Assembly (NCBI RefSeq): GCF_002797815.1
Contig: NZ_PGFJ01000002.1
Span: 868,001-932,000, forward strand
From: Mucilaginibacter auburnensis
GTDB taxonomy: Bacteria; Bacteroidota; Bacteroidia; Sphingobacteriales; Sphingobacteriaceae
DNA: 64,000 nt
Direction of reading: 5' to 3'
A program made the translations under genes and the position numbers. Every line of letters begins with the position of its first letter. The first letter of the stretch is position 1. Shown in pieces: positions 1 to 64,000 of this stretch. The notes under the pieces were generated by a model that saw only the letters and a list, made by a program, of their open reading frames with translations, ran no database searches and was not told the DNA's origin.

Positions 1-561
1 ACGGTTAACATTTTGTTCCAGTAAACGGTAGCCAAACACCTTGGTTAATACGTCAGCAGTAGGCTGCATTTTGTTGGTAGTAATAGTAATGCTATGGAAA
101 CCTTTTACCGCGTTCTCAGCTTTTATCTCATCAGTTTCCCATCCTTTGCGGTTATCTTGGTTTTTAGATTCTATCAACTCAAATTTAAGTCCGTCCGGAT
201 CTAAAAAGGTAAGGTACCTTTCACCAAATTTCTCAGCTACTTTGTTATAGATGACATTGTTGTCTTCCAAACGTTTTTGCCAGAAATCTAAACTTCCTGC
301 AGGCACAGAGTAACCTATCTCGGTAGCTTGTCTTGCGCCTCTTCTGCCCTGCATTATATTGGCCCAAGGGAAGAAGGTAAGTATGGTGCCCGGTGTACCG
401 TATTCATCGCCATAGTAAAAGTGGTAGGTTTCAGGGTCGTCAAAGTTTACGGTTTTTTTAACCATACGTAAGCCCAAAACTTTACTATAAAAATCAAAAT
501 TGCGTTTGGCATTGCCTGCTATTGCAGTGATATGGTGTATGCCGTTGATTGTATTTTTCAT
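1..561 (-). CDS. Ring-cleaving dioxygenase / glyoxalase-fold (VOC) protein, 3' end outside window
   Basis: Only the first 187 codons are in the window; the gene runs off the left edge. The start is the ATG at 561 (MKNTINGIHHITAIAG). HHITAIAG opens the first VOC (glyoxalase/bleomycin-resistance) module, and a second begins near residue 155 with GFHSITITTNKM, giving the two-module layout of MhqO/PcpA-type extradiol dioxygenases. Metal-binding His is expected in HHI, and Glu in FELIES of the first module. The family opens (hydro)quinone or catechol rings with Fe(II) or Mn(II). It is divergent from tRNA-Arg, with a TAnnTTTG box and an FNR-like palindrome upstream. The exact substrate cannot be told from sequence. 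Confidence 0.85.
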   Translation of the reverse strand, partial: MKNTINGIHHITAIAGNAKRNFDFYSKVLGLRMVKKTVNFDDPETYHFYYGDEYGTPGTILTFFPWANIMQGRRGARQATEIGYSVPAGSLDFWQKRLEDNNVIYNKVAEKFGERYLTFLDPDGLKFELIESKNQDNRKGWETDEIKAENAVKGFHSITITTNKMQPTADVLTKVFGYRLLEQNVNR

Positions 562-604
562 GATCTTTTTTATTTTAAATAGTGATTGTTTAATTATTAC
601 ACTA

Positions 605-612
605 CAAAGGTA
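605..612 (-). promoter_or_regulatory. -7 box (TACCTTTG) of the dioxygenase promoter
   Basis: On the minus strand this reads TACCTTTG, a perfect match to the Bacteroidota -7 consensus TAnnTTTG, 43 nt upstream of the ATG. The predicted transcription start is near 600. No TTG -33 box sits at the usual 17-23 bp spacing; an FNR-like palindrome is centred about 41 bp upstream of the predicted start instead. Confidence 0.55.
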
Positions 613-633
613 TAGCTGCTAATAACCCTGCCA

Positions 634-649
634 CTTGATGTACATCAAG
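634..649. promoter_or_regulatory. FNR/CRP-type 16-bp palindromic operator
   Basis: CTTGATGTACATCAAG is a perfect 16-bp palindrome and contains TTGAT-N4-ATCAA, the textbook FNR box. Its centre (641.5) is about -41 from the predicted start of the dioxygenase promoter, the class II activator position, and about -43 from the predicted start of tRNA-Arg on the other strand. That a CRP/FNR-family protein binds here is inference. Confidence 0.5.
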
Positions 650-673
650 AAATAAAAACATCGCTAATTTTAA

Positions 674-681
674 TATCTTTG
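674..681 (+). promoter_or_regulatory. -7 box (TATCTTTG) of the tRNA-Arg promoter
   Basis: TATCTTTG matches TAnnTTTG exactly and lies 10 bp before the mature tRNA 5' end, so the primary transcript would carry a very short leader. No clear TTG -33 element was found at the standard distance. Confidence 0.55.
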
Positions 682-691
682 CCTCCAAACT

Positions 692-763
692 GCTCCCGTA
701 GTTCAATGGATAGAATTATGGTTTCCGGTACCATCGATATGAGTTCGAATCTCGTCGGGAGCA
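692..763 (+). tRNA. tRNA-Arg (anticodon CCG)
   Basis: A 72-nt cloverleaf can be folded by eye. The acceptor arms GCTCCCG and CGGGAGC pair perfectly. The D arm is GTTC/GAAT with GG in the loop. The anticodon stem ATGGT/ACCAT closes the loop TTCCGGT, giving anticodon CCG, which reads CGG (Arg). The T arm is ATGAG-TTCGAAT-CTCGT, with discriminator A. CCA is not encoded (ACAAA follows). A strong terminator follows directly. Confidence 0.95.
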
Positions 764-765
764 CA

Positions 766-800
766 AAAAGCCACCTTCAAAAAGTGGCTTTTCCTTTTTT
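766..800 (+). terminator. Rho-independent terminator of tRNA-Arg
   Basis: Perfect 9-bp stem AAAAGCCAC (766-774) / GTGGCTTTT (784-792) with a 9-nt loop, followed by CCTTTTTT. It begins 3 nt after the tRNA. Confidence 0.85.
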
Positions 801-1025
801 ACCCTCACCCGAACCGAACTAAAAATTCTTATTCATAATTAGATTTAAAAGTTAAAATCTCAAATTAAACCCATTTCTCTAATCACTTTTTAATAAAATT
901 TTAACATAGCAGGTCTTTTACCAAATAAAATATTTCCAAACAGTCATTTTTTCATACGATTTGCATGTTTTAACATATTTTTAAAACACAAAACAGCATT
1001 ATTGGTTATATTTGCCGCTGTGACA

Positions 1026-1367
1026 ATGTTCAACTATTTTAGAAAAGGATATCTGAGGTCGGTATTGCAGATCATGCTGATAGCATTATTCGCTATCAAG
1101 TCATGCGATCTGCTGATCAGCTACTATTCTGCTCAAAATAAAGCTGCAATGATAGAAAATATTGCAGATGACGACAGCAATGATGTTAGCGAGGATAGCT
1201 TTGAAAAAATAGACAAAAAACTATATTCAGGTTTTGAAACCAGCTTTTCTTTCTCGTCACTCCAGTGGGTAAAGCATCTCCCTGCCCCTAAATGCCTATA
1301 TAGTTTCAGCATATTTAAAGAGCCGTTACGCGTGGTTCTCACCCCTCCACCAAATTCTGTATCTTAG
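1026..1367 (+). CDS. Small hypothetical exported/membrane protein
   Basis: 113 aa from the ATG at 1026; an upstream in-frame non-ATG start at 1002 would add only eight residues. The N-terminus is basic (FRKGYLR), then a hydrophobic segment (VLQIMLIALFAI) and SCDLL, so it is a signal or anchor sequence and possibly a lipoprotein signal. An acidic stretch follows (ADDDSNDVSED) and the tail is proline-rich (TPPPNSVS). I do not recognise a domain. It lies 137 bp upstream of the ABC-type export genes on the same strand, so it could be an accessory or cargo protein, but nothing in the sequence proves this. Confidence 0.55.
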   Translation: MFNYFRKGYLRSVLQIMLIALFAIKSCDLLISYYSAQNKAAMIENIADDDSNDVSEDSFEKIDKKLYSGFETSFSFSSLQWVKHLPAPKCLYSFSIFKEPLRVVLTPPPNSVS

Positions 1368-1504
1368 TATACACCTAATTAGCCCGATACTATCGGAGCT
1401 GCATTTAATGTGATACTTAGTTGATTTGAACAATGCAAGGTTTTATGCTTATGCATTACTAACAACACATTACAACCAATTTATAACTGTTTTTAAACTG
1501 TTTT

Positions 1505-2506
1505 ATGAAAAAAAACCAGCATGCAAATGCGCTAACGCCCTGGCAACGCCTGGCGCGTTTACTACACTACGAGCGTTCTACCATTAACTACATTTTTATT
1601 TACGCCATGCTTATTGGCCTTATTGGTTTAACGTTGCCGTTAGGCACCACCGCGGTGTTCAACCTGCTTTCAAACGGGGCCATGTACAGTTCAACTTATA
1701 TACTTATTGCGGTAGTTTTAATAGGTATAGTAATTGGCGGTACGTTACTGATAGGACAGTTTACACTGGTTGAATTCTTAGAGCAAAAAATATTCACTAA
1801 AGCTTCAATGGAGTTTGCCTACCGCCTGCCCCGCATTAAAAAAGATGAATTGAAAGGCGAACATCCACCCGAATTGGTAAACCGTTTTTTTGAGGTACTC
1901 ACCATTCAAAAAGGCCTAACCAAACTACTGATAGACATTGTAGCTGCATCAGTGCAGATCTTTTTCAGTGCAATATTATTATCATTCTATCACCCGGTAT
2001 TTATGGCTGTTGGCTTTTTGGCGATTGTGAGCATTGTTGGGGTAATTGTGCTCTATTATAAGCAGGGTGTAGATACCAGTTTAGATGAATCAGCACATAA
2101 ATACGAACTGGTAGCACGCCTGGAGGAAGTTGCCGGCGACCTGGACGCCTACAGAGGCAACCCTGAAAAAATGGATAGCATCATCAAAACAACCGATGAA
2201 ATTACAGCTCAATACCTTAGTGCACGTAATGCACACTTTAGTGTTTTAAGAAAACTTATAGTAGGTTCAGTAGCGCTGCGTACCGTGCTGATGGGCGCGT
2301 TACTTTTATTAGGCTCATTTTTCGTTGTAGAACGCGAAATGACTTTTGGACAGTTTGTGGCTGCCGAAGTAATTATTGTACAAATCAGCTATGCAGTTGA
2401 AAAATTACTGACCAACATGAATACCGTTTTTGATATGGTTACGGGCAGTGAAAAGCTGGCGGCCGTAACAGACCTTGAGTTATGGGAGGAAAAGCAACAT
2501 GAGTAA
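1505..2506 (+). CDS. ABC exporter membrane domain protein lacking the ATPase domain
   Basis: 333 aa. The protein is a type-I ABC exporter transmembrane domain of the kind fused to nucleotide-binding domains in type 1 secretion and peptide exporters: helices near residues 25-50, 62-85, 135-180 and 250-290, with long cytoplasmic helices between. It ends at residue 333, just where the linker to the ATPase domain would begin. No Walker A, LSGG signature or Walker B occurs in it, nor in the overlapping gene downstream. The reading frame is intact and the next gene starts inside its last codons (8-nt overlap), so this looks designed rather than truncated. The adaptor and outer-membrane genes downstream suggest a tripartite export system. 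Its energy source is unknown. Confidence 0.8.
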   Translation: MKKNQHANALTPWQRLARLLHYERSTINYIFIYAMLIGLIGLTLPLGTTAVFNLLSNGAMYSSTYILIAVVLIGIVIGGTLLIGQFTLVEFLEQKIFTKASMEFAYRLPRIKKDELKGEHPPELVNRFFEVLTIQKGLTKLLIDIVAASVQIFFSAILLSFYHPVFMAVGFLAIVSIVGVIVLYYKQGVDTSLDESAHKYELVARLEEVAGDLDAYRGNPEKMDSIIKTTDEITAQYLSARNAHFSVLRKLIVGSVALRTVLMGALLLLGSFFVVEREMTFGQFVAAEVIIVQISYAVEKLLTNMNTVFDMVTGSEKLAAVTDLELWEEKQHE

Positions 2507-3866
2507 AATGTCAAAAAGCAGAATGCATAATATGCATATGGAAAGCCTGGCATCACTTTCCAACCGCGAAATAATGGATGTAAAAGGCTCGCATTTGCTG
2601 GGCCGTATCATGACCATATTTTTGGTTGTATTCATCATTATACTTTTGCTGCCATGGCGCCAAACCATACCTGGGCGCGGTACGGTTACAGCCTTGAGTC
2701 CGGAAGACAGGCCTCAAACTGTTCAAAACCAAATTGGCGGCCGCATCGAGCGCTGGGCCGTAAAAGACGGACAAGAGGTTAAGAAAGGTGACACTATTTT
2801 AGTAATTTCTGAAACCAGTCAATCTTACTTTGACCCCGAACTGCCAGAACGTTTAAACGAACAGTTAGATGCAAAAAAAGGCAGTGAAGAAGCGGCCATT
2901 CAAAAAATGGAAGCCACAAACGCCCAGATAAGCGCGCTTACAGCCGGGTTACGTTTCCAACTTTCGGCAGCCGAAAACAAAGTAAAGCAGGCGGAGAACT
3001 ATGTTGGTATAGATAGTGCGGAGCTTGTAGCTGTTGAGAATTTTTATGAAACATCAAAAGCGCGGTTACAACGTTATGAGGCAGGTTATAAAAATGGCCT
3101 GTTCTCGCTTACGGATATTGAGACCCGCCGCCTTAAATTGCAGGAAGACAAAGCCAAGGTTGTTACTCAACAAAATAAGCTTAACAACTCCAAACAAGGC
3201 CTGCTTAATGCCCGCATAGACTTGGATAACATCAGGGCCAAATATCAGGAATCATTGGCTAAAGCACAGTCAGATATGAGTTCGGCTTTGTCAAGCCGCG
3301 CAAGCGCACGGGGAGATATTGCCAAGCTGCGTAATGACATATCTAATATTTCGGTCCGTCGCGGGCTATATGTTGTGCGCGCGCCACAGGATGGCTTTGT
3401 TGTAAAAACCCTAAAAGCGGGTATAGGCGAGAATATCAAAGAGGGTGAATCAGTAGTTACATTACAGCCTAAAGATCCACAGGTGGCGGCAGAACTTTAC
3501 GTAGATGCGATGGATGTACCGCTTATTTTAGATACAAGCGATGTACGCCTGCAGTTTGAGGGCTGGCCATCATTACAGTTTTCGGGCTGGCCATCTGTAG
3601 CTGTTGGCACCTTTGCAGGCAAAATATGGGCCATTGACCGTGTGAGCAGCAACGGAGGTAAGTACCGCGTGTTAGTAAAGCCAACAGAACCTATTCCGGC
3701 AAAAGATGAGCCATGGCCGCACCAGCTTAGGCAAGGTTCGGGCGTGTACGGTCGTATTATATTACGCTCTGTGCCGCTGTGGTATGAAATATGGCGCCAG
3801 TTAAATGGTTTCCCGCCAAGTTTAGAAAAAGAGCCGTCTGATAAAATTACTGATGGTAAAAAATAA
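2499..3866 (+). CDS. HlyD-family periplasmic adaptor (membrane fusion) protein
   Basis: 455 aa. I chose the ATG at 2499 because GGGAGG lies 9 nt upstream; an in-frame TTG at 2475 has less support. A cytoplasmic N-terminus of about 40 residues precedes one membrane segment (MTIFLVVFIIILLLPW). Then come the first biotinyl-lipoyl half (residues about 70-105, IERWAVKDGQEVKKGD), a long alpha-helical hairpin rich in Q/K/A (about 115-300), the second lipoyl half (VVRAPQDGFVVKTLKAGI) and a beta-barrel. This is the HlyD/EmrA pattern linking an inner-membrane pump to a TolC-type channel. It overlaps the ABC membrane-domain gene by 8 nt and is followed 9 nt later by the TolC-family gene, so the three are almost certainly co-translated. 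Confidence 0.9.
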   Translation: MSKMSKSRMHNMHMESLASLSNREIMDVKGSHLLGRIMTIFLVVFIIILLLPWRQTIPGRGTVTALSPEDRPQTVQNQIGGRIERWAVKDGQEVKKGDTILVISETSQSYFDPELPERLNEQLDAKKGSEEAAIQKMEATNAQISALTAGLRFQLSAAENKVKQAENYVGIDSAELVAVENFYETSKARLQRYEAGYKNGLFSLTDIETRRLKLQEDKAKVVTQQNKLNNSKQGLLNARIDLDNIRAKYQESLAKAQSDMSSALSSRASARGDIAKLRNDISNISVRRGLYVVRAPQDGFVVKTLKAGIGENIKEGESVVTLQPKDPQVAAELYVDAMDVPLILDTSDVRLQFEGWPSLQFSGWPSVAVGTFAGKIWAIDRVSSNGGKYRVLVKPTEPIPAKDEPWPHQLRQGSGVYGRIILRSVPLWYEIWRQLNGFPPSLEKEPSDKITDGKK

Positions 3867-3875
3867 GATTTAACA

Positions 3876-5345
3876 ATGAGCATGATGTTGAGATGGAAAG
3901 GGTATATAGCCGCACTGTTATTAGGGCTGGCAGCTTGTTTAAACAGCGCCTCGGCCCAAACAACCGCACCTGCTGATACCGATAAAGTATTTTCGCTTGA
4001 GGACCTTGAAGGAATTGTGTTCAGGGGCCACCCTATAGTCAAACAAGCCGCGCTTTTAAGCGAAGCGGCAAAGGCCAACGTAATGCAATCATTAGGATAT
4101 TTTGATCCGGCATTAAAAAGCAGCTTTGCCCGCAAGTTATTTGGCGGCACCGAATACTACAACAACTGGAGCAATGAACTTAAAGTTCCTTTGTATATAG
4201 CGGGCGCTGACCTGAAAGTTGGCTATGACCGTAACGTAGGTACATACACCGGCAGGGAGAACCGAACCGGCACAGACGGCCTTGCAGCCGTAGGCTTAAG
4301 TATTCCGCTTGGCCAGGGTTTGCTGATAGATGCGCGAAGAAGCACACTTTGGCAGGCACAAGCCATGCTTACCTATGCCGAAGCCGATAAGGTGAAACAA
4401 ATTAACAGCGTTTGGTATACCGCTGTTAAAGATTATTGGACCTGGTATTATTCGTATCGTGAATACGCACTGGTAAAAGAAGGGGTTGATTTGGCAAGTA
4501 AACGCTTTAAGGCGTTAAGCGCGCAAACGCTTTTAGGAGATAAACCACCTATTGATTCGGTTGAGGCACAGATAACCTTGCAGGAACGGCAGATACAGTT
4601 AGCAAAAAGCGCCATAGAAATGCAAAACGCTATGCTGGTGCTCTCCAATCATTTGTGGAACGAGCAGAGCCAACCGCTCGAATTGCCAAAAAATGCGGTA
4701 CCGCAAACGGTAAACGAGAACGTGATGCTTCCCGGTGCTATGGTGCTTGATACCTTGCTCGGGCAAGCCGGAAGACAACACCCGGAACTGGTAAAATTAA
4801 GAGCTAAAGGCACGCAGTTAGACATAGAGCGCCGCTACCGCCAGGAAATGCTTAAGCCTAAAATAAACGTAACCGGTTCATTAATATCAACGCGCAGAGA
4901 CTTTACACAATACGTACCGAGTTATTATGATTTTAACTGGAGCAACTACAAGTTTGGAGTGGAGTTTGCCTTTCCATTGTTTTTGCGGGCTGAGCGCGGT
5001 AAGTTAAGGGAAGTAAAAATTAAACAACAACAACTGAGTTACGATCTTCAACAATCCGGACGCGAGATCAACAACGAAATTGTAACATCATACAACAGTC
5101 TAAGCGCCTACAAATCTCAATTGAGCGTTCAGGTACAAAGCATCAATAATCAACAATTTTTATTAACCGGCGAAATGCAAAAATTTGAGTTAGGTGAGAG
5201 CACGCTCTTCCTCATCAACAGCAGGGAAAGTAAGCTTATCGACATGAAAATTAAACGCGAAAGCATGATAGCAGGCTACCAAAAAACACTTGCCGAGCTA
5301 TACTACAAAGCTGGAACCCGACAAGCGCAGGCAGATTTGCAGTAA
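3876..5345 (+). CDS. TolC-family outer-membrane efflux protein
   Basis: 489 aa. The signal peptide is hydrophobic (AALLLGLAACLNSASAQ) with a likely ASA-Q cleavage site; LAAC could instead act as a lipobox, as in OprM relatives. The mature part shows the long helical repeats of OEP proteins, such as ALLSEAAKANVMQSLGYFDP near the N-terminus and VQSINNQQFLLTGEMQKFEL near the C-terminus; GESTLFLINSRESKLIDMK is typical of the second repeat. It would form the trimeric outer-membrane channel of the export system encoded just upstream. ATGs at 3882 and 3885 are possible alternative starts. Confidence 0.9.
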   Translation: MSMMLRWKGYIAALLLGLAACLNSASAQTTAPADTDKVFSLEDLEGIVFRGHPIVKQAALLSEAAKANVMQSLGYFDPALKSSFARKLFGGTEYYNNWSNELKVPLYIAGADLKVGYDRNVGTYTGRENRTGTDGLAAVGLSIPLGQGLLIDARRSTLWQAQAMLTYAEADKVKQINSVWYTAVKDYWTWYYSYREYALVKEGVDLASKRFKALSAQTLLGDKPPIDSVEAQITLQERQIQLAKSAIEMQNAMLVLSNHLWNEQSQPLELPKNAVPQTVNENVMLPGAMVLDTLLGQAGRQHPELVKLRAKGTQLDIERRYRQEMLKPKINVTGSLISTRRDFTQYVPSYYDFNWSNYKFGVEFAFPLFLRAERGKLREVKIKQQQLSYDLQQSGREINNEIVTSYNSLSAYKSQLSVQVQSINNQQFLLTGEMQKFELGESTLFLINSRESKLIDMKIKRESMIAGYQKTLAELYYKAGTRQAQADLQ

Positions 5346-5434
5346 TAACTTCGGAAAACACCTGTTTGCTTTCTTTTTATAAAAGAGAAAAACTTAAATT
5401 GATTTGAAACTGTTCATATTAAAAAATTAACACT

Positions 5435-5635
5435 ATGAACATTATCAAATTTGCCTTGGTAGGCGCAGCAGTAGCCTACGGCGTGAACTATATCACCAAA
5501 AAAAGAGAAGACGGTACATCTATCTTAGATGAGTTTTTAGACAACCCACCAAGTTGGATGAATGATGCAAAAGAGTTTGCAACACAAACCATCAATGATG
5601 TTAAGCAAAACTTTAACGATAACCAGCCGCGATGA
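5435..5635 (+). CDS. Small YtxH-like membrane-associated protein
   Basis: 66 aa: a short N-terminal hydrophobic segment (IIKFALVGAAVAYGVNYI), a basic turn (TKKRED) and an amphipathic C-terminus (FATQTINDVKQNFND), resembling YtxH-type small proteins. Function unknown. Its TGA overlaps the ATG of the next gene (ATGA), so the two are translationally coupled. It starts 89 bp after the TolC-family gene and may belong to the same transcript. Confidence 0.6.
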   Translation: MNIIKFALVGAAVAYGVNYITKKREDGTSILDEFLDNPPSWMNDAKEFATQTINDVKQNFNDNQPR

Positions 5636-5817
5636 ATAAGTTTTTCAGAGTATTAATTGCCGGTTGGGGCGCCAAAAAGTTGGGAGGTGGCTGCCTCTCA
5701 ACTATTGTAATTTTCATTATTATTTACACTTTATTAGGCAAGTGTGGTAATGATTCAAAAGCAGCAGCGAATAACGCTTCGGTAAAAACGCCGGTAGCCA
5801 TTTGCAATACAAAATAA
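5632..5817 (+). CDS. Small membrane protein, unknown function
   Basis: 61 aa. A basic, glycine-rich N-terminus (GWGAKKLGGGCLS) leads into one hydrophobic segment (TIVIFIIIYTLL), then a short polar tail ending ICNTK. It starts on the ATGA overlap with the preceding small gene. Its stop codon lies inside a bidirectional terminator. No known domain recognised. Confidence 0.55.
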   Translation: MNKFFRVLIAGWGAKKLGGGCLSTIVIFIIIYTLLGKCGNDSKAAANNASVKTPVAICNTK

Positions 5818-5850
5818 AGGGCTGGCTTTAACTTGTCTGCCCTTTATTTT
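5811..5850. terminator. Bidirectional terminator overlapping the end of one gene
   Basis: AAAATAAAGGGC (5811-5822) and GCCCTTTATTTT (5839-5850) form a perfect 12-bp stem with T-runs on either strand. The plus-strand gene stop (TAA 5815-5817) lies inside the left arm, and the minus-strand gene stop (5828-5830) lies in the loop. Confidence 0.8.
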
Positions 5851-6076
5851 CCCAATGATCTTTCATGGTACCGTCTGATAGCTTTTTTAGCGTTCTGGCA
5901 AAGCGCTCACCTTTAATTTGCCCATCGGCATTTTTCCTGCCAACAAATAGTAAAACAGGCCTGCCCTCTCCATCGGTTTTAAAAACCACGTCGGTACGGT
6001 CCAGTTGAAATTCCATCTTTGCATCCGGCGGATAAATCTTATCTAACAGTTTTTGTAATCTTACTCCTATTTTCAT
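5828..6076 (-). CDS. Conserved hypothetical protein (82 aa)
   Basis: 82 aa, starting at the ATG at 6076 (MKIGVRLQ). On the minus strand AGGGAAT lies directly before it, which favours this start over one eight codons upstream. The protein is basic and soluble: KLLDKIYPPDAKMEFQ, then VVFKTDGEGRPVLLFVGRKN, and a C-terminus (GERFARTLKK) with no membrane segment. The strand-like pattern suggests a small alpha/beta domain. I do not recognise the family. Confidence 0.55.
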   Translation of the reverse strand: MKIGVRLQKLLDKIYPPDAKMEFQLDRTDVVFKTDGEGRPVLLFVGRKNADGQIKGERFARTLKKLSDGTMKDHWENKGQTS

Positions 6077-6170
6077 ATTCCCTTTTTCTGTAATCAACAA
6101 AAAAGTATGCCAATGAAATTAGTTGCGTGAAAATTCCTGTTAAAACCGTATTAACATCGTACTGACTTCG

Positions 6171-6746
6171 TTAAACCACAGTTTGATACTGCGTTAAAAC
6201 TACCCCCGAACTGAATTTTCGGACCTGAACGAGTTGCATATTAACCACATCATTCATCTTACTAAAAAGCGGCTTTCCTTTCCCTAATACAACCGGGTGT
6301 ACCCAAAGTGCAAAATGGTCTATCAACCCCAATTTTATCAATCCAATCATTAATTTACTGCTGCCATATACCATAATATCCCTCCCGGGCGTTTGCTTCA
6401 ATTTAAATATTTCCCGATCCAACTTCCCACTTATTTTATAAGAATTAGGCCAAACTAACGCATCAATAGTGTTAGAGAACACCGCTTTTTGGCGGCTATT
6501 CATCAAATCAGCAAAAGCGAGATCCTGGCGTGGAAAAGAAACATTTGAACTTACATTGGGCCAGTAAGCTGCCATAGCATTATAGGTAACACGGCCCAAT
6601 AATATTGTATCAGCATTACTGAGCAGGCTGGTTTGCACATCGGCCATTTCTGTGGTCCAGCGGCTAAAGTGCCAATCCAGTTCGCAATTAGGGCCGGCTA
6701 TAAAACCATCTAACGTTATGTTTACCGATGCTACCAGTTTGCGCAT
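6171..6746 (-). CDS. Dihydrofolate reductase-like (RibD C-terminal) protein
   Basis: 191 aa. VASVNITLDGFIAG at the start, SNADTILLGRVTYNAM around residue 45 and DIMVYGSSKLMIGLIK around residue 125 are the NADPH-binding motifs of the RibD C-terminal/DHFR-like family (YyaP/YwjB group). WVHPVVLGKGKPLF near residue 160 is also typical. These proteins are probable NADPH-dependent reductases of unknown substrate, not the essential FolA. It follows the DoxX gene by 12 bp in the same direction, forming a two-gene unit divergent from a GlxA-type regulator. Confidence 0.88.
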   Translation of the reverse strand: MRKLVASVNITLDGFIAGPNCELDWHFSRWTTEMADVQTSLLSNADTILLGRVTYNAMAAYWPNVSSNVSFPRQDLAFADLMNSRQKAVFSNTIDALVWPNSYKISGKLDREIFKLKQTPGRDIMVYGSSKLMIGLIKLGLIDHFALWVHPVVLGKGKPLFSKMNDVVNMQLVQVRKFSSGVVLTQYQTVV

Positions 6747-6758
6747 AATGCAGAGCTT

Positions 6759-7142
6759 TTAAACAGCAGTAGCCTTTAACTTTTTATGATAAAAAATATA
6801 CGACGACGCTCCTAATGCCAATGGTAACAGGTTAAAATACCAGGCAGCATCAGGATTGGGGATGCACATTAAGGAATAGGTAGCAGCAATCAGATCAAAC
6901 ATTAGCCCGGCGTAGGCCCACTCTTTTATACGGGGATAGCCGGGTATTAAAATAGCTATGGCACCCAAGGCTTTGGCAACGCCTATAAAAGGGATAAAAT
7001 AAAGTGGGTAGCCCAGTTTACCGTGTATACCTTCAACAGCAGCAGGCATTGAAATAATATCGGGAATGGCCGAACCCAGCATCATAAAGGCGAACAGGGC
7101 CGTAAATACCCAGTATAAAATTTTAACGGTTTTAGTTTTCAT
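6759..7142 (-). CDS. DoxX family membrane protein
   Basis: 127 aa from the ATG at 7142 (MKTKTVKILYW). Four hydrophobic segments fit the DoxX-like fold: VFTALFAFMMLGSAIP, YFIPFIGVAKALGAIAIL, WAYAGLMFDLIAATYSL and FNLLPLALGASSYIFY. Family members are quinone- or thiol-linked inner-membrane proteins, often next to oxidoreductases; here the next gene is a RibD-like reductase. A TAAATTTG -7 box lies 22-29 nt upstream of the start. Confidence 0.85.
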   Translation of the reverse strand: MKTKTVKILYWVFTALFAFMMLGSAIPDIISMPAAVEGIHGKLGYPLYFIPFIGVAKALGAIAILIPGYPRIKEWAYAGLMFDLIAATYSLMCIPNPDAAWYFNLLPLALGASSYIFYHKKLKATAV

Positions 7143-7163
7143 ATCAGTTTTGGTTTGATGATA

Positions 7164-7171
7164 CAAATTTA
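7164..7171 (-). promoter_or_regulatory. -7 box (TAAATTTG) of the doxX operon
   Basis: On the minus strand TAAATTTG matches TAnnTTTG. It lies 22 bp from the ATG at 7142. No TTG was found at 17-23 bp upstream, so a regulator may be needed. Confidence 0.45.
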
Positions 7172-7271
7172 GCTTCAGCAGTAACCGCTAACGGTGTGTA
7201 AACTGGACATTTTTGGGGCTGTTATGCGACTTATTGCCCCACAGCGACCTCATTTGTAAAAACATATTTAT

Positions 7272-7279
7272 TAAATTTG
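7272..7279 (+). promoter_or_regulatory. -7 box (TAAATTTG) of the glxA-type regulator gene
   Basis: TAAATTTG is 23 bp before the ATG at 7303. A TTTG at 7253-7256 is 15 bp upstream, slightly short of the usual -33 spacing. It is the mirror promoter of the doxX operon. Confidence 0.45.
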
Positions 7280-7302
7280 ATAAGAAACACAAATAAACCT
7301 GT

Positions 7303-8280
7303 ATGAAACATGTTTCCATATTAGTGCCTTACGAAGCGGTTCCGGCAGCAATTGTTGACCCACGTTATATGTTTACGACGGTAAACCAATTTTTGAAAAA
7401 CGCCGGACGTGAGCCTGCATTTAACGTTCAACTGGTTGGCTTGGATAAGCATGTACCTTTAACCGATGGGGTATTTTCTGTTAACACAAACGCCCTGTGC
7501 AACGAGGTTAATAAAACAGATATCATTATTATACCTGCACTTTCGGGCAATGTAAAGGCTGCCGTTGAGTTGAATAAGAGTTTTATTCCGTGGATAGTTG
7601 AGCAACACCATAAAGGAGCCGAGGTGGTTTCATTGTGCATTGGCGCATTTTTATTGGCAGCCACCGGTTTATTAAACGGTAAAGAATGTTCTACACACTG
7701 GCTATTTGCTAACGATTTCAGAGAAATGTTTCCGGATGTTACCTTAACTGATGGCAGTATTATAACTGAAGTTGATGGCTTGTATTCAAGCGGTGGAGCT
7801 TCTTCCTACTGGAACCTCTTACTACATTTAATTGAAAAGTACACCGGCCGCGAAATGTCTATTATGGCCAGTAAATTCTTTGCAATCGAAATTGACCGTA
7901 AAAGCCAATCACCATTTGTGATGTTTAACGGCCAGAAAAAGCACGAAGATGAGCCTATTAGAAAAGCTCAGGAGTTTATTGAGCAGAATGTAACCGAAAA
8001 GATATCGGTTGATGAGCTGGCCTCCCGCTTTGCCATTGGCACCAGGCACTTTGCCCGCAGATTTAAAAAAGCTACTAACAACACCCCTGCCGAATACATT
8101 CAGCGTGTAAAAATAGAAGCTGCAAAAAAACAGTTGGAAAACACCCGCAAAAATGTAAATGAGGTAATGTATGATATAGGATATATGGATGTAAAAACTT
8201 TCCGTACCGTATTTAAAAAGATCACCGGTTTATCGCCAATTGAATATCGGCACAAATACAACCGTAGCGCCGCGGTTTAG
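7303..8280 (+). CDS. GlxA-family transcriptional regulator (DJ-1/PfpI + AraC HTH)
   Basis: 325 aa with two domains. Residues 1-190 are a DJ-1/PfpI-like domain with the nucleophile-elbow pattern VVSLCIGAFLLAATGLL, including Cys at about 112; such domains in GlxA regulators are usually sensors, not enzymes. Residues about 220-320 are an AraC-type double helix-turn-helix: ISVDELASRFAIGTRHFARR for the first and NEVMYDIGYMDVKTFRTVF for the second, followed by GLSPIEYR. It is divergent from the doxX/ribD-like pair, which it may control. A strong bidirectional terminator follows. Confidence 0.92.
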   Translation: MKHVSILVPYEAVPAAIVDPRYMFTTVNQFLKNAGREPAFNVQLVGLDKHVPLTDGVFSVNTNALCNEVNKTDIIIIPALSGNVKAAVELNKSFIPWIVEQHHKGAEVVSLCIGAFLLAATGLLNGKECSTHWLFANDFREMFPDVTLTDGSIITEVDGLYSSGGASSYWNLLLHLIEKYTGREMSIMASKFFAIEIDRKSQSPFVMFNGQKKHEDEPIRKAQEFIEQNVTEKISVDELASRFAIGTRHFARRFKKATNNTPAEYIQRVKIEAAKKQLENTRKNVNEVMYDIGYMDVKTFRTVFKKITGLSPIEYRHKYNRSAAV

Positions 8281-8312
8281 CCGGACAATCAATACAAATA
8301 TTGTTTAAAAAC

Positions 8313-8347
8313 AACAAGGCCTGCTCAATTGAACAGGCCTTGTTTTA
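8313..8347. terminator. Bidirectional terminator between convergent genes
   Basis: AACAAGGCCTG (8313-8323) and CAGGCCTTGTT (8334-8344) form a perfect 11-bp stem. TTTTATTATA follows on plus; on minus the stem is followed by GTTTTTAAAC. It serves both the GlxA regulator and the lipoprotein gene ending at 8371. Confidence 0.85.
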
Positions 8348-8370
8348 TTATATCAAACTTTAAGTTCAGA

Positions 8371-9834
8371 TTACTTTACAGCACCTGGAGTGGTGTAAGG
8401 CAACGCTTGTGGGTTATATGATGCCCAACCAGCTGACCAATCAGTTGCTCCAAATGCACCTCTGAAAGTACCAGTTTTATCAAAAAATGCATCATTAAGT
8501 TTAGCGCTTGTCCAAACTGCTCCGGTTAAAGCTGTTGAACCGCTTACCTGAGTAAAGTTAGGAATACCTTGTCTGTTTAAAGAAGCTGTATTAGAAGCTA
8601 TATCGGCAGAGAATTTGTAAGGATCTGTATAGATAGCGCCTGCATACAAACTGTTGTTTATAGTGTTATTGTTAGCCACGCTGTTGATAAACGGAGTGAT
8701 AACATCTAAAATTGCAGTGGTAGTAGCTTTGATCACGTTTGATCCTGTTCCGATAATGATATTGTTAGCGAATACTGCTTTACCACTGGTTAAATTAACT
8801 GATGAAGAGTTAGCATCGCCAGCACCAGGAGCCTGATCATCAAAGAATATACCTTGAACATAACCTGAGAAAACAGAGTTAAGAATGCTGATAGAAGAAT
8901 TACGACGTATTTGAGCCGCGTGCTGGAAGTTAGCATTAATGCTTGGATTGCCAGAAGCTGCCTCACGTGGGCCTAAAATGGTCATGTTAGAAAATACAGC
9001 AGCTGTTTGAGGTGCTTTGTTATCGCCAGCGCTGTTGTTATCAGATTCAAAACCGTTTGAACCAGATACGTCGGCGGTAGCAGCTAAACGCTGAGCTAAA
9101 CCAAACTGAACGTTACCAGAGAAACCATAATCTGTATCAAAATCATCATCCCAGCTGTCAATAGCCAATAAGTGTTTACAGTTTACAGTACCGCCAAACC
9201 ATTCAAAAGCGTCGTCGCCAGAGCGGTAAACTTCTACATAATCAATAGTAGTACCAGAACCAACGCTACCAAAAGTTAAGCCGTTGATCTCGTTATCCGG
9301 GCTAAGTGCAATACCTGCATACTCAATACGCACATATTTCATAGTACCTGAGTTATCCGCAGCGTCTGTACCGCCATATTTACCTTTATCAGTAGCATCA
9401 GAAATACCTTCAATTGAAATGCTTGGGCCTTGGTTGTTTGGCGCTTTACCTAAAAGGATAACACCACCCCAATCACCTTGAGCACGACCACCTGAAGCAA
9501 CATTTGAAGTGAAAACAATTGGCTTATCAACAGTACCTACTGCCATAATTTTTGCGCCGCGGGTAATAATTAAAGCGCCTTTAGAAGCTTTGTCGCCTTT
9601 AATGATTGTACCAGGCTCAATAGTTAAAGTTGCATTGTTGGTTACAAAAATGTTACCTTTTAAAAGGTATATTTTGTCTGCAGTCCATGTTGTATTAGCT
9701 GTTACGTCAGCAGAAACGGTTACTGTAGATTCTGCCGCAGGTGGATTAACAATCACACTGTCATCGTTTGATTTTGAGCAGCTTGCTAAAAGCAACCCAA
9801 CACCCACAACTGTCATTAATAAAAAGTTTTTCAT
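8371..9834 (-). CDS. Beta-helix-like surface or periplasmic lipoprotein paired with a TonB receptor
   Basis: 487 aa. The signal peptide ends in LLLASCSKSNDD, a clear lipobox (LASC) with Cys at about 19. The body is rich in G, N, S, T and short strands (ATLTIEPGTIIKGDK, SSISILNSVFSGYVQGI), as in parallel beta-helix proteins. It has no obvious catalytic motif. Acidic clusters (SWDDDFDTDYG) could bind a metal or phosphate. It lies 124 bp downstream of the TonB-dependent receptor on the same strand, so the two probably work together, but the ligand cannot be told from sequence. Confidence 0.7.
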   Translation of the reverse strand: MKNFLLMTVVGVGLLLASCSKSNDDSVIVNPPAAESTVTVSADVTANTTWTADKIYLLKGNIFVTNNATLTIEPGTIIKGDKASKGALIITRGAKIMAVGTVDKPIVFTSNVASGGRAQGDWGGVILLGKAPNNQGPSISIEGISDATDKGKYGGTDAADNSGTMKYVRIEYAGIALSPDNEINGLTFGSVGSGTTIDYVEVYRSGDDAFEWFGGTVNCKHLLAIDSWDDDFDTDYGFSGNVQFGLAQRLAATADVSGSNGFESDNNSAGDNKAPQTAAVFSNMTILGPREAASGNPSINANFQHAAQIRRNSSISILNSVFSGYVQGIFFDDQAPGAGDANSSSVNLTSGKAVFANNIIIGTGSNVIKATTTAILDVITPFINSVANNNTINNSLYAGAIYTDPYKFSADIASNTASLNRQGIPNFTQVSGSTALTGAVWTSAKLNDAFFDKTGTFRGAFGATDWSAGWASYNPQALPYTTPGAVK

Positions 9835-9958
9835 GTTACGTTATTCTTTTTTTTCTGTTTACTTGTCGCCAAAGTAAGGCAAGGCAATTGAACTGAATGT
9901 TATAGATAATTTAAATAAATATTAAATAGTTGAATGTTTAGTTAACATTTGATTAACA

Positions 9959-12757
9959 CTAAAGCGTGTAGCTAAACGTAAACGAGTAGTTGCTGCCTGG
10001 TTTGTAGCTGCTTTGTGTAAAGTCGCCATTTTGAGGATCGTACTTTTTGTTTTTGTTTATATCATAGTAAAAAGTAGCGTTCTGATTCAATATATCGCCT
10101 GCATTTAGTTTTAGTTCACCTTTGTTCTTAAATACCTTTATACCTAATTGCATATCCAACACGTTTCTTGGAGCTTCCCAAATGCCTTCATATTGCGCGC
10201 CAGCAGCAACAGAAAGCCTGCGGCCTACACGGTTAAAAAGGGCGTTGAACGTAAACTTATTGTCAAGGAATGTGTGCTGCAAACCAGCGTTTATTACATA
10301 AGGGGCCTGACCAACCAACGGACGCTCTTTCTCTTTAAATGTTAAACCAACATTAGGGTTAACCGCGTTTGATTTAATTATGGCCACATTGGTATAAGCT
10401 GTAGTATTCTTAAAGAAATCGTTCTCAATTATAAAATCAAGAGATTTTCTAACTTCCATCTCAATACCGTATACATCCGCTTTGCTTGAGTTAAAGTATC
10501 TGATCTGACGGGTTGATGAAGCAGCATCATCATTATACGTTTCTATAGCGTTTTTGAACTTTTTGTAAAAACCGGATACTGACAGCACCTGTCCTGCCGA
10601 TGGATAAAATTCCAATCGTAAGTCAATATTGTCAATTGATGACCTTTTCAGATTAGGATCACCCACTATAGTAGCCAATATCTCATAATCATAATATTGA
10701 GATCTTGCCAACTCCCTGAATTCTGGTCTGGCCAGTGTGCGGGAATATGAAGCTCTGATGTTGGTTTTCTCAGTTAAGCTATAGGTTAAGTTAGCAGATG
10801 GTAATACATCCACATAATTTTGCTTAGCCTTACCTGCCGGATCATTATCTTTTGTAGCCAGGTTCAGATTAAATTGCTCAACACGTGCACCCCAAACTAA
10901 ACGTAGGTTTTTGCCTATCTTATTATCTAACATAGCGTAGCCCGCATTAGTGGTTGAATTAGCAGTGTAAGAGTCAATTGATGAAGCGATTTCGTCTAAC
11001 CTGTAAGCTCCTTTATTGATCAGATCTGGCGAAAATAACTGATCTAAAGGCAGTTGCCTAACATCATTAGGCTCAATGTTCGGATTGCTGGTGTTAAGTA
11101 CCGCACCTAAAAAACGCGCGTTAAATGTTCTGTTACGATACAGTGAAGTTAAACCTGTTTTGAATGATGCATTTTGTTTGAACATTTTAACAGGTAAGGT
11201 AAAGTTCAATGCCCCGGAAAAATCATTCTCGTTAAGCCTTGAGAAAAGCGTTGTATTATCTTTACCTAAAGTGGTTACGTTGGCATAGAAAGGACCATTA
11301 CCGTGAAAAGGACCATTGTAGCTTATCTTACGCTGATTTGGCTGATCATTAAGTACATTATTGTAACTTACATTCCAGTTAATTTTTGCGCCTTTCTCGC
11401 TCACCGGGTGGTTACCTTCAAGTGTAGATTTGAATAGTGCTTTTTGAAGAAGATCAAATGCAAAATATCTTATGTCAGCGGTCGCGTTGTCATTTGTACC
11501 TGCCCTTTGCAAAAACTGATCATCATATATACGGTTGTATACGTTTTTAAAAGTGATTTTGCTTTTACCGAATGAATAACCTAAATTAAACAAGGCACCT
11601 ACGTTGGTTGAGAACTTGTAAACGTTATCGCGGTAATGGTTGTTATAGTCGTCGCGTAATACTTCGTTCTGAATATTCTGAGAGTTTCTGTAGGTTAAAG
11701 CAAATATAGCACCCAACCTGTTACCGCTATTTGCAAAATCTTTAACCTTACCTATTGTAAACTGGTAGTTCTGGGTAGGTAAAGCTGTACCGTTGTATAT
11801 GGTAAAATTACGCTTAGGTAAAAATCTCAATAACGCAACTCTGTTTTGCTCAGGACTTAAGCCATTAGCAATTTGTGCTGAACTTGGTATTCCCGAAGCC
11901 AATTTTTTATCGCCATTATCAAAACCAAAGTAGTCTGTAACGTTACGTGGGCCACTTTTAAAATTTTTAAAAGTTGAAGCAGTATTATAACCGCCACCAA
12001 TACTAAATGACAGGAAATTTTGATCAGGGATATCTTTAGTAGCTATATTTATCAAGCCACCTGCAAAATCGCCAGGCATATCCGGCGATGCTGTTTTAGT
12101 TATGGTTAATGCCTCAACAAGATTAGATGGCACAATATCAAATGAGAACGCCTTGCGGTTAGGCTCTGTACTTGGCAACCATGCACCATCAAGCGTGGCC
12201 GTGTTATATCTGTCGCTCAAACCACGTACAACAACAAATTTGTTATCCTGTACGGTTGCACCGCTAACGCGTTTCAAAACATCGGCAGTATTCCTGTCCG
12301 GTGAACGCCTGATGGCTTCTGATGATACACCATCTGATATAGAAACCGCATTTTTTTGCTGTGCATATAAAGATGCAACTGATGCCTGGCGGAAAGTTGC
12401 TTTAACCACAACTTCATTAAGGGCCTGCGTAGCCGCTTCTGACATGATGACGTCAAGGTTGGTAACCTGGCCGGCTTTCACCTCCACATCCGATATTGAT
12501 TTACTTTGATAACCAATGTACTTTACCGTTAAGGTATACCTTCCCGGTGTTAAGCCGGAAAGAATGTACTTGCCATCAACATCGGCAGCAGCCCCTTTTG
12601 AGGTTCCGTCAATACTTACGGTAGCCCCAATTAACGTTTCACCTGTTTTTTGGTCGGTTATTTTACCAGATATCTTCCCGGCTTCCTGAGCGAAAAGACT
12701 TAAGTTGACTATAAGAGTTGTTAAAACTGTTAGTAGTAGATTTTTTGCTTTCAACAT
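9959..12757 (-). CDS. TonB-dependent receptor with carboxypeptidase-like N-terminal domain
   Basis: 932 aa from the ATG at 12757 (MLKAKNLLLTVL); a longer start at 12790 lacks support. Order: signal peptide ending LSLFAQ, a CarboxypepD_reg-like beta-sandwich (GKISGKITDQKTGETLIGAT, residues about 25-110), a plug domain (SDGVSSEAIRRSPDRNTADV to MPGDFAGGLINIATKD, about 135-240), then a 22-strand beta-barrel ending SYNFTFSYTL-like (YSFTFSYTL) with a C-terminal aromatic/hydrophobic residue. It imports an unknown ligand across the outer membrane using TonB/ExbBD energy. A TTG-N17-TAATTTTG promoter lies just upstream. The beta-helix lipoprotein is its downstream partner. Confidence 0.93.
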   Translation of the reverse strand: MLKAKNLLLTVLTTLIVNLSLFAQEAGKISGKITDQKTGETLIGATVSIDGTSKGAAADVDGKYILSGLTPGRYTLTVKYIGYQSKSISDVEVKAGQVTNLDVIMSEAATQALNEVVVKATFRQASVASLYAQQKNAVSISDGVSSEAIRRSPDRNTADVLKRVSGATVQDNKFVVVRGLSDRYNTATLDGAWLPSTEPNRKAFSFDIVPSNLVEALTITKTASPDMPGDFAGGLINIATKDIPDQNFLSFSIGGGYNTASTFKNFKSGPRNVTDYFGFDNGDKKLASGIPSSAQIANGLSPEQNRVALLRFLPKRNFTIYNGTALPTQNYQFTIGKVKDFANSGNRLGAIFALTYRNSQNIQNEVLRDDYNNHYRDNVYKFSTNVGALFNLGYSFGKSKITFKNVYNRIYDDQFLQRAGTNDNATADIRYFAFDLLQKALFKSTLEGNHPVSEKGAKINWNVSYNNVLNDQPNQRKISYNGPFHGNGPFYANVTTLGKDNTTLFSRLNENDFSGALNFTLPVKMFKQNASFKTGLTSLYRNRTFNARFLGAVLNTSNPNIEPNDVRQLPLDQLFSPDLINKGAYRLDEIASSIDSYTANSTTNAGYAMLDNKIGKNLRLVWGARVEQFNLNLATKDNDPAGKAKQNYVDVLPSANLTYSLTEKTNIRASYSRTLARPEFRELARSQYYDYEILATIVGDPNLKRSSIDNIDLRLEFYPSAGQVLSVSGFYKKFKNAIETYNDDAASSTRQIRYFNSSKADVYGIEMEVRKSLDFIIENDFFKNTTAYTNVAIIKSNAVNPNVGLTFKEKERPLVGQAPYVINAGLQHTFLDNKFTFNALFNRVGRRLSVAAGAQYEGIWEAPRNVLDMQLGIKVFKNKGELKLNAGDILNQNATFYYDINKNKKYDPQNGDFTQSSYKPGSNYSFTFSYTL

Positions 12758-12775
12758 AATACTTAATGATGGTGG

Positions 12776-12803
12776 CAAAATTACCGGCACACCATTAAGC
12801 CAA
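12776..12803 (-). promoter_or_regulatory. Promoter of the TonB-receptor operon
   Basis: On the minus strand TTG (12801-12803), a 17-bp spacer and TAATTTTG (12776-12783) match the Bacteroidota consensus TTG-N17-23-TAnnTTTG. The predicted start near 12770 leaves a 5' leader of about 12 nt. Confidence 0.5.
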
Positions 12804-13201
12804 TGTTAAGCGCAGATTATCAAATATGAAGTTTTAGCGCAGTTTCAGCATTATTACAGAGCGGATTTTTGACTGAATTTAGCAGGTCAATTAAATAGAT
12901 AAATATTTTATTTTCAGCAAATTAACTACAAATACATACCTATGTTTATATTAATTTTTAGAAAGAGATTATACAAACCGGTTAATAATTTGCGTATTAG
13001 GAAAATGTAACATTTTATTAATTGTAGTCATTTTATCCTAACTTTTAATTAACACATTTTCTTCTTTACTGATCAGGTAAAACCATCAGTGAAGGCTGTA
13101 ATGTTTTATAAAAATAATTTATAACCAATTAAACCGTTTTGCATTTCATAGTCTATAGTATATGGCAGCTTTGCTGCCGGCTTTGAAATTTTTAAACAAT
13201 T
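12804..13201. other. Intergenic region between divergent genes
   Basis: About 400 bp of AT-rich sequence with no ORF. It must carry the promoter of the Gly-rich gene at 13202, but no clear TAnnTTTG was found. A small perfect hairpin, GGCAGC-TTT-GCTGCC (13164-13178), lies in the predicted leader 24 bp before the start and could affect translation. The 7-mer AGCGCAG occurs twice around 12809-12842. Nothing else recognised. Confidence 0.5.
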
Positions 13202-14305
13202 ATGAAAAGGATATCTCAATATGTAGCAATGGCCGTTTTTAGCGGCTTGTTGTGTGTGGCATTGGCTCAACCTGCAGATGCTCAACGCCGTGGTGTTGGT
13301 GGTGGTGGCGGCGGTGGCGGCTTCTCACGTGGCGGTGGAGGGGGCGGCGGCGGCTTTAGCCGTGGCGGTGGTTTTTCGGCACCCGCACCTCGATCAAACG
13401 GTGGCGATTTCTCAGGGGGACGCAGAGGGATGGATGGTGGCTTTAACCGCGATATGTCAAGAGGACAGCAGCCTAACATAGCCCCGCGTTCTAACAACAT
13501 GTCTTCTGACGCGCGCCGTGGATTATTTGGTGGTAACATGGGCAGCCGTCAGCCTAATGGTGTTTCGCCACGTGCCAATAACAGCTTTTATGGTAACACA
13601 AGGCGTGGTACCACAAGCCCTAACCTTACCACAGGCAGCGGTGGTTTTTACAGAGGGAACCGTTATTACCCTGGTCGGGTAGTGTATGGCAACCGTTACT
13701 ATGGCGGTAACCGCTACTACGGAAACGTTTATGGCCCTTGGGGACGCTACGGCGGTTTTTATTTTAACCGTGGTTTTTACAGCAGTTTGTATTATCCACG
13801 CCTTGGTTTTAGCATAGGCGTATTGCCTTACGGTTATTATCCGTTTTACTGGGGTGGCTCACAGTTTTACATGAGCGGTGGCTACTTCTATCAGTATAAT
13901 AATAACCAGTACACTGTTGTTGAACCACCATTGGGTGCCGCGCTTACTCAATTGCCTGATGGCGCTGAGCCGATCACTATCAACGGCGAGCAGTACTATG
14001 AGCTGAATGGTGTATACTATCAACCTGTTACCCGCGACGACGGCAGTATGGTGTATGAAGTGGTAGGTAAAGATGGTCAGTTGGAAACCGGCAGTGGATA
14101 CAATGAGGTACTCCCTCCTACCATACCCGAAGCTAACGTAGGTGAGATAGTTACTACGCTGCCACCTGATACCCGTAAGGTAAACTTGAATGGTGAAACC
14201 TACTTTGTATCACCAGATCAGTACTATTACCAGGAATTACCTTCAGATAATGGTACTAAAACCTATAAAGTTGTAGCCGTTCCTATTATTGAGCCCGGCA
14301 ACTAA
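13202..14305 (+). CDS. DUF6515-like Gly/Tyr-rich secreted protein
   Basis: 367 aa. The signal peptide ends ALAQPADAQ. Residues about 30-75 are glycine runs broken by SRGG, followed by an N/G/R-rich linker and a Tyr-rich stretch (GNRYYGGNRYYGNVYG). The core around residue 200 (LGFSIGVLPYGYYPFYWGG) and EQYYELNGVYYQPVTRDDG at about 260 match the DUF6515 pattern. The latter motif recurs at about 345 (ETYFVSPDQYYYQELPSDNG), so the C-terminus holds two copies of a Y-x-V repeat. Probably an extracellular or surface structural protein; role unknown. Confidence 0.7.
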   Translation: MKRISQYVAMAVFSGLLCVALAQPADAQRRGVGGGGGGGGFSRGGGGGGGGFSRGGGFSAPAPRSNGGDFSGGRRGMDGGFNRDMSRGQQPNIAPRSNNMSSDARRGLFGGNMGSRQPNGVSPRANNSFYGNTRRGTTSPNLTTGSGGFYRGNRYYPGRVVYGNRYYGGNRYYGNVYGPWGRYGGFYFNRGFYSSLYYPRLGFSIGVLPYGYYPFYWGGSQFYMSGGYFYQYNNNQYTVVEPPLGAALTQLPDGAEPITINGEQYYELNGVYYQPVTRDDGSMVYEVVGKDGQLETGSGYNEVLPPTIPEANVGEIVTTLPPDTRKVNLNGETYFVSPDQYYYQELPSDNGTKTYKVVAVPIIEPGN

Positions 14306-14694
14306 TATTATTTATTATCTGTCTTCAGAAGGCTGCCTCCGGGTGGCCCTTTGTTGTTTAGGGGCTATTGGTAGCCGCATGTTTGTTACATGAGAATAGA
14401 TGTAATGGCTGTAACGAGTTTAGGTCGTAAACTATTCATTTTCAGCAATTTAATGTCTTAACCTGAAACAAGATGCAACAACTTTTACGTCAGATAAATT
14501 AAGTTCAAAATAAAATTAAAATACTGACTGACAGACAATTGAAAAACCACTGCTTTTAGCACTTTCGATGTAACACTTTTGGGCTTTGTCATGGTATTGG
14601 TTTACAATTTTGTTGAGACAGCCGTTACTCCACCAGTTGCAATAATTTCACTAACTTTAACAACAAGACACACCTAACCACATCGATACTCCTA
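14306..14694. other. 389-bp intergenic region, mostly featureless
   Basis: Apart from a probable terminator at its left end the region is AT-rich, with no ORF or recognised RNA. No clear promoter box of the TAnnTTTG type was found for the downstream gene at 14695. Confidence 0.5.
14331..14358 (+). terminator. Probable terminator of the Gly-rich gene
   Basis: GGCTGCC (14331-14337) pairs with GGTGGCC (14342-14348) through two G-T wobbles around loop TCCG, followed by CTTTGTTGTTT. The stem is short, so this is tentative. Confidence 0.45.
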
Positions 14695-15351
14695 ATGAAA
14701 AAACTCTTTCTTCTTATCCTGTTTCCTTTAATGAGTGCATTATGCTCATATGGTCAAATGCGATTATTAAATTCGGTTAATGATAAGGTAAAGACTTTGA
14801 AGCAAGCAGGAGTAGATACAATTGTAACCTATCACCCTTATTGTGTAGGCTGTATTCTCATCGGAATATCAGGACCAGACACGTGCTTCCAAAACATACG
14901 TCAATACGTTATCTGGAAACATAAAGGCGAAGGCTACGTACAGCTTTTCGATGAGTGTTATAAATATCAGCCTCAAAAAGGAGCTGATGGGTTTATTGCA
15001 ATATTGAGTAAAAATGCCGCTTTAATAGTTAAGGAAAAAATATTACCGGTTGAGATTGAAAAGAAAGCCAAGGGTAAAGTTGAAAAATTCACTATTTTGA
15101 TAGATCACTCCGATCATCGGGATTTTATATTTTACTTAAACGGTAAAATGGTAGAAAAACGAATAGATCTATTTGAATTGGATTCCAGATGGGAGGATGA
15201 TAACTTTTGGTCAAAAAACCAACCATCTACTCCTCCACCCGGCAAAGCCGTAAACATAAATTACGCTAAAAACCAAAAAACCTATTTAAAGAAATTAGTT
15301 GATCTGGCAGAGCAGGAAATTGAGAAAATGAAGTTTGAAAAAGCACCTTAA
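14695..15351 (+). CDS. Hypothetical secreted protein
   Basis: 218 aa. The signal peptide is clear (LFLLILFPLMSALCSYGQ). Mature features: a CVGC pair (YHPYCVGCILIG) and two further Cys (DTCF, DECY), which could form disulfides; a lysine-rich second half; and a proline patch (QPSTPPPGKAV) before a C-terminal helix (LKKLVDLAEQEIEKMKFEK). I recognise no family. The gene stands alone between Gly-rich and lolA genes in AT-rich flanks, and its 3' end is followed within 10 bp by the duplicated lolA end and a palindromic element. Confidence 0.6.
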   Translation: MKKLFLLILFPLMSALCSYGQMRLLNSVNDKVKTLKQAGVDTIVTYHPYCVGCILIGISGPDTCFQNIRQYVIWKHKGEGYVQLFDECYKYQPQKGADGFIAILSKNAALIVKEKILPVEIEKKAKGKVEKFTILIDHSDHRDFIFYLNGKMVEKRIDLFELDSRWEDDNFWSKNQPSTPPPGKAVNINYAKNQKTYLKKLVDLAEQEIEKMKFEKAP

Positions 15352-15357
15352 CACCCC

Positions 15358-15446
15358 ACCTCAAATCAACCCCGCTGTTCGAAGTCTCCGACTTCGAACC
15401 CATATGCGTGCAGTCTCTGACTACACAAAACTACCTCAAATCAACC
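15358..15446. repeat. Double-hairpin palindromic element flanked by a 14-bp direct repeat
   Basis: ACCTCAAATCAACC occurs at 15358-15371 and again at 15433-15446; the second copy is the lolA 3' end, abutting its stop codon at 15431-15433. Between them are two hairpins: GTTCGAAGTC-TCC-GACTTCGAAC (15377-15399, perfect) and GTGCAGTC-TCT-GACTACAC (one mismatch), sharing the core AGTCTCYGACT. The layout is that of a small non-autonomous (REP/MITE-like) insertion. Confidence 0.6.
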
Positions 15447-16105
15447 ACCTCAACACCAGGATGCGCTTTAGCATCAAAAGCAAAGGTGCTTTCGGTAGCG
15501 GGGGCGTTGGGCGTAATGGTGCGCAGCTGGTAGATATACTTACCTCCACCATTATCAAATAAAGTAGCGCTATAGATCTGGCGGGTTGTTTTGTCAATAG
15601 CCAGGCGTATTTTAAAGAAAGGCGATTTGCTATCTTCCGGTGTCAGATCAACCATTTGGTATAGCTTACCGCCAATTTTCTGCGTACCTGTAAAAAGATA
15701 TTTATAGCCTTTTTGGTAAAGGGTGAATAACTGTGCCGGGTTAAAGCTGTCGTTATTTTTATTAGCATCAGCCACCTGCACCTCTTTTTCGGCTTTCAGG
15801 TAGGTCCACTGCGTTTTACCGTTGTTGATTATTTCCTGCTGTACATCGGCAGAAGCACCAACTTTAAATAAAGTTATCTTAAACTTATTGGCTTTCGGCT
15901 GGGTGATAAGGGTTCCGTTTTGGCTTTGCTTTACGCCTGCCTGCTGGTTATCAACGGTAAAAGTAAAATCTGTTTTAATGGTGTTGTAAACCTTGTATTT
16001 TGCAGCTACAGCATCAAGTATCTTTTTAGCCTCGGCATCTTTTTGCGCGAATGCACTAACCGACGACAATACCAATGCTGTGTATAGTACTATTTTCTTT
16101 ATCAT
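15431..16105 (-). CDS. LolA-family outer-membrane lipoprotein carrier protein
   Basis: 224 aa. The signal peptide (LVLSSVSAFAQ) is followed by the LolA-type half-barrel: AKKILDAVAAKYKVYNTIKT, DFTFTVDNQQ, GTLITQPKANKFKITL and FFKIRLAIDKTTRQIYSATL. LolA shuttles lipoproteins from the LolCDE complex to the outer membrane. It lies downstream of ftsK on the same strand (145 bp), an arrangement common in Bacteroidota. The stop codon and last three codons form part of a 14-bp direct repeat beside a palindromic element. Confidence 0.85.
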   Translation of the reverse strand: MIKKIVLYTALVLSSVSAFAQKDAEAKKILDAVAAKYKVYNTIKTDFTFTVDNQQAGVKQSQNGTLITQPKANKFKITLFKVGASADVQQEIINNGKTQWTYLKAEKEVQVADANKNNDSFNPAQLFTLYQKGYKYLFTGTQKIGGKLYQMVDLTPEDSKSPFFKIRLAIDKTTRQIYSATLFDNGGGKYIYQLRTITPNAPATESTFAFDAKAHPGVEVVDLR

Positions 16106-16201
16106 ATACTTCTGACTGTTTTTTATGGGAAACGTTTATTGGGCGGGTGTGTTTTTAAAACAAGTATCGAAGCGTTACAATGGCGGATCAACCCCTCCCT
16201 A

Positions 16202-16217
16202 CCCTCCCGAGGGAGGG
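16202..16217. repeat. GC-rich palindrome between ftsK and lolA
   Basis: CCCTCCC-GA-GGGAGGG is a perfect 7-bp palindrome within a pyrimidine-rich stretch (ACCCCTCCCTACC before it). It lies in the gap between co-directional ftsK and lolA. It resembles REP-like repeats of this group rather than a terminator, since no T-run follows. Confidence 0.5.
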
Positions 16218-16250
16218 ATTCCCTTGTCGTATTGAAAACCCTATAGGCTA

Positions 16251-18812
16251 TTAACCCTTATTTTCTAACGTTTCAAAATACTGCATTAATGAATACTCAT
16301 CCGGATACAGTACCTCGCGGGCTTTGCTGCCTTCAAACGGACCAACTATGCCTGCGGCTTCCAATTGATCAATGATGCGCCCAGCGCGGTTATAACCCAG
16401 TTTAAGCTTGCGTTGTATCAATGAGGTGGAGCCTTGTTGATGCATCACTATCAGGCGGGCTGCCTCTTCAAACATCGGATCGCGGTCGTCAGGGTCAAAC
16501 TCTTTGGTATCTGCCGCCTCACCATCGCCAACATATTCAGGCAACATCATAGCGCTTGGATAGCCGCGTTGAGCGCCTATAAAATCTGATATCTTTTCCA
16601 CCTCGGGCGTATCTACAAAGGCACACTGCAAACGCAGCAGATCACTGCCCGTCGAGAACAGCATGTCTCCCCTACCTATCAGCTGATCTGCACCGCCTGC
16701 ATCCAGAATGGTACGCGAGTCTATTTTAGACAGTACCCTGAATGCCAGCCTTGACGGGAAGTTGGCCTTAATGGTACCCGTAATAATATTAACCGACGGC
16801 CTTTGCGTTGCAATAACCAGGTGTATACCCACCGCACGCGCCAACTGCGCCAAACGGGCTATAGGCATCTCTACTTCTTTGCCTGCGGTCATCATCAGGT
16901 CGGCAAACTCGTCAACCACCAGTACTATAAAAGGCAGGTAACGGTGTTTTTCGGGGTTGCTTATTTTGCGGTTAACAAACTTGGTGTTGTATTCCTTGAG
17001 GTTACGCACCTGCGCATCTTTCAACAGATCGTATCGCTGATCCATCTCAATACATAAAGAATTGAGGGTGTTAACCACTTTCTTGGTATCGGTAATGATA
17101 GCGTCGCCATCATCGGGCAGTTTAGCCAAAAAGTGCCGCTCAATTTTACGGAACAGCGTAAGCTCCACCTTTTTAGGGTCAACCAGTACAAACTTCAGTT
17201 CGGCAGGGTGCTTTTTGTAAAGCAATGATACCAATATGGCGTTAATACCAACCGATTTACCCTGACCGGTGGCACCCGCCACCAGTAAGTGCGGCATCTT
17301 AGCCAGATCGGCAATAAATACCTCGTTGGAGATGGTTTTACCCAACGCAATCGGCAAGTCCATTGTGGTGTTCTGAAACTTCTCGGTAGCCAGTACAGAG
17401 CGCATAGATACCATCTCGGGGTTTTGGTTAGGCACCTCAATACCAATGGTACCCTTGCCCGGCATTGGCGCAATAATACGTATCCCCAAAGCCGCCAAAC
17501 TCAAAGCTATATCATCCTCCAGATTCTTGATCTTGGAGATACGCACACCCGGAGCCGGAATGATCTCGTACAAGGTAACCGTTGGACCAATGGTAGCCTT
17601 GATCTTATCGATCTCTATATTATAATGATTTAGCGTTTCAACAATTTTGTTCTTGTTGGCTTCCAGCTCTTCTGCGTTTACCTGTATTTTGCTTGATGCT
17701 CCGTATGTTTCTAACAGATCAAGCGGTGGGAACTTATACGATGCAAGGTCGAGCGTATGGTCATAAGTACCAAACTCATCCACCAAAGCCTTTGCCTTAT
17801 CATCATCTGTTTTTTCAATATTTAATACAGGAGTTGGGCGCTCCACTTCTAAAGTTAGCGGGATGCTGTCTGTAGCTATTTCAGGGTCGGCAGCCTCATT
17901 ATCGGGTTTCAACACCACCGTTTCATGGAAAACTGGTTCCGGCTCAATCACGGGTTTAACCGGCTCTGCTTTTATCTGGTTAAGCACTGCTGTATTAGCC
18001 GGACCATTGCGTGGCCACTCAACAGGTTTTGATGGCATTTCCTCTTCCAGATCAACCGGAGCAGCGGATACAGCAGGTTCAAACACAGATGGCGAAGGTA
18101 TTTTTTCCTTACTTTCCGGCAGTTTAAAATCTATATTGTAGGCTATGATCAATACCGTAAGCGCGGCAAATACCAATAAGCCTGCAGTTCCGGTTTGCCC
18201 TATTTGCGCGTCAAGCAAGCGGTTGCTCCAAAAACCAAACTGTCCTTCCAGGTAATGCGGATAATCAATAATAAAGGCATGTACAAAGCCAATAGCAACT
18301 GATAAAAATATCAGCATGAAAAAAGAATAGCCTAAGGTTTTACCCAGGGAGAAGATACGCACCTTAAATAACATGCGGTATCCCACTATAAAAAACACAA
18401 ATACAAATACGAACGATGCTACGCCAAACCACTCATAAATGAACTGGTTAGACAACAGGGCGCCAAACTTACCCAACCAGTTATCAACTATAGGATCGGC
18501 AATGCCACGTTCGGCCAGTTCTTCGCTGGTTTTGAAAAGGTTGCCCCATCCGCCATTAGTGGCAGATACATAGCTTTGATCCTGCTCCCAGGTAAATAAA
18601 TACGAAGTAAAGGCGGCCAGAAAATAAATGGCCATCAGCAGGAAAAACAGACCTGCTATTTTGATCACGCGGCCGTTCTGCAAATTAAAAACAGGCAAAC
18701 TATCTACAAGTGGCCGTGATGGTCTAACCCTGCTTCCCTTATCGCCCGGCTGGCGCGGCGAATTCTCTTCCCTTATCGTGTTTGATTTAAACTGATTTCC
18801 TTTTAACGGCAT
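16251..18812 (-). CDS. ftsK: DNA translocase FtsK
   Basis: 853 aa. An N-terminal membrane domain (segments near residues 50-70, 115-140, 150-175 and 205-225) is followed by a shortened linker (about 235-350, with many P/E/V) and the RecA-like motor with Walker A GATGQGKS at about 513-520 and Walker B VLVVDEFADL. The C-terminal gamma winged-helix domain (FEEAARLIVMHQQGSTSLI to AGIVGPFEG) reads chromosome orientation sequences. FtsK links division to chromosome dimer resolution at the septum. The start MPLKGNQFKSN is well placed. lolA follows. Confidence 0.97.
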   Translation of the reverse strand: MPLKGNQFKSNTIREENSPRQPGDKGSRVRPSRPLVDSLPVFNLQNGRVIKIAGLFFLLMAIYFLAAFTSYLFTWEQDQSYVSATNGGWGNLFKTSEELAERGIADPIVDNWLGKFGALLSNQFIYEWFGVASFVFVFVFFIVGYRMLFKVRIFSLGKTLGYSFFMLIFLSVAIGFVHAFIIDYPHYLEGQFGFWSNRLLDAQIGQTGTAGLLVFAALTVLIIAYNIDFKLPESKEKIPSPSVFEPAVSAAPVDLEEEMPSKPVEWPRNGPANTAVLNQIKAEPVKPVIEPEPVFHETVVLKPDNEAADPEIATDSIPLTLEVERPTPVLNIEKTDDDKAKALVDEFGTYDHTLDLASYKFPPLDLLETYGASSKIQVNAEELEANKNKIVETLNHYNIEIDKIKATIGPTVTLYEIIPAPGVRISKIKNLEDDIALSLAALGIRIIAPMPGKGTIGIEVPNQNPEMVSMRSVLATEKFQNTTMDLPIALGKTISNEVFIADLAKMPHLLVAGATGQGKSVGINAILVSLLYKKHPAELKFVLVDPKKVELTLFRKIERHFLAKLPDDGDAIITDTKKVVNTLNSLCIEMDQRYDLLKDAQVRNLKEYNTKFVNRKISNPEKHRYLPFIVLVVDEFADLMMTAGKEVEMPIARLAQLARAVGIHLVIATQRPSVNIITGTIKANFPSRLAFRVLSKIDSRTILDAGGADQLIGRGDMLFSTGSDLLRLQCAFVDTPEVEKISDFIGAQRGYPSAMMLPEYVGDGEAADTKEFDPDDRDPMFEEAARLIVMHQQGSTSLIQRKLKLGYNRAGRIIDQLEAAGIVGPFEGSKAREVLYPDEYSLMQYFETLENKG

Positions 18813-18904
18813 CCCAATTAATAGCGTAGTGTGTGCAAATATAAAGTTAACAGATAAAACATCTAACTCGCTAAAGTTTTAATTTTTTTGTAATATTGAG
18901 GTCG

Positions 18905-19555
18905 ATGAGTACAGAACTTCTTGAGCAGTATATTACTGAAGCCAACGTTGACGCGCTAACTGCTTTATTAACACAAAACCCCGCCCTTGCCACTAAAAAT
19001 ACAGGCTATAATGTTTCTCCGCTAATGCTTTCCTGCTACTACAAAAAGCCTGAAATTACCGCGGTAATTTTAAATTTTGTTGGAGATATCAACCTTTTTG
19101 AAGCAGCTGCAACAGGCAAGTTCGATACATTGGCTCACCTGATCTACAACCAGCCGGATAATATAAATAAGTATGCCAACGATGGTTTCACAGCGCTGGG
19201 TCTGGCTTGCTATTTCGGGCAGTTTGAAGCAGCGCGCTACTTAGTTTTGAAAGGTGCTGATGTTAATTTGCCGTCCAGAAACGGTTTCAATGTTTACCCC
19301 CTGCATTCGGCTGTAGCAGGTAATTACACTGATATTTCCCGCATGCTGATAGAAAGCGGCGCTGATGTAAATGTTAAGCAGCAAATGGGTGTTACTCCGT
19401 TACACTCGGCAGCGCAAAACGGCAACCTGGAGCTGATCATTCTGTTACTTGAAAAAGGCGCCGCTGTTGATGTACGTATGGAAGGCGGAAAACTTCCTGC
19501 TGACCTGGCCCGTACTAAAGGATTTGCAGAGATTGCAGATATTTTAAGCCAATAA
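18905..19555 (+). CDS. Ankyrin-repeat protein
   Basis: 216 aa from the ATG at 18905, with GAGG 3 nt upstream; an in-frame TTG three codons earlier is less likely. It has no signal peptide, so it is probably cytoplasmic. At least five ankyrin-type repeats can be read, the clearest being DGFTALGLACYFGQFEAARY, NVYPLHSAVAGNYTDISRML and GVTPLHSAAQNGNLELIILL, spaced about 33 residues apart. Such proteins bind other proteins; the partner is unknown. It is divergent from ftsK. Confidence 0.9.
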   Translation: MSTELLEQYITEANVDALTALLTQNPALATKNTGYNVSPLMLSCYYKKPEITAVILNFVGDINLFEAAATGKFDTLAHLIYNQPDNINKYANDGFTALGLACYFGQFEAARYLVLKGADVNLPSRNGFNVYPLHSAVAGNYTDISRMLIESGADVNVKQQMGVTPLHSAAQNGNLELIILLLEKGAAVDVRMEGGKLPADLARTKGFAEIADILSQ

Positions 19556-19557
19556 AA

Positions 19558-19624
19558 AAAGGACTAAAAACAAAGCCTATTTGGTTTTCTGTCCCTAAAA
19601 ACCGGCCTTTACTTTCAGTCCTTT
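19558..19624. terminator. Structured bidirectional terminator
   Basis: AAAGGACT (19558-19565) pairs with AGTCCTTT (19617-19624). Inside, AAAGCC/GGCCTTT and GGTTTT/AAAACC can extend the stem. A-runs flank it on the left and A-rich sequence on the right, so either strand ends in a U-tract. It separates the convergent ankyrin and hypothetical genes. Confidence 0.65.
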
Positions 19625-19649
19625 AAAAAAAACTATATAGAAGGTATCC

Positions 19650-20201
19650 TTAATATGCGTTATCGGCTAACATATCATAATAGTTATATGTTGGGGCCGA
19701 TTTGAGGTTGGCTAACTTGCCGGCTGCATTGGCTAAGTTAACAACAGCCTGCTCGCCATATTTTTGCTTTAAATTTTTAACAAACAACCATTGCATGTAG
19801 CGTAAAGGCATTTTTGTTGGGCGCGCTTGCTTAAAAAATTCCTTGTCGGTAGCTACCATAGCTGCCAGATCATGGTAAAATTCGGGGATGTTTGGTGCAG
19901 GCGACGTCATGGTTGGATATTCCTTACCCCATTTAGCGTAAAACTCGTTAAACTGCTGTTCCTTTTCGGGATATGCGCCATACACCCAATCGCTGGCTGT
20001 GTTATATATATAGTCAAGGTACGTTTTGAAAGACGAATACTCCGGGTTTTGGGTAAGCGCCTGTTTAAAACATTCAGTATTATTCTCTATCAGGTTGGTA
20101 ATATTTTGTGGATTACGTGTAGTTAAAACCTCGTTAATGGGGCATTGCGCGGCAGCATTAAAACCGAAAGCTACCAAGCACACAAGAATTGCGTTTTTCA
20201 T
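19650..20201 (-). CDS. Hypothetical secreted protein
   Basis: 183 aa with a signal peptide (ILVCLVAFGFNAAAQ). The mature part is helical and aromatic-rich (YLDYIYNTASDWVYGAYPEK, MPLRYMQWLFVKNLKQKYG) with two Cys (QCPIN, TECF). I do not recognise a domain and no catalytic motif stands out. It is a single gene between the ankyrin gene and the transglutaminase. Confidence 0.6.
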   Translation of the reverse strand: MKNAILVCLVAFGFNAAAQCPINEVLTTRNPQNITNLIENNTECFKQALTQNPEYSSFKTYLDYIYNTASDWVYGAYPEKEQQFNEFYAKWGKEYPTMTSPAPNIPEFYHDLAAMVATDKEFFKQARPTKMPLRYMQWLFVKNLKQKYGEQAVVNLANAAGKLANLKSAPTYNYYDMLADNAY

Positions 20202-20409
20202 AATTTTAGCCTTTATATTGATTGGTTATTTAAAGATATAACATTTTAGCCACAATAATGTTACAAAAACCAAAAAAATTATACTTGCAAGGCTAAAAAA
20301 TATTTATAAGTGTACCAATTACACGGGTGTGTACACAGCACAATAATTAACCTATGGGTAATCATTATTTTACATTGACAATTAATAACTTAAGTTATTT
20401 TTATTGCAA

Positions 20410-21258
20410 TTACAAATAGCAGATTCCGGCGGTGCTATCAACACTGTAATTAAAAGGAATAAAAATTTCGCCATCGGCTAAATTGCAGCCAACTATCATT
20501 GAGGTAAACAACACATCACCAAACAAATTGGCTATGGCGGCGTCGGCGGCATCACGGCCGGTGGCAATTTTAACCATACCGTTTAATGGCGCCAGGCCGG
20601 TGGCATCAAACAATATCCACTCCCCGCCCAGGTAAGCTTCAAAACAAGCGTGGAAATCTGCGGGTTTGAGCATGTAAGAATATCCGGTAAAATAACGCGC
20701 CGGAATGTTCAAAGCCCGGCACAGGGTGATGCCAAGGTGAGCAAAATCGCGGCATACGCCGGCCTGCTCGGTAACGGTATCAAATGCTGATGTGCTGGCA
20801 TTGCTGAAACCGCTTAAATATTCCACATTTTGATTGATCCACGTTGTGAGGGCCAGCACCTTTTCAAAAGAGTTAGTTATATGCCCAAACTGGTTATTAG
20901 CTAACCTGAATAGCTTATCCGATTGACAGTAACGGCTTGGATTAAGATAAGGAATAATGAGCGGATCCAAATTCGCAACAGGAATATCAGGCTTATCTGT
21001 ATATTCAACCAGTTTATAGCAATTATCAACAGTAGCTTTGTAGCTAATTTTTAGCGTGGTAGCCTCTGCAACTTCAAAACGGATAAGGCGGTTCTCACCG
21101 TTCACTGCCGGAAGCTCCTCCGTTTTAATGTATGGAGAAATGGTGAACTCTTCGCTCAACACTGTTTGGTGCTGGTTGCGCAACGCGTTAATGCTCAATA
21201 ACAACGTACTTGCCGATTGTATTTGATATTCCATGTCGGTAAATACGTTGAATTTCAT
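20410..21258 (-). CDS. Transglutaminase-like cysteine peptidase of the Anbu locus
   Basis: 282 aa, no signal peptide. The N-terminal beta-sandwich begins MKFNVFTDMEYQIQS, as in bacterial transglutaminase-like proteins. The catalytic core is visible: Cys169 (AGVCRDFAHLG), His203 (PADFHACFEA) and Asp218 (WILFDATGLAP). Family members act as proteases or amide-forming enzymes; the substrate is unknown. It starts 15 bp after the Anbu gene stop, on the same strand, and such transglutaminases are known neighbours of Anbu. Confidence 0.88.
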   Translation of the reverse strand: MKFNVFTDMEYQIQSASTLLLSINALRNQHQTVLSEEFTISPYIKTEELPAVNGENRLIRFEVAEATTLKISYKATVDNCYKLVEYTDKPDIPVANLDPLIIPYLNPSRYCQSDKLFRLANNQFGHITNSFEKVLALTTWINQNVEYLSGFSNASTSAFDTVTEQAGVCRDFAHLGITLCRALNIPARYFTGYSYMLKPADFHACFEAYLGGEWILFDATGLAPLNGMVKIATGRDAADAAIANLFGDVLFTSMIVGCNLADGEIFIPFNYSVDSTAGICYL

Positions 21259-21273
21259 AGCGTTAATGTGTTT

Positions 21274-21993
21274 TTATGTTTGTTTGTCAAATGCTGCATC
21301 CATCCAGTCTTCAGATATATTATCTAAAGCGGCCTTTAACTCTTCGGCCCACTGGGTTGATATATTTTCGAGATCTTTTTTCTCGTATCGTTTTTCAATT
21401 ATTTCAAAGCTGTCTTTCTTGTATACCGCCACATCTATCGGGAAGTCAACATTGTTAGAGCTTACCCTTGTAGAATCAAAAGACAGAAAACCGGTTTTCA
21501 ACGCTAACCTCAAGCTTGAATTTTCATTCAGCGTACGGTTAAGTATAGGCTTACCGTGGCCCGTATTCCCTATTATAATAAAAGGTGCGCCCTGTCCCAG
21601 TTCAACCCAGTTACCTTCCGGATAGAGTAAAAACAATTTATGTTCATCATCATCCTTAAGCTGCCCGCCTATTATAGAGTGCAGATCAAAATTAAAACCC
21701 GCTTTTTCAAGCGATGCCTTATCTTCCTGAGCAACTCGTTTTATCTGCTCGCCAAAGGCGTTCACTGCTTTATACAACTTATTGTACTCGGTTGTTTCAA
21801 GCAATTCGTTAAAATATACAATAGCCTTATCACGCGTTGAACGCAGGCCGCTGGTCATGATAAAAAGAGAAAAATTATCCTTTTGTTCTATCGTTATCTT
21901 CTTTTTTACCGTAGTGTCCGTGCCCGATGTTATACGGGTATCTGCTATGGCCAGCAATCCTTCTTTTACCTTTATCCCTAAGCAATAAGTCAT
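21274..21993 (-). CDS. Anbu-type proteasome-like peptidase
   Basis: 239 aa. MTYCLGIKV at the start is the Anbu (BPH) signature: removal of Met exposes Thr1, the expected nucleophile. IADTR gives Asp17 of the proteasome-type triad; the Lys expected at about 32 falls in a KKK run at 29-31, one residue shifted. GQGAPFIIIGNTGHGKPIL (about 131-150) and LALKTGFLSFDSTRVSSNNV (about 162-181) fit the beta-subunit fold. Anbu assembles as a helical or ring oligomer. The transglutaminase follows 15 bp downstream. The usual partner genes (alpha-E domain and ATP-grasp) are not adjacent here. Confidence 0.85.
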   Translation of the reverse strand: MTYCLGIKVKEGLLAIADTRITSGTDTTVKKKITIEQKDNFSLFIMTSGLRSTRDKAIVYFNELLETTEYNKLYKAVNAFGEQIKRVAQEDKASLEKAGFNFDLHSIIGGQLKDDDEHKLFLLYPEGNWVELGQGAPFIIIGNTGHGKPILNRTLNENSSLRLALKTGFLSFDSTRVSSNNVDFPIDVAVYKKDSFEIIEKRYEKKDLENISTQWAEELKAALDNISEDWMDAAFDKQT

Positions 21994-22206
21994 TATAAAT
22001 ATGTATCGGTTAACAAAGTTTTAAGCGTGTGCAAAATAGCAAAATAGCGCGGGTTTTGGGTGTTATTTTTTTGAAGTTATTGAACCAATTATGATGTAAG
22101 TAACAAATATTAGTTAATTTTATCCCTCCCTATGACGTTTAAAGTTAATTGAAATGCATATATGCCCCCTAACATATATTGGTAAACCTGTATTTATTGC
22201 CGCTTT

Positions 22207-23541
22207 ATGAAGGTGCATTTCTTCAATAGGATAGACTCGCCTAACCGCACCCCTTTTTATAATTACAGCACTTATCAAAACCTGCGCGTTGTTAAAATTC
22301 TAAGTCTGATTTACATTATTGTAAGCCTTGCTATACGTTTGCTGGTTGTACTGGCCGACCTGCCCATAGAAAACATTCAAAACATAGATGAGTTTAGCCA
22401 GGGCAATTGGATATCATTAGGCGTAACACCTTTTTTTTATTTCAGTTCGGCTTACCTGCTCAAACACTATAAAGAAAACAACAGAACAAGGAAGATAGCA
22501 CGCCTTTTAAGCCTGGCATTTGCTGTGTTTATTATGCTGAGTTTTATGCGGACCACCTTTTTCACTATGCATAACCCGCGTAATACACTGGTTATGTATT
22601 TGATTGGTATTATTGCGGTAGCGGTATTCTTTACTTTTGAATATTTAGAAACCATCGCGATAGCGCTCATTACCGGTATTTGCTTCTCTTTACTTTTACC
22701 ACTTTACCAGAGTGGGGCAGGCGAGATCATCATGAATAATTTTGCGTCGGCTATACTGTTAACGGTGTTTTTCTGTATTTCCAGGTACTCGTTTTCTTAC
22801 AGAGCAGATAATTATTTAAAGCTGAAAGCCATTGAGCAGAAAAACCTTGAAATTGAACTGGCCATACGCGCTAAAAATGAAATTTTAGGTATAGTGGCGC
22901 ATGATCTGCGTAATCCGCTCTCCGCCATAAAAACAGTGGCAGCTATTATGAAAATGGAGAACAAAATGGATAGCGAGGACCATGAAAACCTTAAAATGAT
23001 AGAGGCCTCGTGCGATAAAGCCGCCAATATTATTAACGACCTGCTGGAGATGGCACATGATGAACAGCAACAAGACTTTGATACTGAAAAGATAGAACTC
23101 AACCAGTTCCTGCTAAAAATTGTTGACGATTGGGTTAAGAGCCGCCAGGGCCAAAGCAACATTTTGTATTACGGCACCAACCAACCGGTTTTTGCATATT
23201 TAAATACCGAAAAAATGGAGCGGGTGATGGATAATCTCATTAGCAACGCTATCAAATTTTCGGGCAGTAACAATCACGTAGACATCGTGTTGCGTACAGA
23301 CGAAGACGAAGTGTTTATCGATATTAAGGATTCAGGGGTAGGTATTCCGGAAGATATGCTTCCGTTTATATTTGAGCGTTTCTCAAGGGCCAGCCGGCGC
23401 GGTGTTCGCGGGGAAGAATCTGTGGGGCTTGGGTTAAGTATTGTAAGGCAGATCATTACCAAACATGGTGGCAATATCAAGGTAAGCAGCATTGAAAAGC
23501 AGGGCACTACTTTCACCATTAGTTTGATAAGGGTTAGCTAA
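22207..23541 (+). CDS. Membrane sensor histidine kinase
   Basis: 444 aa. The N-terminal half holds about six membrane segments (from VVKILSLIYIIVSLAIRLLV to ASAILLTVFFCISRYSF, residues about 28-195) with no large external loop. A short helix leads to HisKA with His232 in VAHDLRNPLSAIK. The HATPase_c domain has N-box NLISNAIKFSG, G1 DSGVGIPED, F box IFERFSRASR and G2 GLGLSIVRQI. The signal is probably sensed in or near the membrane. Its stop is 1 bp from the stop of a response regulator on the opposite strand, the likely but unproven partner. Confidence 0.93.
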   Translation: MKVHFFNRIDSPNRTPFYNYSTYQNLRVVKILSLIYIIVSLAIRLLVVLADLPIENIQNIDEFSQGNWISLGVTPFFYFSSAYLLKHYKENNRTRKIARLLSLAFAVFIMLSFMRTTFFTMHNPRNTLVMYLIGIIAVAVFFTFEYLETIAIALITGICFSLLLPLYQSGAGEIIMNNFASAILLTVFFCISRYSFSYRADNYLKLKAIEQKNLEIELAIRAKNEILGIVAHDLRNPLSAIKTVAAIMKMENKMDSEDHENLKMIEASCDKAANIINDLLEMAHDEQQQDFDTEKIELNQFLLKIVDDWVKSRQGQSNILYYGTNQPVFAYLNTEKMERVMDNLISNAIKFSGSNNHVDIVLRTDEDEVFIDIKDSGVGIPEDMLPFIFERFSRASRRGVRGEESVGLGLSIVRQIITKHGGNIKVSSIEKQGTTFTISLIRVS

Positions 23542-23542
23542 C

Positions 23543-23923
23543 TTAAGCAACCGACTCGCCTTTAGGGAACAGGTTGTTCACCGTGTCTACCAGTTCACTC
23601 AGATCAAAAGGTTTAGATAAAAAATGATCAGCGCCGTAATCGCCTCCTAATGATTCCAATACTCTGGTATAGCCGGATATCATGATAACAGGTATATGAC
23701 TTGTGCGAGGATTGATCTTTATTTGATGACAAAGTTCACCTCCGTTTATACCGTCTAAAATAAAATCAACTATTATTAATCCCGCGCGAGATTGCAGTAC
23801 AGCTTCGTATATGTTGTCTATCTGGGGCAAGCAATCCACCTCATACCCTTCTGCTGAAAGGGCTTCCCTTAACAGATCTAAAAGATCGTTATTATCATCT
23901 ATTACCAGAACTTTCCTTGTCAT
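23543..23923 (-). CDS. Single-domain (CheY-like) response regulator
   Basis: 126 aa, receiver domain only. The acidic pair Asp9-Asp10 (VLVIDDNND), phospho-acceptor Asp53 (LIIVDFILDG), Ser83 (MISGY) and Lys104 (LSKPFD) are all present. No output domain follows. It converges tail-to-tail with the membrane histidine kinase, so pairing is likely but would need two separate promoters. It could act by protein interaction or as an intermediate in a phosphorelay. Confidence 0.93.
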   Translation of the reverse strand: MTRKVLVIDDNNDLLDLLREALSAEGYEVDCLPQIDNIYEAVLQSRAGLIIVDFILDGINGGELCHQIKINPRTSHIPVIMISGYTRVLESLGGDYGADHFLSKPFDLSELVDTVNNLFPKGESVA

Positions 23924-24030
23924 TTTTTAGCCTTATTATTGATTAGGCAATAACAGATGGCTTTTAAGTTTTGTTTTCAGGCTCTTGGTCGGGGCACTCA
24001 ACCAATTGAATTACCGCTAATTAAAATTAG

Positions 24031-24060
24031 AAGTGCGGAAACATTTAAGTTCCCGCACTT
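24031..24060 (-). terminator. Probable terminator of the DUF4349 gene
   Basis: AAGTGCGGAAAC (24031-24042) and GTTCCCGCACTT (24049-24060) pair with one mismatch around a 6-nt loop. On the minus strand CTAATTTTAA follows. It lies 17 bp beyond the DUF4349 stop. Confidence 0.6.
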
Positions 24061-24076
24061 TGAAAGTTTTAAAAGA

Positions 24077-24904
24077 TCAAATACTAACCTTTGCGGCTTT
24101 ACGCTTTTTGTAAGTTATAATAGCAACGCCTACCGCTGATGCCGATAGTAAGAAAGGCCATATATGCAGCAGTACAACAATTAGCTGAGTAAAATAAAAC
24201 CATCCTGTAGACAGTGCCATGCCGGCACGTTTTAAAAGCGGTAAGCTGTAAGCGCTCAGGTCCTCATTGGCTACCACTTCTGCCTGTACCACATTATTTT
24301 CGTAAATATTGAGCTTAACGGTGCTCATAGCGGCATCGGCTTCCATGCGGTAAGTATCAATTTTACGATCAACTACGTTATCAGCAGTAGCCAAAATACT
24401 ATCGGCTCCGGTGTGGCTTGGTTTTATTTTTTTGCGAAGTTTAACATTCTCTTCACGGTTTTCGGCTTTTAATATTCCGGCTACGTGTTCCAGCGTACGG
24501 TCCTCTATATCCATGGTGCGCCGGTCAACATACACGCTCAGGTGATTTAATGAATCCATAAACGCCTCAATTTTCTCGGATGGCATTCTTACCGTCATAT
24601 CAGCATTTACATTCATTACAGTTAAACGCTTAATAGAATCATCGCTCAACGGTATTTCGCGCCGGCTCAATACCTCCGCTTGCATATCATGGTGCATTAC
24701 CATGCCTTTGTTGTTAGCAACCAACTTTGTTACCTTTTCGGCTGCTTGTTGTAAGTTTTTGACTTTTAAGCGCATGTCTGCAGTTTTTACAAGCACCGTA
24801 TCCTGTACCAGACTGTCAATATCGCTGGATGCTCTTTCCTGATAACCCTGGCACGCGGCGAGCATGGCAATGCCGGCCAGCATCACTAATAATTTTGCTT
24901 TCAT
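24077..24904 (-). CDS. DUF4349 lipoprotein
   Basis: 275 aa. The signal peptide ends MLAACQGYQE (lipobox LAAC, Cys18). The soluble domain runs from VKTADMRLKVKNLQQAAEKV through MTVRMPSEKIEAFMDSLNHL, the DUF4349 core, with helices likely to form a coiled coil at about 135-180. A C-terminal membrane helix (LIVVLLHIWPFLLSASAVGVA) and basic tail (YKKRKAAK) complete the usual layout. Function is unknown; the family is often linked to cell-envelope maintenance. Confidence 0.85.
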   Translation of the reverse strand: MKAKLLVMLAGIAMLAACQGYQERASSDIDSLVQDTVLVKTADMRLKVKNLQQAAEKVTKLVANNKGMVMHHDMQAEVLSRREIPLSDDSIKRLTVMNVNADMTVRMPSEKIEAFMDSLNHLSVYVDRRTMDIEDRTLEHVAGILKAENREENVKLRKKIKPSHTGADSILATADNVVDRKIDTYRMEADAAMSTVKLNIYENNVVQAEVVANEDLSAYSLPLLKRAGMALSTGWFYFTQLIVVLLHIWPFLLSASAVGVAIITYKKRKAAKVSI

Positions 24905-25051
24905 AATGTTTAAAGATTTTAATGTAGGTTTAAAATCCCTCAGCTACCGGCCGGTGTTTCAGGGTTGTTTTCTGTTTTTTAATTGATACCGCAGAGGCAT
25001 GAAAAGTAACCCTGTTAATCAAAAATAAATTCGTGATAAATATCACCATAC

Positions 25052-25083
25052 AAAAAAAGGCTTTCCGTTTCCGGGAAGCCTTT
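25052..25083 (-). terminator. Terminator of the fasciclin gene
   Basis: On the minus strand an 11-bp stem (25073-25083 with 25056-25066, one G-T pair) with a 6-nt loop is followed by a T7 run (25052-25058). It lies 27 bp past the fasciclin stop. Confidence 0.8.
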
Positions 25084-25110
25084 ACGCTTTTGCAGGTAGA
25101 TGCAGTTTTG

Positions 25111-25659
25111 TTATTTAGGCATTACAACGGTGTTAACAACATGTATCACGCCATTGCTTTGAAATACATCTGCAATGGTGATCCACGATTTTTCGCCCTT
25201 CTCATCAACCAGGTAAAGTTTTTTACCATCAGCTTTAACCCAAAGCTTACCACCTTCTACAGTTGTTAACTCTGCCGAGCCTTTACCGGCTTTTACTTTG
25301 GCAGCCAGGTCTGCAGCGCTAAGTTTACCTGCTACTACGTGGTAGGTTAAAATTTTAGTTAACGTAGCCTTGTTTTCTGGCTTTACTAAAGTTTCAACAG
25401 TACCTTTTGGCAGTTTGTTAAACGCCTCGTTGGTTGGCGCAAACACAGTGAACGGGCCTTTACCTTTTAAAGTTTCTACCAAACCGGCAGCTTTAACTGC
25501 TGCAACCAGCGTGGTGTGATCTTTAGAGTTTACGGCATTGTCCACAATATCTTTTGTTGGATACATAGCTGCGCCGCCTACCATTTTGGTTTGTGCAAAA
25601 GTTGTTTGGCCAAATGCTAAAGTTGCTAAAGCAAACGCCGCAATAAATAATTTTTTCAT
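25111..25659 (-). CDS. Fasciclin (FAS1) domain secreted protein
   Basis: 182 aa. A signal peptide ([15 protein letters not shown]) is followed by a single FAS1 domain with both conserved motifs: [15 protein letters not shown] (H1, about residue 90) and [14 protein letters not shown] (H2/YH region) at the C-terminus. YHVVAGKLS is also typical. FAS1 proteins mediate adhesion or bind small ligands outside the cell. It is monocistronic, with its own terminator. Confidence 0.93.
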
Positions 25660-25825
25660 AGAACTTGTTTTTCGTTATTTGATAGAAATACGGCCACGCA
25701 ACCCATCCCGGTTTTTTATTGAACTGCTTTTGTTAGTGCAAAAAGCGCTATCATTTTTCAAACCGGAAACCAACAAATTGCGTAGATGCGCGACTAATAA
25801 AAACAACTATAAAACAGATACTTAA

Positions 25826-26947
25826 TTAAAAAAACAGATCAGAAGCGATGGCGTCGGCATAGAGTTTACCGGTTTGGGTGAGGTAAATTATTTTTTCATG
25901 TTGAGAGATCCAGCCCTTGTCAAAATGATGCCGCGCGGCTTTGAGCAACAAGGGTGCACTGCCCCCTGCAATAGCATTCAGCCTATCCAGATCAAGCCCC
26001 CAAATGGTGCGCAGCGAGGTCATGATGTACTCATTCAGGCGGTTCTCTTCTGTCAATTCTTCTACCTCAGCGGGAATAATATTTTGCTGAACAGACTGCA
26101 TGTATCTGGCGTTGTTGGGTATATTCCATTGGCGGGTAAACCCGTTATAAGCATGAGCCGACGGACCAATACCTATATATTTTACGCCGCGCCAGTAATT
26201 AGTATTATGCCTTGAGTAATGGCCCGGCTTGCAAAAGTTGGATATTTCGTAATGTTCAAAACCCTTCTCCCGCATTGCATCGGTAAGTTGCATAAACTGG
26301 CTGGCGCTTTGTTGCTCATTAAGCGGCGGGTAAACCTTTTTGCTAATAAATGATGCCAGGGCTGTTTTAGGTTCAACCGTCATGGAGTAGGCTGATACAT
26401 GCGGAACCTGCAATTCAAAAGCTTTGTTAAGGTTGCTTTTCCACTTGGCATCCGTGAGTAAAGGGTATCCGTAGATCAGATCGATGGTAATGTTCTCAAA
26501 TCCGGCATCCTGCGCCCGCTTAACAGACGACTCAGCCTCATCGCCACGATGCACGCGGTTCATCCAAAGCAGGTCATCATCAAAAAACGATTGTATGCCG
26601 ATGCTAAAGCGGTTAATGTCGGTTTTGCGCAGGGCGTTAACCTTTGCTTTGTCCAGGTCATCAGGGTTAGCTTCCAGCGTTATTTCAGCGTTTGAGGCTA
26701 CTGTATGGTTGGCATGGATAGCTGCTAATAACCTGTTTAACTCACTCTCATCTAAAACAGAAGGTGTACCGCCACCAAAATAAATGGTTTCGATTGTTTC
26801 GCCCTGCAGATAGTTTTTCTGGAGATGGATTTCCTTTACTAAAGCATCAACCAGTTCGCGCTTGTATTTAAACGAGGTGCTGAAATGAAAATCGCAGTAA
26901 TAACAGGCCTGCTTGCAAAACGGAATATGAAGGTAAATACCGGCCAT
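25826..26947 (-). CDS. hemW: Radical SAM heme chaperone HemW
   Basis: 373 aa from the ATG at 26947 (MAGIYLHIPFC). The GTG two codons upstream is a less likely start. Cys11, Cys15 and Cys18 in CKQACYYCDF form the radical SAM [4Fe-4S] motif, and YFGGGTPS is the usual SAM-binding glycine motif. The C-terminal HemN/HemW winged region (ENRLNEYIMTSLRTIWGLDL) is present. HemW carries heme to target proteins. It is often annotated as coproporphyrinogen oxidase, but the CYYCDF pattern fits HemW. An ATTAGTG-word repeat block starts 17 bp upstream. Confidence 0.9.
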   Translation of the reverse strand: MAGIYLHIPFCKQACYYCDFHFSTSFKYKRELVDALVKEIHLQKNYLQGETIETIYFGGGTPSVLDESELNRLLAAIHANHTVASNAEITLEANPDDLDKAKVNALRKTDINRFSIGIQSFFDDDLLWMNRVHRGDEAESSVKRAQDAGFENITIDLIYGYPLLTDAKWKSNLNKAFELQVPHVSAYSMTVEPKTALASFISKKVYPPLNEQQSASQFMQLTDAMREKGFEHYEISNFCKPGHYSRHNTNYWRGVKYIGIGPSAHAYNGFTRQWNIPNNARYMQSVQQNIIPAEVEELTEENRLNEYIMTSLRTIWGLDLDRLNAIAGGSAPLLLKAARHHFDKGWISQHEKIIYLTQTGKLYADAIASDLFF

Positions 26948-26963
26948 TGGCACAAAGGTAGTA

Positions 26964-26998
26964 ATTAGTGATTGCTGATTAGTGATCAGCGATTAGTG
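26964..26998. repeat. 14-bp tandem word repeat (ATTAGTGAT...) upstream of hemW
   Basis: 2.5 copies of a 14-bp unit: ATTAGTGATTGCTG, ATTAGTGATCAGCG, ATTAGTG. It lies directly upstream of hemW, between hemW and the divergent DUF4271 gene. It belongs to the same style of short-word blocks seen at 33.9, 43.8, 46.1 and 54.2 kb. Confidence 0.6.
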
Positions 26999-27112
26999 TT
27001 TTGACAATTTAATATCCAATGCTCCACTTTTACGCACAACAGATAACGTAAAACATCTCAACTGGTATCAAAAAAATAGTAATTTTGAGCGGCACGATGT
27101 CCGGTTTAATAA

Positions 27113-28081
27113 ATGCGCGTTTTTATAATTTGCTTATTGTTATTTTTTACCGTTTCAACCGCGTTTGCGCAACGCGACTCAGTGCCGAGGCGGCGCACTT
27201 TCCGCAGTTTAATAGCTGATACTTCCGCTTTAAACGTGCTTGATTCTGTTGCGCTGGCCATGCAGGCCAAAGAAAAACTGGCTGCCGATTCGGCCGCTAT
27301 GCAGTATGTGCGCGCGCCTGATGCTGATGCATATGTTGCTGAATATCTAAGGCAGAAATTATATCACGGCAACAATTTTTTAGATCTGAAATACATAAGC
27401 AAAGGCAAGTTTGCCGATGGGCATATCCGCCATTCGCGCGACAGGTGGATCATCATAGCATTGCTGGGTTTATTGCTTTATACGGCCCTGCTCAACCTGG
27501 TATGGAATGCCGAAATTAAGCAGATTTTCACATCTTTTTATGGCAAACGCAGCCTCTCGCAGGTTAGTGGTAAAGAAGAAAGCACCATTAGCGCAGGCGC
27601 GTTCATTGGTCTTTTTGTGTTATTTGGGCTAACTTTTGGCCTGTTCCTGTACCAGTTTGCCAATTACAAAAACATCTATTATTCGCTAAGCGGCATCGGT
27701 TTGTTCGCGTGGTTGTCGGCGCTTATTGTTATCCTTTTCGCGGCCAAATTTGTAATATTAAAAGCGTTAGGGTTTATTTTTGATGCCGCAAACATCGTGA
27801 GCGAATACATATCGCTGCTTTACCTCACCTACTTTACCGCTGCTTTTGTTTTTTTGCCGGTAACCATTTGCTTTAGTTTACTGGCTGCTGCTTTAATACC
27901 GGTTTTAATGTGGGTGGTTTTTGGCGTTTTAGCTGTTGTTTTTGCCTTGCTTTACCTGCGTAGTAGTGTAAATATCATTTCTAACATCCGATTTCATAAA
28001 TTTTATTTATTTATCTATCTTTGTGCCCTCGAAATTTGCCCTATTTTAATATTGATTAAGGCACTGAAATATAATATTTAA
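27113..28081 (+). CDS. DUF4271 membrane protein
   Basis: 322 aa. The signal-like N-terminus (FIICLLLFFTVSTAFAQ) is followed by a soluble stretch (about 20-100) and then about six membrane segments (IIALLGLLLYTALLNLV to LFIYLCALEICPILILI). This pattern and its position directly upstream of hemD are characteristic of the Bacteroidota DUF4271 family. Function unknown. It is followed 30 bp later by hemD and lies upstream of gldKLMN. Confidence 0.8.
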   Translation: MRVFIICLLLFFTVSTAFAQRDSVPRRRTFRSLIADTSALNVLDSVALAMQAKEKLAADSAAMQYVRAPDADAYVAEYLRQKLYHGNNFLDLKYISKGKFADGHIRHSRDRWIIIALLGLLLYTALLNLVWNAEIKQIFTSFYGKRSLSQVSGKEESTISAGAFIGLFVLFGLTFGLFLYQFANYKNIYYSLSGIGLFAWLSALIVILFAAKFVILKALGFIFDAANIVSEYISLLYLTYFTAAFVFLPVTICFSLLAAALIPVLMWVVFGVLAVVFALLYLRSSVNIISNIRFHKFYLFIYLCALEICPILILIKALKYNI

Positions 28082-28111
28082 GGTTTACATACACACCAAT
28101 AGCGTACAGAA

Positions 28112-28870
28112 TTGGAAGAGAGAAAGAAAAAGGTTAAAAGCATTCTGGTTACTTTGCCGAAGCCCGAAAACGATAAGAACCCTTATACCGAATTAGCCAA
28201 GAAACTCAATCTGAAAATTGATTTCAGATCGTTCATTCACGTTGAAGGTGTGCCGGCTAAAGACTTTAGAAAAGACAAGGTAAATCTGGCCGATTTTACT
28301 GCCGTTATTTTTACCAGCCGTAACTCTGCTGATCATTTTTTCCGCATTTGCGAAGAGATGCGTTTTGAAGTACCGGTTGATATGAAGTACTTCTGCCTTT
28401 CAGAAACCATAGCCCTTTATCTTCAAAAATATATTCAATACCGCAAGCGTAAGATCTTTTTTGGCAAACAAACCGCGAGTGATCTGGCCGAAGTATTGAA
28501 AAAACATTCAGGCGAAAAATTCCTGTATCCTTGCTCTGATGTAGCAGCTGAGGAAACCCAAAAATTCTTGTTAGAGAACGGCTATAACTTCACCCCTGCG
28601 GTATTGTTCCGTACAGTTTGCAGCGACCTCTCTGACCTGGCCGATGTGTTTTATGACGTAATAGCATTCTTCAGCCCGTCAAGCATTCAATCCCTTTACA
28701 AAAACTTTCCAGACTTTAAACAGAACAATACCCGTATTGCAGCTTTTGGCGCTACCACCCATAAGGCGGTGCTTGAAGCGGGCTTGATATTGGATATTCC
28801 GGCTCCTACACCCGGCGCTCCATCCATGACAATGGCTATTGAACAGTACGTAAAACAGGTAAATAAGTAG
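28112..28870 (+). CDS. hemD: Uroporphyrinogen-III synthase
   Basis: 252 aa. The start is TTG at 28112 (MEERKKKVKSILVTLPKP); no ATG lies near, and the protein would otherwise lose conserved N-terminal residues. The bilobed fold shows in FTAVIFTSRNSADHFF (about 66-81), YPCSDVAAEETQKFL, and VIAFFSPSSIQSLYKNFP to FGATTHKAVLEAGL (about 185-225). HemD closes the linear hydroxymethylbilane to uroporphyrinogen III, a tetrapyrrole precursor. It sits between DUF4271 and gldK. Confidence 0.85.
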   Translation: MEERKKKVKSILVTLPKPENDKNPYTELAKKLNLKIDFRSFIHVEGVPAKDFRKDKVNLADFTAVIFTSRNSADHFFRICEEMRFEVPVDMKYFCLSETIALYLQKYIQYRKRKIFFGKQTASDLAEVLKKHSGEKFLYPCSDVAAEETQKFLLENGYNFTPAVLFRTVCSDLSDLADVFYDVIAFFSPSSIQSLYKNFPDFKQNNTRIAAFGATTHKAVLEAGLILDIPAPTPGAPSMTMAIEQYVKQVNK

Positions 28871-29127
28871 TTTAAAGCCGCATTTTTCTGATCAGTCCAA
28901 ACATTTAGGGCACCTAACACGTATAACAACTATGCGTTGGCCCCTAATGCGATGGAAATGAACTATTTCTCGCTTTATTAATATATTTTAAAAGCAAATA
29001 CATATTTAGCTGTTAAAATGATAAATTATGTTATTTTAGCAACGTTTTTGCGTTTGAGTAAACTATTTTAATATTTTAGAGGAGCCCATAGCAACACAGG
29101 TTGTTACAAAGGTTTTTATAGTTAGAA

Positions 29128-30450
29128 ATGAAGCATATTTACTTTTTATTTGCTGTTTTATCGGTTGGAGTTTTATCCGGATGCGGTAGTTCTTCAGATC
29201 GTGGTGAAGTGGTCGGAGTTCCGGCGAGATCATTCAGAGCCGAAGTACCTTACGGAATGGTTTATGTGCCCAGCGGAAGTTTCCTGATGGGACAAACAGA
29301 TCAGGACGTTACCTTCGCCCAGATCGCACAAACCAAGCAAGTTACCATCCCCGCGTTTTTCATGGATCAAACCGAGATAACCAACAGCCAGTACAGGCAG
29401 TTTGTTAACTGGGTGCGCGACTCAATAGCTATAACCAATTACCTTAACGATCCAAAATATTACATCACTCCTAAAGGCGCCAATGCTCCGGCTGCGAATG
29501 CCGGCGGCAAGCAATACATTAACTGGGATTATGTAAAGAAAAATCCTATATGGACAGGTGCGCGTAAAGGACAGGCAGACAACAAGCAAAAGTTGCAAGC
29601 CATGTACTACCAGGGCGACGACCGTGTTTTTGACCGTGATGAGATAGATGTAAGACTGATAAAATACAACTACTCATTAATGCAACTGCGTGAAGCGGCC
29701 AATTACAGAACTGATAAAACCAAAAAACGTTCGGACTTTATAATGCGCGATACCGTTGCTATTTACCCGGATACACTGGTTTGGCTGGCCGATTTCTCAT
29801 ACGCTGCCAATGAGCCAATGGTTGAAGGCTATTTCTCACACCCATCTTTCCGCGATTATCCGGTGGTTGGTGTTACCTGGCGCCAGGCACGTGCGTTCAC
29901 CGTTTGGCGTACACGTTACAACGAAGCTTATAAAAACTCAAGACGCATGCCTTTGCGTTCACCATATGACTTGCCAACCGAAGAAGAGTTTGAATACGCG
30001 GCACGCGGCGGCAGGATAGGCACAGATTACCCTTGGGGTGGCCCTTACATTAAAAATGCTAAAGGCTGTTTGTTAGCTAACTTTAAACCCGGCCGTGGTA
30101 ATTACTCTGACGACGGCGGCACCTATACCGTTAAAGTTCGTTCTTATTTCCCGAATGATTTTGGCTTATATAACATGGCCGGCAACGTAGCCGAATGGAC
30201 CTCATCAGCTTATGATGCTTCCGCCTCTACGTTTGTTAATGACCTTGCCCCTACTTTCCACTACGATGCTAAAGCTACCGATGCTGAAGTTATGAAACGT
30301 AAGGTGGTACGCGGCGGGTCATGGAAAGACATTGGCTATTTCCTGCAAAACTCATCACGTACTTATGAGTACCAGGATACTGCAAAATCATATATCGGTT
30401 TCCGTTGTGTAACACACTTCCAGGGTCGCGATCTCTTGGATAGAAGATAA
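29128..30450 (+). CDS. gldK: GldK, type IX secretion/gliding lipoprotein
   Basis: 440 aa. The signal peptide ends VLSGCGSSSD (lipobox LSGC, Cys19). The rest is a sulfatase-modifying-factor (FGE-like) domain: MVYVPSGSFLMGQTD, IPAFFMDQTEITNSQYRQFV, LPTEEEFEYAARGG, FGLYNMAGNVAEWTS, and VVRGGSWKD with IGFRCV at the end. FGE catalytic cysteines are not evident, as expected for GldK, which is structural. GldK forms the outer-membrane-associated ring of the type IX system with GldN. It is the first gene of gldKLMN, with a leader of about 250 bp after hemD. Confidence 0.97.
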   Translation: MKHIYFLFAVLSVGVLSGCGSSSDRGEVVGVPARSFRAEVPYGMVYVPSGSFLMGQTDQDVTFAQIAQTKQVTIPAFFMDQTEITNSQYRQFVNWVRDSIAITNYLNDPKYYITPKGANAPAANAGGKQYINWDYVKKNPIWTGARKGQADNKQKLQAMYYQGDDRVFDRDEIDVRLIKYNYSLMQLREAANYRTDKTKKRSDFIMRDTVAIYPDTLVWLADFSYAANEPMVEGYFSHPSFRDYPVVGVTWRQARAFTVWRTRYNEAYKNSRRMPLRSPYDLPTEEEFEYAARGGRIGTDYPWGGPYIKNAKGCLLANFKPGRGNYSDDGGTYTVKVRSYFPNDFGLYNMAGNVAEWTSSAYDASASTFVNDLAPTFHYDAKATDAEVMKRKVVRGGSWKDIGYFLQNSSRTYEYQDTAKSYIGFRCVTHFQGRDLLDRR

Positions 30451-30486
30451 TCAAGAAAAACAATCTCACTACTTTATCAAATTTTT

Positions 30487-31290
30487 ATGGCTGGAAAGAA
30501 AAAACCATACGGAATTAACAACATCGTTTCCTGGGGAGCATCAATCGTAATTGTGGGTCTGATGTTCAAGATCCTCCACTTCCCCGGATCTACTTATTTT
30601 ATTGCAGGCGGATTGACCGTTGAAGCATTGTTATTTTTGATGCTTGGTTTTCAACGCGAAGAGAAAGAAATTGACTGGACACGCGTTTATCCTGAATTGA
30701 ATGAAGATTTTGCAGGCGAACTGCCTAAGGCTACTGTAAAACAGGTTAGCACAGGCACAGGTTTTTCAAACACAGCAGCGCTGGATAAGATGTTAGAAGA
30801 TGCTAAAATTGGCCCGGAACTGATTGCCAGCTTAGGCGATGGTTTACGCACCTTTGGCGATAAAGTAAAAGGTATTGCCCGCGTAACCGATGCCGGCGAA
30901 GCCACAATGGCCTTTACCGAAAAAGTAAAAACCGCTACTGCCAGCTATGATAAATTGAGCGTTGCTTTTGAAGGAGCCTCAAAAAACCTTACTGACCTTG
31001 CCGAATCAAATGTTGATTCAAAAGCTTACCATGAGCAGGTAAATAACCTGGCTAAAAATCTATCAGCTTTAAATGCTGTTTATGAGTTAGAGCTACAGGA
31101 TTCAAGCGCGCACCTTAAATCAATGAACAAGTTTTACCAAAACCTTTCATTGACCATGAATAACTTCAACGAATCATTAGAAGACTCTAAACAGTTTAAA
31201 GATGAAGTTGGCCGCTTAGCTAAAAACCTGGCTTCGTTAAATGCCATCTATGGCAATATGCTGTCGGCTATGAACCAGCCACGTGTTTAA
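30487..31290 (+). CDS. gldL: GldL, type IX secretion motor membrane subunit
   Basis: 267 aa. Two N-terminal membrane helices (NIVSWGASIVIVGLMFKIL and YFIAGGLTVEALLFLMLGF) with the buried Glu46 in TM2, the conserved acidic residue linked to proton flow in GldL. The remaining 190 residues form a long cytoplasmic, mostly helical region with repeated heptads (LAKNLSALNAVYELELQ, LAKNLASLNAIYGNML). GldL and GldM form the proton-motive motor. It starts 36 bp after gldK and is followed by gldM after 41 bp. Confidence 0.97.
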   Translation: MAGKKKPYGINNIVSWGASIVIVGLMFKILHFPGSTYFIAGGLTVEALLFLMLGFQREEKEIDWTRVYPELNEDFAGELPKATVKQVSTGTGFSNTAALDKMLEDAKIGPELIASLGDGLRTFGDKVKGIARVTDAGEATMAFTEKVKTATASYDKLSVAFEGASKNLTDLAESNVDSKAYHEQVNNLAKNLSALNAVYELELQDSSAHLKSMNKFYQNLSLTMNNFNESLEDSKQFKDEVGRLAKNLASLNAIYGNMLSAMNQPRV

Positions 31291-31331
31291 TTAATTACTG
31301 AACCATCACACGCTAATAACGAGAAAAAACA

Positions 31332-32864
31332 ATGGCGGGAGGCAAAGAAACCCCAAGGCAGCGAATGATCGGCATCCTCTATCTGGTGCTTTTAGGCTTG
31401 ATAGCCTTGAGTATACCTGATAGCTTGCTTGATGCCTTCAAAAATATTACCGATAGCTTAGACAAATCAAGAGCTAATGTTACTACCGGTATACAAAATA
31501 CTTACACAGCTTTTGAAAGCACTAAATTGAAAGAGCAGCCTGAGCGCGCCAAACCAATTTACGAAAAAGCTAAACAAGCAAGTAAAATTGCTGACGACCT
31601 GAACAACTACGTAGAAGATCTAAAGAAAAAACTGGTAACTGAAGGCGGCGGCATTAACGAAAAAACAGGCGATGTTGACGCCAGAGATAATCTGGATATT
31701 TCTCCACGCCTTATGATCACCCAAGGTAATGGTAAAACCCTGAAAGCTAAGGTTGACGAAACCCGCAGCCAGCTTTTGGCACTGTTAGACGAGAAAGAAC
31801 GTGCTACCATCAACTTTTCTTTAAACGCGGTTGATCCTCCAAGAAGAGGCGACGTTAAGAAGAACTGGGAAGAAGCCAACTTTGGCGAAGGTATCCCGTT
31901 GGGTGCAACTATTACTACTTTGGCCAAAATACAGGCCGACGCTAAAAATGCTGAGAACGAAGTGGTTAAAAAGATCCTGGGCAAAGTTGACCAGGCTGTT
32001 GTTAACCTTGACCAATTCTCGGCTGTTGCGGTTGCACCAAGCAGCTATGTATTGGTTGGGCAGCCTTATACTGCTGAGGTATTCCTTACAGCATCAGATT
32101 CAAAATCTTCACCGGATATTACGGTAGATGGTGCAAGGGTTCCTACTGAAGCCGGCCGTGGTAAATACACGGGCAACACAGGCAGCGAAGGTGTGCATAC
32201 CTGGATTGGCACCATCAGGGTTAAACAAAATGATGGCAGCATGAAAGAGTACAAAACTGCGCCGCAGACTTACACCGTTGCACGCCCGTCGGCAGTTGTA
32301 TCGCCTGATAAAATGAATGTGTTCTACATTGGCGTGCCTAACCCGGTATCAGTATCGGCTCCCGGCATCGCAAAAGATAAAATTAAAGTGTCTATCAGTG
32401 GTGGCAGCATTAGCGGCAGTAACGGAAAGTATACGGTTAACGTAAGCAATCCGGGTACCGCAACAGTAACTGTATCCGGCGAACTTGCTCCGGGTAAAAC
32501 AAGCGTATTAGGCGCTACAAGCTTCCGCGTTAAACGTATACCTCCGCCTAAGGCACAGTTTGCCGGCAAATCTGGCGGTGTTGCCAGCGCGGCTAACATT
32601 AAAGCACAGGACTACCTGATTGCCAAACTGGAAAACTTTGATTTTGACGCGAAGTTCAGGGTTACACGTTTTACGTTATTGATTGCCAAGCCACGCCAGG
32701 ATCCTATTAAAATGGTTGCGAGCGGCGATGAGTTAAGCGCAACCATGCACCAGGCCATGAACACTATAATACCGGGTACTACTGTAGTATTTATGGATAT
32801 AATTGCTGTTGGCCCTGACGGAAACCAGGTTGGTTTGGACCCAATAGTATTAAATGCAAATTAA
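31332..32864 (+). CDS. gldM: GldM, type IX secretion motor shaft protein
   Basis: 510 aa. The N-terminus MAGGKETPRQRMIGILYLVLL carries one membrane helix (about 12-30) with the conserved Arg-rich start. A long helical part (about 35-200) precedes the four-domain periplasmic beta-rich shaft (DITVDGARVPTEAGRGKYTG, GVPNPVSVSAPGIA, GVASAANIKAQDYLIAKLEN). The C-terminus contacts the GldKN ring. It is in the gldKLMN order; gldN begins 4 bp after its stop. Confidence 0.97.
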   Translation: MAGGKETPRQRMIGILYLVLLGLIALSIPDSLLDAFKNITDSLDKSRANVTTGIQNTYTAFESTKLKEQPERAKPIYEKAKQASKIADDLNNYVEDLKKKLVTEGGGINEKTGDVDARDNLDISPRLMITQGNGKTLKAKVDETRSQLLALLDEKERATINFSLNAVDPPRRGDVKKNWEEANFGEGIPLGATITTLAKIQADAKNAENEVVKKILGKVDQAVVNLDQFSAVAVAPSSYVLVGQPYTAEVFLTASDSKSSPDITVDGARVPTEAGRGKYTGNTGSEGVHTWIGTIRVKQNDGSMKEYKTAPQTYTVARPSAVVSPDKMNVFYIGVPNPVSVSAPGIAKDKIKVSISGGSISGSNGKYTVNVSNPGTATVTVSGELAPGKTSVLGATSFRVKRIPPPKAQFAGKSGGVASAANIKAQDYLIAKLENFDFDAKFRVTRFTLLIAKPRQDPIKMVASGDELSATMHQAMNTIIPGTTVVFMDIIAVGPDGNQVGLDPIVLNAN

Positions 32865-32868
32865 GCAG

Positions 32869-33849
32869 ATGAGAAAGAGATTATTAATTGGCGTATTATG
32901 TTTGGCTTGCGCAACATCGTTTGCCCAAACAAAACGTAAAACAACAAAGGCTGCTCCGAAAAAGAGCACCCCTACCCGTGTGGCATCAAAGCGCGATGCT
33001 ACCGTTGCACCAATTGACACTACACCTAAAGTTACCGTTGCACCGGTAACTGCGGAGCCGCCAAAGCCTTTTGAAAGGCCGCTTGATGGTTACTATAAAA
33101 AAGAAAGCTTTACCAAAGCACGCGCTACCCCTTACGCCAACGTACGAGAATCTGACGTTGCATTTTCAAAGCGCGTATGGCGCGAAATTGATGTGCGCGA
33201 GAAGATGAACCAGTACCTGGCTTCGCCTAAGGCACGCCTTATTGAGGTGTTGATGGATGCCATTAAAGCAGGTGAATTAACCGCCTACTCTCCTGTTCCT
33301 ACTAAGGATGATCCCAACGGCGACAGCTTTGCAACGCCACTTACGCCAGACAAAGCTATGTCTACTATGGCTGATAGCGTGATGGTAGAAAAACGCGACC
33401 GTGATGGTAACATCATCAGTTCGGGCATGACAGCAGGCGAATTTAATCCTGACAGCGTTGTACGTTTCAGAATTAAAGAGGACTGGATATTTGACAAACA
33501 ACGCGGTATTTGGGAGCCACGTATTATTGGTTTAGCGCCAATGATCAAAGAGAAGGTTCCCGGAGCTACGGTTGCCGGCTTAGATTTTCAACCTGCTTTT
33601 TGGGTATACTTCCCTGCCGCACGCCACATATTAGCTACTAAAGAAGCGTTTAACCGTAATAACGATGCAACCAGCCTGAGCTTTGATGATATGTTTATGA
33701 AACGCATATTTACCAGCGTAATTGTAAAAGTATCAAACGATCGCGACGAGCGTATCAAAGATTACGCGCAAGGAGTTGACCGCCTGTACGAAGCAGAACG
33801 CATTAAAAAAGAGCTGATGGAGTGGGAACTTAACTTGTGGCAATATTAG
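32869..33849 (+). CDS. gldN: GldN, type IX secretion ring protein
   Basis: 326 aa from the ATG at 32869 (MRKRLLIGVLCLACATSFAQ); a start at 32854 would overlap gldM. After the signal peptide comes a basic, proline-rich linker, then the GldN domain: RPLDGYYKKESFTKARATPY, KRVWREIDVREKMNQYL, RIKEDWIFDKQRGIWEPRII and WVYFPAARHIL. GldN pairs with GldK. The gene ends 3 bp before a word-repeat block and a terminator that close the operon. Confidence 0.96.
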   Translation: MRKRLLIGVLCLACATSFAQTKRKTTKAAPKKSTPTRVASKRDATVAPIDTTPKVTVAPVTAEPPKPFERPLDGYYKKESFTKARATPYANVRESDVAFSKRVWREIDVREKMNQYLASPKARLIEVLMDAIKAGELTAYSPVPTKDDPNGDSFATPLTPDKAMSTMADSVMVEKRDRDGNIISSGMTAGEFNPDSVVRFRIKEDWIFDKQRGIWEPRIIGLAPMIKEKVPGATVAGLDFQPAFWVYFPAARHILATKEAFNRNNDATSLSFDDMFMKRIFTSVIVKVSNDRDERIKDYAQGVDRLYEAERIKKELMEWELNLWQY

Positions 33850-33851
33850 GG

Positions 33852-33986
33852 TTAGTCATTGGTCATTAGTCAATAGTCATTGACTGAAATATAAAAAAAA
33901 GCGATAGGTAACCTGTCGCTTTTTTTGTATTGAATAAGTTTCTGCCACACCCATGACCAATGACCAATGACCAATGACTAATGACC
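33852..33986. repeat. Opposed GTCATTAGTCATT-type word arms flanking a terminator
   Basis: Left arm 33852-33885 repeats AGTCATT words; right arm 33952-33986 repeats their complement (CCAATGA, ACTAATGACC). The right arm contains the last codons and TAG stop of uvrC. The gldN/uvrC terminator lies between the arms. Confidence 0.65.
33894..33926. terminator. Bidirectional terminator between gldN and uvrC
   Basis: A7 run plus GCGATAGG (33894-33908) pairs with CCTGTCGC plus T7 (33912-33926), one T-G wobble, loop TAA. It has U-tracts on both strands and separates convergent gldN and uvrC. Confidence 0.85.
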
Positions 33987-35783
33987 CTCTTCACCAAAGT
34001 AACCCACTATAGCTTTCGCCTGTTTCAGGTTAACTACTTCGAGTAAAGCTGCTTCATCAGCCTCGCGGATCTTTTTAACCGATTTAAAGTATTTTAATAG
34101 CTTCTCGGCGGTGGTTTTGCCTATCCCTTCTATCAGTTCCAGTTCGGTGGCTAAAGTGCCTTTATCGCGTTTTTTACGGTGGAAGGTGATACCGAAACGG
34201 TGAGCCTCATCACGCAATTGCTGAATGATCTTTAAGGTCTCTGATTTTTTATCAAGGTACAGCGGATACTGGTCTCCGGGATAATACAATTCTTCCAAAC
34301 GCTTGGCAATACCTATCACCGTTACCTGCTTATCTATACCTAACAGCTTTAAACTTTTCAAAGCAGCAGATAGTTGGCCCTTGCCACCATCAATTACAAT
34401 GAGCTGAGGTAAGCCCGTATCTTCATCTAAAACGCGGCGGTATCGGCGTAAAACGGCCTCCTCCATAGTGGCAAAGTCATTAGGGCCTTCAACGGTTTTT
34501 ACGTTAAAATGCCGGTAATCTTTTTTAGATGGTTTAGCATCCCTAAACACCACAATGGCTGATACCGGGTATTTACCCTGAAAATTAGAGTTATCAAAAC
34601 ACTCTATATGCCGCGGCAACTGGTTCATGCGCAGGTCCTTCATCATCTGCGTAAGCAGGCGTTCTGTACGTACCTCAGGATTAAGCTTCTCATATTGGTC
34701 TATCTTTTCCTTTTTAAAGAACTGGACGTTTTTTTGGGAAAGCTCCAGGAGTTTCTTCTTCTCTCCCAGTTTGGGTACCGTAAACTTAAGTCCGCTATCT
34801 TCCACATTGATGTCAAATGGAACGATGATCTCTTTAGACGTACTGTTATATCGGCTCCTGAACTCACTTATGGCCAGCTCCAGCAGTTCCTCATCAGTTT
34901 CATCCAGGCGCTTTTTTAACTCAATGGTTTGCGTTTGGATGATGGTACCATGCATCACTTTCAAATAGTTAACAAAGGCATATTTCTCTTCGCTTGCAAT
35001 ACTGAAAACGTCCACCTCTGTAATAGACGAGTTAACCACCGTTGATTTACTTTGGTAATTCTCCAACAGGTCAAACTTGCGCTTAAGGCGATGGGCATGC
35101 TCATAGTTCATGTTAGCTATGGCATCGTCCATTTCGGCTTTCATGGTGCGCAGCACAGCGCCTATTTTACCATTGAGTATATTGGTTATTTCCTCAATGT
35201 TACTGTTATAGTCGTCTTCTGTCTGATAGTTCTGGCAAGGGCCCTTGCAGTTGCCTAACTGGTATTCCAGGCACACCTTGAACTTACCCGCATCAATATT
35301 AGGCCGGGTTAAAGCAAGGTTACAGGTACGCAGCGGGTAGGTATCTTTTATCAGGCTTAATATAGCATGCATCATGCTTACCGATGCGTAGGGTCCAAGG
35401 TATTTTGAACCATCCTTTACAATGCGGCGTGTCCAGAAAATACGCGGAAAGTTCTCATTTTTTATTATGATCCACGGATAGGTTTTATCATCCTTGAGCA
35501 AAACATTGTAGCGCGGCTGATGCTTCTTGATCAGGCTGTTCTCTAACAGCCAGGCATCCACCTCTGTATCAACAATGGTAAAGGTAATATTGCGTATACG
35601 CGATACCAGTACACGTGTTTTGGCATTAACGTTAAGATCTTTGTTAAAATAAGAGCCAACGCGGTTGCGCAGGTCTTTAGCCTTACCTATATAAATAAGT
35701 TCGTTCTCGGCATTCCAGTACTGGTAAACCCCTGGTTTGTGCGGTATTTTTTTTAATGCTTCTTTATAATCAAACTGACTCAT
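33978..35783 (-). CDS. uvrC: Excinuclease ABC subunit C
   Basis: 601 aa. The GIY-YIG nuclease domain opens the protein (PHKPGVYQYW, LIYIGKAKDLRNRVGSYF). Further motifs: YLGPYASVSMMHAILSLI, the cysteine-containing CQNYQTEDDY segment (about 180-190), the UVR motif (about 205-235), the RNase H-like C domain (ECFDNSNFQGKYPVSAIVVF, LIVIDGGKGQLSAAL), and a C-terminal helix-hairpin-helix (LELIEGIGKTTAEKLLKYF). UvrC makes both incisions in nucleotide-excision repair. It starts 7 bp after the PBP1A stop. Its stop codon lies within a word-repeat arm. Confidence 0.97.
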   Translation of the reverse strand: MSQFDYKEALKKIPHKPGVYQYWNAENELIYIGKAKDLRNRVGSYFNKDLNVNAKTRVLVSRIRNITFTIVDTEVDAWLLENSLIKKHQPRYNVLLKDDKTYPWIIIKNENFPRIFWTRRIVKDGSKYLGPYASVSMMHAILSLIKDTYPLRTCNLALTRPNIDAGKFKVCLEYQLGNCKGPCQNYQTEDDYNSNIEEITNILNGKIGAVLRTMKAEMDDAIANMNYEHAHRLKRKFDLLENYQSKSTVVNSSITEVDVFSIASEEKYAFVNYLKVMHGTIIQTQTIELKKRLDETDEELLELAISEFRSRYNSTSKEIIVPFDINVEDSGLKFTVPKLGEKKKLLELSQKNVQFFKKEKIDQYEKLNPEVRTERLLTQMMKDLRMNQLPRHIECFDNSNFQGKYPVSAIVVFRDAKPSKKDYRHFNVKTVEGPNDFATMEEAVLRRYRRVLDEDTGLPQLIVIDGGKGQLSAALKSLKLLGIDKQVTVIGIAKRLEELYYPGDQYPLYLDKKSETLKIIQQLRDEAHRFGITFHRKKRDKGTLATELELIEGIGKTTAEKLLKYFKSVKKIREADEAALLEVVNLKQAKAIVGYFGEEGH

Positions 35784-35790
35784 TACGTTC

Positions 35791-38049
35791 TTAAAATCCC
35801 AGCTTCTCCTCTACCTCACCAACACCCTGCGATTGCTGGGCATAAGCATCGCAATTTAGTTCTATAGTCACCTCGCCGCTTTTTGGTAGTGCAAAGTCCT
35901 CGGTTTTAGTGTAGCCCAAACTTGCGTTACCATAAACTTTCTGCATATAATAGGCAAACACCGGCAAGGCAGATGCTGCCCCCTGACCAACATTGGTGTT
36001 CCGGATGGCGAAATCGCGGTTCTCACAGCCTGTCCAAACGCCGGTTACCAGGCGAGGAGTAATGCCAATGAACCAACCATCGGCATTGCCTTGTGTGGTA
36101 CCCGTTTTACCGCCAACTACGGCGTTGAGCTTATACTTATAATTTAATCTGCTACCTGTGCCCTTTGTAATAACGCCTTTCAACATATCGGTCATGGCAT
36201 AAGCTGTCTGGTCATTTATAACCTGTTGCTTTTTAGGTGTATGCGTGTACAAAACAGTACCGTTCTTATCTTCTATACGTAATAAGAAGGTAGGCTCTGT
36301 CCATACACCTTGGTTTACAAATGCCGAATAGGCTCCTGTCATGTCATAAACCGATGCATCGAATACCCCCAAGGCAATGGAAGGGTAGGCAGGAACATTT
36401 GAGGTTATGCCCATCTTTTTGATCAATTCGGCAACGGGCATAGCTCCAACCTGGTTCATAACCCAGGCGGTAACGTAGTTTTGAGAATAAGCCAGCGCCT
36501 GCTTTAATGTTATACGCCCCGGTAAGGTTGACTTAGGATCTGATCTTGGCGTCCAGTCGCCGATGGTTACCGGAACATTATCAACACCGGTACATGGCGA
36601 TATGCCCTGGTCAATAGCTGCCGCGTAAGTAAACGGTTTAGCTGTTGAGCCAACCTGACGTTTACCCTGATACACCTGGTCGTATTCTGTTTGCTGAAAA
36701 TTAATACCTCCCACCCAGGCTTTGATGTAGCCGGTTGTAGGGTCCATGCTCATCATGGAATTCCATATCAGCATTTTGGTGTAAACAACAGAGTCAATAG
36801 GCTTCATCAACGTATCTACCCTCCCGTGCCATGTAAACACGTTTACGGTATCAACCGTGTTAAAATCGTGTATGATTTCATCCTCGCTTTTCCCTTGCGA
36901 CACCAGGTCCTCCCAACGTTTAGATCGCCTCATGCCTGCATTAACAATACGATCATAGTTGTTGATAGATTTTTTAAGATTTATACCTTTCCATTGTTTG
37001 TTAAAAGTATTTTGGAACGCAGCCATGTGTTGTCGTTGTGCTTCTTCTGCATACTCCTGCATGGTGGCATCAATAGTGGTATAAATTTTCAAGCCGTCAC
37101 GGTTCAGGTCATACGGCGTACCATCGCTTTTGGTAACGTTGTTATCTGCCAGTATTTTCTTTACAGCATCTTTCAGCTCTTTTCTGAAATAAGGAGCAAG
37201 GCCCTGTTTATCGCTGATAGGATGAAAATTAAGTCCGAGCGGCTTTGCCTGATACTCTTTTACCTGACCTTCGGTAAGCGCTTTCTCATCCATATCCGCC
37301 ATTCTGGCTAACACAAAATTGCGCCTGTTCAAAGCGTTTTCAGGGCGGTTTACCGGTGAGTAAAGCGAAGGGCCTTTCAATACGCCCACCAAAACGGCGG
37401 CCTGATCGGGTGTTAATTTATCAGCCGTTGTGTTGAAAAATGTACCCGCTGCTGCGCTTATACCGTAGCTACCACTACCATAATAAACCGTATTGAGGTA
37501 CATGGTAATTATCTCCTGCTTGGTATAGTGTTTCTCTAAACGTACGGCAATTATCTGTTCTTTGAGCTTTTGTATACCACGGGCAATTACACCTTTTGCC
37601 CTCGCTTCTTCAGAGAACTGGTTAAGCGCCAACTGCTGGGTAATGGTACTTGCCCCCTGACGCTTGCCTATTATGTTATAAAAAATAATGCTGAATGAAC
37701 GCCAGAAGTCAATGCCCGAGTGTTCCATAAAATGGTTATCCTCAGTTGCTATTAAAGCGTTGATAACATTAGGCGAAATTTGATCGTACGGAACAGCAGT
37801 TCTGTTCTCTTCAACATAATAGCGCCCAAAAACCTTGCCATCAGCAGATAGTATCTCAGACGCAACGTTGCTCTTTGGATTTTCCAGATCGCGCAGCGAA
37901 GGCAGCGGACCAAATAAGCCCAGCGCTGTACTGCCTATCAACAAAACAACTATCACAAAACCGGTGATAACTGTTTTCCAGATGTAGCCGTTATATCTTT
38001 TTATATCCTGTTGGGTAAGGGTATCTTCTTTTTTAAAAGGTCTGTTCAT
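35791..38049 (-). CDS. Penicillin-binding protein 1A (bifunctional)
   Basis: 752 aa. A short cytoplasmic N-terminus and one membrane helix (VITGFVIVVLLIGSTALGLF, about 33-52) are followed by the GT51 glycosyltransferase with its catalytic Glu (ALIATEDNHFMEHSGIDF) and GASTITQQLALNQF. The transpeptidase has SxxK in GSTAKPFTYAA, SQNY, and GGKTGTTQGNADGWF. It polymerises and cross-links peptidoglycan in the periplasm. Its start overlaps the porW-like gene by 17 nt and uvrC follows after 7 bp. Confidence 0.95.
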   Translation of the reverse strand: MNRPFKKEDTLTQQDIKRYNGYIWKTVITGFVIVVLLIGSTALGLFGPLPSLRDLENPKSNVASEILSADGKVFGRYYVEENRTAVPYDQISPNVINALIATEDNHFMEHSGIDFWRSFSIIFYNIIGKRQGASTITQQLALNQFSEEARAKGVIARGIQKLKEQIIAVRLEKHYTKQEIITMYLNTVYYGSGSYGISAAAGTFFNTTADKLTPDQAAVLVGVLKGPSLYSPVNRPENALNRRNFVLARMADMDEKALTEGQVKEYQAKPLGLNFHPISDKQGLAPYFRKELKDAVKKILADNNVTKSDGTPYDLNRDGLKIYTTIDATMQEYAEEAQRQHMAAFQNTFNKQWKGINLKKSINNYDRIVNAGMRRSKRWEDLVSQGKSEDEIIHDFNTVDTVNVFTWHGRVDTLMKPIDSVVYTKMLIWNSMMSMDPTTGYIKAWVGGINFQQTEYDQVYQGKRQVGSTAKPFTYAAAIDQGISPCTGVDNVPVTIGDWTPRSDPKSTLPGRITLKQALAYSQNYVTAWVMNQVGAMPVAELIKKMGITSNVPAYPSIALGVFDASVYDMTGAYSAFVNQGVWTEPTFLLRIEDKNGTVLYTHTPKKQQVINDQTAYAMTDMLKGVITKGTGSRLNYKYKLNAVVGGKTGTTQGNADGWFIGITPRLVTGVWTGCENRDFAIRNTNVGQGAASALPVFAYYMQKVYGNASLGYTKTEDFALPKSGEVTIELNCDAYAQQSQGVGEVEEKLGF

Positions 38050-41000
38050 AGTAGTTAACGTAACTATCTAATAAATTCTTGTCGGCTAATTTATTCAGAT
38101 TTTCCTGTGTTATGATAAAAAAGCTGTATTTATCTTTTGCCACCTTCATAATCTCAGGCAGCAAAGGAGTTATGGCCCGGGCATAAGCCTTTGCTGCAGC
38201 CTGACTGTTAAAGGGCCCAACAAATATTAACTGATTATTTGGCCCGGCGAACTTTAAACGGTGAACAATACTGTTTAGTTTGTACGTTCCGCGGTTAAAT
38301 TGTCCGATGCCAAATCGTGAGGAAGATAGATCCTGAGTGCCTGTGCTAACATTAATAACATAGAAATAGTGGGTGCTATCGCGTTCGTTAAACAGGTTAG
38401 ATACAAATTTGGGTTTAGTCGGTACAACAGTGGCCATAGTATCTTTCTTGACCTGAGGTGACGTTGCCGTAACCGCACTATCGGCTTTTGGCTGTGCCGC
38501 GATCACAGGCTGCGTAAATACCGGTTTAGCAATTGTAACAACAGTATCCTTTTTAATTATTTCAGGCTGAACAGCAGGCGGCGTTACCGGCTTCTGAGCA
38601 ATAGCTGTTGAATCTTTTTTTACCGCGGCTGGTTGGTTTGGCTTCTGCGCCGGCAAGGTTGCAGGCGTTTTGATTGCAGGCGGAGGCACTACCGGCTTTT
38701 GTGCAAGCGGATCAATACGTGTTTGCTGCACAACAGGCGCCACACGGTTACGGTTAAATGGTGTTTCCTTTTTATTTGCGATGGGCGATGAAAAAATGAT
38801 CTCGTCAACATCGTCGTTAGTAAGCACAACCGGCATGGCTGCCAATGTTAAACGGTTGGCATTGATATAGTCCATATGCTGCTGTGCCAACGGGGTTATT
38901 AACTTGTCTTGCGGATATGTTTTTATAATATCCTGTAGCGAAGTTTCAAAAGGTGCCAGTTGCTGCCGATGACCAGCGGCTATGGTTCGCAAATATTTTA
39001 TTTGCGGGGCCAGCGGATGTTCAGCAAAGAGCGGCTGCAGGCTGTCAATTTTAGTTATAACCTCAGCAAATTTTTTACGCTGATACAAATTGAACAAACT
39101 GTTATAAACGGTCTTTAGCTGCGTGTCTTTATCATTCACCTTATCAGCATAGTTAGGGTCCAGAATAACTTTCGCAAATATAGATTGCGGATAAGCCGCC
39201 AGTAAGCGGTTCTTGTATTGATCAGATAATTGTTTGTTGCTATCAAAATACATACGATAGAGGTCGTAATAAACCTCGGCGTTGTTAGGGTTATCCGGGT
39301 AACGGTTGATCAATAGTACATAATTGGCAATGGCTTCGTTTTTATCATCCAGAATATCCCTGTAAAAATTGGCCATCTCCAGATAAGCTGAATACACACG
39401 CTGATTAGATTGAATCAACTGATCGGCAGTGAGCGGCAAATTCTGCATAATATTTTGGCGGTATGCAGCCACAGGGGCGGTCATATCATTTTTAGGCAGG
39501 TTGGCTGCTAACGCATCAGGGTCGCCTGCTATGGCTGTAGTTGTGCTATTAGCCGGAACCGTAGCCGCCCGCTGACTAACGCGCCAGTTGTCTTCCAGCT
39601 TACGGTTGCCCCATTTCACTTTAAAATCATTATACCCCTTGCTTACCGCGGCACTATTATAAAAGTAAAAAGTGCTGCCGGTACTTGCCGTTACATTATC
39701 CGGGGGAATTTGCGCCGCATTTCCTGTTAGTGCGTTAGCTTGTACTGTGTTATTTAAATTTTGCCCCCGCTGTATCTCGTTGCTCACCATTGCATCTATT
39801 TTAGCTGCGCGGGTATCTTCATCCAGTTTGGCCAGCATTTGCAGGGTGTCTTCAAATGATATGATCTTTAACTTATCAACCAGCAACTGCAAGTTATTGC
39901 TCTTGAGCTTTATTTGTTTGTACCCCGGATACAAGGGCGATAAATTAGCTACCACACTATCGTAATAGTTTTTGGCAGTGATGTAATCGCCTCTTTCCTT
40001 AAAGTTGATATCAGCAATGGCCAGGTAGGACAAACCTTTTTGATTTTGATTTTTTGTACTGCTTTTTACCGACAGGTTGTAATACTTAATTGCGTTGGGC
40101 AAATCATGAGCACGGTGATATAAGTCGGCCACATGGTAATAGATCTGGTCTTTAAAATCGGCGTTGCTATTATTTTTAAGCAAGCTCAATAATAATCCTA
40201 TCCTATCCAGCTTAACACCATCGTGCATATCCTGAATGCGTATTCGGTTCAAACTGGCGTTAAAAGCCATTTCAAAGGGCGCATTGCTTTTTACTATCCG
40301 GGTATAGTTAGCAATAGCATCTGCATTTTTATTATTCAGCTCCTGCAGCTGGCCTAATATATATATCCAGCGTAGCTTTAGCTGCTTTTGTTTAACTGTG
40401 GCAATGGCTTGTTTGGCCATTTCTTCGGCATGCTCGTACTCCTGTGTATTTATATCATATTGTAATTGGGCGGCGTAAACCTCGGCAGGGTTAAGTTTTT
40501 TGGGGTAGAGGTTATGCATGGCGCTATCTAAAGCCACAGCTGCCTCTTCATTATAATGCTGGTAAAGCAGCGCGCGCGCTTTCCAGGTAAAGGCCTGCTG
40601 TTTAAGGTCAGCCCGTGCCGGGAACGACCGGATAACATAATTAAAAAACTCAACCGCGTTAAAATAGCTTCCGGCTAAATAATTGGCCTTACCTATTACC
40701 AGGTAGGCATCGCCAAGGTATTTACTCTGCTCTTTCTCATTAATAATTTTGTTGGCCTTAATTATAACATCGTCAATGTCCTTATCTACGGCATCGCTAT
40801 GCGCAATGGTATCGGGGTAAACAGCGAGGATTTGCTGATAGTCGTCAACAAAACCCGCGGCATAGTCGGCCTGTTTTTGATTCAGCAGTTCGTTAGCATT
40901 GAACAACAGGTTATAATGGGCGGTAATATTTTGCAATACCCTGTTAAAGCCGGTCTTTTTTTGGAGCGTACAGCCTGCTATTGCAAGTACGAGTATGATA

Positions 41001-41074
41001 AGACAGAAGGCAAACCGCTTATTTATAGTAATTTTATGTATTCTCCTCAAAGTATCAGCCCTGTTTAAAAGCAT
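38033..41074 (-). CDS. porW: PorW/SprE-type TPR lipoprotein of type IX secretion
   Basis: 1013 aa from the ATG at 41074 (MLLNRADTLRRIHK); a longer frame to 41158 lacks support and would overlap atpZ. The signal peptide ends VLAIAGCTLQKK (lipobox, Cys35), and the typical TGFNRVLQNITAHYNLLFNA follows. The body is made of TPR-like helical repeats (about 60-780), then a P/K/V-rich linker (about 790-900), and a C-terminal ~125-residue domain (HYFYVINVSTGTQ to INFVGPF-like LIFVGPFNSQAAAKAYARA). SprE/PorW links the motor to the translocon. The window thus holds two separated parts of the type IX system. Assignment rests on layout and motifs, not a search. Confidence 0.8.
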   Translation of the reverse strand: MLLNRADTLRRIHKITINKRFAFCLIILVLAIAGCTLQKKTGFNRVLQNITAHYNLLFNANELLNQKQADYAAGFVDDYQQILAVYPDTIAHSDAVDKDIDDVIIKANKIINEKEQSKYLGDAYLVIGKANYLAGSYFNAVEFFNYVIRSFPARADLKQQAFTWKARALLYQHYNEEAAVALDSAMHNLYPKKLNPAEVYAAQLQYDINTQEYEHAEEMAKQAIATVKQKQLKLRWIYILGQLQELNNKNADAIANYTRIVKSNAPFEMAFNASLNRIRIQDMHDGVKLDRIGLLLSLLKNNSNADFKDQIYYHVADLYHRAHDLPNAIKYYNLSVKSSTKNQNQKGLSYLAIADINFKERGDYITAKNYYDSVVANLSPLYPGYKQIKLKSNNLQLLVDKLKIISFEDTLQMLAKLDEDTRAAKIDAMVSNEIQRGQNLNNTVQANALTGNAAQIPPDNVTASTGSTFYFYNSAAVSKGYNDFKVKWGNRKLEDNWRVSQRAATVPANSTTTAIAGDPDALAANLPKNDMTAPVAAYRQNIMQNLPLTADQLIQSNQRVYSAYLEMANFYRDILDDKNEAIANYVLLINRYPDNPNNAEVYYDLYRMYFDSNKQLSDQYKNRLLAAYPQSIFAKVILDPNYADKVNDKDTQLKTVYNSLFNLYQRKKFAEVITKIDSLQPLFAEHPLAPQIKYLRTIAAGHRQQLAPFETSLQDIIKTYPQDKLITPLAQQHMDYINANRLTLAAMPVVLTNDDVDEIIFSSPIANKKETPFNRNRVAPVVQQTRIDPLAQKPVVPPPAIKTPATLPAQKPNQPAAVKKDSTAIAQKPVTPPAVQPEIIKKDTVVTIAKPVFTQPVIAAQPKADSAVTATSPQVKKDTMATVVPTKPKFVSNLFNERDSTHYFYVINVSTGTQDLSSSRFGIGQFNRGTYKLNSIVHRLKFAGPNNQLIFVGPFNSQAAAKAYARAITPLLPEIMKVAKDKYSFFIITQENLNKLADKNLLDSYVNYYEQTF

Positions 41075-41109
41075 GGCTAATTTACTAAATAGTATATAAC
41101 AGGATTTAA

Positions 41110-41117
41110 TAAATTTG
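41110..41117 (+). promoter_or_regulatory. Possible -7 box of the atp operon
   Basis: TAAATTTG matches TAnnTTTG but lies just 3 bp before the ATG of atpZ at 41121, which would make the mRNA leaderless. No TTG was found at -33. An upstream promoter remains possible. Confidence 0.3.
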
Positions 41118-41120
41118 CGG

Positions 41121-41336
41121 ATGCCTGAAAATGAACAAAACGACAAACCTGTAAACAATTATATAAAGTATAGCGCGCTGGGCTTTCAAATGATAGCTAT
41201 TATAGGTGTGTTCACGTTTGTTGGTTATAAAATTGATGAATCTGCCCATCACGATACCAAGTGGGTTACGGCTATGCTATCGCTTATTGGTGTTTTTGCT
41301 TCCCTTTATGTTGTTATCAGATCTGTAAAAAATTGA
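41121..41336 (+). CDS. atpZ: AtpZ/AtpI-family protein of the ATP synthase operon
   Basis: 71 aa from the ATG at 41121. Two membrane helices (YSALGFQMIAIIGVFTFVGY and WVTAMLSLIGVFASLYVVI) with KIDE between them match the AtpZ/AtpI-type family, which helps c-ring assembly or Mg2+ handling. It begins the atp operon; its TGA stop overlaps the TTG start of the next gene. A TAAATTTG box ends 3 bp upstream of the ATG, so the mRNA may be nearly leaderless if that promoter is real. Confidence 0.8.
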   Translation: MPENEQNDKPVNNYIKYSALGFQMIAIIGVFTFVGYKIDESAHHDTKWVTAMLSLIGVFASLYVVIRSVKN

Positions 41337-41713
41337 AACCGCTTATTCTACCCTTCCTGATATTTACCGCGCTGCTGGCCGCACCACCTTTGTTGTTAAT
41401 GCAAGCCGGCAGAGCCGATCTGTTAATCGCTAATTTTTGGCTTTGGTTTGCCGTATTAACCGGACTTACATTTATTGCCGTAGCATCAATAGTTATTGGC
41501 GGCCGCATAAGCGCCGAAAATTATGCCCAGATTTTCCTTGCCGCAACGGTTGTTAAGCTACTTTTATGCCTCAGTTTTGTTGTAGTGCATTTATTGAAAC
41601 ATCAGGAAAATAAACTGGTTTTTGCCTCCAATTTCTTTTACTTATATTTCTTAAATACAGCCTTTGAAGTTTATGTTTTGTTGCGTAACTTGCGGCACCA
41701 AAAATTAAAGTAA
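41333..41713 (+). CDS. AtpI-like membrane protein (ATP synthase operon)
   Basis: 126 aa if it starts at the TTG at 41333, which overlaps the preceding TGA by 3 nt (TTGA). The frame is open from 41261, but its residues before L25 are shadow of atpZ. Four membrane segments follow (LPFLIFTALLAAPPLLLM, FWLWFAVLTGLTFIAVASIVI, IFLAATVVKLLLCLSFVVV, FFYLYFLNTAFEVYVLL). Size, topology and place before atpB fit the AtpI-type accessory proteins of Bacteroidota. Confidence 0.65.
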   Translation: MKPLILPFLIFTALLAAPPLLLMQAGRADLLIANFWLWFAVLTGLTFIAVASIVIGGRISAENYAQIFLAATVVKLLLCLSFVVVHLLKHQENKLVFASNFFYLYFLNTAFEVYVLLRNLRHQKLK

Positions 41714-41727
41714 AAAACTTTATTTAG

Positions 41728-43118
<1,391 letters not shown>

Positions 43119-43135
43119 TTAGCCCAAAAACAAAA

Positions 43136-43166
43136 TAAAGCTTGCAGCGATTGGCTGCAAGCTTTA
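43136..43166 (+). other. Hairpin between atpE and atpF (processing or attenuation element)
   Basis: TAAAGCTTGCAGC (43136-43148) pairs perfectly with GCTGCAAGCTTTA (43154-43166) around loop GATTG. No U-tract follows (AAAAATTAAAAG), so it is not a normal intrinsic terminator. It is more likely a stability or attenuation element favouring atpE over atpF. Confidence 0.65.
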
Positions 43167-43202
43167 AAAAATTAAAAGAACAACGATTTTTTATAAGCAA
43201 TA

Positions 43203-43709
43203 ATGGAAGAATTATTTGACGGTTTATTAAATGACCACTTAGGCTTTGTAGTTTGGGCCTTAGTAGCTTTTGTAATATTATTGGTTTTATTAGGTAAGTT
43301 TGCCTGGAAACCAATTATGGGCGCTATTGACGCGCGCGAGCGTTCAATTGAAGACGCGTTATTAAGAGCTGAGGCTGCCAAAGAAGAAATGAGCCGCCTT
43401 ACTAACGAAAACGAGTCGTTATTAAAACAAGCACGTGCCGAGCGCGACCAGATCTTAGCTGAAGCTAAGAAAGTTAAAGAACAAATTATAAGCGAAGCCA
43501 AAGATGCTGCACACAAAGAAGGTGCGCGCCAAATTGAATTAGCACGTGTTGAAATAAACAACCAGAAAGCTATTGCAATGGCCGATGTTAAAAATCAGGT
43601 TGCTGCGCTTTCAATTCAAATTGCTGAGAAAATATTGCAGGAGCAATTAAAAGATCAGCAAAAACAAGACGAACTGGTAGGCCAGTTATTAAAGGAAGTT
43701 AAGTTATAA
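43203..43709 (+). CDS. atpF: ATP synthase subunit b
   Basis: 168 aa. One N-terminal membrane helix (HLGFVVWALVAFVILLVLLG) leads to a long charged helix (about 35-168, EAAKEEMSRLTNENESLLKQ, KVKEQIISEAKDAAHKE) that forms the peripheral stalk. A 13-bp hairpin lies in the 84-bp gap after atpE. It is followed by a word-repeat gap before atpH. Confidence 0.96.
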   Translation: MEELFDGLLNDHLGFVVWALVAFVILLVLLGKFAWKPIMGAIDARERSIEDALLRAEAAKEEMSRLTNENESLLKQARAERDQILAEAKKVKEQIISEAKDAAHKEGARQIELARVEINNQKAIAMADVKNQVAALSIQIAEKILQEQLKDQQKQDELVGQLLKEVKL

Positions 43710-43710
43710 T

Positions 43711-43846
43711 TTAGATGTGAGATATGAGATGTGAGTATTTAGATAAATACTTGCATTTTATAGAGATACAGATAAACCGAGATTGATTTTTAGAATTTGA
43801 TGGCTTTATCGTCTCAAATCTTAAATCTCAAATCTCAAATCTCAAC
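43711..43846. repeat. Opposed GAGATNTGAG word arms between atpF and atpH
   Basis: The left arm at 43711-43736 repeats GATGTGAGATATGAG words. The right arm at 43812-43846 repeats the complement (CTCAAATCT...). The arms can pair imperfectly across about 75 bp. The right arm ends 7 bp before the atpH ATG. Confidence 0.65.
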
Positions 43847-43853
43847 CAAAAAT

Positions 43854-44399
43854 ATGTCAGAACTAACGGTAGCATCCAGATATGCCAAATCATTAATTGA
43901 TCTTTCAGAGGAGCAAAACCTTTTGGAAGTGGTTAATGGCGACATGGGTTTCTTTGTGAAAACCTTAAAAGAGAATGCTCAGCTTAAAGCTGTTTTGAGC
44001 AATCCTATCATATCTCATTCAAAAAAACTTAATATTTTGACCGATGTATTCGGTTCAAAAGTAAATGCCCTGTCAATCGGGTTTTTTAAGTTAATGGTTA
44101 GCAAAGGCCGCGGACAGGTTATATATGCAACAGCAAAACAGTTTATTGAACTGTATAACGTTAAAAAGCATATTACCAAAGCAACCGTTGTATCTGCTAC
44201 TCCATTGTCTGATGCTAATAAACAACAGCTTTTGGCTGAGGTTAAAGCCGCTGTAGGTGGCGAAATTACCCTTGTAGCTAAGGTTGACCCATCTTTGATA
44301 GGTGGTTTTGTACTAACCATTGGAGACAAGCAACTGGATACCAGCGTACAAGGGAGCCTTAATAAATTGAAAAAGAATTTTGCCACAGCGGCAGTTTAA
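43854..44399 (+). CDS. atpH: ATP synthase subunit delta
   Basis: 181 aa from the ATG at 43854 (MSELTVASRYAKSLIDLSEE), the standard delta start; the upstream frame is translated word repeats. The N-terminal six-helix domain and the C-terminal motif (GGEITLVAKVDPSLIGGFVL, DTSVQGSLNKLKKNF) are clear. Delta links F1 to the peripheral stalk. atpA follows after 36 bp. Confidence 0.95.
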   Translation: MSELTVASRYAKSLIDLSEEQNLLEVVNGDMGFFVKTLKENAQLKAVLSNPIISHSKKLNILTDVFGSKVNALSIGFFKLMVSKGRGQVIYATAKQFIELYNVKKHITKATVVSATPLSDANKQQLLAEVKAAVGGEITLVAKVDPSLIGGFVLTIGDKQLDTSVQGSLNKLKKNFATAAV

Positions 44400-44435
44400 T
44401 AAATAACAGCAAACAACTCTAAATAAAATTAAAAA

Positions 44436-46010
44436 ATGGTAGAGGTAAGACCAGATGAAGTTTCAGCGATTTTGCGTCAGCAATTAGCTGGATTCAAGTC
44501 AGAATCTGAATTAGAAGAAGTGGGTACCGTATTGCAGGTAGGCGACGGTATTGCACGCGTTTATGGTTTAAGCAAAGTTCAATCAGGTGAGCTGGTTGAA
44601 TTTGACAATGGCCTGCAAGGTATTGTATTGAACCTTGAAGAAGATAACGTTGGTGTGGTACTTTTGGGTTCCAGCGACGAGATCAGAGAAGGCGACACCG
44701 TTAAACGTACTAACAAGATCGCCTCTATCAACGTAGGCGAAGGTATGCTTGGCCGTGTTGTTAACACATTAGGTGAGCCTATTGATGGTAAAGGACCAAT
44801 TTTGGGCCAAACTTACGAGATGCCTTTGGAGCGTAAAGCGCCGGGCGTTATCTACCGCCAGCCGGTTACCGAGCCTCTTCAAACAGGTATCAAAGCTATT
44901 GATGCCATGATCCCTATCGGTCGTGGTCAGCGTGAGTTGGTTATTGGCGACCGTCAAACAGGTAAAACCGCGGTTTGTATCGATACCATCATCAACCAAA
45001 AAGAATTTTATGATGCAGGTCAACCTGTAATCTGTATATATGTGGCTTGCGGTCAGAAAGCTTCTACAGTGGCTAACATCGTTCGCGCACTGGAAGAAAA
45101 AGGCGCTATGCCTTACTCTATCGTAGTTGCTGCAAACGCGTCAGACTCTGCTACCATGCAGTACTTTGCTCCTTTGGCTGGTGCAGCTATAGGTGAGTAT
45201 TTCCGTGATACCGGCAGACCAGGCTTGATCGTGTATGATGACTTGTCAAAACAAGCAGTAGCTTACCGTGAAGTATCATTGTTATTACGTCGTCCACCGG
45301 GCCGTGAGGCTTATCCTGGTGACGTATTTTACCTGCACAGCCGTTTATTAGAGCGTGCCGCTAAAATCAACAGCAATGACTCTATCGCTCAGCAAATGAA
45401 TGACCTTCCTGATTCAATACGTGGTATTGTTAAAGGTGGTGGTTCATTAACAGCGCTTCCAATTATTGAAACACAAGCTGGTGACGTATCAGCCTACATC
45501 CCAACCAACGTAATTTCAATTACTGATGGTCAGATCTTCCTTGAATCAAACCTGTTCAACGCGGGTGTTCGTCCGGCTATTAACGTAGGTATCTCTGTAT
45601 CTCGTGTAGGTGGTAACGCGCAGATCAAATCAATGAAGAAAGTTGCCGGTACATTGAAACTTGACCAGGCTCAGTTCCGTGAGTTAGAGGCTTTCTCTAA
45701 ATTCGGTTCAGATCTGGATGCTTCAACCAAAAACGTATTGGATAAAGGTGCACGTAACGTTGAGATCTTGAAACAAGGTCAGTTCTCTCCGGTATCTGTT
45801 GAGAAACAAGTAGCTATTATTTACCTGGGTACTAAAAACCTGATGCGTAGCGTACCTGTAAACAAAATACGTGAGTTTGAAGCTGAATTTACTTCGCAAT
45901 TAGAGCTGCGTCACCCTGAGGTGCTTGCAGGCTTAAAAGCTGGTAAATTTGACGACTCGTTAACCAGCGTGTTGGAAAAAGTAGCGAAAGAGCTTTCAGC
46001 AAATTATTAA
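44436..46010 (+). CDS. atpA: ATP synthase subunit alpha
   Basis: 524 aa, the usual length. N-terminal beta-barrel ([20 protein letters not shown]), P-loop GDRQTGKT at 171-178 with VIGDRQ before it, then [20 protein letters not shown] and the ATP synthase signature [14 protein letters not shown]. It forms the non-catalytic sites of the F1 head. No atpD (beta) or atpC (epsilon) is nearby. atpG follows after a repeat-filled gap of 125 bp. Confidence 0.98.
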
Positions 46011-46130
46011 TTAGATTTGAGATGTTAGATGTGAGTATTGAGACAGATACTCACATCTGACAAATAAAGATAAAACAGATAGAGTAGTGTTGATATGTCT
46101 CATATCTCACATCTCATATCTCACATCTCG
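46011..46130. repeat. Opposed GAGATNTGAG word arms between atpA and atpG
   Basis: The left part contains an inner perfect hairpin AGATGTGAGTAT (46027-46038) / ATACTCACATCT (46047-46058) with an 8-nt loop. The right arm 46097-46130 repeats TCTCATATCTCACA. The same word is used as at 43.8 kb. The right arm ends 5 bp before the atpG ATG. Confidence 0.65.
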
Positions 46131-46135
46131 TAAGA

Positions 46136-47038
46136 ATGGCTAATTTAAAAGAAGTAAGAAACAGGATAGGTTCGGTTAACTCAACCCAGCAAATTACCAA
46201 AGCCATGAAAATGGTTTCGGCTGCTAAGTTGAAACGCGCCACCAATGCTATAGTTGAGCTGCGCCCCTACGCTAACAAGCTAAAGGAGTTATTAGCTAAT
46301 TTATCTTCAAGCTTAGAAGATGGCGCTTCGCCATTTTTGCAGGAGCGCGAGCCCGTACGTGTTTTGATAGTAGCTATTACCTCTAACCGTGGTTTGGCCG
46401 GCGCTTTCAATACCAACGTAATGAAGGCTACTAACAACCTGATCTCGGAAAAATACAGCGAGCAGTACAAAGCAGGTAACGTTTCAATTGTAGCTATCGG
46501 TAAAAAATCGCAGGAGTATTATGAGCGTCGTAAATATAATGTTGTTGGCAACAATAACGAGGTTTACAACCACCTTAACTTCACCAGCGTTTCTGCTATT
46601 ACCGAAAGCATCATGGATGGCTTTTTGAACGGTAAATATGATCGCGTGGAAATTGTATACAACCACTTCAGAAACGCGGCTGTTCAGTACCTCATCACCG
46701 AGCAATTGTTACCGGTACCAAAAGCGGAAAATAAAGAAGAAGTAAAAGCTGTTAAAGGCGAGATCAAAGCTCAGGTTGATTATATACTGGAGCCATCAAA
46801 ACAAGAGATAGTTGAACAACTGATACCTAAGAATATCAAAATTCAATTATACCGCGCCGTATTAGACTCTGTAGCTTCAGAGCACGGCGCACGTATGACG
46901 GCTATGGATAAAGCAACTGAGAATGCAGGCGAACTATTGAAAGCCTTAAAACTTTCATACAACCAGGCACGCCAGGCAGCCATCACCACCGAGCTTACCG
47001 AGATTGTGAGCGGTGCGGCAGCCCTATCGGCAGAATAA
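46136..47038 (+). CDS. atpG: ATP synthase subunit gamma
   Basis: 300 aa. The N-terminal helix MANLKEVRNRIGSVNSTQQITKAMKMV and the C-terminal ITTELTEIVSGAAALS are the hallmarks of gamma, the rotating central shaft. VLIVAITSNRGLAGAFNTNV is the conserved Rossmann-like part. It ends the operon; a strong terminator follows. Confidence 0.97.
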   Translation: MANLKEVRNRIGSVNSTQQITKAMKMVSAAKLKRATNAIVELRPYANKLKELLANLSSSLEDGASPFLQEREPVRVLIVAITSNRGLAGAFNTNVMKATNNLISEKYSEQYKAGNVSIVAIGKKSQEYYERRKYNVVGNNNEVYNHLNFTSVSAITESIMDGFLNGKYDRVEIVYNHFRNAAVQYLITEQLLPVPKAENKEEVKAVKGEIKAQVDYILEPSKQEIVEQLIPKNIKIQLYRAVLDSVASEHGARMTAMDKATENAGELLKALKLSYNQARQAAITTELTEIVSGAAALSAE

Positions 47039-47055
47039 AGAAATATATAATAATG

Positions 47056-47091
47056 AAAGGCCCGTTACTTTCGTAACGGGCCTTTTTTTTT
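47056..47091 (+). terminator. Terminator of the atp operon
   Basis: AAAGGCCCGTTAC (47056-47068) pairs perfectly with GTAACGGGCCTTT (47073-47085), loop TTTC, followed by TTTTTT. It lies 17 bp after the atpG stop. Confidence 0.92.
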
Positions 47092-47155
47092 GAGCTTATG
47101 CAACTTACCACGCTTCCTTTTTGCAGCAGGTAAAAATAGACCGCAGTAACAGAAC

Positions 47156-49111
47156 TTATTTTGAGGACATGTTATATCTCCAGCTCATTTCACCGTTAGG
47201 CGCTGTTTTTACAAATGCGTCAAAATACTTTTTAAATATAGCGGCTGGTTGTTTTTGCCCGTTCACCACAAAACCCTCGTTACTTAACGCTAACGACAAA
47301 TTGGCCAAAGCATTATCGCTTTTATCTATAATTCCATCTTTAACCATTTCTAAAATAATGCGATTTAAAATGTGGCTGTTTTCCATCTGCATAGATGCCG
47401 CGTATTTAGGATTATTGGTGTGCCTGTCAAACATCACCTTGTACTTTTTTGCAACTTCATCGGGTTGCTTCTTTCCATTTACAATAAATTCATCGCTTCC
47501 CAGTTTATAGCTAAACAGTCGCATCGAAGCTGCATCGCCTGGTATAATTCCATCTTTTACCAGTTCAAGGGCCATTTGTTCATTATAAGTACGCGGAATA
47601 TGACGTAAGCCATCGTTGATGTTATTGTTCTTGTCTAAACTAAAATCATAATAGGCACGGTCCATTGAATCCCGCCTAACCAAACTTTGATATCGGTTAA
47701 AACCACCGTTCTGATTGGCAGCGGTAGTATATGTAGTTTGGGTATTAACGGTAGTTTTAACTAATTTATCTGTATCGGATGCGTTAGTTACCGTTTTAAA
47801 ATTGATAACATTATAGCTATCCTGCCTTGTCTCGATCAGTGCAACTGTTTTTGCGCTGTCTGCATATCTTGTTGTAAATTTCACAGCCGAAGCAACCATA
47901 CTATCAATCACTTTTCGTTGCGCTATTACCAATTTAGATTTATCGCTCACGTTGGCAGCCGTAGTTTGTTTGTATGACTCTTTTTGAGTATTCAATGGCA
48001 CTTCACCTTCTGCAGGCATTACAACCTTAGCTATAGCCAGGGCGGCCTCTTTAATACGGTCCTTCCCCGCGTAGGCTGAAAACCCTATGCCGGATATAAC
48101 CAGACATACAATAAGAACAGTCATCTCCAATGTATTTAAGCCATTGTTGCGCTTTTTAACCATGCGGTGTACCCGCTTTATTAATTGATTGCCTGAACCT
48201 GACATAGCCATACCATAAACCGGTTTACTGCTTCTAAAAATTTCGCAGGCTACTAAAGCATTTATATAATTAACTTTAGTAACGTTTTTTGAAATGGCAA
48301 TATCATCGCAGCAATTTTCGCGTTCCGTTTTAATTAAATGTGATACCCACAACACAGCCGGATTAAAGAAAAAGATTATCTCCAGCATACTTTGCAGCAG
48401 GTTTACAAGATAGTCTCGTCTCCTTATATGTGCCAGCTCATGTAACAGCACAGCTTCAACCTCGGCAGTTGAAAGGGCGGTAAGTAAGCCGATGGGTATT
48501 AGTATAACAGGTTTAAAATGTCCTAATACCATTGGTACTTTTGCCAGTTCTGATTCCAAGATATTTACCTGTTGCGTAACACCCAGTCTGCCCGCCATTT
48601 CCCTGGTTTTCTGCACCCAATGGTTGGCTACTTGATGTATTTTTTTATGCTTTAGCCTGTGTACAGCCATCAGGCCCCAGCCTAATTGAACACATCTGAC
48701 ACAAATTATAATAAACCATATTAATACAATGCTTATACGATGTGTTGTTATAAAATTTTCAAAAAATGCCTGGTTGTGAGAGGAAGCGGATTCCGGCATA
48801 GATGCCTGGGTAGCCTGTCCAACATTGGCGGGTGCTGTTAGTGTAGTGTAGTTAGATTGGGCAGTAACAGGGATCTTTTCCAAACCGTTATTGAATTGCA
48901 CTACAAAGGTTACAGCAATAGCCAGGGTAAACATCATGAAAGCTGCCGCTAATAAATTGTACCTGGTAACAGCGGCGGCATGGCGGGTTAACATAATAAC
49001 TATTCCGGCCAAAGCGGCCAGTAACAAGCCGTAAATAAATGAATAGAGTAAGGTATTACAAAGTGCAGCAATTAGCTGATCTGTAAATAGCGAAGAGATA
49101 AGATTTGACAT
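47156..49111 (-). CDS. M56-family (BlaR1-like) membrane metallopeptidase sensor
   Basis: 651 aa. N-terminal membrane helices (about 20-75, 125-150) frame a zinc-protease domain with H224-E-L-A-H228 (LLHELAHIRRRDYL); CCDDIA and a further helix (about 325-345) follow. The C-terminal half is periplasmic and carries a duplicated ~55-aa unit: EQMALELVKDGIIPGDAA at about 509 and RIILEMVKDGIIDKSDNA at about 582, each with F(I/V)VNGxKQP. BlaR1 proteins cut the partner BlaI repressor on sensing a ligand. It lies 22 bp downstream of the blaI-like gene. The ligand is unlikely to be a beta-lactam because no penicillin-binding domain is seen. Confidence 0.88.
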   Translation of the reverse strand: MSNLISSLFTDQLIAALCNTLLYSFIYGLLLAALAGIVIMLTRHAAAVTRYNLLAAAFMMFTLAIAVTFVVQFNNGLEKIPVTAQSNYTTLTAPANVGQATQASMPESASSHNQAFFENFITTHRISIVLIWFIIICVRCVQLGWGLMAVHRLKHKKIHQVANHWVQKTREMAGRLGVTQQVNILESELAKVPMVLGHFKPVILIPIGLLTALSTAEVEAVLLHELAHIRRRDYLVNLLQSMLEIIFFFNPAVLWVSHLIKTERENCCDDIAISKNVTKVNYINALVACEIFRSSKPVYGMAMSGSGNQLIKRVHRMVKKRNNGLNTLEMTVLIVCLVISGIGFSAYAGKDRIKEAALAIAKVVMPAEGEVPLNTQKESYKQTTAANVSDKSKLVIAQRKVIDSMVASAVKFTTRYADSAKTVALIETRQDSYNVINFKTVTNASDTDKLVKTTVNTQTTYTTAANQNGGFNRYQSLVRRDSMDRAYYDFSLDKNNNINDGLRHIPRTYNEQMALELVKDGIIPGDAASMRLFSYKLGSDEFIVNGKKQPDEVAKKYKVMFDRHTNNPKYAASMQMENSHILNRIILEMVKDGIIDKSDNALANLSLALSNEGFVVNGQKQPAAIFKKYFDAFVKTAPNGEMSWRYNMSSK

Positions 49112-49133
49112 AGGTTATAAATTTTGATTAGTG

Positions 49134-49526
49134 TTATTGATCTTCCAGTTTATCCAGCAATTCTCTGATACTTTCCAAATCCTTTTTGGATGCCTTTTTA
49201 CTACCCAACAGCTGCATCACCAGTTTTCCGGCGGCTCCCTGGTAAACCGCATCAACAAATTTGTTAAGCAACTGGCTCTTAGTTTCCTCCTCGGGTTCAG
49301 CCACATAGTACACATGCTTCATCTGGCTGGCGTCTCGTTTTAAAATACCCTTATCTGCCATGATCTGCATCAGCTTTAAAGTTGTGGTATAGTTAACATC
49401 CTTAGCCTTGATCAATTCATCGTTAACCGACCGTACGGTGGCGGGGCCGATCTGCCAAAGCACCTGTAATATCTCCAGTTCAGACCTGGTTGGTTCTAAT
49501 TTTTTTTGTTCGTTTAACTGATCCAT
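49134..49526 (-). CDS. BlaI/MecI/CopY-family repressor
   Basis: 130 aa. The winged helix is clear: PTRSELEILQVLWQIGPATV then VNDELIKAKDVNYTTTLKLM, and ADKGILKRDASQMKHVYYVA, which is the wing. The C-terminal dimerisation helices follow (LLNKFVDAVYQGAAGKLVMQ). It is the repressor partner of the M56 protease gene 22 bp downstream. A palindrome sits between its -33 and -7 boxes, so it probably represses its own operon. Confidence 0.93.
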   Translation of the reverse strand: MDQLNEQKKLEPTRSELEILQVLWQIGPATVRSVNDELIKAKDVNYTTTLKLMQIMADKGILKRDASQMKHVYYVAEPEEETKSQLLNKFVDAVYQGAAGKLVMQLLGSKKASKKDLESIRELLDKLEDQ

Positions 49527-49530
49527 ATCC

Positions 49531-49560
49531 TAAAGGTAGGAAACTTTTCGTACGAAACAA
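49531..49560 (-). promoter_or_regulatory. blaI-like promoter with operator in the spacer
   Basis: On the minus strand TTG (49558-49560), a 19-bp spacer and TACCTTTA (49531-49538) form a near-consensus promoter. The perfect 12-bp palindrome TTTCGTACGAAA (49546-49557) fills the spacer, so a dimer bound there would block polymerase. The start lies close to the ATG, so the mRNA would be leaderless or nearly so. Confidence 0.55.
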
Positions 49561-49861
49561 TATTTATCTTATTTTTTTTTATTTCGGAACCCTGTCCCAT
49601 TTGGTGGACCAAAACGGGGGATTGGATATTCAAAGTTGACTTACCTAAAAACGGTAAAACTTAAAACATTGACTAACAATACAGATACGTCCCAAACTTT
49701 TGCAATAATTGTGCATAGTCGCATAGTTATGTGGGACAACTTAGTGTGAGGAGGTAAAGTTAATATAAGGGAATTATTGAGGTAACATTACTGCTGTTAC
49801 TTTGAAGCTTTGGTGAGGTTTGCCTTCTCCAATGTGTACACATAAAATCCCCCTTAATTAA
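49561..49861. other. Intergenic region upstream of the cupin-like gene
   Basis: About 300 bp with no ORF or RNA recognised. It holds one imperfect inverted repeat, GTAACA-TTACTGC-TGTTAC (49782-49800). No clear TAnnTTTG box was found for the gene at 49862. Confidence 0.45.
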
Positions 49862-50743
49862 ATGGGCTTCCAACTTAGCGCAATTGATACTGTTGATACT
49901 ATTGATGCCGCAACTTTTAAGAAAAACTATTTAGATGCGCGCCGTCCGCTTGTAATTAAAGACCTCACCCGTAACTGGCCGTCAGTAGAAAAATGGACAC
50001 CTGAGTACTTAAAGCAGGTGGTTGGCAATAAGGTGGTTCCGCTGTATGACAATGCCAAAGCCGATCCATCAAAGCCGGTTAACTCAGCTGCTACCCAAAT
50101 GCCCTTTGATGATTATATTGATCTGATATTATCACAACCAACCGAGCTGCGCATTTTTTTTTTCAATATATTTAAACAAGCCCCTCAATTACTGAACGAC
50201 GTAACTTTACCAAAAGATTTAATGGGAGGCTTTATTGAAAGTATGCCTGCCATGTTTTTCGGCGGTTCAGATTCTGTTACCTTCCTGCATTATGACATTG
50301 ATCTTTCGCATATCTTCCATACGCATTTTCACGGTCGCAAGCACGTTATTTTGTTTGAAAATAAATGGAAAGAACGCCTGTATTGCCTCCCTAATGCAAC
50401 ATACGCGTTAGAAGATTATGACGTAGCCAATCCTGATATTGATAAATTTCCGGCTTTGAACGGTGTTGAAGGCATAGAATTATTTTTGGAGCACGGCGAC
50501 ACCCTCTTTATGCCAACAGGCTGGTGGCATTGGATGAAGTATGTTGGCGGCGGTTACTCATTAAGCCTGCGCGCATGGGATAGATCATGGGCAATTAAAG
50601 CTAAAAGCCTTTACAACCTCACCATACAACGCAAGTTTGACGATGTAATGAAAACCACCTTCAAAAAACGCTACATGGATTGGAAAGAGGAACTGGCAGT
50701 TAAGCGAGCCAATAAAGCATTAGCAGAGGGAAGGCCGCTTTAG
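49862..50743 (+). CDS. Cupin-like (JmjC-type) Fe(II)/2-oxoglutarate hydroxylase
   Basis: 293 aa, no signal peptide. The start of the domain (ARRPLVIKDLTRNWPSVEKW) is typical of cupin_8/JmjC proteins. The metal triad is visible: His-x-Asp in VTFLHYDIDLSHIFH and a later His in MPTGWWHWMKYV. RKHVILF holds the Lys for 2-oxoglutarate. Such enzymes hydroxylate proteins or small molecules; the target is unknown. It is convergent with a small membrane protein gene (6 bp). Confidence 0.9.
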   Translation: MGFQLSAIDTVDTIDAATFKKNYLDARRPLVIKDLTRNWPSVEKWTPEYLKQVVGNKVVPLYDNAKADPSKPVNSAATQMPFDDYIDLILSQPTELRIFFFNIFKQAPQLLNDVTLPKDLMGGFIESMPAMFFGGSDSVTFLHYDIDLSHIFHTHFHGRKHVILFENKWKERLYCLPNATYALEDYDVANPDIDKFPALNGVEGIELFLEHGDTLFMPTGWWHWMKYVGGGYSLSLRAWDRSWAIKAKSLYNLTIQRKFDDVMKTTFKKRYMDWKEELAVKRANKALAEGRPL

Positions 50744-50749
50744 CTGGTG

Positions 50750-51001
50750 TTAGCATAAGAGGTTAAGTATGAGTATAATAGCGGCAATTACCATAAATCC
50801 TACGATTTTTTGCCCGGTGCTTTCAGTTAACATAGCGTAATTATCTCCGTTATCATATTTCATTTCCCATATCTCTTTAAATGAATACGTTAACCGGGTT
50901 TGATTAATTTTTGATAACATCCATCCGAGCAAAAAAAGAAAACACGCACCCACAAAGCGTATGATCTCACCCCCAAAAAAGAAATTAAATAGAAATTTCA
51001 T
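50750..51001 (-). CDS. Small hypothetical membrane protein
   Basis: 83 aa with two hydrophobic segments (VGACFLFLLGWMLSKI and IVGFMVIAAIILILNLLC) and a polar stretch between (WEMKYDNGDNYAMLTES). Function is unknown. It lies 27 bp downstream of the NTF2-like gene on the same strand and may be co-transcribed. Confidence 0.6.
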   Translation of the reverse strand: MKFLFNFFFGGEIIRFVGACFLFLLGWMLSKINQTRLTYSFKEIWEMKYDNGDNYAMLTESTGQKIVGFMVIAAIILILNLLC

Positions 51002-51028
51002 CTAACCTTTATCTTTTAGCTTTTACCT

Positions 51029-51445
51029 TTAAGACGTATGATCCACCACTATCTTCCACTCACCGTCTATCTTCCTGAACCATAGGGTAAAATATCCTCC
51101 GGGCTCGTCTTTATCGCGTTTTAAGTGCCATGCTCCAAATACAAAAGCATCGGTGTCACTCAAAACCTCAACTTTCTTAATATCAAAAGACAGTATGCCC
51201 ATGGCCGCCTTGTTGGGGTAACCGCGCTTGTAATTATTTAAAGTGGCTTGCCAGCCATAGGTAGGCCTGGCGCTCACAAACATCAGCGAGTCTGATTTCC
51301 AGTACCCCTGCATAAACGTTTCCAGATCGCCGCGGTTCCAGGCATCCATTTGGTTATTCATTACCTTGATTATGGCTTCCCTGCTCTGCGCACCGGCATG
51401 GAGCATAGCTATTATAAATGCTGCAAGTAGTAAAAAACGCTTCAT
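51029..51445 (-). CDS. NTF2-like (DUF4440/SnoaL-type) secreted protein
   Basis: 138 aa. A signal peptide (AAFIIAMLHAGAQ) precedes an NTF2-like cone fold: VMNNQMDAWNRGDLETFMQG, YWKSDSLMFVS, ATLNNYKRGYPNK and AFVFGAWHL with YFTLWFRKIDGEWKIVVDHT at the end. DUF4440 members bind or convert small molecules; the role here is unknown. Confidence 0.85.
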   Translation of the reverse strand: MKRFLLLAAFIIAMLHAGAQSREAIIKVMNNQMDAWNRGDLETFMQGYWKSDSLMFVSARPTYGWQATLNNYKRGYPNKAAMGILSFDIKKVEVLSDTDAFVFGAWHLKRDKDEPGGYFTLWFRKIDGEWKIVVDHTS

Positions 51446-51552
51446 TCAATAAATTTAACAAACATTAAGTAGCCTTGCAAACCCAAATGCTCATAACCTT
51501 AAACCAACCTTAGGCTAACAATAATTTAACATTACGGCTACAAAAAACAGCT

Positions 51553-51560
51553 TACCTTTG
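51553..51560 (+). promoter_or_regulatory. -7 box (TACCTTTG) of the PfkB kinase gene
   Basis: TACCTTTG matches TAnnTTTG exactly, 40 bp before the ATG at 51601. The TTG at -33 is absent. Confidence 0.45.
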
Positions 51561-51600
51561 GGCTTTGAAGTAATACCCCCGTATACGTAAATAATACTGC

Positions 51601-52479
51601 ATGAATAGATCTATACTTTGTTTTGGAGAGGTTTTGTGGGATGCCTTTGGCGATGGTAAACAACCCGGCGGCGCAACCATGAATGTGGCTTTTCATTTAA
51701 TGCAGCAGGGTGCCCCTGTTTGCTTTATGAGCAGCGTTGGTAATGACAAGCCCGGTTCGGAGTTGCTGGAATTTTTGAAGGACAATTACCTGTACAATCC
51801 TTTAATACAGCGTCATAAAAACCTGCCTACGTGCCAGGTAACCGTTGAACTGGATGACAAGCAACAAGCCACTTATGTTATCCCCCAGCCAGTATCGTGG
51901 GACCAGATCCATCCCGACAAAAAACTTACGGAAAGAGCTGCGAAAGCGGCCGCTATAGTATTTGGCAGTTTGATATGCCGTAGCGATGTATCGAAAAACA
52001 CGCTGCTAAATTTACTGTCTGACACCAAAGCCATGAAGGTATTTGACGTCAACCTGCGTCATCCGCATTACGATACCACCACTATTGAGACGCTGGCTGC
52101 CCACGCCGATGTTGTGAAGATGAATGAAGAGGAAGCTAATTTATTGTTGAGCAGAACAAAAGGTGATCTCAAAGATAAAATAACTGAATTCCATTCAAAA
52201 TATCACGTAAACACCATTTGTGTTACACGCGGCGACAAAGGCGCTATTGTATGGCACGATCACGTTTTTTATGAACACGAAGGCTACCCTGTAAAAGTAG
52301 TTGACACCGTAGGTGCCGGCGACGCGTTTTTAGCCACCTTTGTTAAAGGCCTATTGGATAAACTACCAATGGCAGACATATTGAAACGCGCCTGTGCTGT
52401 AGGTGCATTTGTTGCGGGTAAACGCGGCGCTAATCCACGCTATGTGGAGGGTGTTGCCGAGTTGATGGAAACCTGGTAA
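51601..52479 (+). CDS. PfkB-family carbohydrate kinase (fructokinase-like)
   Basis: 292 aa. FGEVLWDAFGDGKQPGGATM at the start is the substrate-binding signature with GG. VFDVNLRHPHYD is the central motif, and DTVGAGDAFLATFVKG near the C-terminus contains the catalytic base Asp241 in GAGD. It phosphorylates a sugar, probably fructose, in the cytoplasm; specificity is inferred from similarity to bacterial fructokinases. It converges 2 bp from the GNAT gene. Confidence 0.9.
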   Translation: MNRSILCFGEVLWDAFGDGKQPGGATMNVAFHLMQQGAPVCFMSSVGNDKPGSELLEFLKDNYLYNPLIQRHKNLPTCQVTVELDDKQQATYVIPQPVSWDQIHPDKKLTERAAKAAAIVFGSLICRSDVSKNTLLNLLSDTKAMKVFDVNLRHPHYDTTTIETLAAHADVVKMNEEEANLLLSRTKGDLKDKITEFHSKYHVNTICVTRGDKGAIVWHDHVFYEHEGYPVKVVDTVGAGDAFLATFVKGLLDKLPMADILKRACAVGAFVAGKRGANPRYVEGVAELMETW

Positions 52480-52481
52480 GC

Positions 52482-52766
52482 TTAAGCTACTACACGTTCC
52501 CAGTCGGGATGGCGCTTTAGCCAGGTTTTGATGTAAGAACAGTAAGGCACGGCTTTAAGGTTGTGCTCTTCCAGATACTTAAAAACTTTCTCAACAAGGG
52601 CGGGGGCTACACCCTGCCCTTCCAGTTCAACCGGCACCTCGGTGTGCAGCAGGAACATTTTATCGCCGCGCAGCTGGTAGTCAATAAACGCGCGCTTATC
52701 GTCAACAAACATCTCAAAGTTATGATTGTCGGTGTTATTGATTAATGGCAGGTTAGTGTATGGCAT
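52482..52766 (-). CDS. Small GNAT-type N-acetyltransferase
   Basis: 94 aa. FIDYQLRGDKMFLLHTEVP and GQGVAPALVEKVFKYLEEHN form the shortened GNAT fold of the YjdJ/NATD1 type, with the acetyl-CoA loop EGQGVAPALVEK; AVPYCSYIKTWLKRHPDW at the end is the family signature. Substrate unknown. Convergent with the PfkB kinase. Confidence 0.9.
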   Translation of the reverse strand: MPYTNLPLINNTDNHNFEMFVDDKRAFIDYQLRGDKMFLLHTEVPVELEGQGVAPALVEKVFKYLEEHNLKAVPYCSYIKTWLKRHPDWERVVA

Positions 52767-52820
52767 AAATCTAATTTAGGAAAGTATTTTTATAATACCA
52801 TTGAAATGCCATTGTGTTTT

Positions 52821-52976
52821 ACTCACCCCGACGTAGCTTCGCTCGTAGACCCTCTCTTCGCCTTCGGCGCAAAGAGGGTGAGTAGAATTGATTTCGTTTC
52901 AAATTAACAATTACCATAACCCTCTTTTCCGCTTGCGGAAGAGAGGGTCTACGAGCGAAGCTACGTCGGGGTGAGT
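52821..52976. repeat. Two inverted ACTCACCCC elements (35-bp perfect inverted repeat)
   Basis: 52821-52855 and 52942-52976 are perfect reverse complements of 35 bp. Each is followed inward by a short hairpin (CGCC-TTC-GGCG left, TCCGC-TT-GCGGA right) and by CCCTCT/AGAGGG pairing. They are two head-to-head copies of a ~60-bp REP/MITE-like element, separated by about 35 bp of AT-rich DNA. Confidence 0.75.
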
Positions 52977-53071
52977 CAAAAGGCCGCTATTTTGTCATAT
53001 CCACCTAACAATTCCAATATTTAAAACTATTGAGAAAAATATTGCGTTAATTTATACTTGAAAGGCACATT

Positions 53072-54169
53072 ATGCGCGGTTACGGATTTTCAAAGTTTAT
53101 ACCCAACCAACTACCCAAAGGCGGATTTGACGAGTTACTGAAGCTTTTTCTTGAATTGCTCAATTATACATCGGGCGATGCCGGCGAAGCTTTAGCCTGG
53201 ATGAACGAGTTGGATAAACAATACGGCCTCACTAACGATGAGTACGGAATGGGCGACTTTATAGATGAGCTGAAACAAAAAGGTTACCTGGATGATGACC
53301 GCGAAGGCGGCGGCTTTAAAATTACCGCTAAGGCAGAACAAAGCATTCGCCAATCGGCTTTAGAAGAGATATTTGGCAAGCTTAAGAAATCAGGAAAAGG
53401 TAATCACCGTTCGCCACAATCTGGCCAGGGTGATGAAAAAAACGCCGAGCGCAGGGAGTTTGAGTTTGGCGATAGTTTGGACCAGATAGATATGACCCAA
53501 TCTATTCATAACGCACAGGTAAACCACGGCATTGGCGATTTCCGGATGACCGAACGCGACCTGGAAGTAGAGGAAAAAGATTATAAAACGCTTACCTCAA
53601 CCGTGCTGATGATAGACATATCGCACTCCATGATCCTATACGGCGAGGACAGAATTACGCCGGCTAAAAAGGTAGCCATGGCACTGGCCGAGCTCATCCG
53701 CACCAAATACCCTAAAGACACCCTGGATATTGTTGTATTTGGTAACGACGCATGGCCGGTTACTTTGCGAGACTTGCCTTATTTGCAGGTTGGCCCCTAC
53801 CATACCAACACCTACGCAGGCTTGGAATTGGCAACTGACCTGTTGCGCCGTCGCAAGACATCCAACAAACAAATTTTTATGATAACTGATGGTAAGCCCA
53901 CTTGCTTAAAAGAGGGTACCAAGTATTATAAAAATAGTATTGGACTTGACCGCAAGGTGGTAAACAAAACCCTCAATATGGCAGCGCAGTGCAAGCGCTT
54001 GAAAATACCTATCACCACATTTATGATAGCTAACGACCCTTACCTGCAACAATTTGTGCGTAAATTTACCGAAACAAACGGCGGTAAAGCGTTTTATAGC
54101 TCGCTGAATAATTTGGGTGAGTATATTTTTGAGGATTACGCCAGGAACAGAAGGAAGAATGTTAGGTAG
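53072..54169 (+). CDS. VWA-domain protein partnered with a MoxR/ChlI-like ATPase
   Basis: 365 aa, no signal peptide. Residues about 1-110 are helical, followed by a basic Ser/Gln linker, then a von Willebrand A domain with a complete MIDAS: Asp182-x-Ser184-x-Ser186 (MIDISHSM), Thr in YHTNTYAGLE and Asp in MITDGKPT. A VWA of this type next to an AAA+ ATPase is the chaperone-like pair of the MoxR/Mg-chelatase group; mycobacterial Rv0959/Rv0958 is a likely analogue, from memory. A word-repeat hairpin separates it from the ATPase gene. Confidence 0.85.
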   Translation: MRGYGFSKFIPNQLPKGGFDELLKLFLELLNYTSGDAGEALAWMNELDKQYGLTNDEYGMGDFIDELKQKGYLDDDREGGGFKITAKAEQSIRQSALEEIFGKLKKSGKGNHRSPQSGQGDEKNAERREFEFGDSLDQIDMTQSIHNAQVNHGIGDFRMTERDLEVEEKDYKTLTSTVLMIDISHSMILYGEDRITPAKKVAMALAELIRTKYPKDTLDIVVFGNDAWPVTLRDLPYLQVGPYHTNTYAGLELATDLLRRRKTSNKQIFMITDGKPTCLKEGTKYYKNSIGLDRKVVNKTLNMAAQCKRLKIPITTFMIANDPYLQQFVRKFTETNGGKAFYSSLNNLGEYIFEDYARNRRKNVR

Positions 54170-54278
54170 TCCGAAAGTGGGAAGACGAAAAGTCCGAAAG
54201 ACTAAAATCAAATGACGAATACTTTCTGACTAAAAAAAGCATCTTCCGGACTTACCGACTTCCCGGACTTCCGGACTG
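54168..54278. repeat. Opposed AGTCCGAAAG/CTTCCGGACT word arms
   Basis: Left arm 54168-54203 (words AGTCCGAAAG and GGGAAGAC) and right arm 54243-54278 (CTTCCGGACTTACCGACTTC...) are near reverse complements. The left arm begins on the VWA stop codon TAG; the right arm ends 14 bp before the ATPase start. Confidence 0.65.
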
Positions 54279-54292
54279 AATAAAAAAGACTT

Positions 54293-55804
54293 ATGAGTAA
54301 CATACAAGATATAAAAACATTAGGCCAGCTTAAGCAAACAGGTTACAAAAGTGAATCGGTTAAGGATGAGCTGCGCCGTAATTTGATAACGCAGCTTCAA
54401 AAAAAGGATGAAGATGGCTTTGAGGGTATTATTGGTTTTGAGGATACCGTAATTCCTGATCTGCAAACAGCCATTCTCTCTCGCCATAACATTTTATTAT
54501 TGGGATTACGCGGACAAGCTAAAACGCGTATTGCACGTTTACTGGTAAACTTGCTTGACGAGTACATCCCTTACATTGAAGGTTCCGAATTATTTGATTG
54601 TCCGTTGAACCCTATATCATGGTTCGGCCACAACATCGTTCAGGAAAAAGGCGATGATACCCCAATAGGCTGGCTGCACCGCAGCGAGCGGTATACCGAA
54701 AAACTGGCCACGCCGGATGTTACGGTTGCTGACCTAATTGGCGACGTTGACCCAATTAAGGCGGCTACTTTAAAACTGACTTACTCAGACGAGCGGGTGA
54801 TACACTTCGGTTTAATACCACGTGCGCACCGTGGCATATTTGTAATTAACGAGTTGCCCGATCTTCAGGCACGTATACAGGTATCGCTTTTCAATATTTT
54901 GCAGGAACGCGATATACAGATACGCGGCTTCAAGCTTCGGTTGCCTTTGGATATTCAGTTTGTGTTTACCGCTAATCCCGAAGACTACACCAACCGTGGT
55001 TCTATTGTAACACCGTTGAAAGACCGTATTGAGAGCCAGATATTAACCCACTACCCGCGTTCGGTTGAAATTTCACGTAAGATAACGCAACAAGAGGCAT
55101 CGCTAACACCTGAACAGCGTACGGCCGTTGAAGCCGATGGCCTGGTAAAAGACCTGGTAGAGCAGATAGCTTTTGAAGCAAGAAATTCAGAGTACATAGA
55201 CAAAAAATCGGGTGTGTCCGCGCGTTTAACCATTGCTGCTTACGAGAACCTGATCAGTAATGCAGAGCGCAGGATGATCATTAATCACGAGAGCAATACA
55301 TTTGTTCGCATATCAGATTTTTTGGGTGTTATCCCCGCCATCACAGGTAAAATAGAGCTGGTTTATGAAGGTGAGTTGGAAGGTCCGGCTAAAGTGGCCA
55401 ACATCCTTATTGGTAAAGCCATTAAAACGCTGCTGCTAAAATACTTCCCTGATCCCGAAAAGACCAAGAAAAGCAAAGCGCCAAACCCTTATGCGCAGAT
55501 CATTAACTGGTTTGCTGATGGTAACACGCTTTCGGTATTAGATGACCTTTCGGCCGTTGAATACAAAGACGCTTTGAACAGTGTACCGGGTTTGAAAGAT
55601 TTGATCAAAAAAATCCATCCGCAATTAACAGAGAATCAGCAGCTGATATTAATGGAATTCGTGCTGCATGGTTTGGCTGAGTTCTCGCAATTGAGTAAAG
55701 GATTTTTAGATAATGGTTTTGCCTTTTCAGACATGTTTAACAGCTTGTTCAACATGCAACCTGATGACGAAGATGATCTGGATTTGGACGACGACCGCTA
55801 TTAA
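54293..55804 (+). CDS. MoxR/ChlI-like AAA+ ATPase with divergent Walker motifs
   Basis: 503 aa. Walker A is GLRGQAKT (71-78), lacking the usual third Gly of GxxGxGK(T/S). Walker B reads GIFVINELPDL (181-191), where Asn186 replaces the Asp but Glu187 is kept. Sensor 1 is FVFTANPEDYTNRG with Asn228. The C-terminus is helical with an acidic tail (DDEDDLDLDDD). Pairing with the upstream VWA gene suggests a chaperone or chelatase role. It retains the catalytic Glu, so ATPase activity is possible. Confidence 0.9.
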   Translation: MSNIQDIKTLGQLKQTGYKSESVKDELRRNLITQLQKKDEDGFEGIIGFEDTVIPDLQTAILSRHNILLLGLRGQAKTRIARLLVNLLDEYIPYIEGSELFDCPLNPISWFGHNIVQEKGDDTPIGWLHRSERYTEKLATPDVTVADLIGDVDPIKAATLKLTYSDERVIHFGLIPRAHRGIFVINELPDLQARIQVSLFNILQERDIQIRGFKLRLPLDIQFVFTANPEDYTNRGSIVTPLKDRIESQILTHYPRSVEISRKITQQEASLTPEQRTAVEADGLVKDLVEQIAFEARNSEYIDKKSGVSARLTIAAYENLISNAERRMIINHESNTFVRISDFLGVIPAITGKIELVYEGELEGPAKVANILIGKAIKTLLLKYFPDPEKTKKSKAPNPYAQIINWFADGNTLSVLDDLSAVEYKDALNSVPGLKDLIKKIHPQLTENQQLILMEFVLHGLAEFSQLSKGFLDNGFAFSDMFNSLFNMQPDDEDDLDLDDDRY

Positions 55805-55810
55805 CCACTA

Positions 55811-57088
55811 ATGTTCTCTCAAATCCCCATTATTCTGCTTTTAGGCGCTGCTTTATTTGCGCTTGATGCCTACCTGTATGGCGGTGTAGTTGGCGCGTTT
55901 AAAAGCAGGGCCTTTGTGCGCAAAAAAGGCTTTAAACAAGGCTATTTTATATTCTCAGCTATCCTGATAGTTGGAACTATTTGCAGCATTTATTTTAAAC
56001 TGCCAACCGGCTTCAGGGCAGGTTTCCTGATGGTTTTCTTCATACTGATGATTGTGAAGATTACATTTTTACCCTTTGTAATAGCTGATGACATACGTCT
56101 CTTGTTCGCAAAACGTAAACAAAAACCAACAGCGCCGGTAACAGGTTCAAAAGAGCCATCACAAGGTGCCATTCCTCGCTCTGAATTTTTGATGAAAGCG
56201 GGCTTGATCACGGGTGTTGTTCCGCTGGTAGGTATTGGAGCAGGCATTTACTCGGGTGCTTATGATTATAGAATGCGTCGTCAGGTTTTGTATTTGCCGA
56301 ATCTGCCAAAATCGTTTGACGGCATGACCATCGGTCAGATATCTGATGTGCACTCCGGCAGTTTCTACAACAAAAAAGCGGTTTTAGGCGGTGTTGAAAT
56401 GCTGTTGGGTCAAAAACCCGATGTGATATTTTTTACCGGTGATCTGGTTAATAAGCGCAGCGATGAAATGTATGGTTATCAGGATATCTTCAGCAAAGTA
56501 AAAGCGCCCCTGGGTGTATTTTCAACTTTGGGGAATCATGATTATGGAGATTACTATTACGATTGGCCATCAGAAGCAGCAAAAAAGAAAAACCTCGACG
56601 ATTTGAAAACCACCCACAAAAACATGGGCTGGGATTTGCTGCTCAACGAGAACCGCAGGTTAAAAGTGAACGGCGAAGAAATAGGCATTTTAGGTTGCGA
56701 GAACTGGGGCGAACTTACCCGCTTCCCTAAATACGGCAAAATGGAACCTACTGTAAAAGGTACAGAGGATCTGCCGGTAAAACTCCTACTCTCCCATGAT
56801 CCATCGCATTGGCGCGCGCAGGTATTGGAGAAATATCCGCAGATAGATGTAATGTTTTCGGGCCATACACACGGTATGCAGTTTGGCGTACGTACGGAAA
56901 ATTTCCAATGGAGTCCGGTAGAATATGTTTATAAAGAATGGGCAGGCCTGTACAGGGAAGGTAATCAGCAATTGTATGTGAATGTTGGTTACGGCTTTTT
57001 GGGCTTTCCGGGCAGAGTTGGAATATTGCCCGAGATTACGATATTTGAATTACGGGCCGCTGCCAACCCATCTTTGATCAAAACCTGA
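55811..57088 (+). CDS. Membrane-bound metallophosphoesterase (YkuE-like)
   Basis: 425 aa. About four membrane helices (about 5-25, 45-62, 70-95, 128-150) precede the calcineurin-like domain at residue 172. Metal ligands are all visible: IGQISDVHSGSF (Asp179, His181), FFTGDLVNKR, LGNHDYGDYYYD, LLSHDPSH and FSGHTHGMQ. It cleaves phosphate esters at the cytoplasmic or periplasmic face; YkuE-type proteins act on UDP-sugar or lipid phosphates in some species, so the substrate is open. It begins 6 bp after the ATPase gene. Confidence 0.92.
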   Translation: MFSQIPIILLLGAALFALDAYLYGGVVGAFKSRAFVRKKGFKQGYFIFSAILIVGTICSIYFKLPTGFRAGFLMVFFILMIVKITFLPFVIADDIRLLFAKRKQKPTAPVTGSKEPSQGAIPRSEFLMKAGLITGVVPLVGIGAGIYSGAYDYRMRRQVLYLPNLPKSFDGMTIGQISDVHSGSFYNKKAVLGGVEMLLGQKPDVIFFTGDLVNKRSDEMYGYQDIFSKVKAPLGVFSTLGNHDYGDYYYDWPSEAAKKKNLDDLKTTHKNMGWDLLLNENRRLKVNGEEIGILGCENWGELTRFPKYGKMEPTVKGTEDLPVKLLLSHDPSHWRAQVLEKYPQIDVMFSGHTHGMQFGVRTENFQWSPVEYVYKEWAGLYREGNQQLYVNVGYGFLGFPGRVGILPEITIFELRAAANPSLIKT

Positions 57089-57110
57089 CGGCGGCAGCAA
57101 CCGGCGGCCA

Positions 57111-57989
57111 ATGAAAAAGCTCGTTAAACCTATTCTTGATTTCCTGCTGTTCAGCAATGTTTTTATGGCATTGTGCGCGGTAGCGCAGGGACTGGTAACT
57201 TTCCACTTAATAAATGCTGAGCCCAACCAAACGGTATTAGGTTTACTTTTTGCGGCAACATTAGGGTTATACAATTTTTGTATACTCATAAGCAAGCCCA
57301 AAAACCCATTAAATTCTCCTTATTTACGTGTGAGGTGGTTCTACAGTCACTACCGTTTAATGGTGAGTATTACTATTGTATGTTTGCTTTGTTTGGTGCC
57401 TTTGTTCTTTTTGCTATCTATGCAATCGCGCCTGTTACTGGTATTTTTGGGCATCCTCTCTTTTGCTTACGGATTGCCCTTATTCTCAGTTGGCGAGCAT
57501 AAATTCGGACTGCGCAATATTCCTGGTTTAAAGCCCTTTTTAATAACACTGGTATGGACGCTAAGTATTGTGCTGCTGCCTGTTTTGGAAGCGCAGGAAG
57601 TTCGCCAAACCGACATCTCCATGCGCGATACCATTATACTGTTAGCCAAACGCTTTTTATTTATAGCGGCCCTAACCATTCCGTTTGATATACGCGACTT
57701 GTTTGAAGACCGCAAAACCAACCTGCGTACCATCCCCGTGGTTTGGGGAGAAAAAAAAGCCTACCTGTTTTGCCAGGTGCTTTTAGGCGGATATATTGTT
57801 TTGCTATTTTTGTTCAGAAACAATGGTGCCAATATTGACTTTTTCGCGCTTACGCTTACAGCAATTTTAACCGGCTGGCTCATATTCAAATCGGGCTGGC
57901 AAAAAAACGAATACTACTACTTCTTTTATCTGGATGGCGTACTGATACTGCAGTACGTTATTTTAACGGCCCTTAACCTTATTAAATAA
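57111..57989 (+). CDS. UbiA-like membrane prenyltransferase-fold protein
   Basis: 292 aa, nine or so hydrophobic segments. The second Asp motif of UbiA enzymes is recognisable (FDIRDLFEDRKTNLRTIPV). The first (NDxxDxxxD), expected after helix 2, is not present: LYNFCILISKPKNP stands in its place. Either it is a divergent member of the Bacteroidota UbiA-like group or it has lost the reaction. It ends directly against the methyltransferase start (TAA then TTG). Confidence 0.7.
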   Translation: MKKLVKPILDFLLFSNVFMALCAVAQGLVTFHLINAEPNQTVLGLLFAATLGLYNFCILISKPKNPLNSPYLRVRWFYSHYRLMVSITIVCLLCLVPLFFLLSMQSRLLLVFLGILSFAYGLPLFSVGEHKFGLRNIPGLKPFLITLVWTLSIVLLPVLEAQEVRQTDISMRDTIILLAKRFLFIAALTIPFDIRDLFEDRKTNLRTIPVVWGEKKAYLFCQVLLGGYIVLLFLFRNNGANIDFFALTLTAILTGWLIFKSGWQKNEYYYFFYLDGVLILQYVILTALNLIK

Positions 57990-58613
57990 TTGGCCAATAA
58001 CTACGATAACGCCGCCCCGTTTTACGATCAGCTATCGCGGCTGGTGTTTGGCAAGGCACTGGTAAACGCTCAATTGTATTTGCTGCAATTTATACCGCCA
58101 TCATCAACCATACTAATAGTTGGCGGTGGTACGGGTTGGATATTAGAGGAACTCACTAAACGGCATTCACACAGCCTTAACATAACTTATGTGGAGATAT
58201 CGGCTAAAATGATGGCCCTATCCGGCAAAAAAAATACCGGCGGTAATTCCGTGACTTTCGTCAATTCGGCTATTGAAGACGTGGCACTAACATCAACATT
58301 TGATGTAATTATTACGCCTTTCCTTTTTGATAATTTTAAGCAGGAAAAGGCTGATAAAATATTCGCACGCTTAAATAACGTCTTGAAAAATGGCGGCATA
58401 TGGCTGAATGCAGATTTTGAACTAAGCGGAAAGTGGTGGCAACCTATCCTATTAAAAACCATGCATTTGTTTTTTAAACTACTGTGCGGTGTGGAAGCTT
58501 CTCAATTACCCAATGTTAAAAAACTGTTTGATCAAAAAGGTTATCAGATGTTTAAAAACCAGCCTTTTTTCGGCAAATTCATTTGCTCATCGGCATACAG
58601 AAAACACTTGTAG
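57990..58613 (+). CDS. Class I SAM-dependent methyltransferase
   Basis: 207 aa with a TTG start at 57990 right after the preceding TAA (0-bp gap), so it is translationally coupled. LIVGGGTGWILEEL is motif I, VEISAKMMALSG motif II, and DVIITPFLFDNF motif IV. The N-terminus (NNYDNAAPFYDQLSRLVFG) is typical of quinone or lipid methyltransferases, and the substrate may be the product of the UbiA-like neighbour. Confidence 0.85.
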   Translation: MANNYDNAAPFYDQLSRLVFGKALVNAQLYLLQFIPPSSTILIVGGGTGWILEELTKRHSHSLNITYVEISAKMMALSGKKNTGGNSVTFVNSAIEDVALTSTFDVIITPFLFDNFKQEKADKIFARLNNVLKNGGIWLNADFELSGKWWQPILLKTMHLFFKLLCGVEASQLPNVKKLFDQKGYQMFKNQPFFGKFICSSAYRKHL

Positions 58614-58676
58614 CAACGCAACATTTTACATAGCTACGTTATAATTTCACGGTTTAATTTCTACCTTCGGCACAGT

Positions 58677-59303
58677 ATGGAGAAAGAATATTACCTGTTG
58701 GATGGCAAAGAAAGAACCGGGCCTTTTACCTACCGCGAATTGGTTGAGCAAGGATTAGATACTGACACCCAACTGGCCGTTGGCTTAACAGGCGATTGGC
58801 AGTACGCTTCGGAGCTACCGGAGTTTATTGAGTACTTCCAATCTGTTGGCATACACTTCCCTACCGGCGATAATCTGGCTGGTTTTGGGTTAAGAGCCGG
58901 CGCGTTTATTATTGATATGATACTATTGATAATACCTTTAGAGTTTTTCTTTATAAAAGCCGGTTATATTGTTATTCCCAGCAGTATTGAGAATATTACA
59001 ATGCCCTCTTTACAAAACTCATTGATTATGCAAAGTATCTTCTCCGTTGTATTTTTACTTTACAATACACTTTTTGAAGTAAGCAGCTGGAAAGGCACTA
59101 TTGGTAAAAAAATATGCAACCTGATAGTGGTTGATATTGATGGCAACAAACTAAGTTTCTTACGTTCTTTAGGCCGAAATTTGGGCGCGCTTATAGCCTC
59201 AAATCTATTCTATGGCGTATCATTTTTAAGTATGTTATTTAGCGAACACCGCCAGTGTTGGTATGATTATCTGTCTAAAACTTATACCGTAAAAACTAAA
59301 TAA
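58677..59303 (+). CDS. GYF-like and RDD-domain membrane protein
   Basis: 208 aa. Residues 1-55 are a GYF_2/DUF4339 domain (YYLLDGKERTGPFTYRELVE). Then an RDD domain begins: LAGFGLRAGAFIIDMILLII, with a second pair of helices (IMQSIFSVVFLLYNTLFEVS, GTIGKKICNLIVVDIDG). RDD proteins are small membrane proteins of unclear role. It ends at a strong terminator followed by an ACTCACCCC element. Confidence 0.9.
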   Translation: MEKEYYLLDGKERTGPFTYRELVEQGLDTDTQLAVGLTGDWQYASELPEFIEYFQSVGIHFPTGDNLAGFGLRAGAFIIDMILLIIPLEFFFIKAGYIVIPSSIENITMPSLQNSLIMQSIFSVVFLLYNTLFEVSSWKGTIGKKICNLIVVDIDGNKLSFLRSLGRNLGALIASNLFYGVSFLSMLFSEHRQCWYDYLSKTYTVKTK

Positions 59304-59338
59304 AAAAAGGGATGGGTAATTAACCCATCCCTTTTTTT
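59302..59338. terminator. Bidirectional terminator after the RDD gene
   Basis: A7 GGGATGGGT (59302-59317) pairs with ACCCATCCC T7 (59323-59338), a perfect 16-bp stem with loop AATTA. A REP-like element follows 1 bp later. Confidence 0.93.
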
Positions 59339-59339
59339 T

Positions 59340-59424
59340 ACTCACCCCAAAAGCACTCCTTGCGTTACCCTCTTTTCTGCTTGCAGAAGAGAGGGTCGAC
59401 CAGCGCAGCGTCGTCGGGGTGAGT
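59340..59424. repeat. Third ACTCACCCC element (85 bp) with 9-bp terminal inverted repeats
   Basis: ACTCACCCC (59340-59348) and GGGGTGAGT (59416-59424) are perfect terminal inverted repeats. The interior has ACCCTCT ... AGAGGGT around a TTCTGC/GCAGAA stem. It is the same family as the pair at 52.8 kb but diverged. It sits in the convergent gap between an RDD and a LiaF-like gene. Confidence 0.75.
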
Positions 59425-59454
59425 CATGAACGCCATTGCTTTAAAAGCTAATTA

Positions 59455-60423
59455 TTAGTATTTCTTTACGCTGAAAGAAGACATGCCACCTTTTATTTTT
59501 ATGTAAATTTTGTTGGTTGCTTTATTAAAACCCGGGGTTTCGTAAGCATTATCACCAACTTTATTGAAACCTTCAAAGTTGTTTGATGAGAAAGCTGTCC
59601 CCTTGGTTATGCGGCAGGCAGCATTTTTAGGTATGGTAATATCCACATCAGACGCACCGGTTGAAATATCAACAGTAGTAGAAGTTAACGGCTGACCAAA
59701 TTTGATCTTGAAAGCGCCGGCACCACCAGCCAGATCAAGGTTGCGCACTTTAAAGCGCGACAAATCAAAATCCAGATCAGTTGCTCCTGTTGCTACGTTG
59801 ATATCCCACACAGGGTTTACGTTTAGTTTAAAGTCGGCTGTGTTTGATTTTTTGTTATCATCATCCCAGTTAAAGCTTTGTTTGCCATCTTTCATTTTGA
59901 AATCAAGCACATAAACTGAATCCCTTTTGTCGGTGTTCAACATGTAGTTACCAAAGTATTCCTGTGTATTGGCGGTAAAAAGTCTATTAGTTGAATCGCT
60001 TAATTTATAGGTGGTAGCTCCACCGCTAATATTAAGCTCTGCTACTTTAACGCTATCGGTATAATCTGCATTGAACTCTTGTGAACCTTCAACTTTGGTA
60101 ATGGTGGTTTCATTATCATCATCGTCGTCATCATCATCCGTATCAATGTGGTATGAATAATTTTTCCAATATCCCCTACCGTCGCCAAAATTGCCAAAGA
60201 ACAGCAGGCCAAAACCTATTACTAAAACACCAACTTTTAATATAGTTGACCAGGTTGACCTGTTATTGGCAAATATCAGGTTGATACCTATCATTACTAT
60301 GATGATGGGCCACAAGTGAAACAAGTTACTAAAGTGAAAGTGCAGGTAACCATAGCTTCGCAGCAGGAAAGCTATACCTAACATTATTAACACAACTCCG
60401 GGTACTATTCTGTTATTTTTCAT
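59455..60423 (-). CDS. LiaF-like cell-envelope stress protein
   Basis: 322 aa. The N-terminal region is a LiaI/LiaF-like membrane part with three or four helices (IVPGVVLIMLGIAFLLRSYG, FHLWPIIIVMIGINLIFA, ILKVGVLVIGFGLLFFG). An Asp-rich stretch (IDTDDDDDDDDNETT, about 90-105) joins a C-terminal beta-rich domain made of repeated strands (INVATGATDLDFDLSRFKV, VDISTGASDVDITIPKN). In other bacteria LiaF regulates a cell-wall stress kinase. Next to the PspC gene, which it follows by 24 bp. Confidence 0.88.
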   Translation of the reverse strand: MKNNRIVPGVVLIMLGIAFLLRSYGYLHFHFSNLFHLWPIIIVMIGINLIFANNRSTWSTILKVGVLVIGFGLLFFGNFGDGRGYWKNYSYHIDTDDDDDDDDNETTITKVEGSQEFNADYTDSVKVAELNISGGATTYKLSDSTNRLFTANTQEYFGNYMLNTDKRDSVYVLDFKMKDGKQSFNWDDDNKKSNTADFKLNVNPVWDINVATGATDLDFDLSRFKVRNLDLAGGAGAFKIKFGQPLTSTTVDISTGASDVDITIPKNAACRITKGTAFSSNNFEGFNKVGDNAYETPGFNKATNKIYIKIKGGMSSFSVKKY

Positions 60424-60447
60424 GATCGTATATATTTAAAGTTGTGA

Positions 60448-61026
60448 TTAATATTCAGTTTTATCAGTTGTTGTGTTGTTGTCGGCATCGTTCTCAGTGA
60501 ACTTTACTTCTTCTTTTTTATCTGTTGGGTTCCACGGCGCATCCGTAAAATTAGGTTTTTCATCCTTGCCTGAGAACATTATACCCGCACCTACAATGAT
60601 GAGTATAACCGGCCATAACTTACCAAAGTCCCAAAACGGTATCAGGTCAAGTTGATCCAACAAAAAGAATGACCCCATCAGCACTAATATAATACCACCA
60701 ATTAAACCGGCATTTGAGCTCTTTTTAGGAGGCACCGGTGAGAATGGCACATTTGGAGGCACACCACCCGCAGCAAACGGATTAAATGGAGCGTTTTGCG
60801 GCGGAACAGTATAATCTACGTTAGGGTTATTATACAGGTGGAGCGGTTTTTTTGGCAATGCTGCCCAAAGTATAAGGTAGATTAGGCCGCCCCCGCCTTT
60901 AAATATAAGGGCCAGTAAAAACAGCACCCTAATGATGGTAACATCAACGTTTAAGTACTCAGCTAAACCGGCGCATACACCTGCCACTTTTTTGTTCAGC
61001 TCGTCTCTATATAATTTCTTTTCCAT
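60448..61026 (-). CDS. PspC-domain membrane protein
   Basis: 192 aa. The PspC domain is at the N-terminus (KLYRDELNKKVAGVCAGLAE to LIYLILWAALP). A Pro/Asn linker (about 70-100) leads to two more membrane helices (AGLIGGIILVLMGSFFLLDQ, LWPVILIIVGAGIMF) and a charged tail. PspC proteins respond to envelope stress. It is upstream of the LiaF-like gene, forming a two-gene unit. Confidence 0.9.
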   Translation of the reverse strand: MEKKLYRDELNKKVAGVCAGLAEYLNVDVTIIRVLFLLALIFKGGGGLIYLILWAALPKKPLHLYNNPNVDYTVPPQNAPFNPFAAGGVPPNVPFSPVPPKKSSNAGLIGGIILVLMGSFFLLDQLDLIPFWDFGKLWPVILIIVGAGIMFSGKDEKPNFTDAPWNPTDKKEEVKFTENDADNNTTTDKTEY

Positions 61027-61056
61027 GATCTTAAGTTTTTTAGTTCGTTGTTTAGT

Positions 61057-61761
61057 TTACACCTGTCCGTACACAGGCTTTATTATAATCTGATCAACGT
61101 TGGCACCGGCGCTCATTTTGTAAATGTTTATTATGGCCGAAGCTACGTCTTCGGGCAACACCATTTTGTTTTTATCAACGGCTATGCCCTTCCATGAGTC
61201 TGTTAATGTTGAGCCGGGTATTACTGCAGTTACTTTAACGCCGTACTGTTCCATTTCCAACCTCATTACATTATTAAGACTTAGCAAAGCAGCCTTTGTT
61301 ACGCTGTAAATGCCCGCTTCGGGTACTGGATCAAGCGCCGCGATGGAGCAAATATTGAAGATGTGACCTTCACCGACAGAAACCATACTTTTACCGAAAA
61401 AACGGTATAGTTCGTAGGCAGGCATCAAATTGGTGTTTACAACTTTTAGGAATAAAGTTTTTTCATCATCCAGTATGCTGGAGGGTGGATACATGCCCAA
61501 ATTGTTAACAATGATGTTAATTGAGCCTAATTCGCGCTGTGCTGTTTCGGCAAAACTGATGAGCTGATCGCGGTCGCTGCCATCGGCAACAACGGTCACT
61601 ATCTTTATCTGGGGATTAATAATTTGAAGTTCGGTTTTAAACGCGGCAAGGTCTTCGGCGCCACGGGCACAAACTGCTATGTTAACATTCTCTTTCGCGA
61701 AAGCTATGGCTATGGCGCGCCCCATTCCTTTGGTAGCACCGGTTATAATGGCGTTTTTCAT
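61057..61761 (-). CDS. SDR-family oxidoreductase (3-ketoacyl-ACP reductase-like)
   Basis: 234 aa. The cofactor motif GATKGMGRAIA (8-18), the NNLGM motif (86-90) and the catalytic triad Ser139 (ICSIAAL), Tyr152 and Lys156 (YSVTK) mark a classical SDR. It uses NAD(P)H on an unknown carbonyl substrate. It lies 30 bp upstream of the PspC gene, same strand, but whether they share a transcript is unclear. Confidence 0.92.
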   Translation of the reverse strand: MKNAIITGATKGMGRAIAIAFAKENVNIAVCARGAEDLAAFKTELQIINPQIKIVTVVADGSDRDQLISFAETAQRELGSINIIVNNLGMYPPSSILDDEKTLFLKVVNTNLMPAYELYRFFGKSMVSVGEGHIFNICSIAALDPVPEAGIYSVTKAALLSLNNVMRLEMEQYGVKVTAVIPGSTLTDSWKGIAVDKNKMVLPEDVASAIINIYKMSAGANVDQIIIKPVYGQV

Positions 61762-61837
61762 GTTAATAAATGTAAATGATATAGGCGGAATTGCCAGCCT
61801 TAATTTTTAAAAGTATATTTAAGCTTTAATTTTCACA

Positions 61838-63157
61838 ATGCTTAAATACCTGTTTTGCCTTATCTCATTAACAATAACTGTTAACGCGGCTTTCGCTCAA
61901 GCTAAAAGTGACACATTAATTTACTACGCTAAAGACAATAATTCAATTATTGATGATAAAACGAAAGCTGATTATGTGGTATTTATTTTACCACAACAAA
62001 AAATAAATAATAATAAGCTATACCCCGTAATGGCATACTATCCTAATGGTGTTTTAAAACTCAGTGCTATGTCCAAAACACAGTCTGCCAACTTTGAGTT
62101 ACAAGGTCCATATATTGCATATTTTCCTAATGGCAAAAGAAAGCTTGTTGCAACAGTAGATAAAGGCGTGTTAGTTGGAGATGAAATAGCTTATTATCCG
62201 AATGGGAACCTCTACTCCCATATAATACATAAACAAGGACAGATAATTTTAAACGAATGCCGTGATTCTACGGGTACCATATTGGCGCAGAACGGCAATG
62301 GTATATGGCTAGACTTCCCTCTTGATTTTTATAGCAGCTCTACAACCGGCCCGGTTAAAGACGGGTTAAGAGACGGCAAATGGCAATTATCTGGTAGAAA
62401 AGCACTTTATGAAAAAGGCAGAATAGCAAAAATATTATCAGACTCTACGCAATTAGTTGACCTAAATCCTAAAGCAGGAAAGAATTTGGTGTTTGAAAAT
62501 GATTATTTACCAATAGAAGGAACGCCTGTTTATACTGGCGGAAAGCTGCATGAATTTATTTATAAAAACCTTGTATACCCCGAACAAGACAGAAAGGACA
62601 GCATTGGTGGTCAAGCCTTTATTGGGTTTTCCGTTGAACAAGATGGAACAACAAGTAATTTCAAAATCATAAAAGCTCCATCTGCAACACTGGGAGAAGA
62701 GGCTTTGAGGGTGGCTAAGCTCTTAACGCAATTTAACCCAGGCATTAAAAAAGGTAAGCCTGTGAAATCACCTTTTGTCTTACCTATTTATTTCTCTTTG
62801 GACAGTTTACTTAACCAACAAGATACAACATCAGCAGTTAACTTTTCTGGCATCGATGAACAACCATCCTTCCCTGGCGGTCTGGGTAGTTTTGCTAAAT
62901 TTTTGGAAAAAGCTATAAGGTACCCTGTAAAAGAGAGAGAGAACCACGTTACGGGTAAAGTGTACACAAGCTTTATTGTAGAAAAAGATGGTTCGTTAAC
63001 TAACATCCATGTTGTAGCAACTCCGTCCATAGGACTTGCAGAAGAAGCCTTAAGAGTATTTGGATCATCACCCAAGTGGGTTCCGGCAAAAGTAAATGGC
63101 AAACTCATTAGAGTAAAACATAGTGTTCCAATTAATTTTTCGCTGGGAGTAGAATAA
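61838..63157 (+). CDS. Tandem TonB-C-domain protein with MORN-like repeats
   Basis: 439 aa. A cleavable signal peptide (LISLTITVNAAFAQ) replaces the usual TonB membrane anchor. Residues about 60-150 hold MORN/YwqK-type repeats (YYPNGVLKLSAM, YFPNGKRKLVA, YYPNGNLYSH). Then two TonB C-terminal domains follow: GGQAFIGFSVEQDGTTSNFK (about 265-330) and GKVYTSFIVEKDGSLTNIHV (about 370-435), each ending in PI(Y/N)FSL. Domains of this type interact with receptors or the cell wall; without an anchor it may be soluble in the periplasm. Confidence 0.8.
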   Translation: MLKYLFCLISLTITVNAAFAQAKSDTLIYYAKDNNSIIDDKTKADYVVFILPQQKINNNKLYPVMAYYPNGVLKLSAMSKTQSANFELQGPYIAYFPNGKRKLVATVDKGVLVGDEIAYYPNGNLYSHIIHKQGQIILNECRDSTGTILAQNGNGIWLDFPLDFYSSSTTGPVKDGLRDGKWQLSGRKALYEKGRIAKILSDSTQLVDLNPKAGKNLVFENDYLPIEGTPVYTGGKLHEFIYKNLVYPEQDRKDSIGGQAFIGFSVEQDGTTSNFKIIKAPSATLGEEALRVAKLLTQFNPGIKKGKPVKSPFVLPIYFSLDSLLNQQDTTSAVNFSGIDEQPSFPGGLGSFAKFLEKAIRYPVKERENHVTGKVYTSFIVEKDGSLTNIHVVATPSIGLAEEALRVFGSSPKWVPAKVNGKLIRVKHSVPINFSLGVE

Positions 63158-63286
63158 GAAGTTTAAATATCACCATAAACAATCCTTACTATTTTTCGTT
63201 AACACTACGGTTAAGCTACAATTTATGCTGCCTATGCGGGGAGCACACATTAAAAATGTATTTTTAACCCGCTTTAAACTCACAAT

Positions 63287-64000
63287 ATGTTCTACAGCTT
63301 AGGCAGATATATACTGTTATTACGATTAAGTTTTAAAAAACCCGAAAAGTTCAGCGTTTACTGGCATGAGGTAATGCGCGAGATGGTATCGGTAGGTATT
63401 GGCTCATTGGGTATTATTTCTATCATCTCGGTATTTATTGGTGCTGTGGCAACCATACAGGTGGCGTTTCAATTGTCAAGTCCGTTGGTACCTCAAAGTA
63501 TTGCGGGAGGTATATCGCGCGATTCTACCATATTAGAGTTCAGCCCTACCATATCTGCATTGGTGCTTGCAGGGCGTGTGGGCTCAAGCATGGCATCGCA
63601 ATTGGGTACTATGCGGGTTACCGAACAGATAGATGCATTGGAAATTATGGGCGTTAACGCACCCGGCTTTCTGGTTGCACCAAAAGTTATAGCGGGCATT
63701 TCTATGATCCCCCTGTTAACCATCATATCAGTGGGTCTGGGTTTATGCGGCGGTTATTTAGCTTGTGTTATTACACGCGATATTTCTCCTGCAGATTTTG
63801 TTGCAGGTTTGCAAGATGGCTTTAACCCTGTAATTATTACTGTATGTGCCGTAAAGTCTGTAGTGTATGGTTTTTTAATTACTTCAATTTGCTGCTATAA
63901 TGGTTTTTATACAGAAGGAGGCGCATTACAGGTTGGCGAGTCTGCTACACGCGGGGTTGTATTTAGCTGTATATTTATTTTATTTGCCGATTTGATAGTT
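63287..64000 (+). CDS. mlaE: MlaE-family ABC permease, 3' end outside window
   Basis: The first 238 codons run to the window edge. It starts at the ATG at 63287 (MFYSLGRYILLL). Family motifs are clear: EVMREMVSVGIGSLGIISII, LEFSPTISALVLAGRVGSSM, GTMRVTEQIDALEIMGVNAP. MlaE is the membrane subunit of the phospholipid-trafficking ABC system at the inner membrane (also called YrbE). The ATPase and MCE subunits are expected just downstream. Confidence 0.93.
   Translation, partial: MFYSLGRYILLLRLSFKKPEKFSVYWHEVMREMVSVGIGSLGIISIISVFIGAVATIQVAFQLSSPLVPQSIAGGISRDSTILEFSPTISALVLAGRVGSSMASQLGTMRVTEQIDALEIMGVNAPGFLVAPKVIAGISMIPLLTIISVGLGLCGGYLACVITRDISPADFVAGLQDGFNPVIITVCAVKSVVYGFLITSICCYNGFYTEGGALQVGESATRGVVFSCIFILFADLIV

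Follow-up and report, generated by a model that had tools for sequence, protein, structure and literature searches.

The window, a 64,000-nucleotide stretch of the Mucilaginibacter auburnensis genome, contains three adjacent genes for an ABC exporter transmembrane domain (TMD), an HlyD-type adaptor, and a TolC-type channel (Table 1). The TMD gene overlaps the HlyD gene by 8 nt (2499-2506), and 9 nt (3867-3875) separate the HlyD gene from the TolC gene. Because the last codons of the TMD gene already contain the HlyD start, there is no space for a nucleotide-binding domain (NBD) in another frame. The TMD protein matches PF00664 (ABC_membrane) at 31.6 bits (cut-off 28) and, in the same Pfam scan (E 0.1), ThylakoidFormat below that model's cut-off; PF00005 is absent from this protein in the Pfam scan. 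The HlyD-type protein matches TIGR01843 at 8.1e-20 and 71 bits, below the model cut-off of 208.65, and the TolC-type protein matches the Pfam OEP families. Among the NCBIfam models listed, none reaches its cut-off, whether for the three proteins of the triad or for the six scanned long-form ones.

Table 1. Features of the triad and its surroundings (positions within the window)
Feature	Position	Strand	Evidence or remark
Small protein, 113 aa; hydrophobic N-terminal stretch, TPPP tail	1026..1367	+	Upstream of short triad
ABC exporter TMD (type IV, i.e., type I exporter), 333 aa; ends at TMD/NBD boundary, without NBD	1505..2506	+	Pfam, AlphaFold, structure match to HlyB
Codons of predicted coupling helix 1 (residues 113-116), kept	1841..1852	+	AlphaFold model
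Codons of predicted coupling helix 2 (residues 213-216), kept	2141..2152	+	AlphaFold model
Codon of Glu288, predicted TM6	2366..2368	+	Family alignment
HlyD-type periplasmic adaptor, 455 aa	2499..3866	+	HlyD/biotin-lipoyl families
TolC-type outer membrane channel, 489 aa	3876..5345	+	PF02321, 106 bits

Coordinates, lengths, and Pfam matches agree with the original prediction of an intact, motor-less 333-residue frame with this overlap and gap. The type 1 secretion layout minus its motor, also predicted, holds: an HlyD-family adaptor and a TolC-family channel are encoded alongside the TMD, and the fused ATPase (Walker A, signature, Walker B, and H-loop) is missing, as the protein stops at residue 333. 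The triad resembles HlyB/HlyD/TolC-type and PCAT-type systems (LssB, PrtD, NHLM, and PCAT1) in its TMD-adaptor-channel gene order, its full TMD fold, and its HlyD and OEP families, but has neither an NBD nor a peptidase domain.

The AlphaFold model of the TMD monomer (pLDDT 87, pTM 0.79) has the six helices, cytosolic stems, and two coupling helices of a type IV ABC exporter, the latter retained as short helices. It matches HlyB (8dck_A) with a Z score of 26.8 over 324 residues and TmrAB (6rai_B) with 27.3 over 320 residues.

The small upstream protein has no Pfam match, and its gene is also found at 30 of 42 short-triad loci by BLAST clustering. Besides this gene, no family lies next to the short triad at more than six of the 42 loci. 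No convincing pair of Bacteroidota promoter elements was found 5' of the triad, and a tRNA was the sole match in an Rfam scan of positions 560 to 5900.

Spread and conservation of the short form

All relatives found at 50% identity or above are short: 60 sequences of 330 to 339 aa, 56 of them distinct, as some represent one genome present in two collections. The length conservation that the original prediction proposed to check is thus borne out. According to that prediction, NBDs in almost all close relatives would have pointed to a recent truncation, and none of the relatives at this level of identity has one; those at 46% identity or below still do. The start of the HlyD gene within the end of the TMD gene, together with the 60 short homologues, rules out a recent truncation or frameshift.

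In a tree of 38 of the 60 short sequences and all 37 long-form context loci but L143, the short forms make up one clade with support of 100/99. Tail residues K317, T322, and D323 are invariant in the 38 short homologues left after removal of near copies. Conservation in this clade extends to the adaptor and channel along with the TMD, with the identical 8-nt overlap at 35 of 43 intact short loci.

A decaying, nonfunctional remnant on its way out could be imagined, as the motor is gone and both forms, short and long, are missing from 74 of 121 family genomes. We consider this highly improbable, since the length is held across the 60 sequences, the triad is complete at 43 of 44 short loci and occurs in three coded families of one class, and dN/dS is low (0.018 to 0.063) in five pairs, at a near-saturated dS of 1.8 to 4.4; seven more pairs were not computable. 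Judged from sequence, the Mucilaginibacter-Pedobacter group, with some of its relatives, carries a conserved putative export triad whose pump lacks an ATPase.

NBD decay in long-form relatives

We tallied NBD motifs in 110 NBD-bearing relatives (of 122 non-short places, 11 were not fetched and L025, which is cut by a contig end, was left out). Walker A (GK[ST]) is present in 108, the Walker B DE pair in 26, the H-loop His in 20, and the signature (xSxG[QEM]) in eight; 83 of the 110 have lost the signature, the Walker B/catalytic pair, and the H-loop His together. The seven canonical exporters of the same genome have Walker A and the signature in all cases, DE in five, and His in six. Since Walker A is kept so widely, nucleotide binding seems to matter in the NBD-bearing relatives. 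The attached but mostly decayed motor of these distant relatives suggests a machine powered by something besides its own ATPase.

The sister of the short clade is the long-form locus L142 (100/94). A 43-row clade (99/98) encloses the short clade; it has five NBD-bearing members, each of them degenerate, and because of this nesting the motor was probably dead before its deletion. A wider quick tree, containing 109 of the 110 scored relatives (L250 left out), requires six changes of motor state compared with a mean of 35.2 with shuffled labels, and groups the short forms and six relatives lacking DE in a clade of 18 rows. Two DE-less rows, L253 and L254, fall on its DE side. A smaller sampled tree, from which 30 of 82 DE-less relatives were omitted at random and L143, L135, and L250 by filters, missed these two. 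This decay in the nearest NBD-bearing relatives is not visible from the letters of the window alone.

Heterodimeric ABC exporters such as TM287/288, TmrAB, and BmrCD lack catalytic residues in one NBD. For TmrAB, PMC8277102 describes one degenerate NBD site. Most long-form relatives (83 of 110) differ in losing signature, DE, and His in one polypeptide, and the short form in having no NBD at all. Loss of all three on one polypeptide should disable both ATP sites, also in a heterodimer.

A second branch was found in Sphingomonadales, for which we fetched 11 of 15 plasmid records. Walker A is missing in 11 of 11 sequences, and a signature-like L[ST]xGE remains in four of ten; several members are annotated as ABC transporter ATP-binding protein. 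A link to a DabA-type gene, drawn from one Sphingobium plasmid, was rejected: the gene is absent at seven other annotated Sphingomonadales triad loci, in the incomplete PLSDB annotation.

Taken together, we propose that the inner-membrane part of this tripartite exporter (TMD, HlyD adaptor, and TolC channel) descends from a full ABC exporter. The hydrolysis motifs were probably lost first, with Walker A mostly kept, and the whole NBD deleted later.

Search for a replacement NBD

Alternatively, another locus of the genome could supply the TMD with an NBD or with a full ABC half-transporter. The retained coupling helices of the TMD and its likeness to the full HlyB and TmrAB folds would suit such an arrangement, and ABC systems with split TMD and NBD genes have a precedent in YddA relatives, once with the two genes in different operons, according to PMC13316013. 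We nevertheless regard a motor in trans as unlikely. No NBD gene recurs next to short triads, and a strict motif scan found a second NBD-like gene near the triad at only two of 37 long-form loci (L158 and L169). In 28 genomes searched with a family-NBD profile, all the matches listed are frames of 576 to 775 aa and none is a lone NBD; best scores among these matches were alike in triad-free genomes.

We also looked at 21 lone NBDs of this genome, five of which have no nearby membrane neighbor by hydrophobicity count. The survey did not fetch C2:501613 (a 417-aa frame) and left L181, whose nearest membrane neighbor is some genes off, unclassified. Four of the five are best matched by LptB (over its cut-off), MacB, LolD, and FtsE (below theirs). 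The fifth, L194, was rejected as a substitute motor, being present in 11 of 19 short-form and eight of nine triad-free genomes and so not tracking the short TMD. The nearest NBD-bearing relatives are, in addition, degenerate already. The borrowed ATPase of the original prediction is therefore unsupported: among neighbors, profile matches listed, and lone NBDs tested, including the unassigned one, no lone or linked NBD was found to fit.

Conserved charged residues and the energy source

TM6 and the ICL1 stem are strongly conserved, as are acidic residues of the cytosolic stems and the single TM6 glutamate, E288. K199, R241, H244, and E288 show no variation among the 74 aligned family members, and none of the seven canonical exporters of this genome has them at the matching columns. 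How those seven align to the family is uncertain, and in four of them R127 is also Arg. E288 is kept in all 11 Sphingomonadales sequences, where the R241 position is His in all 11 and the H244 position Tyr in six. Since E288 is also present in DE-keeping relatives, its origin is not tied to motor loss. Charges gained in the short clade are E93, R249, and R277, none deep in the membrane by our reading of the model helix limits. We looked for membrane-embedded acids gained with motor loss and found no clear case; E93 lies far along TM2, read as a cytosolic extension. Candidate coupling or substrate residues would be E288 and, in the cytosolic stems, K136 and K199, joined in most members by R241 and H244.

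These residues bear on whether the TMD merely anchors HlyD and TolC, or gates a conduit, with the substrate moved by another transporter or released passively. HlyD-type adaptors also serve non-ABC pumps, and conservation of TM6 and the ICL1 stem would suit a structural role as well. However, the four invariant residues, absent from the seven canonical exporters, make the TMD appear more than a scaffold, and with the exception of the small upstream gene no possible partner is found next to the short triad at more than six of 42 loci. An anchor or conduit thus seems rather doubtful to us.

To our knowledge, the only NBD-less descendants of ABC exporters described are SbmA-type importers. The Pfam scan of the 333-residue protein (E 0.1) matched neither SbmA_BacA nor ABC_membrane_2, which we take to be the models for SbmA/BacA membership. 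According to PMC13316013, SbmA is an NBD-less, proton-driven ABC-type TMD derived from a full transporter, and SLiPT proteins are defined by loss of both NBD and coupling helices. The window TMD shares with SbmA/BacA an ABC-exporter-type TMD, NBD loss by descent, and embedded glutamate. It differs in being a PF00664 protein, in its adaptor and outer membrane channel, and in keeping its coupling helices after NBD loss; this layout points to export, unlike SbmA. Proton-coupled transport in SbmA/BacA runs through a glutamate ladder; in the window TMD a single TM6 glutamate is conserved, and any proton coupling would be putative.

Our tentatively preferred reading is an exporter that would work without ATP hydrolysis by its own NBD, with the TMD acting as a secondary ion-coupled exporter much as SbmA does for import. 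The degenerate NBDs in the sister groups agree best with another energy source, an option raised in the original prediction; what we infer is that an ion gradient provides it. Several observations count against ion coupling. The coupling helices are kept where SbmA lost them (PMC13316013), and their variability in the short clade does not clearly exceed that in long forms. E288 is shared with DE-keeping relatives, and the short-clade charge gains, as we read the model, avoid the deep membrane. Walker A also persists in 108 of the 110 tallied NBD-bearing relatives. In Sphingomonadales, R241 is replaced in all 11 sequences and H244 in six, and four of ten retain the signature-like motif.

It is possible, though more speculative, that tripartite exporters of Bacteroidota and Sphingomonadales passed from ATP-driven type 1 secretion to ATP-independent export, apparently more than once. 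The surviving stages would be hydrolysis motifs kept, motifs lost with Walker A retained, P-loop lost, and NBD lost, and the TMD with its family-specific TM6 glutamate would be an ion-driven secondary exporter. Our searches of open-licence PMC papers turned up no title or abstract describing an NBD-less or degenerate-NBD type 1 triad.

The label ABC transporter ATP-binding protein, given to several genes in Sphingomonadales among others, may cover some without a functional ATPase. The ATPase is what defines ABC exporters, and here a second NBD-less lineage appears, within a type 1 secretion layout. With relatives at different stages of decay, the function of an ABC TMD without ATP hydrolysis becomes testable, and the same lineage offers a test case for the interconversion of primary and secondary transport. 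If the ion-driven reading is true, secretion would here proceed through an ABC fold that has no ATPase.

The exporter domain and its family

The original prediction read this plus-strand triad as a type 1 secretion layout without its motor, and all three genes were borne out, including the 8-nt overlap of the transmembrane domain (TMD) gene with the HlyD-type gene and the 9-nt gap to the TolC-type gene. A Pfam scan found no PF00005 match in the 333-aa TMD protein, and the triad differs from type 1 secretion in that this protein has no ATPase domain (NBD).

Features of the triad locus and of relatives discussed in the text
Feature	Location	Strand	Description
TMD gene	window 1505-2506	+	333 aa; PF00664 at 31.6 bits (cut-off 28)
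HlyD-type gene	window 2499-3866	+	455 aa, ATG start; HlyD_3 and Biotin_lipoyl_2 (Pfam)
TolC-type gene	window 3876-5345	+	489 aa; OEP (Pfam)
tRNA-Arg (ccg)	window 692-764		sole tRNA gene detected in the window
L143, long form	genome G164, 5729-7387	strand of match	full length, 552 aa; NBD region without Walker A
L194, lone ABC ATPase	L194:3963-4616 (window genome C2:634262-634915)		218 aa; without evident permease
L257, region of the DUF2309 gene	1-5664		plasmid pHAL16, Sphingobium sp. KCTC 72723

Structure prediction from a 74-row alignment (pLDDT 87, pTM 0.79) indicates that the protein is, by fold, a complete type IV ABC exporter TMD. The model matched TmrAB (6rai_B; Z 27.3, 320 residues, 2.5 A) and HlyB (8dck_A; Z 26.8, 324 residues, 2.7 A), and it places short helices at the expected coupling-helix sites (residues 113-116 and 213-216).

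By sequence comparison, the short form (TMD without NBD) is a conserved family. Matches occurred in 47 of 121 same-family genomes, never more than one per genome: 16 were short (62-100% identity) and the other 31 had 33-41% identity, 30 of these in frames of 551-611 aa and one cut by a contig end. Across the phylum (98 of 395 genomes with a match), all seven places at at least 50% identity were short, and matches at or below 46% lay in frames of 499-839 aa, save one fragment. A scan of named genomes, overlapping in part with the others, contributed 41 short loci, from Mucilaginibacter, Pedobacter, Chitinophaga, [Flexibacter], Hymenobacter, and further Bacteroidetes. Pooled from all scans, the 60 short sequences (56 distinct) share at least 50% identity with the window protein and span 330-339 aa, so the length is conserved, a point the original prediction had raised for checking. 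HlyD and TolC genes follow the short TMD in 43 of 44 loci examined; at the exception (L071), a TolC match was not found. Five pairs gave dN/dS of 0.018-0.063 at dS 1.8-4.4, and seven further pairs were not computable.

BLAST clustering places a small protein gene upstream of the short triad in 30 of 42 loci, and five additional loci are suggested by alignment. By sequence search, the protein was present in 6 of 19 short-form genomes, always adjoining the triad, and in none of nine triad-free genomes; it matched no Pfam family. The window's tRNA-Arg gene is upstream of this small gene. At long-form (NBD-bearing) loci, the upstream ORF resembled a TetR-type regulator in 19 of 37, and the one checked matches PF00440.

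Decay of the motor in NBD-bearing relatives

The 37 long-form loci retrieved with flanking sequence carry this triad as well. Among 110 scored (111 fetched out of 122), Walker A GK[ST] was present in 108, the Walker B DE pair in 26, the H-loop His in 20, and the signature xSxG[QEM] in 8; the last three, the hydrolysis motifs, were all lost in 83. The control, seven canonical exporters of the window genome, had Walker A in 7, the signature in 7, His in 6, and DE in 5. None of the 20 relatives retaining both DE and His exceeds 36.1% identity to the window protein.

On the TMD tree, short forms are a single clade (100/99) adjoining the long form L142, within a clade holding four more degenerate long forms. 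A wider quick tree combined 12 short forms with 109 of the 110 scored long forms. On one side of its deepest split lie all 20 DE-plus-His rows, four with DE only, and two without DE (L253 and L254); the other side holds all 12 short forms, 82 DE-less rows, and one row with DE (L036). Motor state required 6 changes, versus 35.2 with shuffled labels. Because the tree tool infers no root, we can only infer that the DE/His state is ancestral. Together these sequences suggest that the motor probably decayed prior to its loss.

With its P-loop gone yet its TMD nearest to other long forms (48-52% identity, among the matches listed), L143 looks like a separate decay. L253 (genome G252) and L254 (G230), at 30% identity with Walker A present but DE and His gone, are possibly another.

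Distant relatives occur in 15 Sphingomonadales plasmid records, of which 11 were fetched (L257-L267). These alphaproteobacterial ABC-type proteins stand in ABC-HlyD-TolC order at the eight loci annotated that way. Walker A was found in 0 of 11. L259 is truncated; the remaining 10, whose NBDs are whole, all lack DE and the H-loop His, and 4 of them retain a signature-like L[ST]xGE. PF00005 was missing or under cut-off in all four proteins scanned. NRxF, QK, GQLVAAE, and E288 (window numbering) are retained in all 11, with H at position R241 in 11 and Y at H244 in 6. At L257, a DUF2309 gene, which we take to be DabA-type, and a 438-aa ORF precede the motor-dead ABC gene, an arrangement seen at none of seven other annotated Sphingomonadales triad loci.

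Another motor or ion coupling

An NBD acting in trans could power the short-form TMD, and several searches make this less likely. A profile of the family's own NBD was run over 28 genomes, of which 19 carry the short form and 9 are triad-free; among the matches listed it returned only 576-775-aa frames, with best scores there alike in both groups. Neighborhood comparison found no NBD gene recurring beside the short triad. Five of 21 lone NBDs inspected in the window genome lack an evident membrane neighbor: one is over the LptB cut-off, and three score best, under cut-offs, as MacB, LolD, and FtsE. The fifth, L194, had no NCBIfam match at E 1e-45; it occurs in 19 of the 28 genomes (E 1e-40) and does not track the triad.

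None of the open-licence papers listed by literature searches describes such a triad in its title or abstract. A precedent is SbmA, an NBD-less relative of a different ABC exporter group that relies on protonatable glutamates; its proposed origin is a full transporter whose NBD was lost (PMC13316013). The short-form TMD differs from SbmA in sequence and in its coupling helices, which are still there in the model.

Nine polar residues (N126, R127, Q135, K136, S196, K199, R241, H244, and E288) are invariant in 74 of 74 aligned family members, and E288 lies within predicted TM6 (281-303). At matching columns of the seven canonical exporters, where alignment is uncertain at such distance, K199, R241, H244, and E288 each occur in none, K136, Q135, and N126 each in one, and R127 in four. 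Against ion coupling are the coupling helices of the predicted structure, an E288 older than motor loss, and the retention of Walker A by nearly all long forms outside Sphingomonadales. The invariant polar residues, including the TM6 glutamate, taken with the SbmA precedent, nevertheless lead us to favor, with somewhat less than even confidence, a reading in which the short-form TMD would be an ion-coupled exporter.
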